Shown here: positions 1 to 64,000 of the stretch, in pieces
Layout: each line of letters starts with the position of its first letter
How positions within the stretch are numbered: the first letter of the stretch is position 1
From: Neolewinella xylanilytica
GTDB lineage: Bacteria > Bacteroidota > Bacteroidia > Chitinophagales > Saprospiraceae
DNA: 64,000 nt
Assembly: GCF_002934605.1 (NCBI RefSeq)
Contig: NZ_PTJC01000006.1
Location: forward strand, 124,001 to 188,000
Direction of reading: 5' to 3'
The notes under the pieces: generated by a model
Databases searched by the model: none
What the model was told of the DNA's origin: nothing
Seen by the model: the letters and a program-made list of their open reading frames with translations, nothing else
Program-made: the position numbers and the translations under genes

Positions 1-1182
1 GTCCGGGAAAAGACCACCAGCGATTACCAGCAGGACTTTCGCCAGCTCCTCATGCAGATCAACAGCGGCCTGAACAAGGAGGAGTGGGTAGACACCTACA
101 AAAAGATCATCAACTGGGAGCTTAAGCTGGACGATAGCAACAGCGACCAAATGGGGGAAATTCTCGCCGTGCAGAAGCGGGAAGCCAATGCCGAATTCTC
201 CAAATACGTGGAGCGGAACTACATGGACTGGGTCAACGAGCAGGACGCTCCCATCATGTCACATAACCTGATGCGGGAAAAGGTCTTCCCGCATCTTAGC
301 AAGGAGCGTCCTACGGTAATGGTACTCCTCGATAACATGCGTTACGACCAGTGGAAGGTCATCGAGCCCTACGTGACCGAGCTTTACCGGATCGAGGAGG
401 AGGACTATTTCTACAGCATCCTGCCTACCGCTACCCAGTATAGCCGCAACGCCATCTTCGCGGGCATGTGGCCCGCCGAGATCGAGAAGCATTACAAAAA
501 CTGGTGGTTCAACGACAGCGAAGAAGGCGGTAAGAACAACCATGAGGCCGACCTGCTGGGCAAGCAAATGGAACGACTGCTCCGTAAGGTCGACTACAAA
601 TGGGACTACACTAAGGTCACCCGCACCAACTTCGCCCGGCAAATGCAGGATCGGGCGCTGGATTTCCTCAACAACGACTTCAGCGTCATCGTCTACAACT
701 TCATCGATATGCTCAGTCACGCCCGGACGGAGATGGAGGTGCTAAAGGAGCTGGCCGGCGACGAAAAAGCCTACCGCAGCCTCACCCGCAGCTGGTTCGA
801 GAATAGTCCGCTCTGGGCTACCCTGCGCCGTTTGGCGGAACGGGATATCAACCTCATCATCACCACCGACCACGGCACCATTCGAGTGAATACGCCCAGC
901 CGGGTGGTCGGTGACCGCGATACCAGCACCAACCTTCGGTACAAGCTCGGCCGGAACCTGCAGTACGAGGAGAAAGACGTGCTCGAAGTGCGCGAACCGA
1001 AGGAGGCTAAGCTTCCCCGCCCGAACCTGAGCAGCAGCTTCATTTTTGCTAAGGAGGACAAGTTCTTCCTCTACCCGAATAGCTACAATTACTACAACAA
1101 CTACTACCGGGACACCTTCCAGCACGGCGGCATCAGCCTGGAGGAGATCATCTGCCCGGTAGTGCGGTTGCGGACGCGGTAA
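1..1182 (+). CDS. porX: PorX-type response regulator, C-terminal PglZ part (5' end outside window)
   Basis: The reading frame is open from base 1, so the start and presumably the N-terminal receiver domain lie to the left. The visible ~393 residues match the PglZ (alkaline-phosphatase superfamily) effector domain of PorX, the two-component regulator of type IX secretion and gliding. Metal and catalytic signatures are visible: LLDNMRYDQWK (first metal Asp), LPTATQYSRNAIFAG (Thr nucleophile region), FIDMLSHAR and IITTDHGT. The C-terminus FQHGGISLEEIICPVVRL is also typical of the AP fold. In the known family PorX is phosphorylated by PorY and works with a sigma factor; none of these partners is visible here. 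Two T9SS-sorted proteins elsewhere in the window fit an active T9SS. The identification is strong; only the missing N-terminus is uncertain. Confidence 0.9.
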   Translation, partial: VREKTTSDYQQDFRQLLMQINSGLNKEEWVDTYKKIINWELKLDDSNSDQMGEILAVQKREANAEFSKYVERNYMDWVNEQDAPIMSHNLMREKVFPHLSKERPTVMVLLDNMRYDQWKVIEPYVTELYRIEEEDYFYSILPTATQYSRNAIFAGMWPAEIEKHYKNWWFNDSEEGGKNNHEADLLGKQMERLLRKVDYKWDYTKVTRTNFARQMQDRALDFLNNDFSVIVYNFIDMLSHARTEMEVLKELAGDEKAYRSLTRSWFENSPLWATLRRLAERDINLIITTDHGTIRVNTPSRVVGDRDTSTNLRYKLGRNLQYEEKDVLEVREPKEAKLPRPNLSSSFIFAKEDKFFLYPNSYNYYNNYYRDTFQHGGISLEEIICPVVRLRTR

Positions 1183-1573
1183 AATGCGGCCTCCGGCCGC
1201 GCTGGAAACGACCTGCGCTTCATTGAGTAGGCCTCCTGCACACGCAAGTCCTTGCCCGGTTTCTAGTTCGGAGCCAATAGCTAGCACTGCTGCTGCGATC
1301 CCGGAGATATAGGGCTTTCCTTCCGTTGCCAATCGTTGCACCATGTTGGCGATTTCGCTACGGAATGCGGTAATTGGAGGCCGGAGTAGTCGCCGCGAAA
1401 GCACGGAATGCGTTCGATGAAAGCGGACGCCCCTTGCCTTTTTGTAGCCCGGGGAAAAGAAGTTAGCAGCGGTAGGCGAGGGCTACTACCGTTGATTGAA
1501 ATGTAGTTCACCTGCGCTCCGGCGCCCTATCGCTTTCGGCCCACGGCCAGTAGGAGTTTGCGTATTTTTGAAG
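1183..1573. other. Intergenic stretch, no gene seen
   Basis: About 390 bases between porX and the next gene. Directly after the porX stop is a hairpin GCGGCC-TCC-GGCCGC (1186-1200), which could help end the porX transcript although no T-tract follows; it has the same 6-bp stem/TCC-loop form as the hairpins behind trmB. The remainder shows no credible coding frame. A TATTTTTG box at 1563-1570 belongs to the following gene. Confidence 0.5.
1563..1570 (+). promoter_or_regulatory. Bacteroidota -7 box just upstream of the start codon
   Basis: TATTTTTG fits TAnnTTTG and ends 3 bases before the ATG at 1574. No clear TTTG is seen at -33. If used, it would give an essentially leaderless mRNA. Confidence 0.4.
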
Positions 1574-2113
1574 ATGGGCAAACAACTCTCCTCCCTCACT
1601 CCGGATCTGACCAGCTTCATCCACCGCCAACCTATGTTCTTCGTGGCTACGGCACCGTTGGACGGGCGGGTGAACGTTTCCCCGAAGGGCATGGACTCGC
1701 TGCGCGTCCTGGCTCCTAACCGCATCATCTGGCTCAATGTGACCGGTAGCGGTAATGAAACGGCCGGCCACGTGCTGGAAAACGGGCGGATGACGCTGAT
1801 GTGGTGTGCTTTCCGGGCCGCGCCGCTCATCCTGCGCACGTATGGAACGGCCCGGGTTATTTATCCCGGAGATATAGCGTGGGACGACTATGCCGGTCAG
1901 TTGCCCGAACGGGTGGGGGCCCGACAGATCTTCGAGCAGCAGATCGACACGGTGCAAACCAGCTGCGGTATGGCCGTCCCGCTGATGGATTTCGTCGACG
2001 ACCGTGACGCACTGGATAAGTGGGCGGAACGCCAGGGGCCGGTCGGCCTGACCAACTACCGGCACGAGAAGAACCGGGTAACGCTGGATGGGCTGCCTAC
2101 GGGGATTGAATAG
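1574..2113 (+). CDS. Pyridoxamine 5'-phosphate oxidase-like (split-barrel flavin) protein
   Basis: A 179-residue protein beginning MGKQLSSLTPDLTSFI. Sequence such as MFFVATAPLDGRVNVSPKGMDSLRVL followed by WLNVTGSGNETAGHVLENGRMTLMW is the typical beginning of the PNPOx-like split-barrel family, whose members bind FMN, haem or F420. The Asn-Val-Ser-Pro-Lys-Gly and Gly-Asn-Glu-Thr segments are the usual cofactor-facing parts. The exact substrate cannot be told; this subgroup is usually annotated only as pyridoxamine 5'-phosphate oxidase family and is unlikely to be the biosynthetic PdxH, which is longer and has a different C-terminus. An upstream in-frame start at 1496 exists but would put 26 unconserved residues in front; ATG 1574 directly follows a promoter-like TATTTTTG. 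No obvious operon partner. Confidence 0.8.
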   Translation: MGKQLSSLTPDLTSFIHRQPMFFVATAPLDGRVNVSPKGMDSLRVLAPNRIIWLNVTGSGNETAGHVLENGRMTLMWCAFRAAPLILRTYGTARVIYPGDIAWDDYAGQLPERVGARQIFEQQIDTVQTSCGMAVPLMDFVDDRDALDKWAERQGPVGLTNYRHEKNRVTLDGLPTGIE

Positions 2114-2173
2114 CAGGCGGTACAGCGCCTCGCGGTCGCTGACTGCTGCGTGACCACCTGCCCGCCCCGATCC

Positions 2174-5100
2174 TTACCGGCGCGGGTGTTCCGTTCGTTG
2201 CGGAAGCGGTCCCGTTCCCCATTCCGTGTTCGGTTCCGGGCCCATCTGCAGGTGAAGTTCACCGCCCTTCAACAATTCGCCCGCGGGGAACCAGAAGGTT
2301 TGGAGCGACCTTCCGTTCAGGGTGGCGGACTGTACGTACTTGTTCCGGAAAGAGGTGTTTTCGGCGATGATGGTGAAAGTGGTGCCCCGACCGTAGCGCC
2401 GGCCGAGGTCAACGACCGTTCGTTCGTAAAGGGGGCTGCCGATCTCGTAAATGGGTTCCATTGACGTACCGCCGTCGGTTTGGAAGAGACCCAGGGCGGA
2501 CAGTACGAACCAGGCACTCATCTGTCCCTGGTCTTCGTCGCCGAGGTAAGCATTAGAGGTGCCGAAGCCGTAGTAGCGATCCAGGATATCCCGGTTCCAC
2601 CGCTGCGTCAGCCAGGGGCGTCCAGCCCAGTTGAAGAGATAGCTGAAGTGCATGGACTGCTGGTTGCCCTGAATGACGGGAAAATCCCAGTAGCGTTCGT
2701 TCGGGGCGTTGTAGCGCCAGGGGCTGCTGGCGCGGAAGCCATCGTCGAGGCGCCGGAGGAAGCGATCCCGGCCGATCAGGTCGACCAGGGCGGGTACGTC
2801 CTGGGGAACAAAGAAGGTTAGCTGCCAGGCGTTGCCCTCCGCATACTGGTGATTGCCCCCCGTCTGGAGGGGGTCAAAATCCGGGTACCATTCCCCCGCC
2901 GAGTTTCTGAGGCGGGCGAAGCCTACGGTGGTGTCGATCGCATTCCGCCACCAGTAAGCCCGGTCCATAAATTCAGCGTAGGCATCCCGTTTGCCCAGTG
3001 CTCCGGCAAACTGGGCCACCGCGTAGTCGTCGAAGGCGTACTCGAGGGTATTGGAGAAGCGGCCCTTATTGTAGGGGACGTAGTGATGTTGTAAATAAGT
3101 TTCCAGGTCACGGTTGCCCGCGAAGCCGTGGCCCACCGTATCGCCGGGGGTGGTCTGCATCTTGTGCACGGCCGAGAAGGCCTTTTCCGCGTCGAAGTCG
3201 CGAATCCCCATCTGATAGGCTCCTACGATGAGGGGGATCTCGTGCTCGGCCACCATGACCGGGATGTACTCCATGCCGGCGGGGCCCTTCGCCAGCCAGC
3301 CGTTGGCATCGTACATAGCGAGCTGGGAGCGGACCCACTTCGACGACCATTCGGGTACGACCAGGTTCCAGAATGGATTGAGGTTCCAGAACGTATTCCA
3401 GAAGGCATCACAGCCGAGGGCTACGGCGGTGGAATCCTCGAGTTTGCGGACGGTTTCCGTGGCATCCACCCAGCTGCCGTCCACGTCACTGAATATGTTG
3501 CGGCTCACGATGGCCCGGTACATGTTGGAGTAGAAACGCACCTTCTCCCGCCGGTCTGCCGTGGTGATGTCCACCCGTCCGAGCAGGTCGTTCCAGGTAT
3601 CCTCCTGCTGCCGGCGGACGGCCGCGAAGTCCCAGCCGTAGGGTTGGCTGATCTCGCGGTGCAGATTTTCCTCCGCGTTGGCCACGCTAACGTAGGATAC
3701 TCCGGTACGTACCTGGACGACCGGGTCGTCAGTGGTTGCAAACTCCACGATGGCAACGAGGTCCTCCGGGTGTTCGATGGTTAGGGAATCGCGGTCAGTC
3801 AGTAGGGTAGTATCTCCCGCGCCCGGCGCCGCGCCGTTACTCCACACGCTGAAGTTGCGGATGGGGCGATCGAATTCGATCGCAAAGTGCAGGGTGTAGG
3901 CCTGCTCGATGTCGTCCCAAGCTCGTTCGGCGTCACCGTCTTCCACCATCTCCCGGCGGTAGTGGCGCTCGCCCCAGACCCCGGGGGTGACCTGCCGACT
4001 GTAGCCGACGAGCTGGGAGGTACCCATTTTTTCCAAACGTACCTCCTCGATCCGGTACTCGTATTCGGCGGGGATCTTCAGGTCGACCAGAACCCGCGAC
4101 TGCGTATCGCCGGCGGGGTAAGTGTACCGCTGGAAGCTGGCGCGGGTGGTTGCTGTCAGTTCGGCCCGGATGTCGTAATCGGTGAGTTCCACGGAGTAGT
4201 AGCCTAGCGGAGCCTGCTCCGTGGCCTTGTCGATGCGGGACCGGTACCCACTGTCTGGATCGGTCGGATCACCAATCTGGGTTTGCAGGGGGCCATTGGT
4301 CGGGAGCATGCCGAGCCCGGCCATGGTCCATTCGTGGACGTGGCTGAAGGTGCCGACGTTTTCGAAGGTAGGCTGGTAGCCGGCCTGCCAGCCGGAATGT
4401 TGATTGTCGGGGCTGATCTTGACCATACCGAAGGGCATCCAGGGGCCGGGGGCAATCATCCAGCGGGAGTGGCCGGTACCGATGCGGGTATCGACGTAGC
4501 CGGCCGGGGTGATAACGGGGCGGGGCGACCGCTCCATCGTGCCGCGCGCAATGACGGAGTCGTTCACTAGAATCGTGTACCGGCTGCTCCGGGCACTCGT
4601 TACGGCCGGGACGGGTACCTCGAATTGATGCCGACCGTGCTCGACGCGCTGGGTGAGCCGGTCCTGATCGTCTACCCGAACGCGCAAGGTAGGTGCTCCG
4701 TGCAGATGTTGTACGTCGACCAGTAGCGGTTGGTAGCGCGTGCCGGCGCGCTCGATTTCGTAGTCGACGGCCTGTGCACCGTAGAGAAACAGGGGACCGG
4801 ACTCGGCCAGTTCAGCTCCCTCCGGTCCGGATAGCGCCACGTAGTCAAAAACGAGCCAACTGCCGGTCAGGCTGGTGATCTCCACGACGTTGCCGCCCGC
4901 GCGCAAGTCCCCCGGGTTGAGCGACACGGTCTGCGTCTGGAGTCGGGAGCGGCCGCCCGCACCGGTAAGGGCATCGTCGCTGAGCCCCGGTGCGAGCTGA
5001 AATTTTTCTACCCGATCGTTTACGGTGATCCGGACCTGGGGAGGATCGTCCGGACTTGCATCCAGCACGCCCAGTTTAAGCTCCCACGGGCCCGGCAAGG

Positions 5101-5428
5101 GCGTCCCCGCCAGATTGAAGAGCAGGTTGAGGGCGTGGGGGCGGATACCGGCGAGCGACGACGTGCCGCCCCAATAGTCGACCGTACCGGGCAGCACGTA
5201 GGGGAAGCTGCGGGCGATCGTGTCGCGGCCGATCATGAAGTAGCGGTCTTCCCACCCGAAATCTTCCGCGAGGAAGCGGGGGTAGTCATCCGGGGCGAGA
5301 GCAAACTCCCGGGCGCTGCCGTCGGGTTCGCCGAGCTGCCACACGGTCGACTGAGCGGGCAGGGGCGGCGGAAAAAGGGTTAGCAGCAGGACGAAAAGCG
5401 CGATCAGCGGCGCGGGGGACGTAGGCAT
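2174..5428 (-). CDS. GH92 family glycoside hydrolase (alpha-mannosidase type), secreted
   Basis: 1084 residues from ATG 5428; a TTG five codons upstream is less likely. Residues 1-26 form a signal peptide (hydrophobic core ending PPPLPAQS). Residues ~30-200 form a beta-sandwich-like module beginning WQLGEPDGSAREFAL, resembling the accessory domain of PL4-like lyases. From about residue 310 the GH92 catalytic part starts (VDTRIGTGHSRWMIAPGPW, PFGMVKISPDNQ), with later hallmarks HFSYLFNWAGRPWLTQRW and YLGDEDQGQMSAWFVLSALG. Family members are Ca-dependent exo-mannosidases acting on alpha-mannosides of N-glycans or yeast mannan, normally in the periplasm or at the cell surface. No SusC/SusD pair is adjacent, so it is not in a classical polysaccharide locus. 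The linkage specificity cannot be judged. It stands alone and is convergent with the preceding gene. Confidence 0.9.
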   Translation of the reverse strand: MPTSPAPLIALFVLLLTLFPPPLPAQSTVWQLGEPDGSAREFALAPDDYPRFLAEDFGWEDRYFMIGRDTIARSFPYVLPGTVDYWGGTSSLAGIRPHALNLLFNLAGTPLPGPWELKLGVLDASPDDPPQVRITVNDRVEKFQLAPGLSDDALTGAGGRSRLQTQTVSLNPGDLRAGGNVVEITSLTGSWLVFDYVALSGPEGAELAESGPLFLYGAQAVDYEIERAGTRYQPLLVDVQHLHGAPTLRVRVDDQDRLTQRVEHGRHQFEVPVPAVTSARSSRYTILVNDSVIARGTMERSPRPVITPAGYVDTRIGTGHSRWMIAPGPWMPFGMVKISPDNQHSGWQAGYQPTFENVGTFSHVHEWTMAGLGMLPTNGPLQTQIGDPTDPDSGYRSRIDKATEQAPLGYYSVELTDYDIRAELTATTRASFQRYTYPAGDTQSRVLVDLKIPAEYEYRIEEVRLEKMGTSQLVGYSRQVTPGVWGERHYRREMVEDGDAERAWDDIEQAYTLHFAIEFDRPIRNFSVWSNGAAPGAGDTTLLTDRDSLTIEHPEDLVAIVEFATTDDPVVQVRTGVSYVSVANAEENLHREISQPYGWDFAAVRRQQEDTWNDLLGRVDITTADRREKVRFYSNMYRAIVSRNIFSDVDGSWVDATETVRKLEDSTAVALGCDAFWNTFWNLNPFWNLVVPEWSSKWVRSQLAMYDANGWLAKGPAGMEYIPVMVAEHEIPLIVGAYQMGIRDFDAEKAFSAVHKMQTTPGDTVGHGFAGNRDLETYLQHHYVPYNKGRFSNTLEYAFDDYAVAQFAGALGKRDAYAEFMDRAYWWRNAIDTTVGFARLRNSAGEWYPDFDPLQTGGNHQYAEGNAWQLTFFVPQDVPALVDLIGRDRFLRRLDDGFRASSPWRYNAPNERYWDFPVIQGNQQSMHFSYLFNWAGRPWLTQRWNRDILDRYYGFGTSNAYLGDEDQGQMSAWFVLSALGLFQTDGGTSMEPIYEIGSPLYERTVVDLGRRYGRGTTFTIIAENTSFRNKYVQSATLNGRSLQTFWFPAGELLKGGELHLQMGPEPNTEWGTGPLPQRTEHPRR

Positions 5429-5514
5429 GCCTGAATGTAACAACTAAACCCATTTAGTAAGGTCTCCAGCGGGTATGCAAGTCCTGGGCGTACCGGTCTT
5501 CGTACATTTCCGCC

Positions 5515-6120
5515 GTGTTACTTCCTTACCACACCGAGGGTCGACGGGAAGCCGGCTGCGACGAAGCCGGTCGCGGTTGCCTGGCGGGTCCCGTCTTCGC
5601 GGCCGCGGTGATCCTGCCGTCGGGCTACGATAATCCCCGGCTCAACGACAGCAAAAAGCTGGATGAGCGGGCCCGTAACGCGTTGCGCGCCGAGATCGAA
5701 GCGGATGCCCTGGCCTGGTCGGTGGCGACCTGTACGGTGGAGGAGATCGATCGCTACAACATCTTCCAATCCAGCTACCGGGCGATGCACCGGGCGATCG
5801 ACAGCCTGACCGAACGGCCGGACTTTTTGCTGATCGACGGTAAGTTCTTCGTGCCGCACGCGGATTTAGACCATTGCTGCGTCATCAAGGGGGACGGGAA
5901 GTACCAGTCCATTGCCGCCGCCGGTATCCTGGCTAAGACGCACCGTGACGAGTATATGCTGGGCTTACACGCCGCTTACCCCCAGTTCGCCTGGAATACC
6001 AACCAGGGGTATCCCACCCGGGCCCACCGGGCGGCTATCGAAAGCCACGGCGCTACGGTCCACCACCGCCGGAGTTTTACCCTGCTGCCCGGTGGAAAGC
6101 AGTACCGTCTGTTCGAATAG
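5515..6120 (+). CDS. rnhB: Ribonuclease HII
   Basis: 201 residues from a GTG start; the N-terminus MLLPYHTEGRREAGCDEAGRG matches the Bacteroidota form of the family. The first catalytic Asp-Glu pair is in GCDEAGRGCLAGPV (D16, E17). The other acidic residues lie in FLLIDGKF and in the His-Cys-Cys-Val-Ile-Lys-Gly-Asp-Gly-Lys region, followed by the conserved SIAAAGILAKTHRD. The enzyme removes RNA from RNA:DNA hybrids, including misincorporated single ribonucleotides. The usual family has SIAAASILAK; the Ser to Gly change here is outside the catalytic set. Transcribed alone; a TACATTTC element directly upstream of the GTG resembles the -7 box with one mismatch. Confidence 0.95.
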   Translation: MLLPYHTEGRREAGCDEAGRGCLAGPVFAAAVILPSGYDNPRLNDSKKLDERARNALRAEIEADALAWSVATCTVEEIDRYNIFQSSYRAMHRAIDSLTERPDFLLIDGKFFVPHADLDHCCVIKGDGKYQSIAAAGILAKTHRDEYMLGLHAAYPQFAWNTNQGYPTRAHRAAIESHGATVHHRRSFTLLPGGKQYRLFE

Positions 6121-6138
6121 GGGGGCGGCGAACGAAAT

Positions 6139-6200
6139 AGGGAGTACTATTGTACTACGGTATTAGAAAGCTGGCCACGTCAGCCACTACCGTACTACCA
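6139..6200. repeat. Palindromic repeat with TACGGTA/TACCGTA arms upstream of der
   Basis: Contains TTGTACTACGGTA and CTACCGTACTACC around an inner GCTG..CAGC pair, so it can fold into a stem. The same words (GTAGTACGGTA, CCGTACTACAATA) recur in the repeat at 41383-41495 behind hisB, indicating a dispersed family. It lies just after the rnhB stop. Confidence 0.6.
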
Positions 6201-6232
6201 AGGTGGCACAGCCACCGACCACCGATCTCATT

Positions 6233-7534
6233 ATGGATATAGTTGCCATCGTAGGCCGCCCGAACGTCGGGAAATCGACCCTTTTTAACCGCCTCATTGG
6301 CGAGCGCCAGAGTATCGTCGACAACCAGAGCGGCGTGACCCGTGACCGGCAGTACGGCCAGAGCCACTGGAATGGCAAGGAATTCGCTGTGGTGGATACC
6401 GGCGGATTCGTGCGCAACAGCGATGATGTCTTCGAAGCCGCCATCCGTGACCAGGTGGAAATCGCCATTGAGGAAGCAAACGTCATCATTTTCATGGTCG
6501 ACGTTACTACGGGCATTACCGACCTGGACGAGGAGGTGGCTCAAATGCTGCGGCGGGCGGAAAAACCCGTCATCCTGGCCGTGAACAAGGTCGATAACAA
6601 TCAACGGCAACTGGAGGCCAACGAATTTTGGTCGCTGGGCTTCGAGCAAACCTTCTTCCTTTCCTCCATCACGGGTAGCGGCACCGGGGATCTGCTCGAC
6701 GTAGCCGTGGAATACGTCACCCAACGGGAGGAGGAGCCGACCGAGCTGATGCAACTGGCGATCGTGGGGCAGCCGAACGCGGGTAAATCCAGCTTTATCA
6801 ACGCCCTGTTGGGGGAGGAGCGGAACATCGTCACCGACATAGCCGGTACGACCCGCGACAGCGTCAACAGCCACTACAACAAGTTCGGTAAGGAATTCAT
6901 CCTCATCGACACCGCGGGTATTCGGAAGAAGGCGAAGGTGCACGAAAACCTGGAGTACTACTCGGTGATGCGGGCAATCCGGGCCATTGAAAAGGCGGAC
7001 GTGTGCGTCCTGATGATCGATGCTACCGACAATGTGGAAAGCCAGGATTTGGCCATCTTCCGGCTAGCCCAACGGAATAACAAGGGCATCGTCATCGCCA
7101 TCAACAAGTGGGACCTGGTGCCCAATAAGGAAACGAACACCGCCCGCGACTACGAGGCCGAAATACGCCGCCGCTTCGCCCCCTTCAACGACCTGCCCGT
7201 CGTCTTCATGAGCGTTACCGAAAAGCAGCGCATCATGAAGGTAATCGAGGCCGCCGAAGAGGTCTACGCCAACCGTACCCGCCGCATTCCTACCTCCAAG
7301 CTCAACGACGTGATGTTGCCCGCCATCGAGCGGTTCAATCCGCCGGCTTCGCGGGGACGGGTTATTTCGATCAAATTCGTTTCCCAGTTGCCGTTGGCCT
7401 ATCCGGCCTTCGCCTTTTTCTGCAATCATCCTCAGCACATCAAGGAGAGCTACAAGAACTACCTCGAGAACCAGCTGCGGGAAAACTTTGATTTTACGGG
7501 GGTTCCGATTACTATTTTCTTTCGGCAGAAGTAG
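6233..7534 (+). CDS. der: Ribosome biogenesis GTPase Der (EngA), tandem G domains
   Basis: 433 residues, the usual length. Two GTPase domains in tandem are visible: the first with P-loop GRPNVGKST, GVTRDRQYG (switch region), DTGGF and NKVD; the second with GQPNAGKSSFINALLG, GTTRDSVN, DTAGIRKK and NKWDLV. A C-terminal KH-like domain follows, from RIPTSKLNDVMLPAIE to the end. Der assists assembly of the 50S ribosomal subunit and is usually essential. ATG 6233 was chosen because MDIVAIVGRPNVGKS is the standard start; a GTG ten codons upstream lies within the palindromic repeat. Single gene, no operon partner seen. Confidence 0.97.
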   Translation: MDIVAIVGRPNVGKSTLFNRLIGERQSIVDNQSGVTRDRQYGQSHWNGKEFAVVDTGGFVRNSDDVFEAAIRDQVEIAIEEANVIIFMVDVTTGITDLDEEVAQMLRRAEKPVILAVNKVDNNQRQLEANEFWSLGFEQTFFLSSITGSGTGDLLDVAVEYVTQREEEPTELMQLAIVGQPNAGKSSFINALLGEERNIVTDIAGTTRDSVNSHYNKFGKEFILIDTAGIRKKAKVHENLEYYSVMRAIRAIEKADVCVLMIDATDNVESQDLAIFRLAQRNNKGIVIAINKWDLVPNKETNTARDYEAEIRRRFAPFNDLPVVFMSVTEKQRIMKVIEAAEEVYANRTRRIPTSKLNDVMLPAIERFNPPASRGRVISIKFVSQLPLAYPAFAFFCNHPQHIKESYKNYLENQLRENFDFTGVPITIFFRQK

Positions 7535-7540
7535 GGGGGG

Positions 7541-7646
7541 GGTAGGCTTTTAGTCGGGTAGGCTTTTAGTCTTTTAGTCGGGTAGTCTTTTAGTTGGGTA
7601 GTCTTTTAGGCTTTTAGTCGGGTAGTCTTTTAGTTGGGTAGCTTTT
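7541..7646. repeat. Low-complexity tandem repeat of CTTTTAGTCGGGTAG units
   Basis: About eight imperfect copies of GGTAG(T/G)CTTTTAG and CTTTTAGTC/TTGG follow each other right after the der stop. No coding frame is sustained. Such short direct repeats are prone to slippage. They add a T-rich run of hairpin-free sequence behind der. Confidence 0.8.
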
Positions 7647-7775
7647 TCGGGGGCGTACACTTTTTCTGGTAGACTTTTGGTCTGCTGGTATTTTTAGTGC
7701 CTGGGGCGGCGGTGCGCAGGAGCGAACTGATCCGGGAAGGTTTAGCCAGTTGAAGGCGATTCACTTGGTACGGTT

Positions 7776-7989
7776 CCACGTAGCGTCCACTTTAGTGGAC
7801 TGGCTGCTTAGCCTGCTTGTTGGCTGGTCGAATATCGTTTGAGCATCTTCCTGTCGAAAGCAGCATGACGGCTCAGGCCTTCCCACGTAGCGTCCCCTTT
7901 AGTGGACTGGCTGCTTAGGGCACTTACTGTCTGGTTGAATTTCGCTTGAGCCTTTTCTGTCGATAGCAGCTTGACGGCTAAAGCCGTCG
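7776..7989. repeat. ~106-bp direct duplication carrying small palindromes
   Basis: Two adjacent diverged copies both begin CCACGTAGCGTCC and contain AGTGGACTGGCTGCTTAG, a CGNTTGAGC word and TGACGGCT near the end. Copy one has a perfect palindrome GTCCAC-TTTA-GTGGAC (7785-7800), damaged in copy two. Copy two ends in GACGGCTAAAGCCGTC, a perfect stem. This looks like a REP-type element that duplicated in place. Confidence 0.75.
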
Positions 7990-8018
7990 CTACGGAAGGT
8001 CGCCTTACCTTGCCCCGT

Positions 8019-9074
8019 ATGCAGCTGACCGTGCACCCCTTCGATCTCCCATTGCGTGACGCTTTCCGCACCACCCACGAAAGCCGGACGGTGCAACCTA
8101 CCCTGATCGTGCGTATCCATGCCGATGGGCTCGACGGTTTGGGGGAGGCGCCGATGACGCGCTACTATGGTTTGGAAAGCCAACGGTGTAAAGGGGAATT
8201 GGAAGCTGTTGCTCCTGCGCTCGCCGCCCTTGACCTACGGGATTTGGCGCGGGGCGGAGTAGGAGAGGTGCTGAAACGAATCGGTACGGAAACGCTGAAT
8301 CCGTTTTTGCGCTGCGCCCTCGATGTGGCCTTACACGACCTCTGGGCCAAGCAGCAGGGTAAACGCCTCGGACTTCTTTGGGACCAGGATCGCCTTCGCC
8401 GGATCCCGACTTGCTACACCATCGGGCTGGCCCCGATTGAGGAAATGGTGCGCAAGCTCAGGGCCTTCCCCTGGCCGGTGTACAAGATTAAACTCGGTGG
8501 GGGAGCGGACGACCTGGACATCATCCGGAAGCTGCGGGAACACACTGACGCTCCGTTCTACGTCGACGCTAATACGGGGTGGACCGCCCGTCAGGCAATC
8601 GAACTTTCCGGTCCGTTACGGGAGCTCGGTGTCGTGTTTATCGAGCAACCCCTTCCCACCGCCGATCGGGCGGGACAGGCGGAAGTGATCAAGCACGCCG
8701 TACTGCCGGTCCTGGCGGACGAGAGCTGCCAGACGGAGGGCGATGTGGAAAAGTGTGCCGGGGTGTTTTCCGGAATCAACATCAAAATCGTGAAGTGCGG
8801 GGGCCTGTTGCCGGCCCGTAGGATGATCGCCCGCGCCCGCTCGCTGGGGCTGCAGGTCATGGCAGGCTGCATGACCGAGAGCAGCGTGGGCATCAGCGCC
8901 ATTGCCCAATTGCTCCCCGAACTGGACTACGCCGACATGGACGGAGCCATGTTACTGGCCGAGGATCCGGCGCGCGGGGTGACCTTTGACCCCCTGACCG
9001 GATACGCCCGGTATCCGGATGAGCCAGGAACGGGAGCGGTTCTGAAAGTGGCTACGCGGGGTCCGGGCGGGTGA
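8019..9074 (+). CDS. Dipeptide (L-Ala-D/L-Glu type) epimerase, enolase superfamily
   Basis: 351 residues. The N-terminal capping domain (1-110) is followed by the muconate-lactonizing-type barrel. Visible catalytic features: YKIKLGG (KxK base, about residues 145-150), FYVDANTGW (first metal Asp), VFIEQPLP (second metal Glu), VLADESC (third metal Asp/Glu), KIVKCGG (second base Lys), and YADMDGAMLLAEDP near the end, the motif that binds the dipeptide amino group in this subfamily. In characterised relatives the enzyme epimerises L-Ala-D-Glu from peptidoglycan turnover to L-Ala-L-Glu so that peptidases can degrade it. The exact dipeptide specificity is an inference. ATG 8019 is preferred; an upstream in-frame start at 7971 would be read from the repeat element. 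Confidence 0.88.
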   Translation: MQLTVHPFDLPLRDAFRTTHESRTVQPTLIVRIHADGLDGLGEAPMTRYYGLESQRCKGELEAVAPALAALDLRDLARGGVGEVLKRIGTETLNPFLRCALDVALHDLWAKQQGKRLGLLWDQDRLRRIPTCYTIGLAPIEEMVRKLRAFPWPVYKIKLGGGADDLDIIRKLREHTDAPFYVDANTGWTARQAIELSGPLRELGVVFIEQPLPTADRAGQAEVIKHAVLPVLADESCQTEGDVEKCAGVFSGINIKIVKCGGLLPARRMIARARSLGLQVMAGCMTESSVGISAIAQLLPELDYADMDGAMLLAEDPARGVTFDPLTGYARYPDEPGTGAVLKVATRGPGG

Positions 9075-9153
9075 GCCTTCTGCTTAACTTTTTGGTGCAA
9101 ACTTATTAGTAAGGACAGGACTTCTAGCAGGGTAAACCATTAGCTAACATCGC

Positions 9154-10635
9154 ATGTATCTCACCCTCACCCGCCTTCCTTTTCTGCTTTCGCTATTTAT
9201 CCTAAGCTTACTGATTTCCACTTGTGCCACCAATCCGGTAACCGGAAAGCGGCAACTTTCGCTCATTTCAGAGGAAAGCGAAATCCAAATGGGCCAGGAA
9301 TACGACCCGCAGGTGGTGGCGGAATTCGGCATTTACGAAGACCCGGAACTACAAAGCTTCTTGCGGGAAAAAGGCAACGAAATGGCTGCCATTTCCGAGC
9401 GCCCGAACCTTCCCTGGACCTTCCGCCTGGTGGATTCCGAAGTCGTCAATGCCTTTGCCGTACCCGGAGGCTTCGTTTACTTCACCCGGGGAATTATGGC
9501 CCACTTCAACAACGAGGCGCAGTTCGCGGGTGTGCTCGGTCATGAGATCGGCCACGTAACCGCCCGCCATACCGTAGCCCAGCAGAGCAAGCAGCAGCTG
9601 GCGCAAATCGGTCTCGTAGGCGGGATGATCCTGTCTCCCGAACTGGCCAGCCAGGGGCAAACCCTCATGCAGGGTATGCAACTGCTTTTTCTCAAGTTCG
9701 GTCGCGACGCGGAAAGCCAGTCAGATGAGTTGGGCGTGAAGTATTCCACGGCAATCGGCTACGATGCCAAGGAGATGGCCGGCTTCTTCGGCACGCTTGA
9801 CCGACTGAGCGGGGGAGAAGAGAATCGCGCGCCAACCTTCTTGAGCACGCACCCCGATCCGCTGAACCGCGAGGCCCGCGTAGAGGAGCTTGCCCAAATC
9901 GCCCAGAATGAGAGTGCTCGTGACTACGAGGTGGACCGGAACGGATATCTGCGTAGAATCGACGGGTTACTCTACGGCGAGGATCCGAATCAGGGTTACG
10001 TTCAGTCCGGTGCCTTTTACCACCCTGCCCTCCGGTTCAATTTCACGATTCCGCAGAGCTGGAAACTGATCAACTCGCCTACCATGGTGCAGATGGTCGC
10101 GCCGGACCAAAACGCGATTATGCAAATGCGTCTGGCGGAAGGCACCGACCCGACGGCCGCCGCCCAGAGTTTCGTGCAACAAAATAAATTACAGGTCTCC
10201 AGCACTAGCGAGCAGGCCATCAACGGCCTCCCCGCGGTCACGATCCTGGGCGACATCAGCCAGCAGAACGAGCAAGGGCAAACCGCTACACTGCGCACGA
10301 TCACCAGCTTCATTTCTTACGGAGGAAATATCTACATGATGTCCGGTCTAAGCATGGCCCAGGATTTCAATAAGTACGCCCGGGAGATGGAGGGAAGCAT
10401 CCGAAGCTTCGCCGAGCTCACCGACCAAAGCAAGCTGAATCGCAAACCCGAACGGATCAAGATCGTGGAAGTCAATCAGGCCGGTACACTACAGCAGGCG
10501 CTGCTCAATGCCGGGGTGCCGCAAGCCCGACTCGAGGAGTTCGCCATACTCAACGGTTTGGAGCTGAGCAACCAGTTGCCCGCGGGTTACCTGATCAAGG
10601 CATTCAGCGGGGGATCGGAAAACCTTCCCCGGTAA
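9154..10635 (+). CDS. M48 family metalloprotease, lipoprotein (BepA/YfgC-like)
   Basis: 493 residues. The N-terminus has a hydrophobic stretch followed by a lipobox ending in Cys24 (LLIST-C), then ATNPVTGKRQLSLIS, so it should be lipid-anchored in the periplasm. The zinc motif HEIGH lies in GVLGHEIGHVTARHT and the third ligand Glu is expected in the DAESQSDELGVKY segment. A C-terminal module (about 430-490, IKIVEVNQAGTLQQALLNAG) resembles the small tail domain of Bacteroidota M48 proteins and of TldD-like neighbours. Family members such as BepA degrade or fold outer-membrane proteins; a quality-control role here is inferred. It ends 12 bases before the convergent GH3-type gene. Confidence 0.9.
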   Translation: MYLTLTRLPFLLSLFILSLLISTCATNPVTGKRQLSLISEESEIQMGQEYDPQVVAEFGIYEDPELQSFLREKGNEMAAISERPNLPWTFRLVDSEVVNAFAVPGGFVYFTRGIMAHFNNEAQFAGVLGHEIGHVTARHTVAQQSKQQLAQIGLVGGMILSPELASQGQTLMQGMQLLFLKFGRDAESQSDELGVKYSTAIGYDAKEMAGFFGTLDRLSGGEENRAPTFLSTHPDPLNREARVEELAQIAQNESARDYEVDRNGYLRRIDGLLYGEDPNQGYVQSGAFYHPALRFNFTIPQSWKLINSPTMVQMVAPDQNAIMQMRLAEGTDPTAAAQSFVQQNKLQVSSTSEQAINGLPAVTILGDISQQNEQGQTATLRTITSFISYGGNIYMMSGLSMAQDFNKYAREMEGSIRSFAELTDQSKLNRKPERIKIVEVNQAGTLQQALLNAGVPQARLEEFAILNGLELSNQLPAGYLIKAFSGGSENLPR

Positions 10636-10647
10636 ACGGCGGAAACG

Positions 10648-13600
10648 TTAAGGAACCTGGCCCAAGCCGGCCGTATTGCGTACGGCAGAGGTGGAGCGCT
10701 CGGAAGTAGAGCCGAGGGCCTGGTAGGCGGCGGCGTGCATTTTGATGCGGGTATCCAGCTGGTTGAGCTTGTTGTTTTCCATATTCGGATAGGTCCGGTT
10801 GGAAAGAAAAACGTAGACGAGTTCTTCCGCGGGGTCTACCCACACGGCCGTGCCGGTGAAACCCAGGTGGCCGAAGGCGCGGGCAGAGGCGTCTTCCGCC
10901 ATATTCAGACTCCGGTCTTCGTCCAGTTGCTTCATATCAAAGCCGAGGCCCCGCCGTAGATCGTCTGCGTAGCGGGTGGTGAACTGCTGAATGGTTTCCG
11001 GCTTCAGGTACCGCTTGCCGCCGTACGTTCCTTCCTGCAAAAGCATCTGGAAGAGGGCCGCGACGTCGTGGGCGGAGCCGAATAGCCCGGCGTGTCCACT
11101 CACACCGCCCATCATACCGGCGCCCATGTCGTGGACGTAGCCCTGGACGGTGCACATCCGAAAATAATCGTCTACTTCTGTGGGGGGAATCCGGTCGCGG
11201 TCGATAGATCGTAGCGGATTGAACGTGAGGGATTCCAGGCCCATGGGGCGGTAAAAATGCCGGGCGGCGTACTCGTTGACCGTGAGGCCGCTGACCCGGT
11301 CGATGAGTTTGGCCATCAGGTAAAAGCCGAGGTCGCTATACCGGTACTTACCGACATTGGGCAGGGGGCTATCGTAGATTCGCTGCCACACGCTGTCGAT
11401 GCAGACCTTATTCATAAAGAGGTTGTCGGTTACCGGCACCACGAAGTTTCCGGTTTGGGCGGTGCGGTAGAACTGGGAGCTGGGCTTGGGATAGCGTCCC
11501 GGAGTGAGGGTGTATTTATAGAAGGGGATCCAAGCGGACAATCCGGCGCGGTGGGCGAGGACGGCCCGAATTTTGAGATTTTCCTTATTGGTGCCTTCGA
11601 GTTCCGGCAGGTAGAAACCCAGCGGTTTATCGATATCGATTCGGCCTTCGTCCACCAGCTTCATGATGCAGAGGGTAGTGGCCGCTACCTTGGTGACGGA
11701 GGCTAGGTCATAGACGTCGTTGGTGGAAACGGCTTGCTCGCGGGCGTAGGTATGGTGGCCGTAGGCTTTCTCGAAGACTACTTTGCCACTTCGGGCGACG
11801 AGTACCACCATTCCCGGGGTAGCCTTCTCCCGGATGGCCTCTCTTGCCAATACATCGATCTTGGAAGCGAGTTGCTCGCCGTTCACCCCTACGCTTTCGG
11901 GGTTAGCGTAGCCCATCCGGAAATTGGCGGTGGTTTCCAGGCCGGCATTATAAGGAGCCGCCTTACTGGCGGTTACGGGCAGGCGACCGGTAATGCGGGT
12001 GGCTCCGAAGAGCGCCTGGGCGGCGGCATCCTGGGCGACTTCGTCCCGGGTATAGGCTTCCAGCACGGTGCCGAAGCCGTCCAGCGCGGCCAGGCTGTAG
12101 GGGTTCCCGAAAACGGTAACCACCAGTTTGCTTTTTTGGTCGATTGCCTTTAGGAGTCGCAGGACCTCGTCGCTAACCGGCACTTTTTCGATAAAGCGGC
12201 TCCCATCGCTGTAGAGGCTGACCACTACTACGTCCTCCCCGTCGACACGTTGGAGGATCTGCTGCTGTTCGGTGGCGGTAGGTTTTACTCCCGTAGTGAG
12301 ATGCGTAATCTGGCCGTAATCGTCGAGCCGGGTAGTGAACGCGCTGGATTGAGGGCTGCCGATACGCAAGGAAACGATTTTACCAGTTTCGGGGGTGGCA
12401 ATGGGCACCAGCTTCTCCTTGTCGCGTACGAGGGTCATAGCGGCTTCGTACAGGTCTTGTTTCAGGGATTTGGCGGCGGCGGTATTCAGTTCCGAGCGGA
12501 GGTTCTCTGCGGCGGGGAAGCTGGCCCGGTTGAGGCCGAGGCGGTATTTGGAGAGCAATACCCGGCGCACCTTTTCCTCCAGTTTTGCCGGTGGAATCTT
12601 GCCCTCGGCTACGTAGCGTTTGATCGTTTCGAAGGAAGCGGCAATATCCTCCGGTAGCAGCAGGATATCGGATCCGGCCGCGATGGCTTCGGCTTCCACT
12701 TCACCGGGCTGGTAGTGCTTGGTCACCCCTTTCATTTCGAGGCCATCGGTGAAAATGAGGCCGTTAAAGCCCAACTCGTCGCGGAGCAGATCCGATACAA
12801 TGGGTTTGCTAAGCGAGGAGGGGCGGTTCGGACGCGGATCCAGCGCCGGAATCTGCAAATGCGCGGCCATGATGCTACCAATGCCGTAGCGGACCAGCGC
12901 CCGGAAAGGGTAGAGCTCGATGCTGTCGAGGCGGGCCAGGGAGTGCTTGATGACGGGCAGGTCAAGGTGGCTGTCGACGTCCGTATCCCCGTGACCGGGA
13001 AAGTGCTTGGCGCTCGCGAGGATGCCATTATCCTGCAGCCCCTTCATGTACATGTATCCCTTTGCCGTGACGTTGTAGCGGTCTTCACCGAAGGAGCGGG
13101 TAGCGATGACGGGGTTTTCGGGGTTGTTGTTAACGTCCAGTACCGGGCTGAAGGAGACGTTCACTCCGAGGCGGTGCATTTGGCGGGCGATCTCGGTCGC
13201 CATGTCGTAGATCAGCTGGTTGTTGCGGATGGCACCGAGGGCGAGTTGCTTCGGGAAGGAGATGGTCTGGTCGGGCAGGCGCATGCCGAGTCCCCATTCG
13301 GCGTCCATACTCACCATCAGCGGGAGGTGGCTCAGGGCCTGATATTGATTCGTTAACTCGAGTTGCTTTTCGGGTGTACCCTGGAAGAAGCAGACCCCGC
13401 CGACGTGGTAGTTCTCAATTTGACTAACGACTTCGGCTACGTGATCGGGGCCCAAATCGGAATGGGCCCGAATCATGAACAGCTGGCCCAGTCGCTGATC
13501 TTCCGACATGGAAGTGTAGACGGAATCGACCCACTTTCGTTCCGTGGGGGTAAGTTGGGAAAGATCGGCCTCATAAACTTGCTGGGCGCGTACCGTTACC

Positions 13601-13650
13601 GAGAGCACGGCCATAACCGCAAGTAAAACCCGGGAGAAGTGTTCGTTCAT
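10648..13650 (-). CDS. GH3 N-terminal domain fused to class C beta-lactamase-like serine hydrolase
   Basis: 1000 residues with a signal peptide (1-22, ending VRAQQ). Residues ~40-390 form a GH3/NagZ-type barrel: KHFPGHGDTDVDSHLDLP (His 216/220 region) and GLIFTDGLEMKG with the likely nucleophile Asp302. Residues ~400-580 form the GH3 C-terminal alpha/beta module. From ~600 an AmpC/EstB-like serine hydrolase follows, with the SxxK motif in DLASVTKVAATT (near 680) and RYSDLGFYLMAKL. This double-domain architecture is widespread in Bacteroidota; by its parts it should act on peptidoglycan, removing GlcNAc and cleaving or transferring a peptide or ester, in the periplasm. The combined activity has not been inferred further. 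Single gene, convergent with the M48 protease. Confidence 0.88.
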   Translation of the reverse strand: MNEHFSRVLLAVMAVLSVTVRAQQVYEADLSQLTPTERKWVDSVYTSMSEDQRLGQLFMIRAHSDLGPDHVAEVVSQIENYHVGGVCFFQGTPEKQLELTNQYQALSHLPLMVSMDAEWGLGMRLPDQTISFPKQLALGAIRNNQLIYDMATEIARQMHRLGVNVSFSPVLDVNNNPENPVIATRSFGEDRYNVTAKGYMYMKGLQDNGILASAKHFPGHGDTDVDSHLDLPVIKHSLARLDSIELYPFRALVRYGIGSIMAAHLQIPALDPRPNRPSSLSKPIVSDLLRDELGFNGLIFTDGLEMKGVTKHYQPGEVEAEAIAAGSDILLLPEDIAASFETIKRYVAEGKIPPAKLEEKVRRVLLSKYRLGLNRASFPAAENLRSELNTAAAKSLKQDLYEAAMTLVRDKEKLVPIATPETGKIVSLRIGSPQSSAFTTRLDDYGQITHLTTGVKPTATEQQQILQRVDGEDVVVVSLYSDGSRFIEKVPVSDEVLRLLKAIDQKSKLVVTVFGNPYSLAALDGFGTVLEAYTRDEVAQDAAAQALFGATRITGRLPVTASKAAPYNAGLETTANFRMGYANPESVGVNGEQLASKIDVLAREAIREKATPGMVVLVARSGKVVFEKAYGHHTYAREQAVSTNDVYDLASVTKVAATTLCIMKLVDEGRIDIDKPLGFYLPELEGTNKENLKIRAVLAHRAGLSAWIPFYKYTLTPGRYPKPSSQFYRTAQTGNFVVPVTDNLFMNKVCIDSVWQRIYDSPLPNVGKYRYSDLGFYLMAKLIDRVSGLTVNEYAARHFYRPMGLESLTFNPLRSIDRDRIPPTEVDDYFRMCTVQGYVHDMGAGMMGGVSGHAGLFGSAHDVAALFQMLLQEGTYGGKRYLKPETIQQFTTRYADDLRRGLGFDMKQLDEDRSLNMAEDASARAFGHLGFTGTAVWVDPAEELVYVFLSNRTYPNMENNKLNQLDTRIKMHAAAYQALGSTSERSTSAVRNTAGLGQVP

Positions 13651-13874
13651 TATACTGGGGGAAATAGTAAGCTGGAAGTGTCAATAATCAAAAAGCCGTA
13701 GCCATACCCGTTACGGAAATGGCATGATCGGTCGGACCACCCAACTACTCCGTTACAGGTATCTATAACGGCCTTAATATACACTTACGGTGTAAGCGAA
13801 CCCCTAATTATTTGGTAAAACTTACAAACCCCTCAATCTGCTCCGGTCAAACTCGCGATTTGTGAACAGAATTA
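13651..13874. other. Intergenic region between glyA and the GH3 fusion gene
   Basis: 224 AT-richer bases. A small hairpin CTTAC-GGT-GTAAG sits near 13787. It should carry the end of the glyA transcript and the promoter of the GH3 fusion gene, but no convincing TTTG/TAnnTTTG pair was found. Confidence 0.35.
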
Positions 13875-15161
13875 TCAGCCCACCAGCTCGCCGGAGTATA
13901 GCGGAAATTGCTCCATGTAGGCGTTAACCTCTCCCCGGACGCGGTCGAGGGTGCTTTCGTCTTCCGGGTTTTTGACGATTTCATCGATCCAGGCTACCGT
14001 TTTCCGGCAATCCGCTTCCCGGAAACCCCGCGTCGTAATGGCCGCGGTGCCGATTCGGATGCCACTGGTGACCATGGCCGACTTCTTATCGAAGGGTACC
14101 ATGTTCTTGTTGAGCGTGATGTCGGCCTTTCCCAGGGCAATTTCAGCATCGCGACCCGTGATGTCCTTGTTGCTCAGGTCGATCAGCATACTGTGGTTGT
14201 CGGTACCGCCGCTGATGATGTGATAGCCGCGATCTACGAGTGCTTCGGCCATGGCCCGTGCATTGGCGATGACTTGCTTTCCGTAGGCTTTCCAACCCTC
14301 GCTCAGGCACTCTCCGAAGGCTACGGCTTTGCCGGCGATAACGTGCTCGAGCGGTCCGCCCTGCATGCCGGGGAATACCGCGCTGTTAAGGATGGTGCTC
14401 ATTTGGATCACCTTGCCCTTCTTGGTTTTGCGGCCCCAGGGGTTGTCGAAATCCTTGCCCAGCATGATGATCCCACCGCGTGGCCCGCGCAGGGTTTTGT
14501 GGGTGGTGCTGGTTACGATGTGGCAGTGGGGGAGGGGATCGTTGAGCAATCCGGCGGCGATGAGCCCAGCTGGGTGGGCGATATCCGCCAGGAGCAATGC
14601 GCCTACTTCATCGGCAATTTCGCGGAAGCGGGCGTAATCCCAGTCGCGGCTATAGGCCGAGGCCCCGCAAATAATCAGTTTGGGTTGGACCTCCCGCGCC
14701 TTTTCGGCTACTTTGTCCATATCGATCCGGCCGGTCGCTTCCTCGACCCCGTAGAAGTTGGCCTGGTAATTCTTCCCGCTGAAATTAGCCGGGTGGCCAT
14801 GGCTCAGGTGACCGCCGTGGGCCAGGCTGAAACCTAGTGTTTTGTCACCCGGCTGAAGGCAGGCCAGAAAGACCGCCGCGTTGGCCTGGGCACCGGAGTG
14901 GGGCTGTACGTTGGCATATTCCGCACCGAACAGTTGACAGAGGCGATCGATGGCCAGTTGCTCGACCTGGTCGACGATTTCGCAACCTCCGTAGTACCGT
15001 TTTCCGGGGTACCCTTCCGCGTATTTGTTCGTCAGGCAGCTTCCCATGGCTTCCATTACGGCGGCGCTCGTGAAGTTTTCGGAAGCGATGAGTTCGATGC
15101 CTTGGCGCTGGCGTTCGAGTTCCCGTTGGATTAGGTCGAAGACGGCGGTATCGCGGTTCAT
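13875..15161 (-). CDS. glyA: Serine hydroxymethyltransferase
   Basis: 428 residues, the normal family length. Typical sequences: [51 protein letters not shown], and the PLP-binding lysine in [15 protein letters not shown]. The enzyme converts serine plus tetrahydrofolate to glycine and methylene-tetrahydrofolate in the cytoplasm, the main source of one-carbon units. The start [15 protein letters not shown] fits the family. It is transcribed alone, divergent from the MscS gene; a TAGCTTTG -7 box lies 24 bases upstream of the ATG. Confidence 0.97.
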
Positions 15162-15184
15162 GGGGTGGGGATTTTGCGTGGGCG

Positions 15185-15192
15185 CAAAGCTA
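15185..15192 (-). promoter_or_regulatory. Putative glyA -7 box
   Basis: On the minus strand TAGCTTTG matches TAnnTTTG and is 23 bases upstream of the glyA ATG. A matching TTTG at -33 is not evident. Confidence 0.45.
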
Positions 15193-15370
15193 CGCCCTTA
15201 CCGGGACTTTGACCTTGCATTTGCCCCCCGATCCAGGCGGGGAACAAAGATTCGAGTCCGGTAACCGTCCCTACCGCGCGGGCGACGGGTACTTACCAGC
15301 CACCACCGGTCGTTGGGAAGGGACTAGCTTCGTTAGCGTGAGAAGCCGGCAAACCTGATACATTTAACGG

Positions 15371-16942
15371 ATGCACTTACCGAGACTTCTCCTGATAATA
15401 CTAGTTTTTCTGGTCGTTCCTCTTGCCGGACAGCAAGGCCGAGCCCCGGTTGTTTTCGCTCAGGATACGCTGTTCCACATCACGACCAATATGGGCACCT
15501 TCACGCCGGAGCAACGGGCAGAGCAAGTGGAGCGCAACTTGCAGCGACTGGCGAAGCTTCCCCTCAGAGAATTTGATAGCCTCCGCGTCGTGATGCTGGA
15601 AGGTGAAGCCCAGGTGGTGCTGCGTGACGACATCATCAACAGCATCTCGGTACGTGAGGCTACCGCTTCCGGGCGATCGCTCGAGGCGCTGACGGAGGAG
15701 CGGCTCCGGGTGATCCGGGAGGCCCTGATCGCCGATTTCAACGATTCTTCACTTCGGCGCATCCTGGTCGATATTGCCTTATTCACGCTTGCGCTGCTGT
15801 TCTTCCTCCTAGTATTCTGGGGCGTCAATAAGGCCTTCGATTTCTTCCGGGGTGGACTCAGGGGATTAGATGATAAATTGATTCTCAGCCGTAACGAGTG
15901 GCTACGGCGGTTCTCCCTCATTACGCCAAGCATGGAAAAGAAACTGTTTCTTTTCCTGCTCCGAATGACGCGGTATACCGTGCTCATCGTTTTTCTCTAC
16001 CTGTACCTGCCATTCCTCTTCAGCCAGCTGAACTATACCCGGGGGTTTGGAGAACAGCTCATGGAGTATGTCCTACAGCCACTCCGATTTCTTTACCACG
16101 GCATCACCGGATTTTTACCGAGTTTCCTGTTTATCGTCATCATCATCGTGGCGTCGCGCTACCTCATCGGCGGGATGCGGTACATTGCCCGGCAAGTGGG
16201 ATCGGGTCAGGTGACGTTCACTAACTTTTACCCGGACTGGGCGATACCGACCTTCAATCTGCTGCGGGTCATGGTTATCATCTTTACGCTGGTAATCATC
16301 TTTCCCTATCTGCCCGGGGCGGGTACCGATGCCTTCCAGGGGATCTCGGTTTTCGTAGGCCTGCTATTGTCACTGGGGGCGGCGGGCATCATCGGTAACG
16401 TCATCTCCGGGGTCATTCTGACCTATATGCGCCCGTTCGTAATCGGTGACCGGGTGAGGATCAACGACGTAACGGGAGACGTCATTGGCAAATCGCTGCT
16501 GGTGACTCGCATTAAGACCGTGCGAAACGAGGAGGTCACCATTCCGAACGGTATACTGATGAATGGCGGCGTCATGAACTATAGTTCCCTGACCGCGCAG
16601 CACGGCCTCATCCTGCATACTTCCCTAACCATCGGCTACGATGTTCCCTGGCCCCAGGTACATCGACTGATGATCGCTGCAGCGGAGCGCACGGCATTGG
16701 TCGACCGGGACCCGGCTCCCTTCGTGCTTCAAAAGGCCCTGAACGACTGGTACGTAGAGTACGAGCTGAATGCCTATACGCACGATAGCCACCGGATGGC
16801 CCGCATTTATTCCGATCTGCACGCCAATTTACAGGATACCTTCCAGGAGGCAGGGGTGGAGATCATGAGCCCGCATTATATGGCCCTGCGCGACGGCAAC
16901 GGGACTACCATTCCCGGGACCGTTGCCAAAGACCGGGACTGA
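15371..16942 (+). CDS. MscS-type mechanosensitive ion channel with periplasmic N-terminal domain
   Basis: 523 residues. A signal-like N-terminus (LLLIILVFLVVPLAG) is followed by a soluble, probably periplasmic segment (about 30-130). Four to five membrane helices follow, among them ILVDIALFTLALLFFLLVFW, YTVLIVFLYLYLPFLF, FLFIVIIIVASRYLIGG and LLRVMVIIFTLVIIFPYL. The pore-lining helix is SVFVGLLLSLGAAGIIGNVI followed by VILTYMRPFVIGDRVRI, the diagnostic MscS segment. The C-terminal beta and alpha/beta parts are present (TVRNEEVTIPNGILMNGGVMNYS). Such channels release solutes on osmotic downshock. It faces recA convergently across a shared terminator. Confidence 0.93.
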   Translation: MHLPRLLLIILVFLVVPLAGQQGRAPVVFAQDTLFHITTNMGTFTPEQRAEQVERNLQRLAKLPLREFDSLRVVMLEGEAQVVLRDDIINSISVREATASGRSLEALTEERLRVIREALIADFNDSSLRRILVDIALFTLALLFFLLVFWGVNKAFDFFRGGLRGLDDKLILSRNEWLRRFSLITPSMEKKLFLFLLRMTRYTVLIVFLYLYLPFLFSQLNYTRGFGEQLMEYVLQPLRFLYHGITGFLPSFLFIVIIIVASRYLIGGMRYIARQVGSGQVTFTNFYPDWAIPTFNLLRVMVIIFTLVIIFPYLPGAGTDAFQGISVFVGLLLSLGAAGIIGNVISGVILTYMRPFVIGDRVRINDVTGDVIGKSLLVTRIKTVRNEEVTIPNGILMNGGVMNYSSLTAQHGLILHTSLTIGYDVPWPQVHRLMIAAAERTALVDRDPAPFVLQKALNDWYVEYELNAYTHDSHRMARIYSDLHANLQDTFQEAGVEIMSPHYMALRDGNGTTIPGTVAKDRD

Positions 16943-16948
16943 GCGGGC

Positions 16949-16988
16949 CAAAAAAAGGCGCCCGTTCCCACCGAAGTGGGAACGGGCG
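16949..16988 (-). terminator. Intrinsic terminator for recA
   Basis: A perfect 13-bp stem, CGCCCGTTCCCAC with its complement (16959-16988), closes a 4-base loop and is followed on the minus strand by seven Ts (plus-strand A run 16950-16956). Orientation fits recA; the hairpin may also serve the converging MscS transcript. Confidence 0.9.
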
Positions 16989-17008
16989 TCCTATAGGGTT
17001 CTATACGT

Positions 17009-18094
17009 TTACGCTTCGGCGGTTACTTCCTCCGCGTCGGCGATCTTGCCTTTTCCGTTGCGGTTGGCCCGGGCTTCTTCCTCGATACCCATCAACTTGG
17101 TCTTGATCCGCTCCTCGACCTGCTCGGCCACTTCGGGATTGTCCAGCATGAATTGCTTGGCGGCTTCGCGGCCCTGGGCAATCTTGGCGTCGTCGTAGGC
17201 GTACCATGCTCCAGACTTTTGGATGATCTCCTGGTCGACACCTAAGTCAACGACCTCGCCGGATTTAGAAATGCCCTCACCGTACATGATATCGAATTCA
17301 GCCACGCGGAAGGGGGGAGCCAGCTTGTTTTTAGCCACTTTGACCTTCACGTGGTTGCCGACTACGTTACCCTGCTTGTCCTTGATCGCGGCACCCGTGC
17401 GGCGGATGTCGAGGCGGACGGAAGCGTAGAACTTCAGGGCATTACCACCGGTCGTGGTTTCGGGGTTACCGAACATAACGCCGATCTTCTCCCGGAGCTG
17501 GTTAATGAAGATACAGCAACAGCCAGTCTTGCCGATGGTACCGGTCAGCTTCCGCATGGCCTGGGACATCAGGCGGGCCTGGAGACCCATTTTGCTATCG
17601 CCCATTTCGCCTTCGATCTCGGCGCGGGGCACCAGAGCGGCTACGGAGTCGACGACGAGGATGTCGACGGCACCGGAACGGATCAGGTTTTCCGCGATCT
17701 CCAGCGCCTGCTCGCCATTGTCGGGCTGAGAAATCAGTAGGTTATCGGTATCGACGCCCAGGCTCTGCGCGTAAAAGCGGTCGAAGGCGTGCTCCGCATC
17801 AACGATGGCCGCAATGCCACCGCGCTTCTGGCACTCCGCGATGGCGTGAATGGCCAGCGTGGTTTTACCCGATGATTCCGGGCCGTAAATTTCGATGATC
17901 CGGCCCTTGGGAAAGCCCCCGATGCCGAGGGCTACGTCCAAGCCCAGAGAGCCGGTAGGGATCACCTCTACGTTAGCGGCTTGACTCTCGCCGAGGCGCA
18001 TGATCGTACCCTTTCCGTAGGCCTTATCCAGGCGATCGATCGTCATCTGGAGCGCCTTCAGCTTAGCGGCGGTGTCTTTGTGGTTGTCTGACAT
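17009..18094 (-). CDS. recA: Recombinase RecA
   Basis: 361 residues from ATG 18094 ([20 protein letters not shown]). Walker A is in [17 protein letters not shown], Walker B in [14 protein letters not shown], the L1 loop in [17 protein letters not shown], and the L2 region in [35 protein letters not shown]. RecA forms filaments on single-stranded DNA, drives homologous recombination and triggers LexA-type cleavage where present. The C-terminus is short, lacking the long acidic tail of the E. coli protein, as is common in Bacteroidota. An in-frame start 32 codons upstream would run through the promoter and is rejected. Single gene with its own promoter and terminator. Confidence 0.98.
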
Positions 18095-18134
18095 TATCCT
18101 GTTTGTTTGAAACTGCTTTTGTTGTGCGACGCTA

Positions 18135-18165
18135 CAAATATAAACATGTTGTACGGGCTGCGCAA
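18135..18165 (-). promoter_or_regulatory. recA promoter, Bacteroidota type
   Basis: On the minus strand TTG (18163-18165), a 20-base spacer, and TATATTTG (18135-18142) match the consensus TTTG-N19-21-TAnnTTTG. The box ends 40 bases before the recA ATG. No SOS-box-like palindrome was recognised. Confidence 0.75.
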
Positions 18166-18624
18166 GTAAAATCGCCACATTCGCCGACAAATAATTCGCT
18201 TTTTAGCGATAAAATCGAGAATGTAAATTTTATGATTATATAATTTGTTTGAAATTGAATGGGCGGTTCCGGGTTGTTGGGGAACGTGGTCCGTTTGAAC
18301 GGACTTGGCACCCGCGCCCGACGCCCGCTCATTAAAATGGCAAATGGGTTGCGTTAAGGAACTCCCCTGGAGGAAAGTCGAAGACGGGTCGAGAACGTTG
18401 TTGCGGCTCAGGGCACGGTATCCTTCCGTAACCCACCGCATAGCGGAGTGTGGGGAGATGTGAACTAGGGAAAGTCGGTTCTCTGTCGCCGCGCCCTATC
18501 CAACCGCCCCGTTTGTTAAGGGGAAGGGAACGCGCGACGACGCCCGCAGCATACCGGTTTCCAGCCGCTGGACTGCTAAGCGGAAGATTTATCGTTACCG
18601 TCTCGACACGAGGCAGTGCGCCGA
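18166..18624. other. Unassigned intergenic stretch with small palindromes
   Basis: About 460 bases upstream of recA and downstream of the MazG-like gene without a credible gene. The first ~80 bases are AT-rich. A perfect-arm palindrome GTCCGTT-TG-AACGGAC lies at 18289-18304; CCCC..GGGG and CCGCT..AGCGG pairs occur near 18505 and 18565. A GAGGAAAGTC word at 18370 recalls RNase P RNA but the partner region is missing. A structured RNA is possible but unproven. Confidence 0.4.
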
Positions 18625-18972
18625 TCAGTCTTTCGGCTTCAGCTTCGGATTATTTCGGTGCCGTTCCCGGTCCCGAACGGTTTTCTTTTCCAACGAGCGT
18701 TGGAGTGCCTTGGTAAGGTCCACTCCGGTCTGATTCGCCAGGCAGATGAGGACGAAGAGCACATCGGCCATTTCTTCCGCGAGTTGTTCGGGGGCCCGTG
18801 CCTCCTCTTCGGGGTTTTTGAAGGACTGCTCTCCGTAAAGCCGTGCCATCAGCCGGGCGACCTCACCGGTTTCCTCCGTCAGGATCGCGGTGTTCGTGAG
18901 CTCGCCGTAATACCGTATCCCTACCGTCTTGATCCAGTCATCGACGGCCCGTTGTGCCTCGCTGAGGGTCAT
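18625..18972 (-). CDS. MazG-like nucleotide pyrophosphohydrolase
   Basis: 115 residues. The all-alpha NTP pyrophosphatase signature is present: LTEETGEVARLMARLYGE (EExxE metal ligands) and EQLAEEMADVLFVLICLAN (E and D ligands). The C-terminus is basic (KKTVRDRERHRNNPKLKPKD). Relatives hydrolyse non-canonical nucleoside triphosphates to monophosphates, i.e. house-cleaning. It follows the GreA-like gene by 11 bases in the same direction and is likely co-transcribed with it. The substrate is not predictable. Confidence 0.85.
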   Translation of the reverse strand: MTLSEAQRAVDDWIKTVGIRYYGELTNTAILTEETGEVARLMARLYGEQSFKNPEEEARAPEQLAEEMADVLFVLICLANQTGVDLTKALQRSLEKKTVRDRERHRNNPKLKPKD

Positions 18973-18983
18973 GCTATGCGCGG

Positions 18984-19454
18984 TCAGTAAGAATTGATGA
19001 GCGTGAAGGTATTGCCGTTCACGTCGACCGAATCACCGTTGTGCTTACCCTTTAGCGCCAGGAATAACGGGCTGTCGACCGAAATGCCCCGGTACTTTTT
19101 GCCGTTCACTTCAAACTCATCGCTCGCGGCACCGACGATGAAGCGGCCTTTGTCGGTTTCGATGATGTCACCGAGCTGGATTTCTTCGGTGGGCTCGATC
19201 TCGTCCAGATTAGAGAGCATATTGATATCATGCTGCAGGGCTTCCACCACGGAGGAGCGCGCCTCGACGCGGTTGATGGATTCGTCTACTTTGCCGTCTT
19301 CGAAGAGGTTTTCGGACTCCTCGTTGGTTTCTTCGGCTTCCTCCATGTCGGCCGTCTGCATGGACATCATGTTCTTGTAGGAATTTTCCTTCATGATCAG
19401 CAATTGGGCTACAACGGCTTTTTTCTCGGTCTCTTGCTCTTTGGTAAGTTTCAT
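18984..19454 (-). CDS. GreA/GreB-like protein (transcript-cleavage factor C-terminal fold)
   Basis: 156 residues from ATG 19454 (MKLTKEQETEKKAVVAQ). The N-terminal half is rich in Glu and Met and predicted helical, as the coiled-coil of Gre factors; an acidic patch (ADMEEAEETNEESENLFED) lies where the coiled-coil tip would be. The C-terminal half (IQLGDIIETDKGRFIVGAAS through SVDSPLFLALKGKHNGDSV) matches the FKBP-like domain that binds the RNA polymerase secondary channel rim. Bacteroidota often carry such a second, diverged Gre-like protein besides GreA. Whether it stimulates RNA cleavage is unknown. Upstream of the MazG-like gene in the same unit. Confidence 0.75.
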   Translation of the reverse strand: MKLTKEQETEKKAVVAQLLIMKENSYKNMMSMQTADMEEAEETNEESENLFEDGKVDESINRVEARSSVVEALQHDINMLSNLDEIEPTEEIQLGDIIETDKGRFIVGAASDEFEVNGKKYRGISVDSPLFLALKGKHNGDSVDVNGNTFTLINSY

Positions 19455-19868
19455 TGTGTATCGTTTATGGGTATTCCAACGGCTGAGGCCAACGCTTGTT
19501 TGCGGGCTAATCGGATAGGGGGACGAACATCCGCTTGCCACGACTGCTTGTATAACAAACTACCCACTTACGGGTGGGTAATCCAATTTCCCGTCGGAAA
19601 GTAGTAGATGCGCCGCTGAACCTGCCATCCCGGATAGGGGTCGCTGCTCAGCGTAGCAACGAAATTCCCTCGACTGGCGGTAATCGCGACTTTTCACAAC
19701 GCGTTGTGCATTCGCTCGCCTTATTTGTCATGTCTTTTGCTGGGTTTTTGGTTAATGTTCGGGCAAGCTGGTTTATCCGGCTTGCCTTTTTTCTAGCGGC
19801 CAAGTCGCCGTGCTCCAGTCTGCGGAGGCCAGGTCGCTTCGCTTCCGAACGGCAGTAGTGGCCAGTGA
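19455..19868. other. Intergenic stretch ending in an orphan terminator
   Basis: 414 bases between two minus-strand genes. No protein gene is supported. A stem TACCCAC..GTGGGTA is near 19565 and a strong plus-strand terminator lies at 19762-19792, although no plus-strand gene precedes it. A small RNA is therefore possible. Confidence 0.45.
19762..19792 (+). terminator. Intrinsic terminator without an obvious gene
   Basis: GGCAAGCTGG pairs with CCGGCTTGCC (10 bp, one G-U) around a TTTAT loop and is followed by TTTTTT. It works only in the plus direction, whereas both flanking genes are on the minus strand. Confidence 0.75.
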
Positions 19869-20186
19869 TTATTTCTGTTTGGCTACCCAGTCTACGTGGC
19901 GGCGGATGCGCTCGTCCGCGAGGAGGGCATCTTTGGTGTTGTAATCGCGGGCGAGTTCCTTTTCGTCGGGGATGAGCCGGTGGATTCCCTTGTGACATGG
20001 CCGGCAGATGGAGATGCGGCGGTGGGTCATCTCGTCTTTGGTAAAATGCTTCTGAAAGTAGCTTTTTCGGTGCACCGCACGCGGTATGAGGTGGTGCTCG
20101 GTGAGCGGTTTCGTGCGGCCGCATAGCTCACAGTCTCCGACAGGTCCCCGGAGACGATCGGTATAATTCTTTCCCTTACGCGGCAT
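19869..20186 (-). CDS. HNH endonuclease-type small protein
   Basis: 105 residues from ATG 20186 (MPRKGKNYTDRLRGPVGDC). A zinc-ribbon-like CELCGRTKPLTEHHLIPRAV carries the first Cys pair and the HH catalytic part, and ISICRPCHKGIHRLI carries the second Cys pair and the final His. This is a compact HNH nuclease fold. Similar small HNH proteins occur widely in Bacteroidota outside restriction systems; their role is not established. It follows polA by 146 bases in the same direction. A TTG two codons upstream is an alternative start. Confidence 0.8.
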   Translation of the reverse strand: MPRKGKNYTDRLRGPVGDCELCGRTKPLTEHHLIPRAVHRKSYFQKHFTKDEMTHRRISICRPCHKGIHRLIPDEKELARDYNTKDALLADERIRRHVDWVAKQK

Positions 20187-20235
20187 ACTCAACTAACAGG
20201 AAAAACCAGCAAGGGTTATTGCCTACCGGGTTGGA

Positions 20236-20335
20236 GGCGGTCTACCAGGTGCGCAGCCCCGTCTACCAAGCACGGAAGCGGAGCGACCGTGCGTCTCCAG
20301 GGCCGCAGGCCCGTCTAGCGCAAGCGCGAGCGCTA
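20236..20335. repeat. Series of small hairpins, each led by a CGTCT word, between polA and the HNH gene
   Basis: Within 100 bases there are GCACGG..CCGTGC (20270-20292), GGGCC-GCA-GGCCC (20300-20312) and TAGCGC..GCGCTA (20316-20335), each preceded by GTCT(A/C). A weaker pair precedes them. The last one touches the polA stop. They look like adjacent REP-like hairpins with different stems and a shared linker. Confidence 0.6.
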
Positions 20336-23149
20336 ATGCGCTTCCAGCCAGTTCTCCCCAACCCCCGTCTCCACCACGATCGGCACGTCCAGGTTAGGAA
20401 TCGCCTCCCGCATAAGTTCTTCGATGAGCGGGGTCACCTTTTCCACCTCGTCGCGGGGCGCGTCGAAGACCAGTTCGTCGTGTACCTGCAGGATCATCCG
20501 GGTGCGGAAGTTTTGTTCCCGCAGGGCTTTGTGAATCCGGATCATGGCGATCTTGATCATGTCGGCGGCGGTACCCTGGATCGGAGTGTTCATGGCCATG
20601 CGCTCGGCCAGGGCGCGGGCTACGCCGCTGCGGCTATTGATGTCCCGGAGGCCCCGCTTGCGCCCGAGTAGGGTAGCCACGTAGCCTTCTTCTTTCGCTT
20701 GCTCGACCGCGCCGTTCATGAACTCCTTGAGGCCGGTGAACCGCTCGTAGTAGTTGGCGATGAGCTGGCTGGCTTCCGCCCGGCTGATCTCCAGTTCCTG
20801 CGTTAGCCGCTGTGCTCCGGCCCCGTACAGGATGGCGAAGTTGATCGTCTTGGCCTGGTAGCGTTGTACCCGCGTGACTTCCTCGTAGGGCACGTCGAAG
20901 ATCAGGGCGGCCGTGGCGGTGTGGATATCCTTGCCGGTCTTAAAGGCGTCGAGCATGCCCTCGTCCTTACTCAGGGCCGCGACCAGGCGAAGTTCGATCT
21001 GGGAGTAATCGGAGGCTAATAGTACATGGTCCTTATCACGGGGGATAAACGCCTTTCGCACCTCGGCGCCCTCCGGCGTGCGTACCGGGATGTTCTGCAG
21101 GTTCGGGTTAGCGCTGCTGAGGCGCCCGGTGGCCGCGATCGTTTGGTTGAAGCTGGAATGGATACGCCCATCCTCGTTCATCAGCAGGGGCAGGGCATCG
21201 ACGTAGGTGCCGAGCAACTTGCTCAGGCTGCGGTGGCGCAGGATTTCCTTCACGATGGGAAACTCGGCACTCACCTCCGCCAGCGTGGCCTCGTCCGTTT
21301 TATACTGGCCGGTTTTCGTCTTACTGCCTTTGTACGGTACGCCCATGCGGCCGAAGAGAATCTCTCCGATCTGCTTTGGCGAGCCGATGTTGAACTCCGA
21401 ACCGGCCATTTTGAAGATCTCCCGCTCGATGGACTGAAGCTCTTCCGTCAGGGTCTTGCTGTATTCCTGCAGGAACGCTCCGTCGACGTTGATACCTTCC
21501 AGCTCGATGTCCCGCAGCACCGGAATGAGGGGGGCTTCCACCGTTTCGTACAATTCCACCAGTTCCTCTTCCTCCAACTCGGGCCACAGGGCGTGGTACA
21601 GCCGCAGGGTGATGTCGGCGTCTTCACAGGCGTAGGGGACGACCTTTTCGACGGGCACTTGCCGCATGGTCAGTTGCTTCTTGCCCTTCCCGATCAGCGA
21701 CTCGATGGGCACCGGCTTGTAGTTCAGGTATTCCTCACTGAGGATATCCATCTTGTGGCGCTGGTCCGGATGCAGGAGGTAGTGCATGACCATGGTGTCC
21801 AGCAACTTGCCCTTCACGGGGGCTCCGTAACGTTCCAGCACGATCATGTCGTACTTCATATTCTGGCCTACCTTGTCGATGGCTTCGTCGGCCAGGAGGG
21901 GAGCGAACTCGGCTACTATGGCCTCGGCCTCTTTGCGGTCTTCCGGCACGGGTACGTAGTAAGCTGCTCCGCTTTTCCAGGCGAAGGACATCCCGACGAG
22001 TTCGGCGGTGGTCGGGTCCACGCTCGTCGTTTCCGTGTCGAAAGAAATTAAGGATTGGTTCCGTAATTCCTTCAGCAGGGCGGCGCGTTCCTCGGGGCTT
22101 TCCACCTTTCGGTAGTCGTGTTCCGTGTTGCCGATGTGTTGGTCGGCGATGGCGTGGGCGGGGGGCTGCTTGAAGTTTTTCCTTTGCGGCGCGGACGCAG
22201 GTGCGGCGCTGGCCGGGGAGGCGAACAAATCCCCCTGGGAAGAAGCCTTTTCCGGCTCATCGGCGATTCCGAGAATCTCGTTGGCGATGGAACGGAATTC
22301 CAATTCGCGGAAAACGTCCGTCAGGTAATCCCGGTCGAAGTCCTCGATGAGGTAGGCCTCCGGATCGAACTGAATGGGCACGTCCTGAATGATCGTGGCC
22401 AGCCGCTTGCTCAGGATGGCCTGCTCCCGGTACTCCCGGAGCCGCTCCTGGTTCTTCCCCTTTATTTTGTCGGTGCTGTCCAGTAGCTTTTCCATGCTGC
22501 CGAATTCGCTGATGAACTTGGCGGCCGTCTTCGGACCGATGCCGGGTACGCCGGGGATGTTGTCCACCGAGTCGCCCATCAGTCCGAGCATGTCGATCAC
22601 CTGCTCGGGGTGCTGGATGTCCCACTTTTTCTTGATGTCTTCGACGCCCAGGATCTCCACCCCGTTGCCCATCCGGCTGGGTTTGTACATCAGGATGTTT
22701 TCCTCCACGAGTTGGCCGTAGTCCTTGTCGGGGGTGACCATATAGACTTTGTACCCCGCCCGCGCCGCTTGCTTAGACAGCGTGCCGATCACGTCGTCGG
22801 CCTCGAAGTTCGGCACGATGATGATCGGGATCTTGAAGGCCTGCAGGATCTGGTGGATGTAGGGAAAGGCAATACCGATATCCTCGGGCTGTTCCTCCCG
22901 GTTGGCCTTATAGTCGGCCGCCAGCTCGTTGCGGAAGGTGGGGCCGTCAGGATCGAATACCACGGCCAGGTGGGTAGGCTCCTGGTTTTTCATCAGGTCC
23001 CACAGGGTACGGGTGAAGCCGTGCATCGCGGAGGTGTTGACCCCCTTGGAATTGATCAGCGGCCGGTTGATGAACGCAAAGTGCGCGCGGTAGACCAGGG
23101 CGTGGCCGTCGAGGAGAAAAAGACGCTTGTCGGTGGCGGGATTCGGCAT
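20333..23149 (-). CDS. polA: DNA polymerase I
   Basis: 938 residues from ATG 23149 (MPNPATDKRLFLLDGHALVYR). Residues 1-~300 form the 5'-3' exonuclease (VVFDPDGPTFRNELAADYK, NFEADDVIGTL, GDSVDNIPGVPGIGPKTA). Residues ~370-550 form a 3'-5' exonuclease with the proofreading acidic residues present (SFDTETTSVDP, KYDMIVLE). The polymerase part has motif A DYSQIELRLVAALS, motif B RYQAKTINFAILYG and motif C QVHDELVFDAP. A low-complexity Ala/Pro/Gln linker lies near residue 310-340. It fills gaps and removes Okazaki primers. An in-frame start 14 codons upstream is possible, but the chosen ATG follows a TATCTTCG near-consensus box by 4 bases. Confidence 0.98.
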   Translation of the reverse strand: MPNPATDKRLFLLDGHALVYRAHFAFINRPLINSKGVNTSAMHGFTRTLWDLMKNQEPTHLAVVFDPDGPTFRNELAADYKANREEQPEDIGIAFPYIHQILQAFKIPIIIVPNFEADDVIGTLSKQAARAGYKVYMVTPDKDYGQLVEENILMYKPSRMGNGVEILGVEDIKKKWDIQHPEQVIDMLGLMGDSVDNIPGVPGIGPKTAAKFISEFGSMEKLLDSTDKIKGKNQERLREYREQAILSKRLATIIQDVPIQFDPEAYLIEDFDRDYLTDVFRELEFRSIANEILGIADEPEKASSQGDLFASPASAAPASAPQRKNFKQPPAHAIADQHIGNTEHDYRKVESPEERAALLKELRNQSLISFDTETTSVDPTTAELVGMSFAWKSGAAYYVPVPEDRKEAEAIVAEFAPLLADEAIDKVGQNMKYDMIVLERYGAPVKGKLLDTMVMHYLLHPDQRHKMDILSEEYLNYKPVPIESLIGKGKKQLTMRQVPVEKVVPYACEDADITLRLYHALWPELEEEELVELYETVEAPLIPVLRDIELEGINVDGAFLQEYSKTLTEELQSIEREIFKMAGSEFNIGSPKQIGEILFGRMGVPYKGSKTKTGQYKTDEATLAEVSAEFPIVKEILRHRSLSKLLGTYVDALPLLMNEDGRIHSSFNQTIAATGRLSSANPNLQNIPVRTPEGAEVRKAFIPRDKDHVLLASDYSQIELRLVAALSKDEGMLDAFKTGKDIHTATAALIFDVPYEEVTRVQRYQAKTINFAILYGAGAQRLTQELEISRAEASQLIANYYERFTGLKEFMNGAVEQAKEEGYVATLLGRKRGLRDINSRSGVARALAERMAMNTPIQGTAADMIKIAMIRIHKALREQNFRTRMILQVHDELVFDAPRDEVEKVTPLIEELMREAIPNLDVPIVVETGVGENWLEAH

Positions 23150-23221
23150 GGGGCGAAGATAGGGATAGCTACCGCTTAGCGTCGCCGCCACTGCCCGGGT
23201 GAGAAACGAAAACAGAAAAAA

Positions 23222-23269
23222 GATAGTATTACTATCAACTTAGCGATTATTAGTATGTTCCATTACTAA
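23222..23269. promoter_or_regulatory. Two operator-like palindromes between polA and the GPxYKN gene
   Basis: GATAGTA-T-TACTATC (23222-23236) is a perfect inverted repeat; TTAGTA-N8-TACTAA (23250-23269) is a second with related half-sites. They lie in the divergent promoter region, 10 to 57 bases upstream of the ATG at 23279. The binding factor is unknown. Confidence 0.45.
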
Positions 23270-23278
23270 AATCATACC

Positions 23279-23668
23279 ATGAAACGCGACAATCCCTTAC
23301 CCTTCCTCATCATCCTACTCAGTCTCCTTACGGTAAGTGCCGTATCCACCGCCCAGTCGACTCCAGAAGTCGTTGACAGCGTGTCGCAGGACGGTGCCGA
23401 TGTCGAGGAGCTGGAGCGAATTGAAGAACTGGTGACTTACGGTCCCCACTATAAAAATCCCAACGCCGCCGGCCGCTTGCTTACGCTTAATCGTGCCGTA
23501 CCGCCCCTCCCGGCCGACTACGCGCCGGTACGCCTGACGGGCCCCGTCTATAAAAACCTGCTGCCGGGCAATCGCCCCGCTCCCACCACTACCATCACGC
23601 GAGAGGAGGAGGAGCAGCTAACCGGCCCGCGCTACAAAAACCGGGGCGCTAAAACGGGAAATCTATAA
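23279..23668 (+). CDS. Small secreted protein with three GPxYKN repeats, function unknown
   Basis: 129 residues. Residues 1-26 form a signal peptide (FLIILLSLLTVSAVSTAQ). The mature part carries three copies of a Gly-Pro-x-Tyr-Lys-Asn motif: TYGPHYKNPNA (near 55), LTGPVYKNLLPG (near 90) and LTGPRYKNRGA (near 117). They are separated by proline- and threonine-rich linkers and one acidic run (REEEEQ). I do not recognise the family. Regular spacing of ~30 residues suggests a short repeat that binds something or is processed. It sits 60 bases ahead of a membrane sensor-like gene in the same direction, so the two may be co-transcribed. Possible regulation by the palindromes just upstream. Confidence 0.7.
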   Translation: MKRDNPLPFLIILLSLLTVSAVSTAQSTPEVVDSVSQDGADVEELERIEELVTYGPHYKNPNAAGRLLTLNRAVPPLPADYAPVRLTGPVYKNLLPGNRPAPTTTITREEEEQLTGPRYKNRGAKTGNL

Positions 23669-23728
23669 CGTCTTACTTCGGACCGGCGGCCCGTTCCTGC
23701 TTCCTGTCGTTCCCTCAACCCTCCTGAC

Positions 23729-24340
23729 ATGACTCTCTTCGAGAAAACTAAATGGGTACTGGGTATCGTGCTGGTTTTTTTGCTGGTACTCACTACTAAC
23801 CTGATCGACCGGAGAAACTTTCGGGACGTGAAGGCGTCGATCGAGGCAATCTATGCGGACCGCCTGGTCGCCCAGGATATCCTATTCGAAATCTACAAGG
23901 TGATCAACCGCAAGGAGCTGGTATATTCCACCCAGGATCCCGCTGACCTCGGTGACGTCGTCGGCGCCGACCAGGAAAGGATCGCTACGGCGGTCGATCG
24001 CTTTGCCGCTACTCGGCTGACCGAAAGAGAAACTTTGCTCTTCAACCAGCTGAGGGAAAACCTGACCGATCTCAGTGGGGTAGAGAAAGACCTTCCTACC
24101 GGCACGGCTTCCCGCCGCGAAGTGATCGAGGCCGTTCACCGCGTGGAGGAAACCCTGGACGAACTCACCGCCATTCAGATGCAGGAAGGACGCCGGCAAT
24201 TGTTGATGGGCCAGGAGGCCATCAGCTCATCCGATTTATTTACCCAATTGGAGATCGGCGCCCTGGTCATCCTGGCGTTGGGCGTTCAGGTCATCATTCT
24301 TTATTCACCCGGTTCCGAGCAGCGGCGGTCGGTCGACTAA
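23729..24340 (+). CDS. Membrane protein with 4-helix-bundle (MCP-type) sensor domain, no output domain
   Basis: 203 residues. One membrane helix at the N-terminus (WVLGIVLVFLLVLTTNLID, ~9-27) and one near the C-terminus (LEIGALVILALGVQVIILYS, ~173-192) flank a ~145-residue, mostly helical, charged periplasmic domain beginning RRNFRDVKASIEAIYADRL, which resembles the four-helix-bundle ligand domain of chemoreceptors. Only ~11 residues follow the second helix, so HAMP and signalling domains are missing. Similar stand-alone 4HB proteins are found in Bacteroidota; they might act with a separate partner. A strong terminator follows, so the unit is at most this gene and the GPxYKN gene. Confidence 0.75.
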   Translation: MTLFEKTKWVLGIVLVFLLVLTTNLIDRRNFRDVKASIEAIYADRLVAQDILFEIYKVINRKELVYSTQDPADLGDVVGADQERIATAVDRFAATRLTERETLLFNQLRENLTDLSGVEKDLPTGTASRREVIEAVHRVEETLDELTAIQMQEGRRQLLMGQEAISSSDLFTQLEIGALVILALGVQVIILYSPGSEQRRSVD

Positions 24341-24385
24341 CTCCCCGATACCGCATCCAGCACTTCGGAGCTTTACAAAACAGTA

Positions 24386-24417
24386 GGCCAGCCCCCATCC
24401 GGGAGCTGGCCTTTTTT
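24386..24417 (+). terminator. Intrinsic terminator
   Basis: GGCCAGC..GCTGGCC stem (extended by CCC/GGG with one bulge) followed by TTTTTT, 45 bases after the stop of the 4-helix-bundle gene. Confidence 0.88.
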
Positions 24418-24455
24418 CATCGGCAGGGTAGTGCTTTCTACCGGCCGAGCAGCCA

Positions 24456-25838
24456 TCATTGGTAGTCTACCGCCACGGCGATCAAAAGCCCGATCCAGGC
24501 CCAGACGAGCAGGATTCCCGTCAGCGGCAACACGAATCGCAACCACCGGTCAAAGGGAACCCGGCAGACCCCGAGCATGGCAACCAGGCCGCCGAGGGAG
24601 GGATTGAACAGGTTGGTCACCCCGTCGCCGATCTGGAAGGCTAGGATCGCGATTTGGGGGCTGAGATCAAGTGCGCGACCGAGGGGGATCATGACGGGTA
24701 GCGTAGCCAGGGCCTGTCCGCTGCCGCTGGGAATGAGGAGGTTGATACCGCTTTGTCCGATCGACATCCCGATCGCGGAGGCGTAGGTGGGTAAGCCGTC
24801 CAGTGCCTCGGCCAGTCCGTAGCTGATGGTGTCCTGGATCTGACCCTGCTCCATGATCACCTTTACGGTGGCGGCCATCCCGATGATAAAGGTGGCCGGG
24901 GCCATCTCCGCTACCGATTTCATGCCGGCGTCCGTCACTTCCCGCGCACTGAGTCCGCTGGTTGCGGCGCAAACGACCATCACGATCAGGAAGACGGCGG
25001 ATATCTCGTTGATGCCGAAGTGCCAGCGAAACACCCCGAATAGCACGAACCCCAGTCCCGCCAGGAAAACGGACAGTAACCACCAGTTGCGACGGCTGAT
25101 CCGGTACTGATCGAGGGGTTGGGACAGGGCGAGGCCCGAGGTATCCAGGCCTACTCCGATCCCGCGCTCCGGCGCCCCCCTTATTTTACGGAAGTACCGC
25201 ACGTTGTAGTAGGCGGTGATGGCCAGCGCGCCGAAGCAGAGGACGCTGCGCAATTCCCAGCCGCTGAAGAGCGGCAAGCCGGCGATCTCGTGTCCGATGC
25301 CCACGGTATACGGATTGATGGGGGAGAGCCCGAAGGCCACCGTCATCCCGCCGAGGCTAACCCCGGCCGCCAGGATCAGGTCGCCACCGAGTGCCAGCAC
25401 GACGACTACCGCGATGGGCACCGTAGCGATGTTGTTTTCGTAGCCCACCATGACGCCGAGGAGGCCGTAGACGAAGGTGAGTAGCACCAGCAGCAGTTCC
25501 GACCGTTGTTTGCCCATGCGGTAGACGAGCCTGCCGACGGCGTTCTCGATGGTTTGCGTTCGTTCCAACACCGAAAACATCAGGGCACTGGCGAGGCAGA
25601 TAAAGATGACCGGTGTGGCCAGGCGATAGCCCTCGGGAAAGGCCCGGAACATCTCGAAGGGACCGACGGGGGTGGGGGAGACTTCCGTAAAACTGCCGGG
25701 GACCACCCGGTACTGGCCGTTGACTTCCACGCGCTCGTAGAGGCCGGCGGGCAGGACGTACGTCATGATCGTCACCACTACGATGATCGCGAAGAGCATG
25801 ATTAGGGGCGGGGGGATCCGGGTGAAAAGTCGGCGCAT
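24456..25838 (-). CDS. YfcC-family (DcuC/ArcD superfamily) membrane carrier
   Basis: 460 residues with about 12 hydrophobic helices. The start MRRLFTRIPPPLIMLFAIIVVVTIMTYVLPAG is the typical beginning of the C4-dicarboxylate/arginine-ornithine carrier family. Also seen are MVGYENNIATVPIAVVVV and the paired re-entrant-type segments GLSPINPYTVGIGHEIAGLP and QSGINLLIPSGSGQALATLP with FQIGDGVTNLFNPSLGGLVA. Family members move carboxylates, short peptides or amino acids across the inner membrane, driven by ion gradients or exchange. The substrate cannot be assigned. The gene lies alone behind a set of palindromic sites, so it is probably controlled by a dedicated regulator. Confidence 0.85.
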   Translation of the reverse strand: MRRLFTRIPPPLIMLFAIIVVVTIMTYVLPAGLYERVEVNGQYRVVPGSFTEVSPTPVGPFEMFRAFPEGYRLATPVIFICLASALMFSVLERTQTIENAVGRLVYRMGKQRSELLLVLLTFVYGLLGVMVGYENNIATVPIAVVVVLALGGDLILAAGVSLGGMTVAFGLSPINPYTVGIGHEIAGLPLFSGWELRSVLCFGALAITAYYNVRYFRKIRGAPERGIGVGLDTSGLALSQPLDQYRISRRNWWLLSVFLAGLGFVLFGVFRWHFGINEISAVFLIVMVVCAATSGLSAREVTDAGMKSVAEMAPATFIIGMAATVKVIMEQGQIQDTISYGLAEALDGLPTYASAIGMSIGQSGINLLIPSGSGQALATLPVMIPLGRALDLSPQIAILAFQIGDGVTNLFNPSLGGLVAMLGVCRVPFDRWLRFVLPLTGILLVWAWIGLLIAVAVDYQ

Positions 25839-25855
25839 CGGCGTAAAGTACGACC

Positions 25856-25908
25856 TGACACATCGGATGTGTCACGACCTGACACATCCGATGTCTGACA
25901 AAATGTCA
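25856..25908. promoter_or_regulatory. Three operator-like palindromes upstream of the YfcC-type carrier
   Basis: TGACACATC-G-GATGTGTCA (25856-25874) is a perfect 19-base palindrome. A second copy TGACACATC-C-GATGTCTGA (25880-25898) has two changes, and TGACA-AAA-TGTCA (25896-25908) shares the half-site. The first lies 18 bases upstream of the carrier start, where a repressor or activator could act. The half-site TGACA resembles Crp/Fnr or HcpR-type sites, but the factor is unknown. Confidence 0.65.
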
Positions 25909-26024
25909 CCATGCCCGGATTTCCTCATTAAATCCGGGATGTTAATCTCCCGCCACCTTGTGAAAAGCTTCTCAATAGGTAGAAAAGGCAGCGACGATCG
26001 TGTAACCGCATCAAGCGCCCATCG

Positions 26025-27788
26025 TCAGGGCACCACCCCCACTTCCCGCAGCTCTTTCAGCGTACCCTCGTGCAGAATCCGGCCATTCTCCAGGTAGTAG
26101 ATGTAGTCGAAACTCTCTAAGAGGTGCAGGCGGTGCAGCGTAGAAACGATGGTCTTCTCCGGGTAGGTCGCGAAGATGCGCTCGTACACCAGTGCTTCCG
26201 ACTGGGGGTCGAGGCTACTCGTCGGCTCGTCCAGCAGAAGTAGGGTGGAAGACTCGGCAGCCAGCAGTCCGCGGGCGATGCTCAGCCGTTGCCGTTGCCC
26301 GCCGCTCAGGTTAGCACCGCCCTCGCTGAGCCAGGTCTCCAGGCCGTTTTCCGCCTTGCTGATCACGTCTTCCATCGCAGCCAGGTGGATGGCGCGCTCG
26401 ACGGCGGCGGGTTTCCGCTTTAGCCCCATGGTGAGATTCTGGCGGATGGTCTCTTCGAATATCTCCGGCGTCTGGGGAATCAGGGTAGTCTGATCGTAGA
26501 GCTGGGCGGGGTCCAAAACGGTTTCCCCGTCGAAGGCGACCGTTAACCGCTCGGGGGGGTAGAGGCCGCGCAGAATGTACAGGAGGGTGGTCTTACCGCT
26601 TCCGCTCGGGCCGATAAAGGCGATGCGTTGGCCGCGGCCCAGGGTCAGGTGGATGTCGGTGAGACCGTGGCGATCGTCGCTAGCCCGGTCGTAGGTGAAG
26701 GCGAGGTCGCGGATATCTAGCGACGTCCAGTCCTTTTTAAGTTGGCTGCCCGCCAGCACCGGTGGCCGGAGCCGGGATTCGAAGGCCTCGGTAATCGGAT
26801 CGATGGCCGCCAGGTCCGCCCGGAGCCGGATCACCGTATTGTACTGCCCCGTAAGGGCGTTGAACATGTTAGAAAACTGGTTGACGTAGCCGATCAGGGT
26901 CACCAGGCCGCCCACGAGGAAGATCTCTCCAGGCACGTAGTTCTGAGACACGTAACCGATCACGATGATGGCGTACATCAACCCGATCAGGATCCCGGTA
27001 GAAAACCACTTCTGTTCGTTTAACTGTGTATTCCGCAGGAAAGGAGGCCACACCGCCCGCACCCGGCCCTCGATCTGTTTGGCGGTCTGTCGGCCCAGCC
27101 GGAGGGTGGTCACGGTGATGATGTTTCCCAGGTTATCCGCCAGGCCCGCCAGCAGGTCGTTCTCCCGCTCGTTGGTTTCCTTGGTTACCGTGATGATGGG
27201 GCGGTCGAACGCCAGTACCGTCAGCACGATCAGGATGCCCGCGACCCCCGCGACCCCGCCGAACACCACGCTGAACCAGATGATGGCTACGATGGAAATG
27301 AACATCCGAATCAGCGTCTGAAAGTAGACGAAGCCGTTGTCGAAAAAGCTCTTCAGGGCCTCGTAGGCCTTCCGCGTCCGGTTGATGGTGTCACCGCTGT
27401 GGTGGCGGCGGTGCCATTCCAACGGCAGGCGTACCAGTCGGTCGTAGGTTTCCATCAGCAGCCGACGGCTGATCTCGAAGGCCATGCGCCGCTCCATCAG
27501 CCGCGCCGGCCACTGAAAGGCCCACCCGGCCAGAATCAGAAACAGGTAAGCGCCACCGTAAATCCAGGCGCCCGTCAGCAGGTCACCCTCGCCCGCCTGC
27601 AAGTAGTTGATGAAGTAACCAAAAATGATAGGCTGCAGGGACGATAGCAGGTTCACGCAGGTGAACATGGCGTAGATCAGCACGTACCGTCCCCGCATGC
27701 CCCGGGCGTACTGCCAGGAAATCTTCAGTAATTGCTCGTAGGGGTTAGTGGAGAAAAACTCCCGCCATTGCCGGACCGTTCCTTGCAA
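26025..27788 (-). CDS. ABC exporter (membrane domain fused to ATPase)
   Basis: 587 residues. The N-terminal part (about 30-320) has six membrane helices of the type I exporter fold; the C-terminal ATPase has Walker A GPSGSGKTTLL, Q-loop LIPQTPEIFEE, signature NLSGGQRQRLSIARGL, Walker B TLLLLDEPTSSLD and switch His in STLHRLHLLE. Such half-transporters dimerise and export lipids, peptides or drugs; the substrate is unknown. The reading frame begins with TTG (27788); the next ATG is 30 codons inside, which would remove conserved lead-in residues, so a TTG or nearby non-ATG start is assumed. Transcribed toward the YfcC-type gene but separated from it by 186 bases with its own regulatory sites. 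Confidence 0.9.
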   Translation of the reverse strand: MQGTVRQWREFFSTNPYEQLLKISWQYARGMRGRYVLIYAMFTCVNLLSSLQPIIFGYFINYLQAGEGDLLTGAWIYGGAYLFLILAGWAFQWPARLMERRMAFEISRRLLMETYDRLVRLPLEWHRRHHSGDTINRTRKAYEALKSFFDNGFVYFQTLIRMFISIVAIIWFSVVFGGVAGVAGILIVLTVLAFDRPIITVTKETNERENDLLAGLADNLGNIITVTTLRLGRQTAKQIEGRVRAVWPPFLRNTQLNEQKWFSTGILIGLMYAIIVIGYVSQNYVPGEIFLVGGLVTLIGYVNQFSNMFNALTGQYNTVIRLRADLAAIDPITEAFESRLRPPVLAGSQLKKDWTSLDIRDLAFTYDRASDDRHGLTDIHLTLGRGQRIAFIGPSGSGKTTLLYILRGLYPPERLTVAFDGETVLDPAQLYDQTTLIPQTPEIFEETIRQNLTMGLKRKPAAVERAIHLAAMEDVISKAENGLETWLSEGGANLSGGQRQRLSIARGLLAAESSTLLLLDEPTSSLDPQSEALVYERIFATYPEKTIVSTLHRLHLLESFDYIYYLENGRILHEGTLKELREVGVVP

Positions 27789-27849
27789 AGTGTTGCTGTT
27801 TTTTACTTCCGCCTAAAGGTCTGCTCCCCGCGGGTTAAATCGATTGATA

Positions 27850-28302
27850 ATGATTCGTCCTTTCGTGTTTCTCTTCACCAGCCTGGTCACCATGCCCGGA
27901 GTGGCGCAGCAATTTACGGGCGATCAAGCCGACATCGAGGCGATCCGGCGCGCCGCCACCGCCTTTTCCGAGGCCTACGTGAACGCCGATTACGAACGCA
28001 TGGCCAATGCTTACACCGAGAACGGACATATCCTACCCGGTGGTTCACCCATCGTCACCGGAAGGGAGGCGATCGTTAAGCGGTGGCGCCTTCCCGAAGG
28101 CGTAAAGATCCTGGAACACGCCACCGAATCGGTGGAGCTGAAGGTCCTCGACGATTACGCCTACGACCTGGGCTACTACCGCGGCCGTACCCGCCGCCCC
28201 GACGGATCGGAAGCCGAGTGGGGCGGTAAGTACGTTATCGTGTGGCGGAAACTCGACGGGGAGTGGCTGATGCACGTGGATATGTGGAATAGCGGGGAGT
28301 GA
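27850..28302 (+). CDS. Secreted SnoaL/NTF2-like (DUF4440-type) protein
   Basis: 150 residues from ATG 27850. The signal peptide is FVFLFTSLVTMPGVAQ. The mature part shows the NTF2-like cone fold pattern: ADIEAIRRAATAFSEAYVNADYERMANAYTENGHILP, then GREAIVKRW, and ending WGGKYVIVWRKLDGEWLMHVDMWNS. Proteins of this type bind small molecules or act as simple isomerases and hydrolases; those with a signal peptide in Bacteroidota have no agreed function. A TTG two codons upstream is an alternative start. Single gene followed by a two-copy hairpin element. Confidence 0.85.
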   Translation: MIRPFVFLFTSLVTMPGVAQQFTGDQADIEAIRRAATAFSEAYVNADYERMANAYTENGHILPGGSPIVTGREAIVKRWRLPEGVKILEHATESVELKVLDDYAYDLGYYRGRTRRPDGSEAEWGGKYVIVWRKLDGEWLMHVDMWNSGE

Positions 28303-28674
28303 ATTTCCTCCCGGACGCTCCGAGGTCCTTCGTACACTCGGAAGTCCTGATGATTTTCTCGGGGGGTAAGCGTAGGACCTCGGAGTATGGCCGTACGCAG
28401 TAGGCGACCTGCGAGGGTCCGGTTGGATGGTGATGCTATCTACCCGGACGCTCAGAGGTGCAAGCACACCCTGAGGTCCTGATAGTCTTTCCCGCCACCG
28501 ACGGCCACAGGACCTCGGAGTGTCACCGAGCGATAGCGAAAGGGAGCTGCGAGCGTCCGGACTAGGTTCCAATGACCCGGTCGCTGCACGGGGCCGCCAC
28601 ATTCGAAAATGTGAACCGCGCTACCTATTTTGTTGGCTTTCCCCAGCGTAGCCCGAAAGCCAAATTATCCGCAT
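28303..28674. other. Intergenic stretch mostly made of a duplicated hairpin element
   Basis: 372 bases between the SnoaL-like gene and the S10 peptidase. Most of it is the two-copy element at 28311-28560; the last ~110 bases should carry the promoter of the peptidase gene but no clear -33/-7 pair was found. Confidence 0.5.
28311..28560. repeat. Two-copy palindromic element with CCGGACGCTC/GAGCGTCCGG ends
   Basis: Copy one (28311-28422) and copy two (28444-28560) both start CCGGACGCTC and end in GAG(G/C)GTCCGG, the inverse of the start. Both also carry an inner inverted pair GAGGTCCT or GAAGTCCT with AGGACCTCGGAGT. Each copy can fold into one long imperfect hairpin of ~115 bases. No open frame is conserved. 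Confidence 0.8.
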
Positions 28675-30156
28675 ATGCTCCCGTTCCGCCTATACCTCAT
28701 TTTGCTCCTTACCAGTGGCTACCTCGCCGCCCAGCCCAATACGCGTAAGCTTCCGATGGACACGATGATCGTCACCCAGGGCCAGGTGACCATCGGCGGG
28801 GCGGCCGTACCCTACGAAGTTACCACCGGCGTCCAACCCGTCTACAACGATAGTGGCAAGGTCACCGCCGGACTGCACTACACCTACTATCGCCGTACCG
28901 ACCGCGAAGACCCCAATCGCCCGCTCCTCATCAGTTTCAACGGCGGCCCCGGCTCCGCTTCCGTCTGGATGCACCTGGCCTACACCGGCCCGAAGGTGCT
29001 GACCATCGACGACGAGGGTTACCCGGTGCAGCCCTACGGCATCAGTGATAATCCCTACTCCGTCCTGGACCTCACGGACATCGTGTACGTCAATCCCGTC
29101 AATACCGGCTTTAGCCGCATGGCAGAAGGGGCCGATCGCGAGCAGTTCTTCGGGGTGAACCAAGATATTCAGTACCTCTCCGACTGGCTGAGCAACTGGG
29201 TCAGCCGCCACGACCGCTGGCGTTCGCCGAAATTCCTCATCGGGGAGAGCTACGGTACCACCCGGGTCTCCGGCCTGGCGCTGGAACTCCAGGAAGAAGC
29301 CTGGATGTACCTCAACGGCGTCATCCTCGTTTCCCCCACCGAAATCGGTATCGAGCGGGCCGGCATCGTCGAAGCCGCCAACCAGCTGCCCTACTTCGCC
29401 GCCGCGGCCTGGTACCACGAGCAACTGCCCGCCGATCTCCAGACCATGGACCTGGAGCCCCTGCTCGCCGAAGTGGAAGCCTACACCCGCGATGCATTTC
29501 TTCCCGCCCTGGCCAGCGGAATGGACCTCAGCGAGGAAAAGCGACGCGCAGTAGCCGAAACCGCGGCCCGCTATTCCGGGCTGGACGCCCAGGAGTGGCT
29601 GGACAATAACCTCATGCCCACCACCGCCTACTTTTGGAAGAACCTGCTGCGCGGCGAGGAAGCCGGCAACTACACCGTCGGACGCCTCGATAGCCGCTAC
29701 AAAGGCATCGACGCCCGCGCCGGTGGCGATCGCCCGGACTACAACAGCGAGCTCACCAGCTGGCTCCACTCCTTCACCCCGGCCATCAATTATTACCTGC
29801 GCGAGGAGCTCGGTTTCCGGACCGACCTGCAGTACAATATGTTCGGTTCCGTTTATCCGTGGGACCGCTCCGGCGACCAAACGGGGGAAAACCTCCGTCA
29901 GGCCATGGCTCAGAATCCCTACCTCAACGTCCTGATCCAGTCGGGCTACTTCGATGGGGCCACCAATTACTACGACGCGAAGTACTCCCTCTGGCACATC
30001 GATCCCAGTGGCCGCATGCGCGACCGGCTGAGCTTCAAGGGCTACGAAAGCGGCCACATGATGTATCTCCGCCGCCCCGACCTGGAAACCGCCAACGAGG
30101 ATTTGCGAGCGTTCATCCGAAATGCCCTGCCGGGCGAAAACCCGGCCCGGTATTAA
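28675..30156 (+). CDS. S10 family serine carboxypeptidase-like protein, secreted
   Basis: 493 residues from ATG 28675, with signal peptide LYLILLLTSGYLAAQ. The substrate-binding NGGPGSASVWMHL motif and the nucleophile in LIGESYGTTR (Ser192) are clear. The Asp and His of the triad are expected in VLIQSGYFDGATNYYDAKY and in GYESGHMMYLRRPDLE. Serine carboxypeptidases remove C-terminal residues at acidic pH; bacterial secreted members are common in Bacteroidota and probably serve protein degradation outside the cytoplasm. It is followed within 62 bases by a T9SS-sorted metalloprotease in the same direction, so two extracellular or periplasmic proteases may be expressed together. An upstream in-frame start exists at 28630 but precedes the signal peptide. 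Confidence 0.92.
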   Translation: MLPFRLYLILLLTSGYLAAQPNTRKLPMDTMIVTQGQVTIGGAAVPYEVTTGVQPVYNDSGKVTAGLHYTYYRRTDREDPNRPLLISFNGGPGSASVWMHLAYTGPKVLTIDDEGYPVQPYGISDNPYSVLDLTDIVYVNPVNTGFSRMAEGADREQFFGVNQDIQYLSDWLSNWVSRHDRWRSPKFLIGESYGTTRVSGLALELQEEAWMYLNGVILVSPTEIGIERAGIVEAANQLPYFAAAAWYHEQLPADLQTMDLEPLLAEVEAYTRDAFLPALASGMDLSEEKRRAVAETAARYSGLDAQEWLDNNLMPTTAYFWKNLLRGEEAGNYTVGRLDSRYKGIDARAGGDRPDYNSELTSWLHSFTPAINYYLREELGFRTDLQYNMFGSVYPWDRSGDQTGENLRQAMAQNPYLNVLIQSGYFDGATNYYDAKYSLWHIDPSGRMRDRLSFKGYESGHMMYLRRPDLETANEDLRAFIRNALPGENPARY

Positions 30157-30218
30157 TCGGCCGACATTTCCGCCCCCATCCGGCGGTTATCTTTACGGTA
30201 CGCCGCAAACACCCCCCT

Positions 30219-33200
30219 ATGTTCCGAACGCTGCTCCTTACCGGTTGCCTGTTGGTTACCACGCTTTCCGCTCAGTCCGCCTTCCAGCTCAAATCCTTTT
30301 CCGGCCCCTCTGACGGGGTAAACGGCCGCCACGCCGTACTCCGCCTCGACCCCACCGCCCTGCGCCGGCAATTGGTGGCCAAAGCCGGCCGGATAAGCCT
30401 TCCCCTGCCGGACGGAACGGTGGCATCCTTCAGCGTGGAAAATTCCCCGGTGTTCGAGCCCGCCCTGGCGGCCCGTTATCCCGACATCGGTAGCTACCGC
30501 ATCGAAGGACCGTGGGGCGCGGGGCGCATCGCCGTTTCCCCGCTACAGGTGGACATTCTCGTGCCGGGCCCCGACGGCCTGTACGCCATCCAGCAGGAGG
30601 ACGATGGGGATCGCTACCTCGCTTTTTATTCCCGGCAGTACGCCGGGGAGGAATTCGGCTTGCCCCTAAGTTGTGGTTACGTAGCATCCGATGTGGAAAA
30701 AGAGGGCGAACGGAGCGCAGGTGCAAAGGTTTCCGGGAAGAGCAAAGCGGTTCCCCGCGAATTACGCCAGTACGATCTGGTGATGACCAACACCGGAGAA
30801 TTTGCTAACCAGGTAGGCGGAACCAAAGCCGCCGTTCTCGCCGCCTTCAACACCGCGGTTAGCACGGTAAACGTCATTTTCGAGCGGGAGGTGGGCGTTC
30901 GGATGAATTTGCTCGCCGCGTCCGAGTCCGCCATTTTCCTCGATCCCGACACCGATCCGTTCACCGACAGCGACGAGGGCACCGGCCTCCTCGAACAGGT
31001 GATCGAGGCCTTCCGGGGAGCAAACGTTCCCTCCGATAGTTACGATCTGGGGCACGTGATGACTTCGCGGTGCGTGGACGTAGGGGGAGTAGTCAGCGGC
31101 TTAGCCTGCAGCGGGAGCAAGACCCGCGGGGTGACTTGCCTCCAGGGAAACAACGTGGCCCGAACCGCGGAACGGGTGATGGCCCACGAGATCGCCCACC
31201 AGTTTTCGGTATCCCACAGTTGGAACAACTGCCCGGGCAGCGACAATCAGCGGGCCGGCAATACGGCCTTCGAGCCGGGATCGGGATCGACTATTATGTC
31301 CTACGCCGGTGCCTGTGGTAATCAGAATATCGCCGGCCCCGATCCCTATTACCATACGGGCAGCCTCGAGCAGTTCCTCGATTTCACCCGCGAGGGGGGA
31401 GCCGCGGGATGCGCTACGGTCATCCAAACGGCCAATGAAACCCCCGAGGTCGTGCTCGACTACGAAGACGATTTTTACATTCCCAAGTCAACCCCCTTCC
31501 GCCTCACGGGTACGGCCACCGATGCCAACGATCCGCCGGAGCAGCTGACCTATACCTGGGAGGAATACGATCTGGGACCGGTGACGGATATCTACGAGCC
31601 GGAGGGTTCCGCCCCGCTCTTCCGCTCCGTGCCGCCTTCGGAAACAGGCTTTACTCGCTACTTCCCCCGCGTCGACCGGGTTGCCAACCAGATCGAGGCG
31701 GCCGACGAATTTCTGCCCGACTACGAGCGCGAGCTTACCTTCCGCCTCACCGCCCGCGACAACAACGCCGAAGCCGGCGGGGTAGACTGGGCGGCCGTGA
31801 CCTTCTCGGTGGCCGACATCGGCCCCTTCGTCGTAAACGACCCCGCCGTTGGCAACGGGCAGGATTTTCGCGTGGGGGAACTCCGGGAGATCACCTGGAA
31901 CGTGGCGGGTACGGACGGTTTTCCCGTCTTTGCCCGGAGCGTCAACTTGCTACTGAGTGGCGACGGGGGGTTCACCTTCGACTACCTGCTGGCCAGTGAA
32001 GTCGCCAATACGGGGAGCGCGTACATTACCGTGCCCGACACGCTGGGGGATGCGATGCGGATCGTGGTTGAGGCCGCCGACAATGTCTTCTACAACATGA
32101 ACGCCACCGACTTCAGCATCCGCCCTGCCGAACAGCCCAGTTACACCTTGGCGTCGGACCTCAATTACGCCAGCGTTTGTCTTCCGGAAAGCCTGACCGC
32201 GACCTTTACCGCCGGTAGCGTGCTGGGATACGCCGAGCCGATCTCCCTTTCCGTGGATAGCGCATTGCTCCCAGCGGGTATGGAGGTTTCCTTCGACGAT
32301 GCGCAAATCCTGCCCGGGCAAACCGCCCGGCTAACCCTGGATTTAGAGAACGTAACCGTTTCCGACCGCATCATCGTTCCCGTGCTGGTTACCTCCGGCG
32401 GTGCCGACACCGTGCGCCGGGAGATCGTACTGGACGTGGTCGCCAATGACTTCTCCGACCTGGCACTCGCCGGCCCCCCCGACGGAACGGAAGGCATCGT
32501 CCTCACCACCGATTTCGAATGGACGGGCTCGGTCAACGCGGAGCAGTACGAAATACAGGTAGCAACCTCACCTTCCTTCGCTCCGGCCACGCTGGTCGCC
32601 AGCGCGGAAGACCTGACTCGGACGACCTTCACTCCGGAGGATTTTTTCCTCGCCAACGCGATCTATTACTGGCGGGTACGACCGGTCAACTCCTGCGGTC
32701 CGGGCCCGTGGATAGCGGTCAACAGCTTTAAAACCGTCAGCAGCCGCTGCGAGGTGGTAGCGAGCGCCGATACCCCGGTGGCCCTGCCAGGGTCGGGGGG
32801 AGCTTTTTCCCGGAAGTCGGTTATCTCGGTAGACCAGCGGGGCACCATTAGCGATCTTAATCTTCCTAACGTACAGGTCAATTATCAATTCGCCTCCAAA
32901 GTGAGCCTCAGCCTGACCAGTCCGGCCGGTACGACGGTGGCCCTATACTCGGAAAACTGCTTCAGTACGAACGCCATCAATCTCGGGTTCGATGACGACG
33001 CCCCCGTGGGAGTGGCCTGCCCGCCCGACGATCAGCGGGTTTTTCAGCCGGTAGGCGACCTCAGCGATTTCGCGGGCGAGGAAACTTTCGGCGACTGGGT
33101 ATTGACGGTCGCGGTCAGCGAGACAAACGGTGCCGCCGGCCAGATTATCGGATGGGATCTGGAGTTCTGCGCGGATCTTCAAGCTTCTCCTCCTCAAATG

Positions 33201-33788
33201 CTGGTTAACGAGCCCACCCGGGTACAACCGCTGGGTCGCAACGCCGTCCTGCGCAGCGAACTGGAGATCGTCGGATCCTCCAGCGACCCGATAGGTACCG
33301 TTTTTGTCCTGACGAGTACGCCCACCCTCGGTACGCTGGAGCGCAACGGACAGGAACTGATGGTAGGAGATACCTTCACCCAGGCCGACATCAATGCCGA
33401 ACGGATCGTGTACGAGAGTCGGGACACCGCCCGCCTGACCGACGCTTTCGGGTTTGTAGTCGACGCCGCCGATGGGGGTTACCTGCCTACCACCTACCAC
33501 GGAATCGAACTCACGGCGGATGCGATCAATGCCGTCGCGTACCCCACGGCCCTGGAGCAAAGCCTGGTCGTATTCCCGAACCCGACCCCCGGTAACCTAA
33601 GCTTGGAATGGAACACTACCGGTGGCGGGAAGCTTTTGCTGGAACTGTTCGATCCGGCCGGTCGGCCGGTGGAGCGGCGGGAAGTGGAAGCGGGAGCCCG
33701 CACCACCAAGCTGGATGTATCTCACCTTCCCCCCGGCGTATACTTGCTGCGGCTGGGAACCGCGGTACGGCGGGTGGTTAGGCGGTAG
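30219..33788 (+). CDS. Secreted reprolysin-type zinc metalloprotease with P-domain and T9SS sorting domain
   Basis: 1189 residues. A signal peptide (1-18, LLLTGCLLVTTLSAQ) and a ~160-residue propeptide are followed by a metzincin catalytic domain. The zinc motif is HEIAHQFSVSH (His323, 327, 333) with Ser where Gly is usual in HExxHxxGxxH; the Met-turn is STIMSYAGAC. Then come beta-sandwich and Fn3-like modules (about 430-850), a proprotein-convertase P-domain (about 850-990, ending GWDLEFCADL), a cadherin-like module, and a C-terminal sorting domain (VFPNPTPGNLSLEW..GVYLLRLG, last ~75 residues). It should cross the outer membrane by T9SS and act at the surface. ATG 30219 was chosen because the signal peptide starts there. 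Its 3' end overlaps the convergent patatin gene by 11 bases. Confidence 0.92.
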   Translation: MFRTLLLTGCLLVTTLSAQSAFQLKSFSGPSDGVNGRHAVLRLDPTALRRQLVAKAGRISLPLPDGTVASFSVENSPVFEPALAARYPDIGSYRIEGPWGAGRIAVSPLQVDILVPGPDGLYAIQQEDDGDRYLAFYSRQYAGEEFGLPLSCGYVASDVEKEGERSAGAKVSGKSKAVPRELRQYDLVMTNTGEFANQVGGTKAAVLAAFNTAVSTVNVIFEREVGVRMNLLAASESAIFLDPDTDPFTDSDEGTGLLEQVIEAFRGANVPSDSYDLGHVMTSRCVDVGGVVSGLACSGSKTRGVTCLQGNNVARTAERVMAHEIAHQFSVSHSWNNCPGSDNQRAGNTAFEPGSGSTIMSYAGACGNQNIAGPDPYYHTGSLEQFLDFTREGGAAGCATVIQTANETPEVVLDYEDDFYIPKSTPFRLTGTATDANDPPEQLTYTWEEYDLGPVTDIYEPEGSAPLFRSVPPSETGFTRYFPRVDRVANQIEAADEFLPDYERELTFRLTARDNNAEAGGVDWAAVTFSVADIGPFVVNDPAVGNGQDFRVGELREITWNVAGTDGFPVFARSVNLLLSGDGGFTFDYLLASEVANTGSAYITVPDTLGDAMRIVVEAADNVFYNMNATDFSIRPAEQPSYTLASDLNYASVCLPESLTATFTAGSVLGYAEPISLSVDSALLPAGMEVSFDDAQILPGQTARLTLDLENVTVSDRIIVPVLVTSGGADTVRREIVLDVVANDFSDLALAGPPDGTEGIVLTTDFEWTGSVNAEQYEIQVATSPSFAPATLVASAEDLTRTTFTPEDFFLANAIYYWRVRPVNSCGPGPWIAVNSFKTVSSRCEVVASADTPVALPGSGGAFSRKSVISVDQRGTISDLNLPNVQVNYQFASKVSLSLTSPAGTTVALYSENCFSTNAINLGFDDDAPVGVACPPDDQRVFQPVGDLSDFAGEETFGDWVLTVAVSETNGAAGQIIGWDLEFCADLQASPPQMLVNEPTRVQPLGRNAVLRSELEIVGSSSDPIGTVFVLTSTPTLGTLERNGQELMVGDTFTQADINAERIVYESRDTARLTDAFGFVVDAADGGYLPTTYHGIELTADAINAVAYPTALEQSLVVFPNPTPGNLSLEWNTTGGGKLLLELFDPAGRPVERREVEAGARTTKLDVSHLPPGVYLLRLGTAVRRVVRR

Positions 33789-35601
33789 TGCCGGACTGGC
33801 CGGACGACTGCCCGAGGCGGCGGGTAAGGCCCTCGATCACCTCCTCGATAAAGTGGCGGTGGACGATGGTGTTTTTTTCCGGGCGGTTGACGATGTTCGG
33901 GGGGATGGGGCCACCGTAGCGCTCCACCAGGTCTTCCCGGTCGTGGGCGTACATCAGCACCGGAATTTCTTTCCAATCCGGATCCTCGGCCAGCAAGGCG
34001 GCGAAGTCCAGGCCACGTAGCTTATCGTTGCCCTTGTCTTCCCGCCGGGTAACGTCAGAGATGATGAGGTCAATCTGGGTGGTGGGGTCGTCGTTGAACT
34101 TGTTCTTGTTCATCAGCAACTGCATGGCCTCGTCGCTGGTACGGACCGAGTAGCAGAAGGTGTGCAGCCGGTCGAGGATGGCCAGGGGCAGGGCGTAGGT
34201 GAAGGCATCGTCGATCCAGAGGACATTATAGGGTTCCTTCCGTTGCTGGATGCGGTTGATCCGCGCCTCCAATTCCTTGTCGTCGTGGATGCCCAGCACC
34301 TCCAGGGTGTCGCTTAGGTCTCTGAGATCCGAAAGTTCCCACATGACCGGCTTGATGCGGCGAAGCAGATTTGCCTTGATGGTGTCTTTATAATCGGACC
34401 AGTTGAAACGCCGCAGGAAGTGACTGGCGGCCCGGGCTCCCTGGCGGAATAACTTCAGCTTTTCCGCTTCGGAAATATTAAAGTCGATCCAGTTGAAGCC
34501 CTCGATGTCGATATACTCGACCAGGTCCTTGTATTCAGGGTGGTTGCGGATGAACTCGAAATCGCGCAGATTGCGGACGCCGCTGGCCATATTCCCGATG
34601 AAGTCGGCCAGGCCATCGATCTCCCGGGCGTAGTTGCGGTCGACGCCCAGCTTCACGCCGATGGTGGGCCGCAGGGGGATGACATCGGGTTGGTGAAACA
34701 GGTCGATCGGAAAATTCGACATCACGCCACCGTCCACGAAGACGATCTCCTTCGGCAATTCCCCGGTATAGTCGGCTACCGCCCGCCAGCGTCGGCGCAC
34801 CTCGTCTTCCTTTCCCCGGGTCCAGGCCAGAGAGGCCCGCTTGGGTTCGAAAAAGAAGGGGATGGACATGGAGGCCCGCACGAAGGAAGCAGGATTCTGC
34901 GCCTCGGGTTCCGCGTAATACAGGTGCGCCATGCGGGGGAATTCCACCTTCGTCTGGGTAGTAATATCGGCGGCTACGATGGCGATTTTCGGATCCAGCT
35001 CCCCGGCGGTAACGGGCCGGCGGCGTTTACCGTAGTTGGAGAGGTGGTACAGGCTTTCCGGCAGGGCACACAGATTCTCCTTCAGGCCTTCCCAGCTATC
35101 GTGCCGGAGCATCTCCCGCAGCCAATCCTCAAAGTGGAGGCCGGGGTTGATGCCCAGTTTGTCCTTAATCTCCGCGATGTTGGTGATCAGGTGGAGGTAG
35201 AGCTGAATCTTATTCCCGGAATCGAAGGCCGCGGTAAGCTGCTCCGCGTCGTAGCCCCCGTCGACAAAGTCCATAAAGTCTTTCGTCGCGATCCGCTCCA
35301 GTATTCGGACGCTCTTTTTTTCCTCGGGCGTACCCAGGTCGGCCATGAGCAGCGCGTTGATCGACCCGGCGCTGGTGCCGCCCAGACTAAGAAAGCGGAT
35401 ACCCATCTCTTCGAGGACGTAGGTAAATCCGACCAGCGCGATCCCGAGGATGCCACCGCCTTCCTGTACGAGGTTGACGTACTGGTTGCCCGCCTCGTCG
35501 AAGATGTCCGAATAGCGGAAGCGATCGCCGCGCTTGGCGCGGTATTCCTTCAGATCTTCAATAATGTCGAAAACGGCCTGTTCGTACGCCTGGATATGCA
35601 T
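33778..35601 (-). CDS. Patatin-like phospholipase fused to a receiver-like domain
   Basis: 607 residues, no signal peptide. Residues ~40-350 form a patatin lipase: oxyanion loop EGGGILGIALVGF (48-53), nucleophile elbow GGTSAGS (Ser77) and catalytic Asp290 in VFVDGGVMSNFP, so the Ser-Asp dyad is intact. About 100 residues of helical linker follow. Residues ~458-595 read as a response-regulator receiver fold: VLWIDD (Asp464/465), DLIISDV (phospho-acceptor-like Asp516), then IPVLMYA and VNRP. The usual Thr/Ser after strand 4 is Tyr551 and the usual Lys is Arg573, so phosphorylation switching may be altered or lost. An intracellular phospholipase controlled by phosphorylation or by protein contact is inferred. 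No kinase gene is adjacent. Confidence 0.85.
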   Translation of the reverse strand: MHIQAYEQAVFDIIEDLKEYRAKRGDRFRYSDIFDEAGNQYVNLVQEGGGILGIALVGFTYVLEEMGIRFLSLGGTSAGSINALLMADLGTPEEKKSVRILERIATKDFMDFVDGGYDAEQLTAAFDSGNKIQLYLHLITNIAEIKDKLGINPGLHFEDWLREMLRHDSWEGLKENLCALPESLYHLSNYGKRRRPVTAGELDPKIAIVAADITTQTKVEFPRMAHLYYAEPEAQNPASFVRASMSIPFFFEPKRASLAWTRGKEDEVRRRWRAVADYTGELPKEIVFVDGGVMSNFPIDLFHQPDVIPLRPTIGVKLGVDRNYAREIDGLADFIGNMASGVRNLRDFEFIRNHPEYKDLVEYIDIEGFNWIDFNISEAEKLKLFRQGARAASHFLRRFNWSDYKDTIKANLLRRIKPVMWELSDLRDLSDTLEVLGIHDDKELEARINRIQQRKEPYNVLWIDDAFTYALPLAILDRLHTFCYSVRTSDEAMQLLMNKNKFNDDPTTQIDLIISDVTRREDKGNDKLRGLDFAALLAEDPDWKEIPVLMYAHDREDLVERYGGPIPPNIVNRPEKNTIVHRHFIEEVIEGLTRRLGQSSGQSGTTA

Positions 35602-35768
35602 GATCGGGTGGGTGGGTACCGGGTATAAGTAATGAAAATTCGGTTACCCACCAAAAAGGACTTAGTCCCAACGCAGCGCAGGTCCGCGGGAATCCGATCA
35701 GCGTGCGCGAAAAAGGTTGGAATGCCATCCGCTTACCTGCTCCCGCGCCCCGGCGCCCCCGGTATCCG

Positions 35769-36014
35769 TCAGCCGATGCCCTCCCGCATCCGTTGTATTT
35801 TCCGTTCCATGAAGTAGCGCCAACCCACGAGGGAAAAGAAGTATAGGGTTACGAATGGTACGGAAAGCAAGAGGGTGAATCGAATGAGGTAAACGTCCCA
35901 CAGTAGAACGTAGAGGGCCGTTAGGCAAAAGGTGCGCAGGAGAAAGAGGACGTACTTTTTTCGCCGGTAGGCGGGGCAAAGCATCGTGTTATTTATACTG
36001 CGGTCCTGGAGCAT
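35769..36014 (-). CDS. Small membrane protein, function unknown
   Basis: 81 residues from ATG 36014 (MLQDRSINNTMLCPAYRRKKY). Two hydrophobic segments are visible (YVLFLLRTFCLTALYVLLWDV and FTLLLSVPFVTLYFFSLVGW) with basic flanks (YRRKKY, MERKIQRM), so a two-helix inner-membrane hairpin is predicted. A TTG 14 codons upstream or an ATG 10 codons downstream are alternative starts. I do not recognise the family. The strongest support for a real gene is a well-formed promoter (TTTTG-N18-TATCTTTG) about 80 bases upstream. It lies alone, downstream of a divergent intergenic region shared with trmB. Confidence 0.6.
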   Translation of the reverse strand: MLQDRSINNTMLCPAYRRKKYVLFLLRTFCLTALYVLLWDVYLIRFTLLLSVPFVTLYFFSLVGWRYFMERKIQRMREGIG

Positions 36015-36093
36015 GAATCGAACGGGGTGACCGTGGATGTTGGTTCTTGGGTCCAAAGCGGTAGGTGTGAAGCGTGATCGAAAAAGTCGAAAT

Positions 36094-36122
36094 CAAAGAT
36101 ATGCTAAAATATAATTGTCCAA
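36094..36122 (-). promoter_or_regulatory. Promoter of the small membrane protein gene
   Basis: On the minus strand TTTTG, an 18-base spacer and TATCTTTG (36094-36101) match the Bacteroidota consensus well. Confidence 0.7.
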
Positions 36123-36346
36123 AATACTAATAAATGGCGAATTACATTCTAAAACGGCGGGATTATCTGAAAAAATGATGTTGTCCCAACAATGTGCATC
36201 CGGGCTTGGAATTCCCTCCCTCCGAGCAAGAAGCCGGTCCGCTGTACCCCCCGGATCGGGCCCTCCGTCCTCTTAACGGCGGTCGTGCCGCCGGCCGCTC
36301 GGATGACCTGTAGTGCCGGAACGAAGCGGGAACCGGCCCGGCGATC

Positions 36347-36354
36347 TATCTTTG
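36347..36354 (+). promoter_or_regulatory. Putative trmB -7 box
   Basis: TATCTTTG matches TAnnTTTG and ends 23 bases before the ATG of trmB. No good TTTG is found at -33. Confidence 0.5.
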
Positions 36355-36377
36355 CCGCTTTACGAAAGCGAAGAGAA

Positions 36378-37109
36378 ATGTCCGGCCGAAATAAACTGCA
36401 GAAGTTCGCCGAAGTCCTGCGGATGCCTAATGTATACGAGAGTTTCGAGCCCACGAAACCCGAACTGTCGGGAGTAAACGGGGCCACCGTGGATTTGCGG
36501 GGCCGCTGGGCCGCGAAGCACTTCGGCAACGACCGGCCGATCACCCTGGAGCTGGCCTGCGGACGGGGAGAGTATACCGTCGACCTGGCCCGGCAGTACC
36601 CGGATCGGAATTTCATCGGGGTGGACATCAAGGGTGCCCGCATCTGGCAGGGCGCGAAGATCGCCCTCAACGAGGGCCTGGATAACGCCGCCTTTTTACG
36701 GACGCGCATCGAAGTCATCAGCCACTTTTTCGCTCCCGGCGAGGTGGAAGAGATCTGGATCACCTTTCCCGATCCTTTTCTCAAAAAGGGAAAGGAGAAC
36801 CGCCGCCTCACCGCCGCCCAGTTTCTGAAGCAGTACCGCCGCATCCTGAAGCCGGACGGACTGATCCACCTCAAGACCGACAGCCGCGAGCTGTACGAAT
36901 GGTCGCTGGAAACCCTGGTCCGGCAGCCCGTCGTCGAGCTGCTTTACCAGGACGAGGATATTTACAGCAGGCCACTCCCGATTCCCGAACTGGCCACCGA
37001 AACCTATTACGAACGGATGCACAAGGACCTGGGGAAAACGATCACTTACCTCCGCTTCCGGATCGGGCAAGGCGACATCATTGGCGGAAAGGAAATGCCC
37101 ACCCGGTAA
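36378..37109 (+). CDS. trmB: tRNA (guanine46-N7)-methyltransferase
   Basis: 243 residues from ATG 36378 (MSGRNKLQKFAEVLRMPNVYE), which fits the Bacteroidota TrmB start. The SAM-binding motif is ITLELACGRGEYTVDLARQYP, motif II is NFIGVDIKGARIWQGAK, and the diagnostic catalytic stretch IWITFPDPFLKKGKENRRL plus HLKTDSRELYEW are present. The enzyme methylates N7 of G46 in the tRNA variable loop. The reading frame extends ~60 codons upstream without conservation. Three small TCC/TCT-loop hairpins follow the stop. Confidence 0.96.
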   Translation: MSGRNKLQKFAEVLRMPNVYESFEPTKPELSGVNGATVDLRGRWAAKHFGNDRPITLELACGRGEYTVDLARQYPDRNFIGVDIKGARIWQGAKIALNEGLDNAAFLRTRIEVISHFFAPGEVEEIWITFPDPFLKKGKENRRLTAAQFLKQYRRILKPDGLIHLKTDSRELYEWSLETLVRQPVVELLYQDEDIYSRPLPIPELATETYYERMHKDLGKTITYLRFRIGQGDIIGGKEMPTR

Positions 37110-37112
37110 GTG

Positions 37113-37179
37113 GCTGTCTCCGACAGCGCAGTACAACGCTGCCTCCGGCAGCGGTAGTAAGACGCTGTCTCTGACAGCG
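37113..37179. repeat. Three consecutive small hairpins behind trmB
   Basis: GCTGTC-TCC-GACAGC (37113-37127), GCTGCC-TCC-GGCAGC (37138-37152) and CGCTGTC-TCT-GACAGCG (37163-37179), spaced 25 bases apart and joined by GCAGTAC/GGTAGTA linkers. All have a three-base loop. The hairpin after porX (1186-1200) has the same form. There is no T-tract. Confidence 0.75.
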
Positions 37180-37355
37180 CCAGTGCAGCACTTCTGGCTA
37201 CCGGAGATAGTTTTCTCACGGCGACCGTAGTTCTTCGCCTTCGGCTCATTTTTCGCACCGCAGATAGGTGGGCGGAGGGCTGCGCAGACTTTTGGATTCG
37301 CAGATGGGCCGGCTACACCGAACCGACAGATTTACAAAACCCTCGTCCTGCCCCA

Positions 37356-37766
37356 CTAAAGCCCATAATATCCCAGCCAAAACCCGGCCCCCTGCACCGC
37401 CCAGACCACTACATAAAGCCCCAAAGCATACCCCCACCGGGGCCGCGGTAACCGGGAAAAGACCAGCACCACGATCGCCAGCCGAATAAGCGCGTACTGG
37501 ATAGCCTGCAACAGGTGCCACGCATCGGTGGTCGCTACGAAGACCGTCGACGAACCCGGAAAACGTTCCCTGAGCGGACGGATCAATTCCCCTTCCGCAT
37601 CGGCGGCGTACTTGTTTTCCCAGCTTATGTCCGGATCCCAGAAGCGTCGGTTGTCGAAGTTGGCGAAGACGGTGTCGGAATAATGAAACTGCAGGTCGTC
37701 GCCGATGCCCTTGCAGAGATGGGCGAGGAAGAGGAGTACGAGTACCGCGGCGATCCGTTTTGCCAT
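37356..37766 (-). CDS. Small membrane protein, conserved type, function unknown
   Basis: 136 residues from ATG 37766 (MAKRIAAVLVLLFLAHLCKGI); an ATG one codon upstream is equally possible. A first hydrophobic helix is followed by a periplasmic loop containing FWDPDISWENKY and ERFPGSSTVFVATTDAWHLLQA, then two more helices (ALIRLAIVVLVFSRL and YALGLYVVVWAVQGAGFWLGYY). Proteins with the combination of a Ser-Trp-x-Asn-Lys-Tyr/Trp stretch and a Thr-Asp-x-Trp-His-Leu stretch are common in Bacteroidota as conserved hypothetical proteins. No enzymatic motif is known. It is transcribed in the same direction as the large outer-membrane gene upstream, separated by about 100 bases containing a palindromic repeat. 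Confidence 0.7.
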   Translation of the reverse strand: MAKRIAAVLVLLFLAHLCKGIGDDLQFHYSDTVFANFDNRRFWDPDISWENKYAADAEGELIRPLRERFPGSSTVFVATTDAWHLLQAIQYALIRLAIVVLVFSRLPRPRWGYALGLYVVVWAVQGAGFWLGYYGL

Positions 37767-37825
37767 CATTGACGAAGTTAGCAACCAGCGTGGGGAAAGT
37801 GCTGCGTCGATGCTGCTTTCTGCGA

Positions 37826-37866
37826 GGGCACTGGGCAGACGAGCTAGCGCTTGGCGGACCAGTGCC
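37826..37866. repeat. Solitary copy of the tandem-array palindrome
   Basis: GGGCACTG..CAGTGCCC arms enclose a 32-base core (37831-37862). Its reverse complement differs at only two positions from the core repeated eight times at 59507-60480 (CTGGTCCGCC..GCTCGTCTGCCCAG). This shows the array unit is a dispersed element. Confidence 0.8.
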
Positions 37867-37868
37867 CG

Positions 37869-40800
37869 TCAAAATTGCGCCGTAACCTGCGCCCGCCCCA
37901 CGTGTACCACGTCCGCTTCTCCCGTTTGCCGTCCGTCGTAGATCAGGTTCAGCTGCAGGTATTCGCCCAGGTTCTGGACCAAGCTGAGGTTCCAGAGCAG
38001 GTTCCGTCCGGGTTGGAGGCCCTGGAGGAGGGCAAATCCTACGGGGCTGCCCGCCCGCCCGTTTGCGAAGTCGATCTGTACCCAGTTGAAGCTGGCGTTG
38101 ATCCAGTTGCGGTAATTACCGGTAAACTTGGCCTCCCGCCGCAGGGTGTATTCCCCGTCCTCCGCCGGCAGCACGTTCTCTTCGCGGCCTAGCACCAGGG
38201 TAGTTTGGAGGCTGAATTCCCCCGGCTGCCAGTTGATCCCGGGCTCCACCCGATTGAAGACAATCTTGAAATCTTTTTCATTAAAGCGCTCCGAATCCGA
38301 TTCCCGGCGGCCGGTGATACCCGCCGCTTCGATACTCAGCCGGTCGTTGGGGCGGAAGCGAAAGCGCAGTTCCCAATCTTCCCGCCGGCTGCTTTCGTAG
38401 CCCGTGGTAAGCACGCGGCGATTGCGCTGTTCGTCGTTGCTGAGCTGAATGTCGTAGCGTGGATCGGCGCGGTTGAAGAACAGGCCGTGCCGCCGCCGTA
38501 CGTTCAGCGCCACCAGGCTGGAATCGGCTACGGCCAGCTGGAAGGGGTTCCAGGCCATGATGGCATCGTCTTCCTGGGTTTTCCGGTCGATGTTGACGGC
38601 CGTATTCAGAGCGATGCGGCGCAAGAACTTCCGTACGCCCCCCGCTTCCCGCCAAAGCCGGCTCGGATCCCAGTTCACGCGTTGGTTGATGCTGACGTTA
38701 TCAGTCCGCACGAATTCGTTGTTGAAGACGCTCACCCGGATGTAATCGGCAATGTCCGGAAAGGGGGAGAGTACGATCTCGTTCGGTTGGATGCGGCCAT
38801 CGTTGTTATACAGGCTGTCCTGCCAGATGTACTGCCCCTGCCCCGGGCCCACGTAGAGGTACTGGAAATCCACCCTCGGCTCCTGGCCGCTGCCCACCTG
38901 GTAGGTCGTCTGGCTGGTGAAGGCTCGTTCGAGGGCGTCGGCGCGCACGTCCAGCCGGCCCAGCACGGTGCTGCTCGGGCGGTCTTCCACCAGTTCCTGC
39001 CCCGGTACCTCCAGGGCACGGTAAGTGAAATTTCCCCCTACCTGGAGGTTGCGCGCTGCCTGATACTTGCCTTCCGCCGTCAGTTCGCGGGCCGAGGTGC
39101 TAGCCAGAAGTTCGGTGGCGGAAGGGAGTTTATCGTCCCGCTGGCTGGCGCTGAGGGTAAAGGCGTAGCGTTCGGTAGCGGGGGCGGTGATGCCCACGGT
39201 GTACCGGTCGTACTGAAAGCTTAGCTGCGAAAGGCTATCCGTGCCGATTGGCCGGCGTACGCTTTTTTCGCCCGCGTAGCCGGCCGCGATCTCCCAGCCG
39301 GCTAACTGCGAAAATTGTTTGCTGACGAGCAGGCTCGGTCGACGGAAGGTGCCCGTGCTCTCCGCGTCCTCGTTGTCCAGTAAGCTGTAGGCCCCCGCCG
39401 CCCGCCACCCTGCCACGTCCACCTGTAGTACGCCCTCGTGCCGCTGGCCGCGGTAATCCGCTCCCCGCACGAAGCGCTCATAGTCGTAATCGAGGCGACC
39501 CACGCCGGCGCGTACCAGTCCCAATCCGCCGCCCATAAGGTGCTCCGTTTCCTGTTCGGGGCGGATGGTGCTGAGGCGGTTGCTCAGGTTCCAGTTGCGG
39601 TAGAATTCCGGCGACCGGTAAGGATTGATGAAGTTGAAAGTCTGCTCCACGAATTCGTAGCGGCCCCGACCAGACACGGCCCAGCCACTGCTGTCGGGGC
39701 CGATGGCTAGGGTCCGGTCGGCGTCCACTCGCAGGGCATGTCCGGCGTCGTCCGCCTGGTCGATGTCGCTGAAGCGGTTCAGGTCTAGTTTGCTGCGGCT
39801 GCCCTCGATTCGGATGGCGCCCTCTCCGTCGAACCGGTATTCTCCCCCGGCACTGAAGAGCTGTTGCTGGCGGGGTGCCACCAGGTCGATCTCCGGAGAA
39901 AAACGACCCAGCGGATTACAATCCTCATCGTAACCGACGAAGACGTACACCCGCTCGTTAGCCGGCCGCCCGGGGTCGAGGCGGTAGGGGCCACCCCCCG
40001 GCCCGCGGTCGGTGAAGGTGGCTACGTAACGCCCCAGCTCCGGGTCGTTGCTGCTCACCAGGTAGGCTTGCTGGGGGGCGCAGGGGAGGAGCGTATCGCG
40101 GAGTGCGTAGGTGGATCGCAATTCCTCCCGCCCGTCGAGGGTGTCGATGCTGCTCACGGGGATCCCTTCCGGATTATCGCCCTCTAAACTCAGCGCCTCC
40201 CGCTGCTCGGCGGTGAGTTGCAGGTCACCGGTGGCGGTACGACTATCCTGCTGGGAGTAGAGGTTGACGTAGCCGGTCAGGCGCCCCTTCGTGTACCGGC
40301 TGCTTCCCGCCGTGAGGGTGCGGAGATAGCGCTGGTCGGCGTATTCATACTCGACGGTGATGCGCACGTCGCGGGTGATGAGTCGGCGGGTCGTAAAGGT
40401 CAGTTCCGCCAGATTGTAATCGATGATGTAGTCCGCGTCCAGTCCCCGCTCCATTAGCTGGCCGTCCAGAAACACCCGTTCCGTACCGGCCAGGATGATC
40501 AGGAAGCGCTGTGCTCCGTCGCCGGTCAGTTTGTAGGGCCCCTGGTTGCCCTCTCCCGGCGTGATGTTCTGGCGGATAAACTGGCCGCGTGCCACGGCGA
40601 TGCTGGCGCTATTCTCCCACCGCTCCCCGTCCTCCTCCTCACCCGCTACCGTGGTGAAGGTGGCCCCCTCCAGCTTTTTGTAATAGCGCATGAAGTACCC
40701 GTCCGGATTCCGCAACTCGTAGTCGCCGGCGGTGAGCTGGCTTCGATTCTTCCGTAGTTGGATGAAGATGCGGTCGAATTCCCGCAGTTGCTGAGTCGTT

Positions 40801-41363
40801 CCTTCCGGCTGGACGGGCAGGTTCTCGTCGGTGATGGCCGCGGCCACTTCGATGCCGTTGCCGAGCTCGCCGTTCAGTTGGAGGTTGAAAGCGGAGTTAA
40901 GTACCAGGTCCTGGCGGTTACCAAAGCTGATCGCCCGACTGAAGCTGCCCCGGGTCTGCACCTTGGTATCGTTGTCCAGCAGCCCCAGCCGTACGTAGGG
41001 GTCGTAGGCGCCGATGACCAGTCCGGCTTCCTCCCTGCGGAGCTGGGCGCTGTCCAGCAAGCTCACCCGCTCGTCCAGGGTAAAGGGTAGGGCGCGGTAC
41101 CGCAGGTGCAACGAATCGGGCAACGGTACGCTGTTCCACCGCAGGTAACGCCCGCTCAGCGTATATGCACTTTCCGGTACCGGATCACCGTTCGAAAAGA
41201 AGATTTCCAAACTGCCCGGAGCCAGGGTCAGCGTATCCACCAGTTGTCCCGCCGGGTTCACGGCCACGACTTTCTCCCGCACATTCGACAGCGGCGATCC
41301 CTGGCCGGTAAGCACACCGGCCCCGAGCAGGCAGATTACCAGCCACAGCGTTTTTGGGATCAC
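37869..41363 (-). CDS. Large outer-membrane beta-barrel-type protein, function unknown
   Basis: 1164 residues with a signal peptide (LWLVICLLGAGVLTGQ). Residues ~25-330 are conserved in a Bacteroidota family usually left as hypothetical: ISFGNRQDLVLNSAFNLQLNG, ITPGEGNQGPYKLTG, GTERVFLDGQLMERGLDADY and IIDYNLAELTFTTRRLITRD, followed by VEYEYADQRY. The remaining ~800 residues alternate charged and aromatic residues in short strand-like blocks (for example RREDWELRFRFRPNDRLSIEAAG) and end in AQVTAQF, with a C-terminal Phe as in barrel proteins. A surface or outer-membrane location is inferred. There is no TonB box or plug domain and no T9SS sorting domain. It stands alone, upstream of a small membrane protein gene. 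Confidence 0.7.
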   Translation of the reverse strand: MIPKTLWLVICLLGAGVLTGQGSPLSNVREKVVAVNPAGQLVDTLTLAPGSLEIFFSNGDPVPESAYTLSGRYLRWNSVPLPDSLHLRYRALPFTLDERVSLLDSAQLRREEAGLVIGAYDPYVRLGLLDNDTKVQTRGSFSRAISFGNRQDLVLNSAFNLQLNGELGNGIEVAAAITDENLPVQPEGTTQQLREFDRIFIQLRKNRSQLTAGDYELRNPDGYFMRYYKKLEGATFTTVAGEEEDGERWENSASIAVARGQFIRQNITPGEGNQGPYKLTGDGAQRFLIILAGTERVFLDGQLMERGLDADYIIDYNLAELTFTTRRLITRDVRITVEYEYADQRYLRTLTAGSSRYTKGRLTGYVNLYSQQDSRTATGDLQLTAEQREALSLEGDNPEGIPVSSIDTLDGREELRSTYALRDTLLPCAPQQAYLVSSNDPELGRYVATFTDRGPGGGPYRLDPGRPANERVYVFVGYDEDCNPLGRFSPEIDLVAPRQQQLFSAGGEYRFDGEGAIRIEGSRSKLDLNRFSDIDQADDAGHALRVDADRTLAIGPDSSGWAVSGRGRYEFVEQTFNFINPYRSPEFYRNWNLSNRLSTIRPEQETEHLMGGGLGLVRAGVGRLDYDYERFVRGADYRGQRHEGVLQVDVAGWRAAGAYSLLDNEDAESTGTFRRPSLLVSKQFSQLAGWEIAAGYAGEKSVRRPIGTDSLSQLSFQYDRYTVGITAPATERYAFTLSASQRDDKLPSATELLASTSARELTAEGKYQAARNLQVGGNFTYRALEVPGQELVEDRPSSTVLGRLDVRADALERAFTSQTTYQVGSGQEPRVDFQYLYVGPGQGQYIWQDSLYNNDGRIQPNEIVLSPFPDIADYIRVSVFNNEFVRTDNVSINQRVNWDPSRLWREAGGVRKFLRRIALNTAVNIDRKTQEDDAIMAWNPFQLAVADSSLVALNVRRRHGLFFNRADPRYDIQLSNDEQRNRRVLTTGYESSRREDWELRFRFRPNDRLSIEAAGITGRRESDSERFNEKDFKIVFNRVEPGINWQPGEFSLQTTLVLGREENVLPAEDGEYTLRREAKFTGNYRNWINASFNWVQIDFANGRAGSPVGFALLQGLQPGRNLLWNLSLVQNLGEYLQLNLIYDGRQTGEADVVHVGRAQVTAQF

Positions 41364-41382
41364 TGAGTACTAACGTAGGGAA

Positions 41383-41495
41383 TAGTACGGTAGTACAGTA
41401 GTCGTTTGCTGCGCAAACGGAGTAGTACGGTAATGTCCGCCCACCTACTGTACTACTCCGGCCGCGAAGCGGGCGACTACCGTAATACCGTACTA
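41383..41495. repeat. Nested palindromic repeat overlapping the hisB stop codon
   Basis: Outer arms TAGTACGGTAGTACAGTAGTC (41383-41403) and its near-complement (41475-41495) match at 19 of 21 positions; inside are GTTTGC-TGC-GCAAAC and GGAGTAGTAC..GTACTACTCC stems. The right arm includes the hisB stop codon. Words are shared with the repeat at 6139-6200. It may also act as the end of the his transcript, although no T-tract is seen. Confidence 0.75.
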
Positions 41496-42635
41496 CAATA
41501 CTCCCTTAGTGCTAGGTAGCCGCATGTTATCCACGTCCCGCCGCTTAGCCATTTTAATGCTTTTCGCCAGGGCCTTGAAGGTGGCTTCGATCTTGTGGTG
41601 CTCGTTATCGCCTTCGACTTTAATGTTGAGGTTACAGCGGGCGCCGTCGGTGAAGGATTTGAAGAAGTGGTAGAACATCTCGGTGGGCATGTCGCCAATC
41701 TTTTCGCGCTTGTATTCGCAGTCCCAGACGAGCCAGGGGCGGCCGCCGAAGTCGATGCCGACGCTGGCCAGGGCATCGTCCATGGGGAGGTAGAAGCCGT
41801 AGCGTTCGATGCCGAGCTTGTCGCCGAGGGCCTTGGCGAAGGCTTCCCCGAGGGCGATGGCGGTATCCTCGATGGTGTGGTGCTCGTCGATGTCGAGGTC
41901 GCCCTGCACCGTCACGGTCAGGTCGCAGCCCGAATGGCGACCGAGCTGGTCCAGCATATGGTCGAAGAAGCCCAGTCCGGTGTCGATGTCGGTCTGTCCG
42001 GTACCGTCCAGGTCGAGGTCGATGCGGATGTCGGTTTCCTTGGTGGTGCGCTGGACGCTGGCGGTGCGGCTCTGCAGGCGGAGGTAGCGGTAGATGTCTT
42101 CCCAGTCGGTGGTCCGCTTGACGATGACGTCGTCGAGATCCTTCAGTTGCTGCTGGCTCAGTTCCTCGTTACCCAGTTCCGGGTCGTTGGCCAGCCAGAA
42201 GCCGCGGGCCCCCATGTTCTTCGCGAGTTGCATATCGGTGAGCCGGTCCCCGACGACGAAGCTATTCGCGATGTCGTAAGCCTGGTCCTGCATGTACTTC
42301 TCCACAAGGCCGGTGTTCGGCTTGCGGGATGGGGCGTTGTCCTTGGCGTAGGTCCGGTCGATGAGTTCTTCCTCGAAGGTGATGCCCTCCGATGCCAGGG
42401 CGCGGACGACCAGTTCCTGGGCGGGCCAGAAGGTGTCTTCGGGGAACTCTTCCGTACCTAATCCGTCCTGATTGGTGATCATCACCAGTTTATAGTCCAG
42501 CTCCCGCGCGATGCGGCCCAGCCAGCGGAAGATGCCGGGGTAGAAATTGACCTTGGAGATATCGTCGACCTGGTAATTTTCGGGCTCTAGGATTAGGGTG
42601 CCGTCTCGGTCTAGTAGTAGTAGTTTTTTAGGCAT
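41493..42635 (-). CDS. hisB: Bifunctional histidinol-phosphatase / imidazoleglycerol-phosphate dehydratase
   Basis: 380 residues. Residues 1-~165 are a HAD phosphatase ([49 protein letters not shown]) for the histidinol-phosphate step. Residues ~190-380 are the IGP dehydratase with its manganese-binding repeats [15 protein letters not shown] and [16 protein letters not shown], and later [10 protein letters not shown] and [19 protein letters not shown]. The E. coli phosphatase domain has a zinc loop with three Cys; here the corresponding loop ([18 protein letters not shown]) has none. It is the last gene of the his operon; the stop codon lies inside a palindromic repeat. Confidence 0.96.
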
Positions 42636-42670
42636 AGCGTTGGTGTGTTCACCACGTAGGATGTGGGAAT

Positions 42671-42767
42671 TTCACCACAGAATGCACAGAGGGGTTCACA
42701 GAGGAATCACGGAGGCGTTTATTCTCTGTGATTCCTCTGCGAAGCCCTCCTTTACCTCTGTGGTGAA
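42671..42767. repeat. Long inverted repeat TTCACCACAG..CTGTGGTGAA between hisC and hisB
   Basis: The outer arms are perfect over 10 bases and the inner arms CACAGAGGAATCAC..GTGATTCCTCTG over 12 or more, giving a ~97-base imperfect hairpin. It overlaps the 3' end of hisC and supplies its last codons and stop. Elements with a TTCACCACAGAG core are common dispersed repeats in environmental bacteria; here the hairpin will be part of the his mRNA. Confidence 0.85.
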
Positions 42768-43828
42768 TTTAAAGCGCGAAGCGCCGAAATAAGAGCATCA
42801 TTCTCCGCCGGCAAACCAGCCGTAATCCGCAGGCAATTAGCCGCGTTCGGCTGGTAGCTCTGGTTGCGCACCACGATGCCCTCGTTCAGGAGATAGCGGT
42901 ACACCTTGTCGGAATCGGTGAAGCGAACCAGTAGAAAATTGGTGACCGACGGGAAGATATGGTCTACGATGTCGAGCTCGCCAAGTGCCTGTTCCAGCCG
43001 CTTCCGCTCGCTGACCAGCAGGTCGACCCGGTCGTGCATCCGTTGCGGGGCGGCGAGCGCCTCCAGGGCGGCGGCCTTGGTCAACACGTTGATGTTGTAC
43101 GGCATCTTGATGGTCCGCAGCAGGTCGACGATGAACTCGCTGGCGTAGGCGGCTCCGAGTCGGGCGCCGGCCATGCCCCATCCCTTCGAGAGGGTCTGGG
43201 TGATGATCAGGTTGGGGAATTCATCCAGCCGGGGTACGAAGCTCGCCTCCGGAACGAAGTCGATGTAGGCCTCGTCCAGCACCACGATACCGGGAAAGCT
43301 GCGGATCAGATCTTCCACCACCGCCGCATCCATCAGGTTGCCGCTCGGATTGTTGGGGCTACAGAGCCAGAGAATCTTCGACGCATCGTCCCAGGTCTCC
43401 TTCAGCGCATCGACCGGGATGGTGAAGTCCGGCTGCAGCGTGACCGCCCGGAACTCCGCATCGTTAATGCCGGCGGCGACCTTGTACATACCGAAGGTCG
43501 GGGGCAGGGCATGGACCGCATCCACTCCCGGCCGGCAGAATACCCGGGTGATCTGGTCGACGATCTCGTCGGAGCCGTTGCCGATGAAGATCTTATCCGC
43601 GTGTACCCCGCGCATGGCGGCGAATAGATTGCGAATGTCGGTCGAAAGCGGTTCCGGGTAGCGGTTCATGCCATTATCGAAGGGGCTTTCGTTGGCATCC
43701 AGGAGCACGTCGGCCCGCCCCTGGAATTCCGAGCGGGCGCTGGAGTAGGGGGTGACGTTCAGGATGTTGGGGCGCACGAGGCCGCGGATTGCTTCCGCGG
43801 TCCATTGTATGTAGTCGGTGGTGGTCAT
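42752..43828 (-). CDS. hisC: Histidinol-phosphate aminotransferase
   Basis: 358 residues from ATG 43828; a GTG two codons upstream is possible. Class I/II PLP fold: LDANESPFDNGMNRYPEP, FIGNGSDEIVDQITRVF, LCSPNNPSGNLMD, VVLDEAYIDFV, PLP Lys in TQTLSKGWGMAGARLGAA, and the C-terminal NCLRITAGLPAENDALISAL. It converts imidazole-acetol phosphate and glutamate to histidinol phosphate. The last residues (Asn-Ser-Pro-Gln-Arg) and the stop codon are read from an inverted repeat, so the native end may have been replaced. It follows the GyrI-like gene by 75 bases. Confidence 0.96.
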   Translation of the reverse strand: MTTTDYIQWTAEAIRGLVRPNILNVTPYSSARSEFQGRADVLLDANESPFDNGMNRYPEPLSTDIRNLFAAMRGVHADKIFIGNGSDEIVDQITRVFCRPGVDAVHALPPTFGMYKVAAGINDAEFRAVTLQPDFTIPVDALKETWDDASKILWLCSPNNPSGNLMDAAVVEDLIRSFPGIVVLDEAYIDFVPEASFVPRLDEFPNLIITQTLSKGWGMAGARLGAAYASEFIVDLLRTIKMPYNINVLTKAAALEALAAPQRMHDRVDLLVSERKRLEQALGELDIVDHIFPSVTNFLLVRFTDSDKVYRYLLNEGIVVRNQSYQPNAANCLRITAGLPAENDALISALRALNSPQR

Positions 43829-43903
43829 AAACACGGGGAAAATTTCAATCTCGATGGGCGGCGATGCTGCTTACGCCGACTTGAAGTAAGGGAGGTAGGC
43901 CGA

Positions 43904-44404
43904 TTATTCCAGGGGGAGGACCTGCAGGGGAACGTACATCTCCTCCTGGGCGTCCGGATCGTCTGGCAGGTAGTCGGGCGCCATCCGTTCGAAGTGGGGG
44001 CGGCTGTTATCCACGTCATAGCCGGAGGTTGGTAGCCACTGTCCGAAAAGATAATTGACGGTGGTACCGATCTCGCCGGGTAAGCCTCGATGCAGGCACC
44101 TGGCGTAGAGGCCCCCGGCAAGTTCCAGCTTTTCGAGGCCGTCCGGCACGGCGGTACCTTCCACAACCGCCACGGCCGCCCATTCCGTGTATTCGGTTTC
44201 GGGGGTGAGGCGGGCCAGCGAGAGGTCGGCCGGGTAGATCCGCAGCGAATACCGCCACTCGTCGGCCCGGTTCTCGATTTCCCGTATGCGCGGGCCGAAA
44301 CCGCGCCAGAGGCCCGGGGTGCCGGCGCCGGCCAGGCTGGTCGTCTCGGAAAGCCCGATCAGCGTAATGGGAGTAAAGGAAAGTATACTTACGTTCGTAT
44401 CCAT
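43904..44404 (-). CDS. GyrI-like / AraC effector-binding domain protein inside the his operon
   Basis: 166 residues from ATG 44404. The pattern ITLIGLSETTSL at the start, a middle ELAGGLYARCLHRG followed by NYLFGQWLPTSGYDVDNSRPHFERM, and the end EEMYVPLQVL match the GyrI-like small-molecule-binding (SHS2 duplicated) domain found alone or behind AraC/MerR DNA-binding domains. There is no DNA-binding domain here. It lies 25 bases after hisD and 75 before hisC in the same direction, so it is probably co-transcribed. A link to histidine synthesis is only suggested by position. Members include gyrase inhibitors, cyclopropanoid hydrolases and passive ligand binders. Confidence 0.82.
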   Translation of the reverse strand: MDTNVSILSFTPITLIGLSETTSLAGAGTPGLWRGFGPRIREIENRADEWRYSLRIYPADLSLARLTPETEYTEWAAVAVVEGTAVPDGLEKLELAGGLYARCLHRGLPGEIGTTVNYLFGQWLPTSGYDVDNSRPHFERMAPDYLPDDPDAQEEMYVPLQVLPLE

Positions 44405-44429
44405 ACGTATTCAATTCTCTCGGCGACGA

Positions 44430-45710
44430 TTACAAATCCTGCAACCGCAAACGTACCGCGTTCCGGTGAGCTTGTAGGTGCTCGGCCTCGGCCATCAGCT
44501 CAACCGTAGGGCCGATGTTGCGGAGGCCATCGGGCGTCAGTTCCTGGAAGGTGATTTTCTTGACGAAGCTATCCAGGCTCACGCCGCTGTACTGGCGAGC
44601 GTAACCGTAGGTTGGCAGGGTGTGGTTGGTCCCACTCGCGTAATCGCCCACGCTTTCGGGGGTATGGTAACCGAGGAAGACCGAACCCGCGTTACGAACC
44701 CCCGCGGCGAACTCCCGGGCGTTCTCCATGCAGAGAATGAGGTGCTCGGGGGCGTAAGCATTGACGTATTCCACGGCATCTCCCCAGTTCGGAAAGATCA
44801 GGGCCAAGCTGTTGTCGATACTTTCGGAGGCCAGAGCCTCCCGTGGGAGTTCGGCCAGTTGGCGCATAACTTCTTCCCGGATCGCCACCGCTTTCGCTTT
44901 CGTGTCGGTAATCAGCACCACCTGGCTGTCGTGGCCGTGTTCGGCTTGGCTGAGCAGGTCGGCGGCCACGTGACTGTTCGTTGCTCCTGCGTCCGCGCAA
45001 ACCAGCACTTCGCTCGGTCCGGCCGGCATGTCGATGGACAGGCCCTCCAACGAGGCAAGTTGCTTGGCGACGGTTACATAGGCATTCCCCGGTCCGAAAA
45101 TCTTGTAAACTTTCGGTACCGTTTCCGTTCCGTAGGTCATGGCGGCAATGGCCTGAGAACCCCCAATCCGGAAGATCTTCGTTACCCCGCATAGTTCAGC
45201 CGTATAGAGGATGGCCGGGTGAATGACGCCGTTTGCATTAGGCGGCGAGCAGAGGATGATTTCCTTGCAACCCGCCAGTGCCGCCGGTACCGCCAGCATG
45301 AGCACCGTGCTAAAGAGCGGGGCGGTGCCACCGGGTATGTACAGCCCCACCCGGTCGATGCCGCGGCTCTCCCGCCAGCAACGGACCCCGGGCATGGTTT
45401 CGATCTCTTCTACTGGCACCGCTTGTTTCCGGTGAAAGGTTTCGATATTTTGCTTGGCCGTCTGGATGGCTTCCCGCAATGCGACGGGCAGGCGGGCCTT
45501 TGCCGCGGCGATCATCCGCGGCGTTACGGCGAAGTCGTCCAGCTCCACGCCGTCGAAGCGGGCGGTGTAATCGCGCAGGGCGGCGTCGCCCTCGTCCCGC
45601 ACCCGGTCCATCACCGTGCGGACGGTCTGATCCAGGTTGGTCAGGTCGTTGGCGGGGCGCTGGCACAGTGCCTTCCAGCGTTCGCGATCGGGATTCTCGT
45701 ATACCTTCAT
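44430..45710 (-). CDS. hisD: Histidinol dehydrogenase
   Basis: 426 residues from ATG 45710; a GTG directly upstream is an alternative. Hallmarks: VGLYIPGGTAPLFSTVLM, FGPGNAYVTVAKQ, SIDMPAGPSEVLV, LLSQAEHGHDSQ, NAYAPEHL and VFLGYHTPESVGDYASGTNH with the catalytic Glu and His. It oxidises histidinol in two NAD-dependent steps to histidine, zinc-dependent. The start overlaps the hisG stop codon (TGATG), indicating translational coupling. Length and sequence are normal for the family. Confidence 0.97.
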   Translation of the reverse strand: MKVYENPDRERWKALCQRPANDLTNLDQTVRTVMDRVRDEGDAALRDYTARFDGVELDDFAVTPRMIAAAKARLPVALREAIQTAKQNIETFHRKQAVPVEEIETMPGVRCWRESRGIDRVGLYIPGGTAPLFSTVLMLAVPAALAGCKEIILCSPPNANGVIHPAILYTAELCGVTKIFRIGGSQAIAAMTYGTETVPKVYKIFGPGNAYVTVAKQLASLEGLSIDMPAGPSEVLVCADAGATNSHVAADLLSQAEHGHDSQVVLITDTKAKAVAIREEVMRQLAELPREALASESIDNSLALIFPNWGDAVEYVNAYAPEHLILCMENAREFAAGVRNAGSVFLGYHTPESVGDYASGTNHTLPTYGYARQYSGVSLDSFVKKITFQELTPDGLRNIGPTVELMAEAEHLQAHRNAVRLRLQDL

Positions 45711-46573
45711 CACATGATCATTTTAGCAATCGGCACGATAAGGATGCCCTCCGCACCCGCGTCCCGTAGTCGGTCGATAATGTCCCAGAATCGATCTTCG
45801 CTAATGACGGTATGCACGCTCGACCAACCCTTTTCTGCAAGTGGCAGTACGGTAGGGGAACGCATGCCCGGTAGCATCTTCGTTACTTCCTCGATGCTGT
45901 GATTCGGGACGTTCATAAGCAGGTACTTCTGGTTGCGGGCCGCCAGGACGGACTTCACGCGAAATACCAGCTTGTCCAGGATCTCCCGGCGCGCGGCGTC
46001 GATCCGCGGACTGGCGGCAATGACCGCCTCCGACTGTAGGATCACGTCCTGCTCCTCCAGTCCGTTTTTGAACAGGGTGCTGCCGGTAGAAACCAGATCG
46101 CAGATGGCGTCGGCCAGCCCGATATTCGGGGCGATCTCCACCGAGCCGCTGATTTCGTGGATCTCGGCGTCGATGTTCTTTTCGTCGAGAAAGGCCTGCA
46201 GGCTATTCGGGTAGCTGGTGGCGATGCGACGGCCCTGCAAGTACTCCGGTCCCGTATAGTCGACCCCCCGGGGGGTGGCCAGGCTCAGGCGGCATTTGCT
46301 GAAACCGAGCTTCTGCACCACTTCTGCTTCCTTCCGCTTCTCGATCAGGGTGTTTTCGCCGATGATGCCGATGTCGGCCACCCCGTCCTGGATGTACTGC
46401 GGGATATCGCTGTTGCGCAGGTAAAGGACCTCGGCGTTGAAGTTGCGAGCGGGTGCCTTTAGCTGGTCGCGTCCGTTGTCGATCTTGATGCCGCATTCCT
46501 TTAGGAGGTCGATCGATTCGTCGAGCAGGCGGCCTGATTTCTGAACGGCAATCCGTAGTGGGGGTGTCTTCAT
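45710..46573 (-). CDS. hisG: ATP phosphoribosyltransferase, long form
   Basis: 287 residues. Start PLRIAVQKSGRLLDESIDLL, substrate part VADIGIIGENTLIEKR and PNIGLADAICDLVSTGSTL, and the C-terminal ACT-like regulatory domain (KYLLMNVPNHSIEEVTKMLPG to the end) identify the homohexameric HisG-long enzyme, feedback-inhibited by histidine through that domain. It catalyses the first step of histidine synthesis. First structural gene of the operon; its ATG is 23 bases after the leader terminator stem. hisH, hisA, hisF, hisI and hisE are not in the window. Confidence 0.97.
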   Translation of the reverse strand: MKTPPLRIAVQKSGRLLDESIDLLKECGIKIDNGRDQLKAPARNFNAEVLYLRNSDIPQYIQDGVADIGIIGENTLIEKRKEAEVVQKLGFSKCRLSLATPRGVDYTGPEYLQGRRIATSYPNSLQAFLDEKNIDAEIHEISGSVEIAPNIGLADAICDLVSTGSTLFKNGLEEQDVILQSEAVIAASPRIDAARREILDKLVFRVKSVLAARNQKYLLMNVPNHSIEEVTKMLPGMRSPTVLPLAEKGWSSVHTVISEDRFWDIIDRLRDAGAEGILIVPIAKMIM

Positions 46574-46582
46574 GATGGGAAA

Positions 46583-46628
46583 GCGATAAAACGCAAAGAG
46601 GCCCGCCGGTTATTTCCGGCGGACCTCT
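46583..46628 (-). terminator. his attenuator terminator
   Basis: On the minus strand AGAGG-U-CCGCCGG pairs with CCGGCGG-G-CCUCU (13 bp including one U-G, loop AAATAA; plus-strand 46597-46628), followed by the T-rich run TTTGCGTTTT. It lies between the His-rich leader peptide and hisG, where an attenuator terminator is expected. A shorter hairpin CTCGCC..GGCGAG (46675-46691) over the end of the leader frame would be the pause/competitor stem. An antiterminator pairing was not proven by folding. Confidence 0.82.
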
Positions 46629-46668
46629 GAGCAATAGGTTTGTTGATGGTAAAGTTTAGCGTACCGGC

Positions 46669-46728
46669 CTACCGCTCGCCGACGGGGCGAGAAAAGACGA
46701 TATGATGATGGTGAACGCTAAGAATCAT
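46669..46728 (-). CDS. hisL: his operon leader peptide with four consecutive His codons
   Basis: A 19-residue frame reads MILSVHHHHIVFSRPVGER and stops with TAG. The four histidines (codons CAC CAT CAT CAT) are in the position expected for ribosome stalling when charged tRNA-His is scarce, as in the known E. coli/Salmonella hisL. The downstream terminator before hisG and the hairpin over the end of the frame complete the classical arrangement. The start codon lies one base after the discriminator base of the tRNA-Phe gene, so there is no room for a ribosome-binding site; translation would have to begin on a processed, almost leaderless RNA or within the joint transcript. Too short for ordinary gene finding. 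Confidence 0.85.
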   Translation of the reverse strand: MILSVHHHHIVFSRPVGER

Positions 46729-46729
46729 G

Positions 46730-46802
46730 TGGTGTGGGGCGGAATCGAACCGCCGACACATGGATTTTCAGTCCATTGCTCTACCAACTGAGCTACCGCA
46801 CC
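46730..46802 (-). tRNA. tRNA-Phe (anticodon GAA)
   Basis: The minus strand folds as a cloverleaf: acceptor GGTGCGG, T8-A9, D-stem GCTC..GAGC, anticodon stem ATGGA with loop CTGAAAA (GAA), T-stem GGCGG with TTCGATT, acceptor 3' strand CCACACC and discriminator A. CCA is not encoded. One acceptor pair (5-68) is C opposite A. A TTG-N21-TACCTTTG promoter lies about 40 bases upstream, and hisL begins directly behind. Confidence 0.93.
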
Positions 46803-46840
46803 ATTTGCCGTTTGCCGGGCGTTCCCGGTTTAAGCGGATG

Positions 46841-46872
46841 CAAAGGTAGGTATAAACGAACTAACCTTGCAA
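46841..46872 (-). promoter_or_regulatory. Promoter of the tRNA-Phe / his operon transcript
   Basis: On the minus strand TTG (46870-46872), a 21-base spacer and TACCTTTG (46841-46848). The tRNA 5' end is 38 bases downstream of the box. No second promoter was found between the tRNA and hisG, because hisL begins one base after the tRNA. Confidence 0.75.
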
Positions 46873-46896
46873 GCGACAAAGGGAAAAACTTCCCTT

Positions 46897-47469
46897 CTAA
46901 GCTTCCACGCGCCTGTCCACCCGCACCCCCGCCGCGCGGCAGGCCTGTTCCAGGTGGCGCCAGTCGTGGTACACCATCATGCGCAATACATCGCCCAGCC
47001 GCATTTTGATCAACGAGGTGAGCGCGGTCTTGATCCGTATCCGGTTTAGGTCGGCGGTGCGGGCCTTACGGAGTATTCGTTCCTGTAGCTCCGCCTGCCG
47101 TAGCCAGTTGTCCAGAACGGCGTGGTCCAGATCGCGGTGTACGGGATTGAGGCGCTTGAGCGTGGGAATCTTGCGCGTTTTCGGACCGGGTTTGACCGAC
47201 CCCACAAAGAAATTACCGATGCGGGAGCTGGCAAAGGTGGGGGCGGGGGAGGTGCCGTGCCGGTCGAGGGCTACGGCCAGCCGGTCCAGGTAGTCGGCGT
47301 TCCAGATGTTGACGTGCTCGACGGCTTCCAGGGCGCACCAGGCCTCCGGTGCCGGACGCTTGCGCAGTGCGGTATCGGAGAGCTCCCGCAGCGCATAGGC
47401 GAGGGTGATGTTCTGGCGGAGCCGCTGTTCCAGTCGGTCCAGGAGTTCGGTGGCTGATCTTGCTTTCAT
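46897..47469 (-). CDS. DinB-superfamily protein
   Basis: 190 residues. The four-helix DinB/YfiT pattern is visible: RLRQNITLAYALRELSDTAL, then EAWCALEAVEHVNIWNADYL with the first metal His, and a second helix MMVYHDWRHLEQACRAAGV with two further His residues (HDWRH). Relatives are metal-binding, thiol-dependent transferases or of unknown function; a damage-inducible role is only implied by the name. A TAATTTTG box ends 5 bases before the ATG, suggesting a leaderless transcript. It reads toward the tRNA-Phe promoter. Confidence 0.8.
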   Translation of the reverse strand: MKARSATELLDRLEQRLRQNITLAYALRELSDTALRKRPAPEAWCALEAVEHVNIWNADYLDRLAVALDRHGTSPAPTFASSRIGNFFVGSVKPGPKTRKIPTLKRLNPVHRDLDHAVLDNWLRQAELQERILRKARTADLNRIRIKTALTSLIKMRLGDVLRMMVYHDWRHLEQACRAAGVRVDRRVEA

Positions 47470-47474
47470 GCTTA

Positions 47475-47482
47475 CAAAATTA
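47475..47482 (-). promoter_or_regulatory. Putative -7 box directly before the DinB-like gene
   Basis: TAATTTTG on the minus strand fits TAnnTTTG and lies 5 bases before the start codon. No -33 element was recognised at the right distance. Confidence 0.4.
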
Positions 47483-47521
47483 GGAGGTGCATGCCACGCC
47501 GATCTTGATCGAACGCAAGAT

Positions 47522-48064
47522 TTACCCGGCGTCCTTTTTAATGCGCGACAGGGTTTCCGGCGTCATGCGCAGGTAGTTGGCGATGTACTTCGCCGGTACT
47601 TCCTGGAAAAGTCGGGGACTACGGGCCAGCACGCGCTGGTAGCGCTCTTCCGGGCCAGGGGTCAGCAGGTCGATCTCCCGTTCCAGCAGGCCCTGGATGA
47701 GCCACTCCATCGACCGTTCCCACGCCAGCCGTCGTTCCGGGTCGGCCTGCATGAAGGCGCGATAATCGCTGTAGCTCGCGATCCGCAGTTCACTCTTCCG
47801 CAATGCCTTAATGCCGAAAGTGGAGGCACCCCCGCCAAGGTGGGTATCAATGGCTGCCACGATATCACCCGTGTAGCCGAAGCGCATACACTGTTCCTCC
47901 CCGCCGATGATCGCCGTCGCGACCAGGGTGCCGCTTTCCACGTAGTAGAGGTCCCGGTCGTGGTGGCCGTGGAGCATCAGGTATTCCCCGCGCTTCAGGG
48001 TACGGCGGCGGGTCCAGAGGCCGGCTTTATCCAGCGCGCGGTATACCGACGTAATCTCCTCCAT
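47522..48064 (-). CDS. Crp/Fnr-family regulator
   Basis: 180 residues. The N-terminal cyclic-nucleotide-binding fold reads TLKRGEYLMLHGHHDRDLYYVESGTLVATAI with GDIVAAIDTHLGGGASTFGIKAL in the middle. A dimerisation helix follows, then a short winged-helix ending with QEVPAKYIANYLRMTPETLSRIKK as recognition helix. This subgroup in Bacteroidota often lacks bound cAMP and responds to unknown signals. It begins 3 bases after the ThuA gene stop, so the three genes (PVC-type haem protein, ThuA, Crp) form an operon and it may regulate it. Confidence 0.88.
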   Translation of the reverse strand: MEEITSVYRALDKAGLWTRRRTLKRGEYLMLHGHHDRDLYYVESGTLVATAIIGGEEQCMRFGYTGDIVAAIDTHLGGGASTFGIKALRKSELRIASYSDYRAFMQADPERRLAWERSMEWLIQGLLEREIDLLTPGPEERYQRVLARSPRLFQEVPAKYIANYLRMTPETLSRIKKDAG

Positions 48065-48067
48065 CGA

Positions 48068-49057
48068 CTAGCGGCTGGCGGGGCGGACGCCCGGTTTGTA
48101 CAGCTCCCCGAAACCGGAATTATTCGGCGCGTAGGGTGTGGCAAAGTCCGCCTTCACGCCCCCCGCCGGTATATCGCCTTCCCGCCCCAGGGCCCAGTAA
48201 ATGCCGTTTAGGGCCAGCTTGCGCATGCTTTCCTCCTTAAAATCGAAGGGATGGCCGAGGGTAGTGAAGAAGACCCGAGCCGGTTGGCCGCTTGCCCCGG
48301 TGTAGGTTTTGGTCCACGCCACCGGATTGTCGAGCGGGAATTCGTCCAGCCGGCCGGCCTCCTCGTGGTTTGAGCGGAGGCTGTGCCCCATGAGCAGCGG
48401 CTCGCTGTCGCCGGCCAGTTGCCAGTCGCCGCCGTCCACGTGGTACAGCCAGGAGTAGGCCTCGAAGGGCTCCACGCCATTGAGGATGGGATTATCCGCT
48501 TGATCGTCCACCAAGGTCACCTCCGTCAGCCGCCCGTGCCCGTCCTCGAAGTGGCCGTGGTGGGTGATCCACTGCTGCCCGAATACCCGGGTGGGCCATT
48601 CATCGTTGAGGTGCATCAGGGCGCTATCCTCTTCCTCGGTGTAGCGGAAAGCGTGGGTGCTCGTCCGGAAACCCACCAATGGGCGGCCGCTTTCGGCGTA
48701 GTCGGTGATCTTGGCGGCCATCTCCGCGGGCAGCTGCCGGAAGCGGGTGAAGAGCACCAGCAGGTCGGCGTCCGCCAGTTCGTCCAGCTTACTGATGTGG
48801 TACACGTTGTTCGGGTCGATGACGCCGCTGCTGTCCAGGCTGTAGCCGACCACCGTTTCCGCGCCCAGTTCCCGCTCCAGGATGGCCGCCAGCATCGGCA
48901 TGGATTCCTCGGAGCGGTATTCCTCGTCGCCCGTTACGAAGACGATCTTCGGGGCGTCCTCCGCTGCGTCCGGGCTTTCTTTTTGCGCCGGAGCGCAGGA
49001 GAAAAAGCAACAGATAAATAGGATGCCAATCTGGTAGCTACACTTCATGCCTGTCAT
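48068..49057 (-). CDS. ThuA-domain lipoprotein
   Basis: 329 residues. A lipobox-like N-terminus (GILFICCFFSCAPAQ) suggests a lipoprotein. The body is the ThuA (glutamine amidotransferase-like) fold: PKIVFVTGDEEYRSEESMPMLAAILERELG, LFTRFRQLPAEMAAKITDYAESGRPLVGFRTSTHAF, then WITHHGHFEDGHGRLTEV and VFFTTLGHPFDFKEESMRKLALNGIYWALG. ThuA proteins take part in trehalose and other sugar use; keto-sugar oxidoreduction with a partner haem protein is inferred. It starts 2 bases after the PVC-type gene stop and precedes the Crp gene by 3 bases. Confidence 0.88.
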   Translation of the reverse strand: MTGMKCSYQIGILFICCFFSCAPAQKESPDAAEDAPKIVFVTGDEEYRSEESMPMLAAILERELGAETVVGYSLDSSGVIDPNNVYHISKLDELADADLLVLFTRFRQLPAEMAAKITDYAESGRPLVGFRTSTHAFRYTEEEDSALMHLNDEWPTRVFGQQWITHHGHFEDGHGRLTEVTLVDDQADNPILNGVEPFEAYSWLYHVDGGDWQLAGDSEPLLMGHSLRSNHEEAGRLDEFPLDNPVAWTKTYTGASGQPARVFFTTLGHPFDFKEESMRKLALNGIYWALGREGDIPAGGVKADFATPYAPNNSGFGELYKPGVRPASR

Positions 49058-49058
49058 T

Positions 49059-52000
49059 TCACTTCTTTACTTCTTCCGGGAAGGGGTGCTCTTCCAGTAA
49101 TTCTTCGGCCCGGTACATGCCCTTGCGCTCCGCCGTCACCGCGCGGACCTGGTCTACCTCCTCGGGCGTGACCATCGAGGCCTCGTTGCCGAAGGCGTTG
49201 CGGACGTAGGTCAGCACCGCGGCCATTTCCTCGTTGCTCATCAGGCCGCCGTACGCCGTCATGGGCACCTGGCCATCGTAGGGCTTACCGTTCACCTCCA
49301 GCGGACCGTACAGCCCGTGCATCACCAGTTTGATCAGGCGCTGCTTGTCGCCCGTCACCCAAGGCGAGCCGGCTAATGGCGGGTAACCGGTGGCGTCCAG
49401 GCCGCGCCCGTCGGCCTGGTGGCAGGTTTCGCAGTACGCCTCCCGCGCGAAGATCTCCTCCCCGAGGGCGTAGGCGCGGGCCAGCGGACTATCCGGTTCG
49501 TCGGTCACCGCGGCGGCGGGGGGCTCGTAGGCCTGTCCCCGCATATGGGCGCGGGCGTTCAGCAGTACCTCCCGGTCGAAATCGACCAGGTCGGAGCTTT
49601 CCGCGGCGGCCAGGATCCCTTCGCCCCGTTCGGCGGGTAACCAGCTGGCGGCCACGATCGCTTCCATGCGGACCCGCGGATGCTCGTCCTGGGCGAAAGC
49701 GGTCAGCCGCTCCGCTTCGTCGTCGAGTTGGTAGCCGAGGTAGCGCACTACCCGCGCCGCCGCGGCGCGCAGGCGGTAGTCATCGGCCCGGCTGGCGGCG
49801 TTCAGGATATCCAGGTCGATCCGGTTGGCTCCCCAGGTTACGTAGAGGGCCTCCCGCAGGTACGTCTCGTACGAATTGGCTGTACTGTCCTGGTTAGCTA
49901 TCCACCTGCGCACCGCCGCCATGACCTCGTCCGTATCCCGGTTGCGGAGTACCCGCCGACTCCGGTAGCGCGTGCGGTATTCGGGAAGTTGCAGGTTGTC
50001 GAGGAGGGTTTCGATGGGGGCATCGGCAACTTCGGGCACCGGCACGAGCGGCCGTTCCGGGTAGGTGATGCGGTAGATGCGACCGTGGACGTGGTCGCGC
50101 AGGGGGTCGCGGGCGTTGTGCTGCATGTGGCCGACGAGGACGTTGTGCCAGTCCACCAGGTAGAGGCTGCCGTCGGGCGCGAACTCCATGTCGACGGGCC
50201 GGAAATTCGGGTCGGTGCTGGTGACCAGGTCCTGCCGCCAGCGGCTGTCGAAGCCGGTGCCCTTATCGAACAGCCGGTGCTGCTTGGTGCCCAGGAAGCC
50301 GATGGTATTGTTGATGAGGAGATCGCCCTGCATCTCGTCGGGGAAGTGGCGGCTGGAAACGATCTCCAGGCCGGAGGTGGGGCGGACGCGGTGGGCTTCC
50401 TCGATGAGGTCGTCGGCCATCGGGGCCTGCACGCCATAGACCGGTTGGATGGTGGAGGGCAGCATCCAGCGTACCTGGGTGCCGCTGGTGTGGGCGAAAA
50501 TGGGCTGGCCCCAGGCGTCGAAGATGATGCCCCAGGGGTTCGGGATCGGGATCTGGGCGGTGCGCTCCAGGTGGCCACGGGCGGGGTTGTAGCGGTAAAA
50601 GCCGCCGTTGGTGCCGCGCACGGGGCCGTAGGGGGTTTCGACGTTGGTGTGCAGGAAGATGCCCTCGCCCATGTAGATGCCGCCGCCGGGGTCGGCCTCG
50701 TAGGCGCTGATGTTGTGGTGGGTATCGTGGTCGTCGAAGCCGCTGAGGACGATCTCGCGGCGGTCGGCCCGGTCGTCGCCGTCGGTATCCTCCAGGAACA
50801 TCAGGTTAGTACCCTGGGAGACGTACACCCCGCCGTTGGCGAATTCGAAGCCGACGGGCAGGTGGAGGCTGTCGGCCCAGACCTTCAGTTCGTCCGCTTT
50901 GCCGTCATCGTCGGTATCCTCCAGGATGATCAGTTTATCGTTGGGCAGCTCGTCGCCGGGTTTATAGTGCGGGTAGCTGGGCATGAGGCTGACCCAGAGG
51001 CGGCCGCGGTCGTCCCAGTTCATCTGGCAGGGGTTAGCCAGTTCGGGGAACTCCCGTTCGGAGGCGAACAGCTCTATTTTGAAACCGGGGGCGACGGTAA
51101 AGGTGGCCAGGGCCTCCTCGCCGTAGCGATACTCGACGGAGTCGGCCGGTTCGACCGCATAGTTGGTCTGTACCGCGGGCAGGGGGCGGGTGCGGGCGTC
51201 GGCGGCGGCCAGGTCGTAAGTGTCGCCGTCCAGATAAGCGAAGATGGCGGTATCGCGGTTGGCGGTCATTTGCCGCACCTTCTCCTTTTCGTAGGGATAA
51301 TTGTCCGGTCCGTAGGGGTCGTAGCGGCGGCCGTAGGCATGCACGCCATTGGGCATCTTGAAGTCGAGCAGCCAGAAGCGGTTCTTTTCGTTGACGCGGG
51401 CGAGCAGTTCCGGATCGTCGGTTGTCGGGCTGCTGCCGAAGAGTTTCTCGGTGAGATGGTTAGCCAAGCGGCGGTAGCCTGCGTCGGTGAGCGAGATGCC
51501 GTCCGAGGTCAGGCGCTCGTCCGCGTCCCTCCACTCCAGCGAGGGGCCGTACAGGTCGACGAAGGGAACGCCGTTGTCCTCGGCGATGTCGGCCATGATG
51601 CCGGCGTAGCGTTCCAGCCGCTCGTTTTCCGCGTGGCCGTCGGGTAGTCCCAGTTCGGAGGCATCTTCGTAGGCCAGGGGGCCGACCAGTACCAGGCGGG
51701 GCGGGCTTTCCTCGTTGTAGAGCTGTTGCTGCGAGTGCCGTAGAAAGCTGTCCAGTTCCAGCGCGAAGTTGGTTTCTCCTGCCCGGCCCGCGTAGCTTTC
51801 GTTGAGGCCGAAGAAGGCGATTACCACGTCGGCGTCGAGGGTGTCGAGCCACTCGTCTTCGGTGGGAAAGAAGCCCTGGCTGCCCGTCGGGCGATTGACG
51901 TCGGGGTTGAAGGCCTCGGCGCCGGGAAAGGCCCAGGGATCGGCCCGGCTGGCGTGGGGCCGGAAGCCGGGAGTGTTCCCGGGGTCGCACATATTCCGGA

Positions 52001-52193
52001 TCGTCAGATCGGCGTCGGGGTACTGCTGGTACACGGCCGTTTCGAAGTGACCGAAGTAGGCCATGCGGCTGCACAGGTTATTGCCAATCAGGACGAGCTT
52101 CTCGCCGGATTGCAGCGTGAGTAGGCCCTTCCTTTCTTCCGCGGAACAGGAGAGTAGCAGGAGCAGGCTGAGGAGGGCGGGGTAGTAGCGCAC
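49059..52193 (-). CDS. Lipoprotein combining SGNH hydrolase, PVC-type propeller, HEAT-like and cytochrome c domains
   Basis: 1044 residues from a GTG start. A lipobox ends in Cys16 (SLLLLLSCSAEE). Residues ~25-255 form an SGNH/GDSL-like hydrolase (LVLIGNNLCSRMAYFGHFE, VVIAFFGLNESYAG, SDGISLTDAGYRRLANHL). Residues ~360-730 form the membrane-bound-dehydrogenase propeller of the PVC family (KLIILEDTDDDGKADELKVW, FLEDTDGDDRADRREIVLSG, YLVDWHNVLVGHMQHNARDP). HEAT-like helices follow (~750-900), and a class I cytochrome c ends the protein with CETCHQADGRGLDATGYPPLAG and PMTAYGGLMSNEEMAAVLTYVRN. Such proteins oxidise sugars or sugar alcohols and pass electrons by the haem. The ThuA gene follows. Expected in the periplasm, lipid-anchored. 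Confidence 0.88.
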   Translation of the reverse strand: MRYYPALLSLLLLLSCSAEERKGLLTLQSGEKLVLIGNNLCSRMAYFGHFETAVYQQYPDADLTIRNMCDPGNTPGFRPHASRADPWAFPGAEAFNPDVNRPTGSQGFFPTEDEWLDTLDADVVIAFFGLNESYAGRAGETNFALELDSFLRHSQQQLYNEESPPRLVLVGPLAYEDASELGLPDGHAENERLERYAGIMADIAEDNGVPFVDLYGPSLEWRDADERLTSDGISLTDAGYRRLANHLTEKLFGSSPTTDDPELLARVNEKNRFWLLDFKMPNGVHAYGRRYDPYGPDNYPYEKEKVRQMTANRDTAIFAYLDGDTYDLAAADARTRPLPAVQTNYAVEPADSVEYRYGEEALATFTVAPGFKIELFASEREFPELANPCQMNWDDRGRLWVSLMPSYPHYKPGDELPNDKLIILEDTDDDGKADELKVWADSLHLPVGFEFANGGVYVSQGTNLMFLEDTDGDDRADRREIVLSGFDDHDTHHNISAYEADPGGGIYMGEGIFLHTNVETPYGPVRGTNGGFYRYNPARGHLERTAQIPIPNPWGIIFDAWGQPIFAHTSGTQVRWMLPSTIQPVYGVQAPMADDLIEEAHRVRPTSGLEIVSSRHFPDEMQGDLLINNTIGFLGTKQHRLFDKGTGFDSRWRQDLVTSTDPNFRPVDMEFAPDGSLYLVDWHNVLVGHMQHNARDPLRDHVHGRIYRITYPERPLVPVPEVADAPIETLLDNLQLPEYRTRYRSRRVLRNRDTDEVMAAVRRWIANQDSTANSYETYLREALYVTWGANRIDLDILNAASRADDYRLRAAAARVVRYLGYQLDDEAERLTAFAQDEHPRVRMEAIVAASWLPAERGEGILAAAESSDLVDFDREVLLNARAHMRGQAYEPPAAAVTDEPDSPLARAYALGEEIFAREAYCETCHQADGRGLDATGYPPLAGSPWVTGDKQRLIKLVMHGLYGPLEVNGKPYDGQVPMTAYGGLMSNEEMAAVLTYVRNAFGNEASMVTPEEVDQVRAVTAERKGMYRAEELLEEHPFPEEVKK

Positions 52194-52233
52194 GATCGTA
52201 TTGTAGTCGACCGAATATACAAACTCCGCTTAC

Positions 52234-53088
52234 CTAGTCGTCCGCCCCCAGCCGCAACAGTTTGATCCGGGCGATCATCATGTCGATGGCGAGCTTCAGC
52301 GTCTGCACCAGGTCGCTGTCTTCCCGGTAGTCGGCGTCTTCCAGGTTGTGGACCCGCCGGCCGCGGCTCATGTTGTTGTAGTTCTCCCAATCGTCCCCTT
52401 CCGGATTGATGGCCACGGCTACCCCGCCGCCGTTCTCCACGACTTGGAAGGCGGACATATCGCTGCTGCCGTCGCCGACGTACACCACCTGCGCCATCGG
52501 CACGTAGTTGTTCTTCGGATCGTGATCGATGTAGGTGTTTTCCAGCTCACTGGCTTTGTCGAGGTCCAGCCCCTCCACCAGTTGCTTGATGTAGTGCACC
52601 TTGTCGACGTGACTGATCACGCGGCGGGCACTCAGCACGCGGCCGTCGTGGTCGAACTCCAGCTCGCCCCCGTACACCCGGTCGAACTGCTCGCCGATGA
52701 CCGAGCTTTCCGGGATGGTCTTGAAGCCGGCGGTGAGGAGCACGAATTCCAGCCGGACGTCCTCGTCCCGGTCGGCGGCGTACTTTTTGAGGCAATCCAC
52801 CAGCTGATCGGCCCCGGGAAATAGCGGGAACTTCCGCCCGAAGGCTTCCATTGACTTCCGGGTGATGGGGCTGTCCTCCCGGTGGGAATATTCCCGCAGT
52901 AGGTCGGCCTTGGCCAGGGGGTACTGCCACATGTCCTCCTGTCGCTTTTCGAGGCGGGCGGCGAAATCAGCGTAGGGTATGCCTAAGTGGTCGAAGTAGG
53001 TTTTCGTGGTACTCGGACCGAGGGTATCGTCGAAGTCGAAGATGAGCACGATACGCTCGCGCAGGATGCGGGTGGCGGAGGTGGACAT
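52234..53088 (-). CDS. HAD-family hydrolase
   Basis: 284 residues from ATG 53088. Motif I is LIFDFDDTLGPS (nucleophile Asp and general acid Asp), motif II is FVLLTAGFKTIPES, the Lys is in the HVDKVHYIKQLVE region and the metal Asp pair is VVYVGDGSSDMSAF. The cap is helical (residues ~30-90), giving a phosphoserine-phosphatase-like C1 layout. It is a soluble phosphatase with unknown substrate. It lies 40 bases ahead of the PVC-type haem protein gene in the same direction and could be co-transcribed. Confidence 0.85.
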   Translation of the reverse strand: MSTSATRILRERIVLIFDFDDTLGPSTTKTYFDHLGIPYADFAARLEKRQEDMWQYPLAKADLLREYSHREDSPITRKSMEAFGRKFPLFPGADQLVDCLKKYAADRDEDVRLEFVLLTAGFKTIPESSVIGEQFDRVYGGELEFDHDGRVLSARRVISHVDKVHYIKQLVEGLDLDKASELENTYIDHDPKNNYVPMAQVVYVGDGSSDMSAFQVVENGGGVAVAINPEGDDWENYNNMSRGRRVHNLEDADYREDSDLVQTLKLAIDMMIARIKLLRLGADD

Positions 53089-53120
53089 ATTCACTATACC
53101 TCCCTACGCGTATATCGTGT

Positions 53121-54140
53121 TCACTGGTGCAGGACGATCTGGCTGGTGACGTTGCCGTCCTGGTCGGTCAGTCGCAGGATGTAGTGGCCGGGGACGAGGG
53201 GGGTGTCGCCCAGCGGAAGCTCGATCCGCGCCCGCCCGGCTTCGTGCTGTTGGGGTTGCCATTTGCGGATCATCTGCCCGTTGACGTGCCACAGCTGGGC
53301 GGATAGCGTACCGGCCACTTCGGCGGGGAACGCGACGTTCAGGCGATCGGTGAAGGGGTTGGGGGAGACGTTGATGCCGGGAGCGGTTTTTTCCTTGACG
53401 GCGACCGTATCGCGCTGGGAAAAGGCAAAAAAGGCGGTGTCGGGTTCTGAATAGTCGACGTAGCATGCGCCAACTATGATTATTTCTCCCGCCAGTGCTT
53501 GATCCGACATTTTTACCTCCAGCATTTTTGGCGCTTCAAATCCCGAGTCATCTCGCTCAACGGGGTAATCCAGGTCTTCGTAACCTATGTACGTGAGCTG
53601 GAGTACCTGCCCGGCCTTCACCGTCAGTTCGAATCCCCCGTCAAAATCAGTGACCGTGCCCGTAGTAGTACCCTTGATCAGTATGGTGACCCCGATTAGC
53701 GGCGCTCCTTCCTCATCCGTCACCACCCCCCGGAATGTCCCCTTCATCCGTGCTTCCCGTTCCACGTCCCCGTTGATGATCTCGCTCAGCTCGGTGTAGG
53801 CCGGTTCCTGGTCTTTAGGTACGTCCGCCCCCGGCACCTGCGCCGCCGCCCCCGCGCTCAGCAGTAAACCCCCGGCGGCCGCCGCCGCCCGCCACCCCGT
53901 CGACGGCTTCACGTGGGCCCGCACCGGCCGGTCCAGCTGATCGCGGCGGAAGCGGCCGCAAAGCTTGTTGCCCGCCACGGCCAGGTACTGGTGGATCTCC
54001 CGGTCGGTCATCCAGCTGAAGTCGGTGACGGCCTTCTCGCAGCTGGCGCAGTGGCGGCGGTTGTCGCCCAGCGGGGTCATGCGGTCCCAGTCTTCGTGGC
54101 AGGGTTCGGAAATGGAGATGCGTAGGGGAGTGTAGGCCAT
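53121..54140 (-). CDS. Protein with Cys-rich N-terminus, carboxypeptidase-like domain and T9SS sorting domain
   Basis: 339 residues. The N-terminal ~70 residues have four cysteines arranged like a metal site (C14, C31, C34, C61; CHEDWDRM, RRHCASCEKAV, NKLCGRF) and no signal peptide. A hydrophobic Ala/Gly-rich segment (GWRAAAAAGGLLLSAGAAAQ, 82-101) follows and looks like a delayed signal sequence. Residues ~130-215 are a carboxypeptidase-regulatory-like beta-sandwich (GTFRGVVTDEEGAPLIGVTI, GFELTVKAGQVLQLTYIGYE). The last ~80 residues are a T9SS type A sorting domain (NVSPNPFTDRLNVAF..PGHYILRL). Role unknown; an outer-surface protein is inferred, with the Cys-domain possibly remaining inside. 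Confidence 0.82.
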   Translation of the reverse strand: MAYTPLRISISEPCHEDWDRMTPLGDNRRHCASCEKAVTDFSWMTDREIHQYLAVAGNKLCGRFRRDQLDRPVRAHVKPSTGWRAAAAAGGLLLSAGAAAQVPGADVPKDQEPAYTELSEIINGDVEREARMKGTFRGVVTDEEGAPLIGVTILIKGTTTGTVTDFDGGFELTVKAGQVLQLTYIGYEDLDYPVERDDSGFEAPKMLEVKMSDQALAGEIIIVGACYVDYSEPDTAFFAFSQRDTVAVKEKTAPGINVSPNPFTDRLNVAFPAEVAGTLSAQLWHVNGQMIRKWQPQQHEAGRARIELPLGDTPLVPGHYILRLTDQDGNVTSQIVLHQ

Positions 54141-54292
54141 CTGAAGTGTGCTTTGGCAGGTAGATGAACGGATCGGGTGGATTGCACACGGCGGATTGAT
54201 CTTTTCCGTCGACTATTCGCTGAAGTTTATCGGGAAAACTCACCGGCACCTCCGTATCGACCGATGTTGTACCCGATCAAATTCCCAAAATC

Positions 54293-54553
54293 ATGGGCTT
54301 CGGCGGATCGGCCAGTGCGGCCAATGCAGCAATCAAACGGAATGCGGCCCTGCGCAACAATCGCTCGTTCCTGGGGGAGGGGGAAAGGAAATGGAAGCAC
54401 CGGGCCGGATTCGAGCGGCAGGCCCAGCTCGCCGAGAGAGTGAAATTCCGGGAGCAGCTCGCGCTGGAGATGGCGGCGGATCGCCGTTGGCGGATCGTGA
54501 CGTGGGTGCTGATTTTGATCGCCCTCTATACGCTTATCGTCTATTTCTTTTAA
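54293..54553 (+). CDS. Small membrane-anchored protein ahead of the glycosyltransferase
   Basis: 86 residues from ATG 54293 (MGFGGSASAANAAIKRNAALR). A charged, helical N-terminal two thirds is followed by a single C-terminal helix (WRIVTWVLILIALYTLIVYFF), so a tail-anchored inner-membrane protein is predicted. The stop codon overlaps the start of the glycosyltransferase (TAATG), which strongly supports a real, translationally coupled gene. The N-terminal Gly/Ala/Ser-rich start and the R/K/E-rich helix give no known function. A protein of similar build is encoded behind the glycosyltransferase. Confidence 0.72.
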   Translation: MGFGGSASAANAAIKRNAALRNNRSFLGEGERKWKHRAGFERQAQLAERVKFREQLALEMAADRRWRIVTWVLILIALYTLIVYFF

Positions 54554-56073
54554 TGGGACAACCAAGGCACTTCACCTCCGTCTGTATTTTTGCTCTCGCC
54601 CTGCTGGCTATTGGCCTGCACCTTTATGCGGCCACTACGCTGTCCTACCACCGGGACGAGCTGCTGTACTTCGCGCTGGGCTATCATCCCGCCTGGGGCT
54701 ACCCGTCGGTGCCCCCGCTGATCGGCTGGCTGGCCGGATTGGTGCGGATCACGATCGGTAGCAGTGTATTCGCTGTCAAGTTGCTGCCGGCCCTCCTGAG
54801 CGGGGTATTCGTTTGGCTGGTGGCCGCCATCGTGCGGGAAATGCGGGGCGGGGGCTTTGCCACTATCCTGGCCTGCGCTACCGCGGTCGTGCTGCCGGCC
54901 ACGTTACGCACCTTCCACCTGTTCCAGCCGGTGCATCTCGACTTGCTATGGTGGACGGTCCTTACGCTGCTGATCCTTCGGTACCTGAATACCGACAACC
55001 GCCGCTATCTGCTCCTGCTCGGGATCGTTGTCGGGCTGGCCCTGCTGACCAAATACCTGGTGCTGCTGCTGGTGGGCGGGCTGCTGGTCGGATTGCTGCT
55101 GTTCCGGCCGGCGGCTTTTCGCGAACCCTATTTGCACATCGGTGCGCTAATCGCCCTGTTGCTCTGGACGCCGAACCTGCTCTGGCAGGCCTCCAACGAT
55201 TGGGCGGTCGCAGGGCATCTGGAGGCGCTGAGCCGAAAACAGCTGGTTCACGTCGATCGCCTGAGCATCCTCACCGATCAACTGATGATGGCCTTTGCCG
55301 GATCGCTCCTGCTGGTGCCCGGATTGGTGTACCTGCTTCGTCGCCACCGGGTCGTGGCCGTAGCGGTGCTCTTTACCTTGGGAGCGCTGCTGGTACTCCG
55401 GGGTAAAAGCTATTACGCCATGGGCTTGTTCCCGGCACTTCTGGCGGCCGGGGCGGTGTGGTGGGAACGCTCATTGCCGCAAACCTGCTGGCGGTGGCTA
55501 CTGCCCGTGCTGATCGTCGCGCTTAACCTTCCCGTGTTACCGTTCGGGTTGCCGATCGTCGGGAAGAATGAACTGATCAGTTACTTCCAGGTGCTGGAGC
55601 GGGACTTCGGTCTGGTGCCCGGTCGGCGCTGGGAAGACGGGAAGATCCACGCCCTTCCGCAGGATTACGCCGATCAATTGGGGTGGCCGGAGTTAAAGGC
55701 CGAACTGGTCGCCGCTTACGCGTTGGAACCGGACCCCCTGCATACCGCTCTATACTGTGAGAATTACGGTCAGGCGGGCGCGCTGCTGCAGGTGGCAGGC
55801 CAAAATGGAATCCCCGAACCGATATCCTTCAGCGATGCCTTCAATTTCTGGCTGCCGGATTCCATACCGGAGCCGCTGACCGCCCTGTACTACGTCAATG
55901 ACGAGCCGGCTTCCGACCTGGATGACTGGTTCTCCGAAGTAAGGCAGGTAGGCCGCGTAGACAACCCGTACGCCCGGGAATACGGCACGACGATTTATCG
56001 ATACAGCAAGCCGATTCAGCCCTTCGACCGATTTTGGCGTCAGCGGACATCGGAGAAACCATCACCTTACTGA
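54553..56073 (+). CDS. GT39-type (ArnT/PMT-like) membrane glycosyltransferase
   Basis: 506 residues with about 10-12 hydrophobic helices in the first 380. The first periplasmic loop has the diagnostic acidic motif LSYHRDELLYFALGYHPAWG and YPSVPPLIGWLAG, as in dolichyl- or undecaprenyl-phosphate sugar transferases of the PMT_2 family. Later RTFHLFQPVHLDLLWW and LTKYLVLLLVGG fit. The C-terminal ~130 residues are a soluble periplasmic domain. The enzyme transfers a sugar from a polyprenyl carrier to lipid or protein outside the inner membrane; the acceptor is unknown. An upstream in-frame extension to 54148 overlaps the preceding small gene and is rejected. Confidence 0.88.
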   Translation: MGQPRHFTSVCIFALALLAIGLHLYAATTLSYHRDELLYFALGYHPAWGYPSVPPLIGWLAGLVRITIGSSVFAVKLLPALLSGVFVWLVAAIVREMRGGGFATILACATAVVLPATLRTFHLFQPVHLDLLWWTVLTLLILRYLNTDNRRYLLLLGIVVGLALLTKYLVLLLVGGLLVGLLLFRPAAFREPYLHIGALIALLLWTPNLLWQASNDWAVAGHLEALSRKQLVHVDRLSILTDQLMMAFAGSLLLVPGLVYLLRRHRVVAVAVLFTLGALLVLRGKSYYAMGLFPALLAAGAVWWERSLPQTCWRWLLPVLIVALNLPVLPFGLPIVGKNELISYFQVLERDFGLVPGRRWEDGKIHALPQDYADQLGWPELKAELVAAYALEPDPLHTALYCENYGQAGALLQVAGQNGIPEPISFSDAFNFWLPDSIPEPLTALYYVNDEPASDLDDWFSEVRQVGRVDNPYAREYGTTIYRYSKPIQPFDRFWRQRTSEKPSPY

Positions 56074-56181
56074 TCGGGGGCGCGGTACGGGTTATTCGTC
56101 GAGAATTACCGCACGCATATCTAGCCGTTTTTACCCCGGTCATAGTCTCCGCTAATTTGCTGGCGAACAACAGCTTACGGA

Positions 56182-56478
56182 ATGACTGCTATTTGTTTGA
56201 TTACCACGGCCGCTACGGTGAAGCGGCACCCGGATTTACCCGATTTGCAAGAGGATCCCTCCCTTCACCCGACGGCCGCAGGGGAAAATCACCCCGTGCA
56301 AGAGATGCCCCTTCCTGCTGCTTCCTCGCTACTACGCAGCGTATACCAAGAGCAATACCAACGCGAAGTAAGGGCCAGCCGGCGGGTCGTGATGTGGGCG
56401 ACAATTTTGAGTATCGGCCTGGCAATAAGTTTGGCACTATTGCTTTATAGACTGCTCATCATTGGTACGATTCTATGA
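56182..56478 (+). CDS. Small membrane-anchored protein behind the glycosyltransferase
   Basis: Up to 98 residues from ATG 56182, or 57 from ATG 56305 (MPLPAASSLLRSVYQEQYQRE). A charged stretch is followed by one C-terminal helix (VVMWATILSIGLAISLALLLYRLLI), the same layout as the small protein before the glycosyltransferase. Its stop overlaps the start of the next gene by ATGA, supporting that it is translated. The function is unknown. Confidence 0.6.
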   Translation: MTAICLITTAATVKRHPDLPDLQEDPSLHPTAAGENHPVQEMPLPAASSLLRSVYQEQYQREVRASRRVVMWATILSIGLAISLALLLYRLLIIGTIL

Positions 56479-56963
56479 ATTTGACACGCTGCTATTTGAT
56501 TATTGGCCTTTTCTTTTCCATCACCGCGGTTACCCACGCCCAGCAGTACGATCGTGCGGTTGGCTTGCGGTTCGGCTACCCGCTGTCCGTCAGTTATAAA
56601 AAATTCATCAATTACACCGATGCCGTCGAATTGTACGCCGGCTGGCGGGGATGGCGACGTTATCGGGCCTTCAGTCTGAACGGGGCCTACCAGATTCACC
56701 GCGACTTTCCGGACGTGCGCGGGCTACAGTGGTACTACGGTGGCGGCGCCGGTGTTCAGTTATGGAGTTACGACAACTACGAGCGTGGGTCGGCCACGGT
56801 GAGTCTTTCCGGTTACCTGGGACTCGAATATCTTATTCCGGACGTGCCCCTGACCATCAGCGTCGACTGGCGGCCGACGATCTATCTCGGTACCCAGCGG
56901 GACGATGGCTTTCACAATTTGAGCGTGTCGTCGGGAGCCGTGGCGGTGCGCTATCTTTTTTAG
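56475..56963 (+). CDS. Small outer-membrane protein, paralogue 1 of 3
   Basis: 162 residues with a signal peptide (LIIGLFFSITAVTHAQ). The mature protein has strand-like alternation and the motifs AVGLRFGYPLSVSYKKFI, GLQWYYGGGAGVQLWSYD, SLSGYLGLEYLIPDVPLTIS, VDWRPTIYLG and SGAVAVRYLF, with a C-terminal Phe, as for an eight-stranded OmpA/OmpW-like barrel. The same motifs occur in the next two genes, so they arose by tandem duplication. A structural or small-molecule role in the outer membrane is inferred. It is coupled to the small membrane protein by an ATGA overlap. Confidence 0.82.
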   Translation: MNLTRCYLIIGLFFSITAVTHAQQYDRAVGLRFGYPLSVSYKKFINYTDAVELYAGWRGWRRYRAFSLNGAYQIHRDFPDVRGLQWYYGGGAGVQLWSYDNYERGSATVSLSGYLGLEYLIPDVPLTISVDWRPTIYLGTQRDDGFHNLSVSSGAVAVRYLF

Positions 56964-57040
56964 CCACCAAAATTTTTTCTCTCCCTTCTGGTAACGTTGG
57001 AGCGGATGGTGGTATGAAAGGGACATACACAACCTACACT

Positions 57041-57541
57041 ATGAACCACATTCGCCTTACACTCCTCTTTGTATTCCTTGCCGTTTTTTCCCATACCGCT
57101 TCCGCTCAGGACTTCAAGTCGGCGGCGGGCGTGCGGCTGGGCTATCCCTTCTCGGTCAGTTACAAGACCTTCATCACCGAGACGAACGCCCTCGAGGCCT
57201 ACGTCGGCTTTCGCAGTTATAGTGGTGTCGCGAACTGGATCAGCATCAATGGTGCCTATCAGGTTCACAACGACATTGCCGAGCTGGAAGGTCTGCAGTG
57301 GTACTACGGCGGGGGCGCCGGGGCCCAGTTCTGGAGCTACGACTTCGATGCTTCGGGCAGTACTACCTTCAGCGTGTCCGGGTATCTGGGCCTGCAGTAC
57401 ACCTTTGCCGACACCCCGGTGACGGCAAGCATCGACTGGGTACCCACCTACTTCTTTGGTAGTTCCTCCTACGGTGCATTTAATTCCTTTGGCGGGGGCT
57501 ACGGCGCCCTGGCCGTGCGCTACGTTCTCGGTCGCCCCTAG
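57041..57541 (+). CDS. Small outer-membrane protein, paralogue 2 of 3
   Basis: 166 residues from ATG 57041 with signal peptide LLFVFLAVFSHTASAQ. It shares AAGVRLGYPFSVSYKTFI, SINGAYQVHNDIAELEGLQW, YYGGGAGAQFWSYDFD, VSGYLGLQYTFADTPVT, SIDWVPTYFFG and YGALAVRYVLGRP with its neighbours. It is closer to paralogue 3 than to paralogue 1 in the SINGAYQVH and DWVPT parts. It is followed by paralogue 3 in the same direction after 137 bases. An ATG nine codons upstream is possible but lies before the signal peptide. Confidence 0.82.
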   Translation: MNHIRLTLLFVFLAVFSHTASAQDFKSAAGVRLGYPFSVSYKTFITETNALEAYVGFRSYSGVANWISINGAYQVHNDIAELEGLQWYYGGGAGAQFWSYDFDASGSTTFSVSGYLGLQYTFADTPVTASIDWVPTYFFGSSSYGAFNSFGGGYGALAVRYVLGRP

Positions 57542-57678
57542 CATTACGCTGGAAGCCGCTACGATATTTCTACGGTGTGAATTGCGTCGACGGTAGGGCT
57601 TTGCCTGTTCCGTCGGCGCATACTCCGTACCTTACTGACCGATCGTATTCGGGCGTGCGCCCATCAACCACCCGTCTC

Positions 57679-58173
57679 ATGACTACGCTTCGGTGCCTGC
57701 TTTTCTTTGCTCTCTGCGGTTTTTTCACCTCCGGTGCTCAGGCCCAGGACTTCGGTTCCGCCCTGGGTGTGCGGTTGGGATCCCCGCTATCCGTTTCCTA
57801 TAAAAACTTTCTTTCCCGTACCAGTGCCCTCGAAGTGTACGCCGGGATCCGGAACTACGGGGAGTACGGCTGGTTCAGCATTAATGGCGCGTATCAGGTA
57901 CATACCGATATCGCGCAGGTTTACGGCCTGCAATGGTACTACGGCGGCGGGGCCGGACTACAGTTCTGGAATTACGACCGCACTGTGGAAAACTCGGTGA
58001 CCCTGGGACTGTCCGGGTATCTCGGCTTACAGTACACCTTTTACGGTGCCCCGGTCACCCTCTCGCTCGATTGGGTACCAACGCTGTTCGTCGGGCGAAA
58101 ACTGGACGATGACATCCGGGCTTTCGGTGCGGGTCACGGTGCACTCGCCGTTCGCTACATCCTGTTTCGCTAG
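57679..58173 (+). CDS. Small outer-membrane protein, paralogue 3 of 3
   Basis: 164 residues from ATG 57679 with signal peptide CLLFFALCGFFTSGAQAQ. Shared motifs are ALGVRLGSPLSVSYKNFL, SINGAYQVHTDIAQVYGLQW, YYGGGAGLQFWNYD, LSGYLGLQYTFYGAPVTLS and LDWVPTLFVG, ending GHGALAVRYILFR. It ends by overlapping its stop codon with that of the convergent hemW gene (CTAG). An upstream in-frame ATG at 57577 would add 34 non-signal residues and is rejected. Confidence 0.82.
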   Translation: MTTLRCLLFFALCGFFTSGAQAQDFGSALGVRLGSPLSVSYKNFLSRTSALEVYAGIRNYGEYGWFSINGAYQVHTDIAQVYGLQWYYGGGAGLQFWNYDRTVENSVTLGLSGYLGLQYTFYGAPVTLSLDWVPTLFVGRKLDDDIRAFGAGHGALAVRYILFR

Positions 58174-59333
58174 GCAAAGGTATCGGCGGCGATCCCGTCG
58201 GCCATCGCCAATCCGCTCCGCGTCAATCGGAAGATACCGCCCGGGGGCACCTGGTGGAGGGTGCCGGCGGTCAGGTGACGTTCCGCTTCCCGGGCAAAGT
58301 GATCGGCTTTCTCCCGGCCGAAGCGAAGGGCGAGATCGGTCAGATCGATGCCCTCGGTGCGGCGCAGCCCGGTCATGACGTACTCGTTGTAGCGGTCGCG
58401 ATCCGTGAGCAATTCCTCTTCGAAGAGGAGCGGGCCGGCCGTCTCGAAGTCCGTCGCTGACTGAATATCCGTCCAAGCCCGCACGTAGGTGCCGTTGTTG
58501 CTCACGTTCCACCGTCTCCGGTTCGTGCCATCGAAGCTGTGGGCGCCGGGACCTACGCCGAGGTAGGGCGTGCCGGTCCAGTACCCGCTGTTATGACGGC
58601 TGCGGTGACCGGGGCGGGCGAAATTGGAAATTTCGTAGTGTTCGAAGCCGGCCCCCCCGAGATGATCGATCAGCATGGCGAAGTGGCGGGTGAATTTTTC
58701 GTCGTCGGTATCCGGAATCACTCCAGTGGTCACCCGATGACCGAGTGCGGTGCGGGGTTCGACGGTCAGCGCGTAGGCGGCGATGTGGTTGACACCTAGC
58801 TGCGTCGCGATGCGGAGATTTTCCGCCCAGGTGGCGTCCGTAGTGGTCTGGGCGCCATAAATGAGGTCGATGCTCAGGTTGTTGAAGCCGGCGGCCACCA
58901 CTTTTTCCACCGCCGTACGGGCCTCGCGGGCATCATGGGCCCGGTTCATGAAGCGCAGATCCGCCTCGTCGAAACTCTGAATGCCGATACTCAGCCGGTT
59001 GACCGGGCTGTCGGCGAGCATGGCGATGGTCTCGGTATTCAGGTCGTCCGGATTGGCCTCCAGGGTGATCTCCGTAACTTCCTGGCCGCCCCAGTATCCC
59101 GCACGCCGGATGGCGTTGAAGAGGCGATCGAGTTCGTCGGGCCGCAGGATCGAAGGGGTTCCCCCGCCGAAGTAGATGGTGTCTACCGTTCCGGCTGGTA
59201 GCTCCCCGCGGCGCACTTCCAGCTCGCGCACCATGGCCGTCACCACCGCGTCCCGCTGCTTCAGGTTGGTACTGAAGTGGAAGTTGCAGTAGCTACAAGC
59301 CTGCTTGCAGAAGGGGATGTGTAGGTAGAGCAC
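58170..59333 (-). CDS. hemW: Haem chaperone HemW (radical SAM, coproporphyrinogen-oxidase-like)
   Basis: 387 residues from a GTG start (59333) that gives (M)LYLHIPFCKQACSYCNFHF at the N-terminus, the standard start. The radical SAM cysteines are CKQACSYC. Further motifs are DTIYFGGGTPSILRPDEL, TLEANPDDLNTE, RLSIGIQSFDEADLRFMNRAH, SIDLIYGAQTT, YEISNFARPGHRSRHNSGYW and LGVGPGAHSFDG. HemW (not HemN) has this Cys spacing and lacks the fourth Cys; it binds haem and delivers it to proteins. An upstream extension of 42 codons is unlike the family. It is convergent with the third OMP paralogue. Confidence 0.93.
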   Translation of the reverse strand: MLYLHIPFCKQACSYCNFHFSTNLKQRDAVVTAMVRELEVRRGELPAGTVDTIYFGGGTPSILRPDELDRLFNAIRRAGYWGGQEVTEITLEANPDDLNTETIAMLADSPVNRLSIGIQSFDEADLRFMNRAHDAREARTAVEKVVAAGFNNLSIDLIYGAQTTTDATWAENLRIATQLGVNHIAAYALTVEPRTALGHRVTTGVIPDTDDEKFTRHFAMLIDHLGGAGFEHYEISNFARPGHRSRHNSGYWTGTPYLGVGPGAHSFDGTNRRRWNVSNNGTYVRAWTDIQSATDFETAGPLLFEEELLTDRDRYNEYVMTGLRRTEGIDLTDLALRFGREKADHFAREAERHLTAGTLHQVPPGGIFRLTRSGLAMADGIAADTFA

Positions 59334-60524
59334 GGGGGGAAGAAGTACGAAGTCTGATGTATAAAGTACGAAGTAGGAAGGTGGGTAGCTCGCTTCGCTC
59401 GTGGCGACCAAAGTAGGCTTTTGCGACGGAGCGCAGGTATTCCAGCCGTCTAACAACATTGCGCTCGTTCCGGACGACCGACAGTGCCAAATCGGTATCT
59501 CTTCTTGTCCGCCGAGCGGTAGCTCGTCTGCCTCGTGAGCGGGTCGGAAGGGTATTCTCTGTCAGGAGGTATCTCGGTTGGGCAGGGAAGCTTTTTCTTT
59601 TCGATCCGTCGGCGGACCAGCTATCGCTGGGCAGACGACTAGTGCTAGCTCCCTGGTCCGCCGAGCGGTAGCTCGTCTGCCCAGGGGGTGGGTGGGAGGA
59701 AAGGCTCTGTCAGGAGATATCTCGGTTGGGCAGGGAAGCTTTTCCTTTTCGATCCGTCGGCGGACCAGCCTCAGCTCCCTGGTCCGCCGAGCGGTAGCTC
59801 GTCTGCCCAGGGGGCGGGTGGGAGGAAAGGCTCTGTCAGGAGGTATCTCGGTTGGGGAGGAGGGGCTTTCCTTTTCGATCCGTCGGCGGACCAGCCTCAG
59901 CTCCCTGGTCCGCCGAGCGGTAGCTCGTCGACCCAGGGAGCGGGTGGGAGGAGAGGCTCTGTCAGGAGATATCTCGGTTGGGCAGGGAAGCTTTTCCTTT
60001 TCGATCCGTCGGTGGACCAGCTATCGCTGGGCAGACGACTAGTGCTAGCTTCCTGGTCCGCCGAGCGGTAGCTCGTCTGCCCAGGGGGCGGGTGGGAGGA
60101 AAGGCTCTGTCAGGAGATATCTCGGTTGGGCAGGGAAGCTTTTTCTTTTCGATCCGTCGGTGGACCAGCTATCGCTGGGCAGACGACTAGTGCTAGCTTC
60201 CTGGTCCGCCGAGCGGTAGCTCGTCTGCCCAGGGGGCGGGTGGGAGGAAAGGCTCTGTCAGGAGATATCTCGGTTGGGCAGGGAAGCTTTTTCTTTTCGA
60301 TCCGTCGGCGGACCAGCCTCAGCTCCCTGGTCCGCCGAGCGGTAGCTCGTCTCCCCAGGGAGCGGGTGGGAGGAAAGGCTCTGTCTTTTCGATCCGTCGG
60401 CGGACCAGCTATCGCTGGGCAGACGACTAGTGCTAGCTTCCTGGTCCGCCGAGCGGTAGCTCGTCTGCCCAGGGAGCGGGTCAAAATTCCTAAATCGTAA
60501 ATCAAGAATAAAAAAGCCTTCTCC
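59334..60524. other. Gene-free 1.2-kb region dominated by a tandem repeat
   Basis: The first ~170 bases (59334-59506) contain the direct repeat AAGTACGAAGT near 59344-59375 and nothing else recognisable. From 59507 to 60480 lies the palindromic tandem array. The reading frames running through it come from its periodicity, not from coding selection, because unit lengths of 148, 126 and 114 do not keep one frame. Confidence 0.7.
59507..60480. repeat. Tandem array of eight palindromic units (114-149 bp)
   Basis: The core GTCCGCCGAGCGGTAGCTCG begins at 59507, 59656, 59782, 59908, 60056, 60204, 60330 and 60444. Long units (~148) contain a 22-base segment missing in short ones (126). Each long unit holds nested inverted repeats: CTGGGCAGACGA..TCGTCTGCCCAG (59627-59684) and GCGGACCAG..CTGGTCCGC (59612-59661), so it can form a cruciform. 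A common spacer has AGGCTCTGTCAGGAGATAT and a T-rich CTTTTTCTTTTCGATCC. A solitary copy of the core lies at 37831-37862. Confidence 0.9.
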
Positions 60525-61136
60525 CTACCGTCCCTTCGGCCGCCGCCGCTTGCCGCCGCGGGACATCATCTGGTGGCCTTCCTTACCCATACGTTGGGCG
60601 GCCTTGGCTTGGCCCGACTGCTTGAGGGCGGTATCCAGCATGTCGATCTGTTCGGTGATCTGGGGGAGCTTGACGTTGGTTTCCTTGGCGGCCTTGAGGT
60701 ACTTCTTGGCGGCACCGAAGTTGCGGCGGTTGGCTTCGATCTGGGCTAGCTGTAGCTTGAGCATGGCCTTTTCGTTGGCGGTGGGTACGTCGATGGCGTC
60801 GGCCTGCTTGAGGTAGCCTTCGGCGGCGTTGAGGTCCTTACGGCTCAGGGCGATGGTGCCGCGCATCATGTAGTAGAAGGCGCGGTTGGCACTATACAGC
60901 CATTCCGGTTTGAGCGTAAGGTTGAGCAATTGCTCGCCACGGTTGAAGTCCTGCATCTGGACGGCTTTCGCGGCCGGACCGACGGTGCCGAGAAAGATGT
61001 ATCCGAGCAGCAGGATGATGCCCGCCAGCAGGAAGGGGAAACCGTACCAGAATCCGAAGGCAATCCACAGGGCGGTACCGCCGATGATGCCGGCGGCGAT
61101 AAGCGCGAAGCGGATATAAGGTGGAATGATGAACAT
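60525..61136 (-). CDS. Membrane-anchored TPR-type protein
   Basis: 203 residues. Two membrane helices (FALIAAGIIGGTALWIAFGFWY and PFLLAGIILLLGYIFLG, residues ~9-50) are followed by helical repeats of TPR type (about 60-180: DFNRGEQLLNLTLKPEWLYS, YYMMRGTIALSRKDLNAAEGYL, KAMLKLQLAQIEANRRNFGAAKKYLKAA). The tail is strongly basic (GGKRRRPKGR). Similar proteins are conserved in Bacteroidota without known role. It follows tatC by 55 bases in the same direction. Confidence 0.78.
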   Translation of the reverse strand: MFIIPPYIRFALIAAGIIGGTALWIAFGFWYGFPFLLAGIILLLGYIFLGTVGPAAKAVQMQDFNRGEQLLNLTLKPEWLYSANRAFYYMMRGTIALSRKDLNAAEGYLKQADAIDVPTANEKAMLKLQLAQIEANRRNFGAAKKYLKAAKETNVKLPQITEQIDMLDTALKQSGQAKAAQRMGKEGHQMMSRGGKRRRPKGR

Positions 61137-61160
61137 AGTATAATTTTTAGCTGCGTTGCT

Positions 61161-61189
61161 CCCGTTCCGATAGCTATCGGGAACGCAAT
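61161..61189. repeat. Palindrome between tatC and the TPR gene
   Basis: CCCGTTCCGATAGCTATCGG followed by GAACG: near-perfect inverted repeat (arms GTTCC-GATAG / CTATCG-GGAAC with one bulged G). It is a REP-like hairpin in the 55-base gap, too weakly followed by Ts to be a terminator. Confidence 0.6.
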
Positions 61190-61191
61190 GC

Positions 61192-62058
61192 TTACTGCAG
61201 GGAGGCTTCGTACTGCCGCTGCGCCCGTTTGGCTACGAAGATGGAGATTTCGTAAAGGGTGTACAACGGCACGGCGATCAAAATCTGCGTGACCACGTCG
61301 GGCGGGGTCAGTACGGCGGACAGGATCAGGATGCCGATAATGCTGTGCCGGCGGTACTGCCGCATGGCTTCCGCGGTCACCAGTCCGAATTTAGCCAGAA
61401 AGTAGATAAGTACGGGGAGTTCAAAAATGAGGGCCGCCGGGAGCGTGAACATGACCATATACCCGATAACGGATGCCATCTTAGGCTGGTTGACCGTGCC
61501 ACCGACCTCGAAGCCCATAAGGAAGTTCGTGCCGAAAGGGGCCACGACGAAAAAACCGAAGGCTACGCCGATAAAGAACAGAAAGGAACAGATGACAATG
61601 ACCCAGCGCGTCGCCCGTTGCTCGGCGGGGTAGAGGCCCGGTCGCACGAAGGACCAGATCTCGTAAAATACGTAGGGGAAAGCGAGTACGAATCCGCCCA
61701 CGAAAGCCATTTTAACCGCCGTGATGAACTGCTCGCCGAATTCGGTGGCCTGGACAAGCACCTGTGGCGGGTGAAAACACAAGGCCGCCCCCGTCCCCAG
61801 GAAGTCCGATATCTCGCAGAAGATACGGTAGCTGATAAAATCCTGGCGTAGGGGGCCGTACAGTACGTACGTAAAGTAAAAATCGTTGAATAGGAACAGC
61901 ACCACGCCGGCTACCACGATCGCGATCAATGCCCGCATGACATGCCAGCGCAGCTCTTCGAGGTGGTCCACGAAAGACATTTCCTTTTCCATTTCTGGTA
62001 CCGGTTTACCGGCTTCGTCGTATTTCCAAGTATCTACGTCCTGTTGGTCGAGTGGCAT
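61192..62058 (-). CDS. tatC: Twin-arginine translocase subunit TatC
   Basis: 288 residues. The N-terminal cytoplasmic extension (about 25 residues, acidic) precedes MSFVDHLEELRWHVMRALIA, the signature with the conserved Glu-Glu-Leu-Arg that binds twin-arginine signals. Six helices follow, with the conserved FPYVFYEIWSFVRPGLYPAEQR loop and AVLTPPDVVTQ near the end. Compared with E. coli TatC there is an insertion of about 35 residues in the first periplasmic loop (YRIFCEISDFLGTGAALCFHP), as usual in Bacteroidota. tatA or tatB is not in the window. Confidence 0.95.
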   Translation of the reverse strand: MPLDQQDVDTWKYDEAGKPVPEMEKEMSFVDHLEELRWHVMRALIAIVVAGVVLFLFNDFYFTYVLYGPLRQDFISYRIFCEISDFLGTGAALCFHPPQVLVQATEFGEQFITAVKMAFVGGFVLAFPYVFYEIWSFVRPGLYPAEQRATRWVIVICSFLFFIGVAFGFFVVAPFGTNFLMGFEVGGTVNQPKMASVIGYMVMFTLPAALIFELPVLIYFLAKFGLVTAEAMRQYRRHSIIGILILSAVLTPPDVVTQILIAVPLYTLYEISIFVAKRAQRQYEASLQ

Positions 62059-62084
62059 GGCGCGAAGGTACTATCCAGCAAGGT

Positions 62085-62945
62085 TTAGAGAAGATAATCC
62101 CGCACGGCCTCTTCACTGTAGTCCCATAGCCGACCAGCCAGCTGTTCGTTGCAGGCGGTGGGAGAGGGTTTGACGAGGCACTGAGAAGGGTTGAAATACC
62201 GGCCGCTCACCTCCCGGACTTCCGGACTGGAGGCCAGGTACACGCTCGTATCGGCGCCCCGCTTCGGAGTCCGGGCGAAGGGTTTGTAGAGCGACCAGAT
62301 GGTCTTGGTCAGTAGTTTTCCGTGCTTATTCGCCAGGGAAGTGCCGACTACGCCCGGGTGAAGGCAGTTGGTGGTGAGCTCCGTGCCGTGGCGGCGATCG
62401 AGCTCTTTCGTAAAGAGGACATTGGCCAGTTTGCTCTGGGCGTAAGCCTTTCCGCCGTCGTAGGCCTGGGCCCCTCTCTCGCCGCGCAGATTGCCGAAAT
62501 CGATGCCGGCCTTTGCGTGCAGGGCACTGGAAACGTTGATGACCCGCGTGCAGAGGTTACTACACTGCATGGCGGGAAGCAAGTTGAGGGTAAGCAGGAA
62601 ATGCCCGAGATGGTTGACGCCGAACTGCAGTTCGTAGCCATCCTGGGTAAGGGTCAACTTGTCACTGTAGACGCCCGCGTTGTTGATCAGCACGTCCAAG
62701 CGGGGATGTTCGGCCAGAAACAATTCGGAAGCGGCCCGGACGCTGGACAGGTCGGCCAGGTCGAGAGGAATGGTGTCGATAAGCTCGTTGCCCGTCTGCC
62801 GTACCAATTCGTCGGCGGTACGCTGGGCTTTCGTCTCATCGCGGCAGGCCAGCACCAGGTGATACCCTTTTTCGGCAAGCCGTTCGGCGGTAGCCCGGCC
62901 GATGCCGTCGTTGGCGCCTGTGATGAGTACGGTTTTGTCTTGCAT
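62085..62945 (-). CDS. Short-chain dehydrogenase/reductase (retinol-dehydrogenase-like)
   Basis: 286 residues. The cofactor motif is LITGANDGIGRATAERLAEKG, then LDVLINNAGV, the catalytic Ser in VINVSSALHAKAG and the Tyr-Lys in GGKAYAQSKLANVLFT; LHPGVVGTSLA follows. The closest type is the animal-retinol-dehydrogenase-like group common in bacteria. The preferred cofactor is probably NADP (ACRDETKAQR after strand 2). The substrate is unknown. It is upstream of tatC by 26 bases and may be co-transcribed with it. Confidence 0.9.
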   Translation of the reverse strand: MQDKTVLITGANDGIGRATAERLAEKGYHLVLACRDETKAQRTADELVRQTGNELIDTIPLDLADLSSVRAASELFLAEHPRLDVLINNAGVYSDKLTLTQDGYELQFGVNHLGHFLLTLNLLPAMQCSNLCTRVINVSSALHAKAGIDFGNLRGERGAQAYDGGKAYAQSKLANVLFTKELDRRHGTELTTNCLHPGVVGTSLANKHGKLLTKTIWSLYKPFARTPKRGADTSVYLASSPEVREVSGRYFNPSQCLVKPSPTACNEQLAGRLWDYSEEAVRDYLL

Positions 62946-63097
62946 AGCTTACTGGGGTAGTAACGCTTGGGAGGGTGGGGGGGTTTTTGGGCGCTCGCTT
63001 TGCTCGCTATAGAGGCTTCACGTAAGCGCTCCTCGCGTTCGCGGTATAGGACTTCGTCGGGAGAGGCTTCGCGGTTCGTGGGGTGGCTTAGGTTGCT

Positions 63098-63105
63098 TAC
63101 TTTTG
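63098..63105 (+). promoter_or_regulatory. Putative -7 box before the ABC transporter operon
   Basis: TACTTTTG fits TAnnTTTG and ends 4 bases before the GTG start at 63110. Confidence 0.4.
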
Positions 63106-63109
63106 GGGC

Positions 63110-63763
63110 GTGCTAACTACCCATGATCTGTCGTATCGGTACGGGGCCGGAGCTCCGGAGTTTGCGTTTCCCGATCTCTCGGTGGAAGCGGGGGAGGGGG
63201 CGCTGCTGTTGGGGCCTAGCGGGTCGGGCAAGTCGACCTGGCTACATCTTTTAGCGGGCATACTGTCGCCGCTGACCGGGCGGGTCGAGCTCGATGGGAC
63301 GGTTTACGGAAGTTTGCGGAGCGGCGACCTGGACCGGTTCCGGGGAAGGAATATTGGATTGGTCTTGCAGCGGGCCTATTTCGTAGAAGCCCTGAACGTG
63401 GCGGAGAACCTGGCCCTGGCACGCAAAATGGCCGGACTGCCGCCAGACCGGGCTTTCCTATTATCTGTTCTCGAGAGCCTGGGGATCGGCCGGTATGCTC
63501 AGCGTAAGCCCCGGGAATTGAGCGTGGGAGAGCAGCAACGGGTGACGATCGCCCGCGCCTTAGTGAACCGGCCCAAGCTGATCCTGGCCGATGAACCTAC
63601 CAGTGCGCTGGACGACCCGAATGCCCACCGGGTAAGCCAGCTATTGCGGGAGCGGGCCGCCGAACTCGGGGCCGCCCTGGTGGTGGTCACCCACGACGGC
63701 CGACTACGCACCGACTTCTCCCGGATCGTAGCGATTGAGCCCCTCACCACGCAAAATATCTAG
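63110..63763 (+). CDS. ABC transporter ATPase (MacB/LolD type)
   Basis: 217 residues from a GTG start. Walker A is LLLGPSGSGKSTWLHLLAGIL, Q-loop NIGLVLQRAYFVEALNVAEN, signature PRELSVGEQQRVTIARALV, Walker B KLILADEPTSALDD, switch His in LVVVTHDGRL. The short length and the LQR/LNVAEN Q-loop region belong to the MacB/LolD/FtsE group that works with FtsX-like permeases. The permease gene begins 3 bases later. Such systems extract or export lipoproteins, peptides or drugs by mechanotransmission. Substrate unknown. Confidence 0.92.
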   Translation: MLTTHDLSYRYGAGAPEFAFPDLSVEAGEGALLLGPSGSGKSTWLHLLAGILSPLTGRVELDGTVYGSLRSGDLDRFRGRNIGLVLQRAYFVEALNVAENLALARKMAGLPPDRAFLLSVLESLGIGRYAQRKPRELSVGEQQRVTIARALVNRPKLILADEPTSALDDPNAHRVSQLLRERAAELGAALVVVTHDGRLRTDFSRIVAIEPLTTQNI

Positions 63764-63765
63764 CC

Positions 63766-64000
63766 TTGTCTCTATTCGGCTTAGCACTCCGCAACCTTAT
63801 CTACCGCCCCTGGACCACGGCGCTAAGCCTGATCCTGGCGGCCCTGGGTGCCGGGCTGATCAGTTTGATCCTGCTCCTGAGCTGGCAACTGGAACAGCAG
63901 TTCGACCGGAACCTGGCGGGAATCGACCTGGTTGTCGGGGCGAAGGGGAGCCCGTTGCAGCTCATGATGTCGAGCATGTACCACATTAGTTCGCCGACGG
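63766..64000 (+). CDS. FtsX-like ABC permease (3' end outside window)
   Basis: The frame begins with TTG, giving (M)SLFGLALRNLIYRPWTTAL followed by a membrane helix (SLILAALGAGLISLILLLSW) and then LEQQFDRNLAGIDLVVGAKG, and is open to base 64000 (78 codons seen). This start is characteristic of the Bacteroidota MacB-like permease with the N-terminal periplasmic core. No ATG exists nearby, and the 2-base gap after the ATPase stop supports coupling. Only the first helix and the beginning of the periplasmic domain are visible. Confidence 0.85.
   Translation, partial: MSLFGLALRNLIYRPWTTALSLILAALGAGLISLILLLSWQLEQQFDRNLAGIDLVVGAKGSPLQLMMSSMYHISSPT

Follow-up and report, generated by a model that had tools for sequence, protein, structure and literature searches.

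The his operon of Neolewinella xylanilytica is preceded, on the minus strand of the 64,000-nucleotide stretch of DNA analysed here (the window), by a tRNA-Phe gene and a short histidine-rich reading frame. In the direction of transcription, the locus comprises the following features:

46841-46872, minus strand: Bacteroidota-type promoter TTG-N21-TACCTTTG, read from the sequence (TTG at 46872-46870, 21 bases, TACCTTTG at 46848-46841)
46815-46828, minus strand: small hairpin CCGGG-AACG-CCCGG in the interval between promoter and tRNA, read from the sequence
46730-46802, minus strand: tRNA-Phe(GAA), CCA not encoded (Rfam tRNA, 72.1 bits; ARAGORN gives 46729-46802)
46669-46728, minus strand: his leader peptide MILSVHHHHIVFSRPVGER, 19 codons plus the stop TAG (46671-46669), from the sequence and homologous leaders
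46702-46713, minus strand: the four His codons CAC CAT CAT CAT of the leader, read from the sequence
46675-46691, minus strand: leader hairpin (segments 1:2), CTCGCC / GGCGAG over the leader end, from the sequence and the Neolewinella alignment
46597-46628, minus strand: intrinsic terminator (segments 3:4), 13-bp stem 46628-46616 / 46609-46597 with a T-rich tail, from the sequence and covariation
45710-46573, minus strand: hisG, ATG at 46573 (Pfam PF01634, PF08029)
44430-45713, minus strand: hisD, histidinol dehydrogenase (Pfam PF00815)
42752-43834, minus strand: class I/II aminotransferase, hisC by position (Pfam PF00155)
41493-42635, minus strand: hisB, HAD and IGPD domains (Pfam PF00475, PF13419)

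The leader ATG (46728) is separated from the tRNA discriminator by a single base, C46729, and 23 bases lie between the terminator stem and the hisG ATG. Promoter, tRNA-Phe, leader, hairpin, terminator and hisG can all be read directly where an earlier sequence-only reading of this DNA had placed them. The promoter itself stands as proposed there, whereas the transcription start, given as 46835, moves to a predicted position of about 46836 once the -7 box is placed at -12 to -5, as in PMC9723704. The Rfam his leader has no match here at gathering score, the tRNA being the sole Rfam match in the window. The operon also encodes, between hisD and hisC, a ligand-binding protein of the GyrI-like type (PF06445, 43904-44404).

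The genome contains 39 tRNA matches, 38 of which are named as tRNA genes by ARAGORN, and tRNA-Phe(GAA) is present in a single copy among these 38. The same holds across the genus, where full-length copies at 97% identity or more are found once per genome, beside hisG, in 21 of 21 genomes. Inspection by eye of the 38 named genes indicates that only tRNA-Phe abuts a leader frame at its 3' end; behind many others comes a hairpin with a T run or another tRNA gene. At tRNA-Leu(GAG) of this genome (L338, 216-351), a terminator-like hairpin behind the tRNA is followed by TACCTTTG ending four bases before an ATG, and the open frame starting there is predicted to be a leaderless protein gene. The AACG-loop hairpin upstream of tRNA-Phe (46828-46815) is seen by eye at the same place in L005-L009, L011, L012 and L014; its stems are changed yet paired in L011, L014 and L015, and it is absent in L010 and L013, as is the His leader. 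Another peculiarity is a C5.A68 mismatch in the acceptor stem of tRNA-Phe, noted by eye in all 20 Neolewinella tRNAs inspected out of 21, some of which also have a changed neighbouring pair, and in identical tRNAs from other genera. A role of this mismatch as a switch component was considered and rejected because no tRNA is found upstream of hisG in G109 and G163, which carry identical tRNAs.

Conservation was assessed on the stretches upstream of 110 hisG loci from relatives, consisting of 30 of the 34 matches of a first search and 80 of 85 further genomes (G080, G117, G148, G150 and G177 being left out of the latter). With a His leader defined as a frame from ATG with at least three His within six residues, such a leader precedes hisG in at least 97 of the 110 loci. 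This is a lower bound because, among the 13 loci lacking a rule-defined leader (L010, L013, L163, L175, L188, L197, L204, L213, L214, L217, L222, L228 and L232), the readable sequence is too short in L163, L204 and L222, and L188 (from TTG), L197, L217 and L228 carry, by eye, His-codon frames that escape the rule. In at least 49 of the 110 loci, representing 24 genus codes, hisG has a tRNA-Phe gene upstream in the same orientation (48 loci from 560 bases upstream, plus L172 after a longer stretch), and no tRNA of another kind turned up there in any of the 110. On a quick hisG tree covering 90 of these loci, with L172 still labelled as tRNA-less, the tRNA label needs 9 changes versus 30.1 when shuffled, none of 500 shuffles being as low, while the well-supported branches alone force at least four changes. 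So few changes point to an old link between tRNA and hisG that is clustered within a part of the family and has been gained or lost several times.

Beyond the family (code f1, which we take to be Saprospiraceae or Lewinellaceae), 44 loci remain from a set of 48 after removal of the four belonging to f1; a His leader is found in 35 of them, and a tRNA upstream of hisG in none. Five loci from other families of the same order (L031-L033, L295 and L296) are likewise without a tRNA upstream. Closer to the window, records of N. aquimaris and N. marina (L069, L072) display the same arrangement with identical leader letters. A search of genome contigs for a tRNA T arm followed by four His codons returned at least 118 stretches; among the matches listed (80 loci scripted), 31 have a forward tRNA call, and among those 31 a plausible his leader was recognized by eye in L060, L069, L072 and L077, in each case behind tRNA-Phe. 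The arrangement is a lineage trait, and chance does not account for it, given the frequency of the His leader and of tRNA-Phe among the 110 loci and the compensatory changes in the terminator stem described below.

The spacing between tRNA and leader distinguishes two states. In the 45 linked loci with a leader, the distance from the tRNA end called by ARAGORN to the ATG is at most 26 nt in 27 (seven at 0 and twenty at 11-26 nt, from 16 genus codes) and 50-224 nt in the other 18. All 27 tight loci carry TANNTTTG within 80 nt before the tRNA, against a shuffled background of 2.7% per locus, whereas none of them, the window included, carries it between the tRNA start and the ATG, the search being confined to the sigma-A consensus. 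In the eight Neolewinella genomes with a gap of 0 or 11 nt, the box stands 35-42 nt before the tRNA. As far as this consensus goes, the claim that no promoter fits between tRNA and leader is borne out, and the operon is probably read as a tRNA-mRNA, as had been proposed. In this fused state, the attenuator appears to be the only terminator behind the tRNA.

The wide-gap loci differ. A box precedes the tRNA in 8 of the 18 and is lacking within 80 nt in the other 10, while TANNTTTG lies between tRNA and ATG in two (L155 and L176). The gap itself contains a terminator-like hairpin with some T in 16 of the 18, although a few of these are poor. The tRNA of this group is apparently insulated by a terminator of its own, and tight coupling is therefore not universal. 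In L216 (G071), a his-type terminator hairpin separates tRNA-Phe from the His leader, behind which another one follows.

Leaders without a tRNA offer a further comparison, since 35 of 51 such loci carry a box in the 60 nt that precede the leader ATG, from which it is 4 to 46 nt away (background 4.1%). When the box is placed at -12 to -5, as in PMC9723704, no more than six untranslated bases are predicted for 12 of these 35 leaders and none at all for four. The same source gives a median untranslated leader of 24 for Flavobacterium psychrophilum and 5.5% of its mRNAs as leaderless. Very short or missing untranslated stretches thus seem frequent at the his leaders of this group and lend credibility to a leader mRNA that begins where a tRNA ends.

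The closest apposition, in which the tRNA is followed by AC-ATG, was seen only in L005-L009, L011 and L012, all seven of them Neolewinella genomes, and probably goes back to one shared event; the other Neolewinella gaps amount to 11 nt in L014 and to 50-224 nt in eleven more. Two close relatives, L010 and L013, have lost the His leader and kept the tRNA, the terminator and hisG, with a box-to-tRNA distance of 10 nt versus 35-42 nt. An alignment of relatives, proposed by the sequence-only reading as a check, consequently gives a divided answer: tRNA-Phe and His leader are kept together in many genera, but the very loss of His codons beside an intact tRNA-hisG neighbourhood that the reading had named as evidence against itself occurs in these two genomes, and a locus of another genus (L217) has two His codons only. 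In L007 and L008, a one-base deletion alters the end of the peptide and leaves the hairpin intact, as expected if the RNA and the His codons matter and the remaining peptide does not.

The surroundings of tRNA-Phe were also read in nine genomes lacking a hisG match (G069, G078, G098, G099, G103, G123, G147, G162 and G174). No his leader was found behind tRNA-Phe in eight of the nine, G103 contributing 105 readable bases, and this counts in favour of the explanation preferred below. The frame flagged by script in G174 begins inside the tRNA, which supplies its His codons, and a his-type terminator remains, by eye, behind tRNA-Phe in G069 and G174. The ninth genome, G162 (L307), has tRNA, leader and terminator, yet no hisG in about 660 bases behind the tRNA; the case, in a genome that is 80% complete, either tells against strict coupling or is the trace of a recent loss.

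Each of the 97 leaders is followed by a hairpin and a T-rich tail, the hairpin energies ranging from -4.6 to -32.4, taken without a shuffled control. Among 18 Neolewinella sequences, 95.3% of the terminator cells are paired and three pairs are changed on both sides. Taken together, terminator and leader hairpin reach a covariation score of 0.172 versus 0.130 in shuffled alignments (0 of 500 as high), although the mere count of three pairs changed on both sides is reached in 163 of 500 shuffles. The leader hairpin is paired in all cells with letters, but it gives little covariation evidence because five of its six pairs never vary.

The folding of an antiterminator, another check put forward by the sequence-only reading, yields a mixed picture. 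In Neolewinella, the helix that joins the GGCGAGC region of the leader to the terminator's 5' arm has 98.6% of its cells paired and displays no compensatory change. Compared with shuffled versions of segment 2, the simple antiterminator energy reaches p <=0.05 in 20 of 97 loci, with a median z of -0.86. A partner-swap test was run on 91 loci, six of the 97 rows having been dropped beforehand for a weak hairpin or a doubtful leader choice (L033, L172, L183, L223, L227 and L229). Segment 2 prefers its own terminator arm in this set (0 of 5000 permutations as low), as well as in the 26 tRNA-linked loci outside Neolewinella (8 of 5000), whereas this preference is absent within the 19 Neolewinella loci (4358 of 5000). 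When the RNA of the window is folded with the leader masked, the minimum is still the terminator, so that antitermination, if any, would be kinetic.

These features, which are real and conserved, are best read as a his attenuation that ends the tRNA-Phe transcript, and co-transcription with tRNA-Phe combined with his attenuation is considered highly probable. The his operon would then be expressed by regulated read-through from the transcription unit of tRNA-Phe. The polymerase, starting at about 46836, would make the tRNA, and the terminator behind it would act as a classical ribosome-mediated his attenuator. With ample His-tRNA, the ribosome would complete the leader, the 3:4 terminator would form and tRNA-Phe alone would be made. 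With scarce His-tRNA, the ribosome would stall on the four His codons and cover CTCGCC; GGCGAGCGG, released in this way, would compete with the terminator for its 5' arm, and the polymerase would continue into hisGDCB. The sequence-only reading had also suggested that tRNA-Phe supply is coupled to histidine starvation; this part finds no support because the regulated terminator sits downstream of the tRNA. The single tRNA-Phe would have to be made whatever the histidine supply, and the dependence would be one-sided, of the his genes on the promoter of the tRNA.

Maturation of the tRNA could add a further layer. As CCA is not encoded, RNase Z is, by analogy with Bacillus subtilis, the expected 3' enzyme, and its cut after A46730 would leave a leader mRNA starting with C-AUG, hence near leaderless. 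An RNase Z match is encoded in the genome (E 1.3e-80), its score of 271.5 bits falling short of the curated cut-off of 292.95. According to PMC10100781, a U no more than two bases from the discriminator stimulates RNase Z of B. subtilis about 200-fold, whereas the first U at this locus is the third base behind it, so that the cut may be slow here. That it nevertheless produces a working leader mRNA is given an even chance. A more tentative proposal, to which the balance of probability is unfavourable, is that tRNA maturation licenses the attenuator, the RNase Z cut of tRNA-Phe creating the 5' end of the near-leaderless leader mRNA. If so, his expression would report both histidine supply and tRNA-processing capacity, under a stable-RNA promoter.

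The most serious alternative retains co-transcription and regards it as an incidental capture of a promoter, with a leader that works in any transcript and tRNA processing that plays no regulatory part. This is a narrower version of the best explanation, the probabilities of the two overlap, and it falls just short of an even chance. It is favoured by the tRNA-less His leaders, which are common inside and outside the family and mostly carry their own box, and by the twenty tight loci with a gap of 11-26 nt, where the 79% A+T gap resembles an ordinary untranslated leader. It fits less well with the seven zero-gap genomes: with the end of the tRNA two bases ahead of the AUG, a 30S subunit could hardly load unless the tRNA is cut or unfolded. 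Dispensing with co-transcription altogether, leader and hisG could have their own promoter, located within the tRNA gene or shortly after it. The wide-gap loci lend themselves to this idea through the boxes of L155 and L176, the missing upstream boxes of ten others and the gap hairpins suggestive of insulation, but the sigma-A consensus is found between tRNA start and ATG in none of the 27 tight loci, and the idea is judged improbable.

Two other explanations concern the leader itself and carry very little weight. Translation might start not at 46728 but at an in-frame AUG inside the tRNA (MCRRFDSAPHHMILSVHHHH...), from which the frame is open in L014 and in all seven loci without a gap. However, the zero-gap loci probably count as one event, the AUG lies within the folded tRNA, and it is in register and open in only 3 of the 22 larger-gap loci that carry it, a register test on which this start was rejected. 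Just as implausible is a hairpin serving as a plain tRNA terminator, with His codons that are due to chance or are relics; L010, L013, G069 and G174 do look so, but in the 97 loci with a His-rich leader each leader is followed by a hairpin and a T-rich tail.

If the preferred reading of a his attenuator ending the tRNA-Phe transcript is true, a tRNA gene has a terminator of its own that senses an amino acid, and regulated read-through of that gene expresses a biosynthetic operon, an arrangement kept in many genera. The loci form a natural series, with no tRNA, a gap of 11-26 nt, no gap, insulation or loss of the leader, which suits the testing of the interplay between tRNA processing, near-leaderless initiation and attenuation in a phylum without Shine-Dalgarno sites.

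The enterobacterial his operon is controlled by the hisL attenuator, represented in Rfam by the his leader. Both systems share a leader peptide containing consecutive His codons and an intrinsic terminator just before hisG, and competing hairpins would be a further common feature, whereas the locus described here lacks an Rfam match at gathering score, has a Bacteroidota promoter and would give a transcript starting with a tRNA. Bacterial operons joining tRNA and mRNA include tyrT-tpr, thrU-tufB and metY-nusA of Escherichia coli, in which a protein message is likewise co-transcribed with a tRNA. To our knowledge, the junction is not an amino-acid attenuator in any of these three, and none of them has a frame that starts a single base after the tRNA. 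Within the same phylum, structured 5' elements upstream of hisG and of other amino-acid genes are described in F. psychrophilum (PMC9723704), where leader-peptide attenuation is also suspected at amino-acid operons; unlike in the window, no upstream tRNA gene is mentioned in the available part of that article. Among the papers found in a search of the open literature, none describes, as judged from titles, openings of abstracts and passages, an amino-acid attenuator behind a tRNA gene. Compared with these systems, the mechanism proposed here would be an already known one in a new setting, and the near-leaderless leader made by RNase Z would be its bold part.
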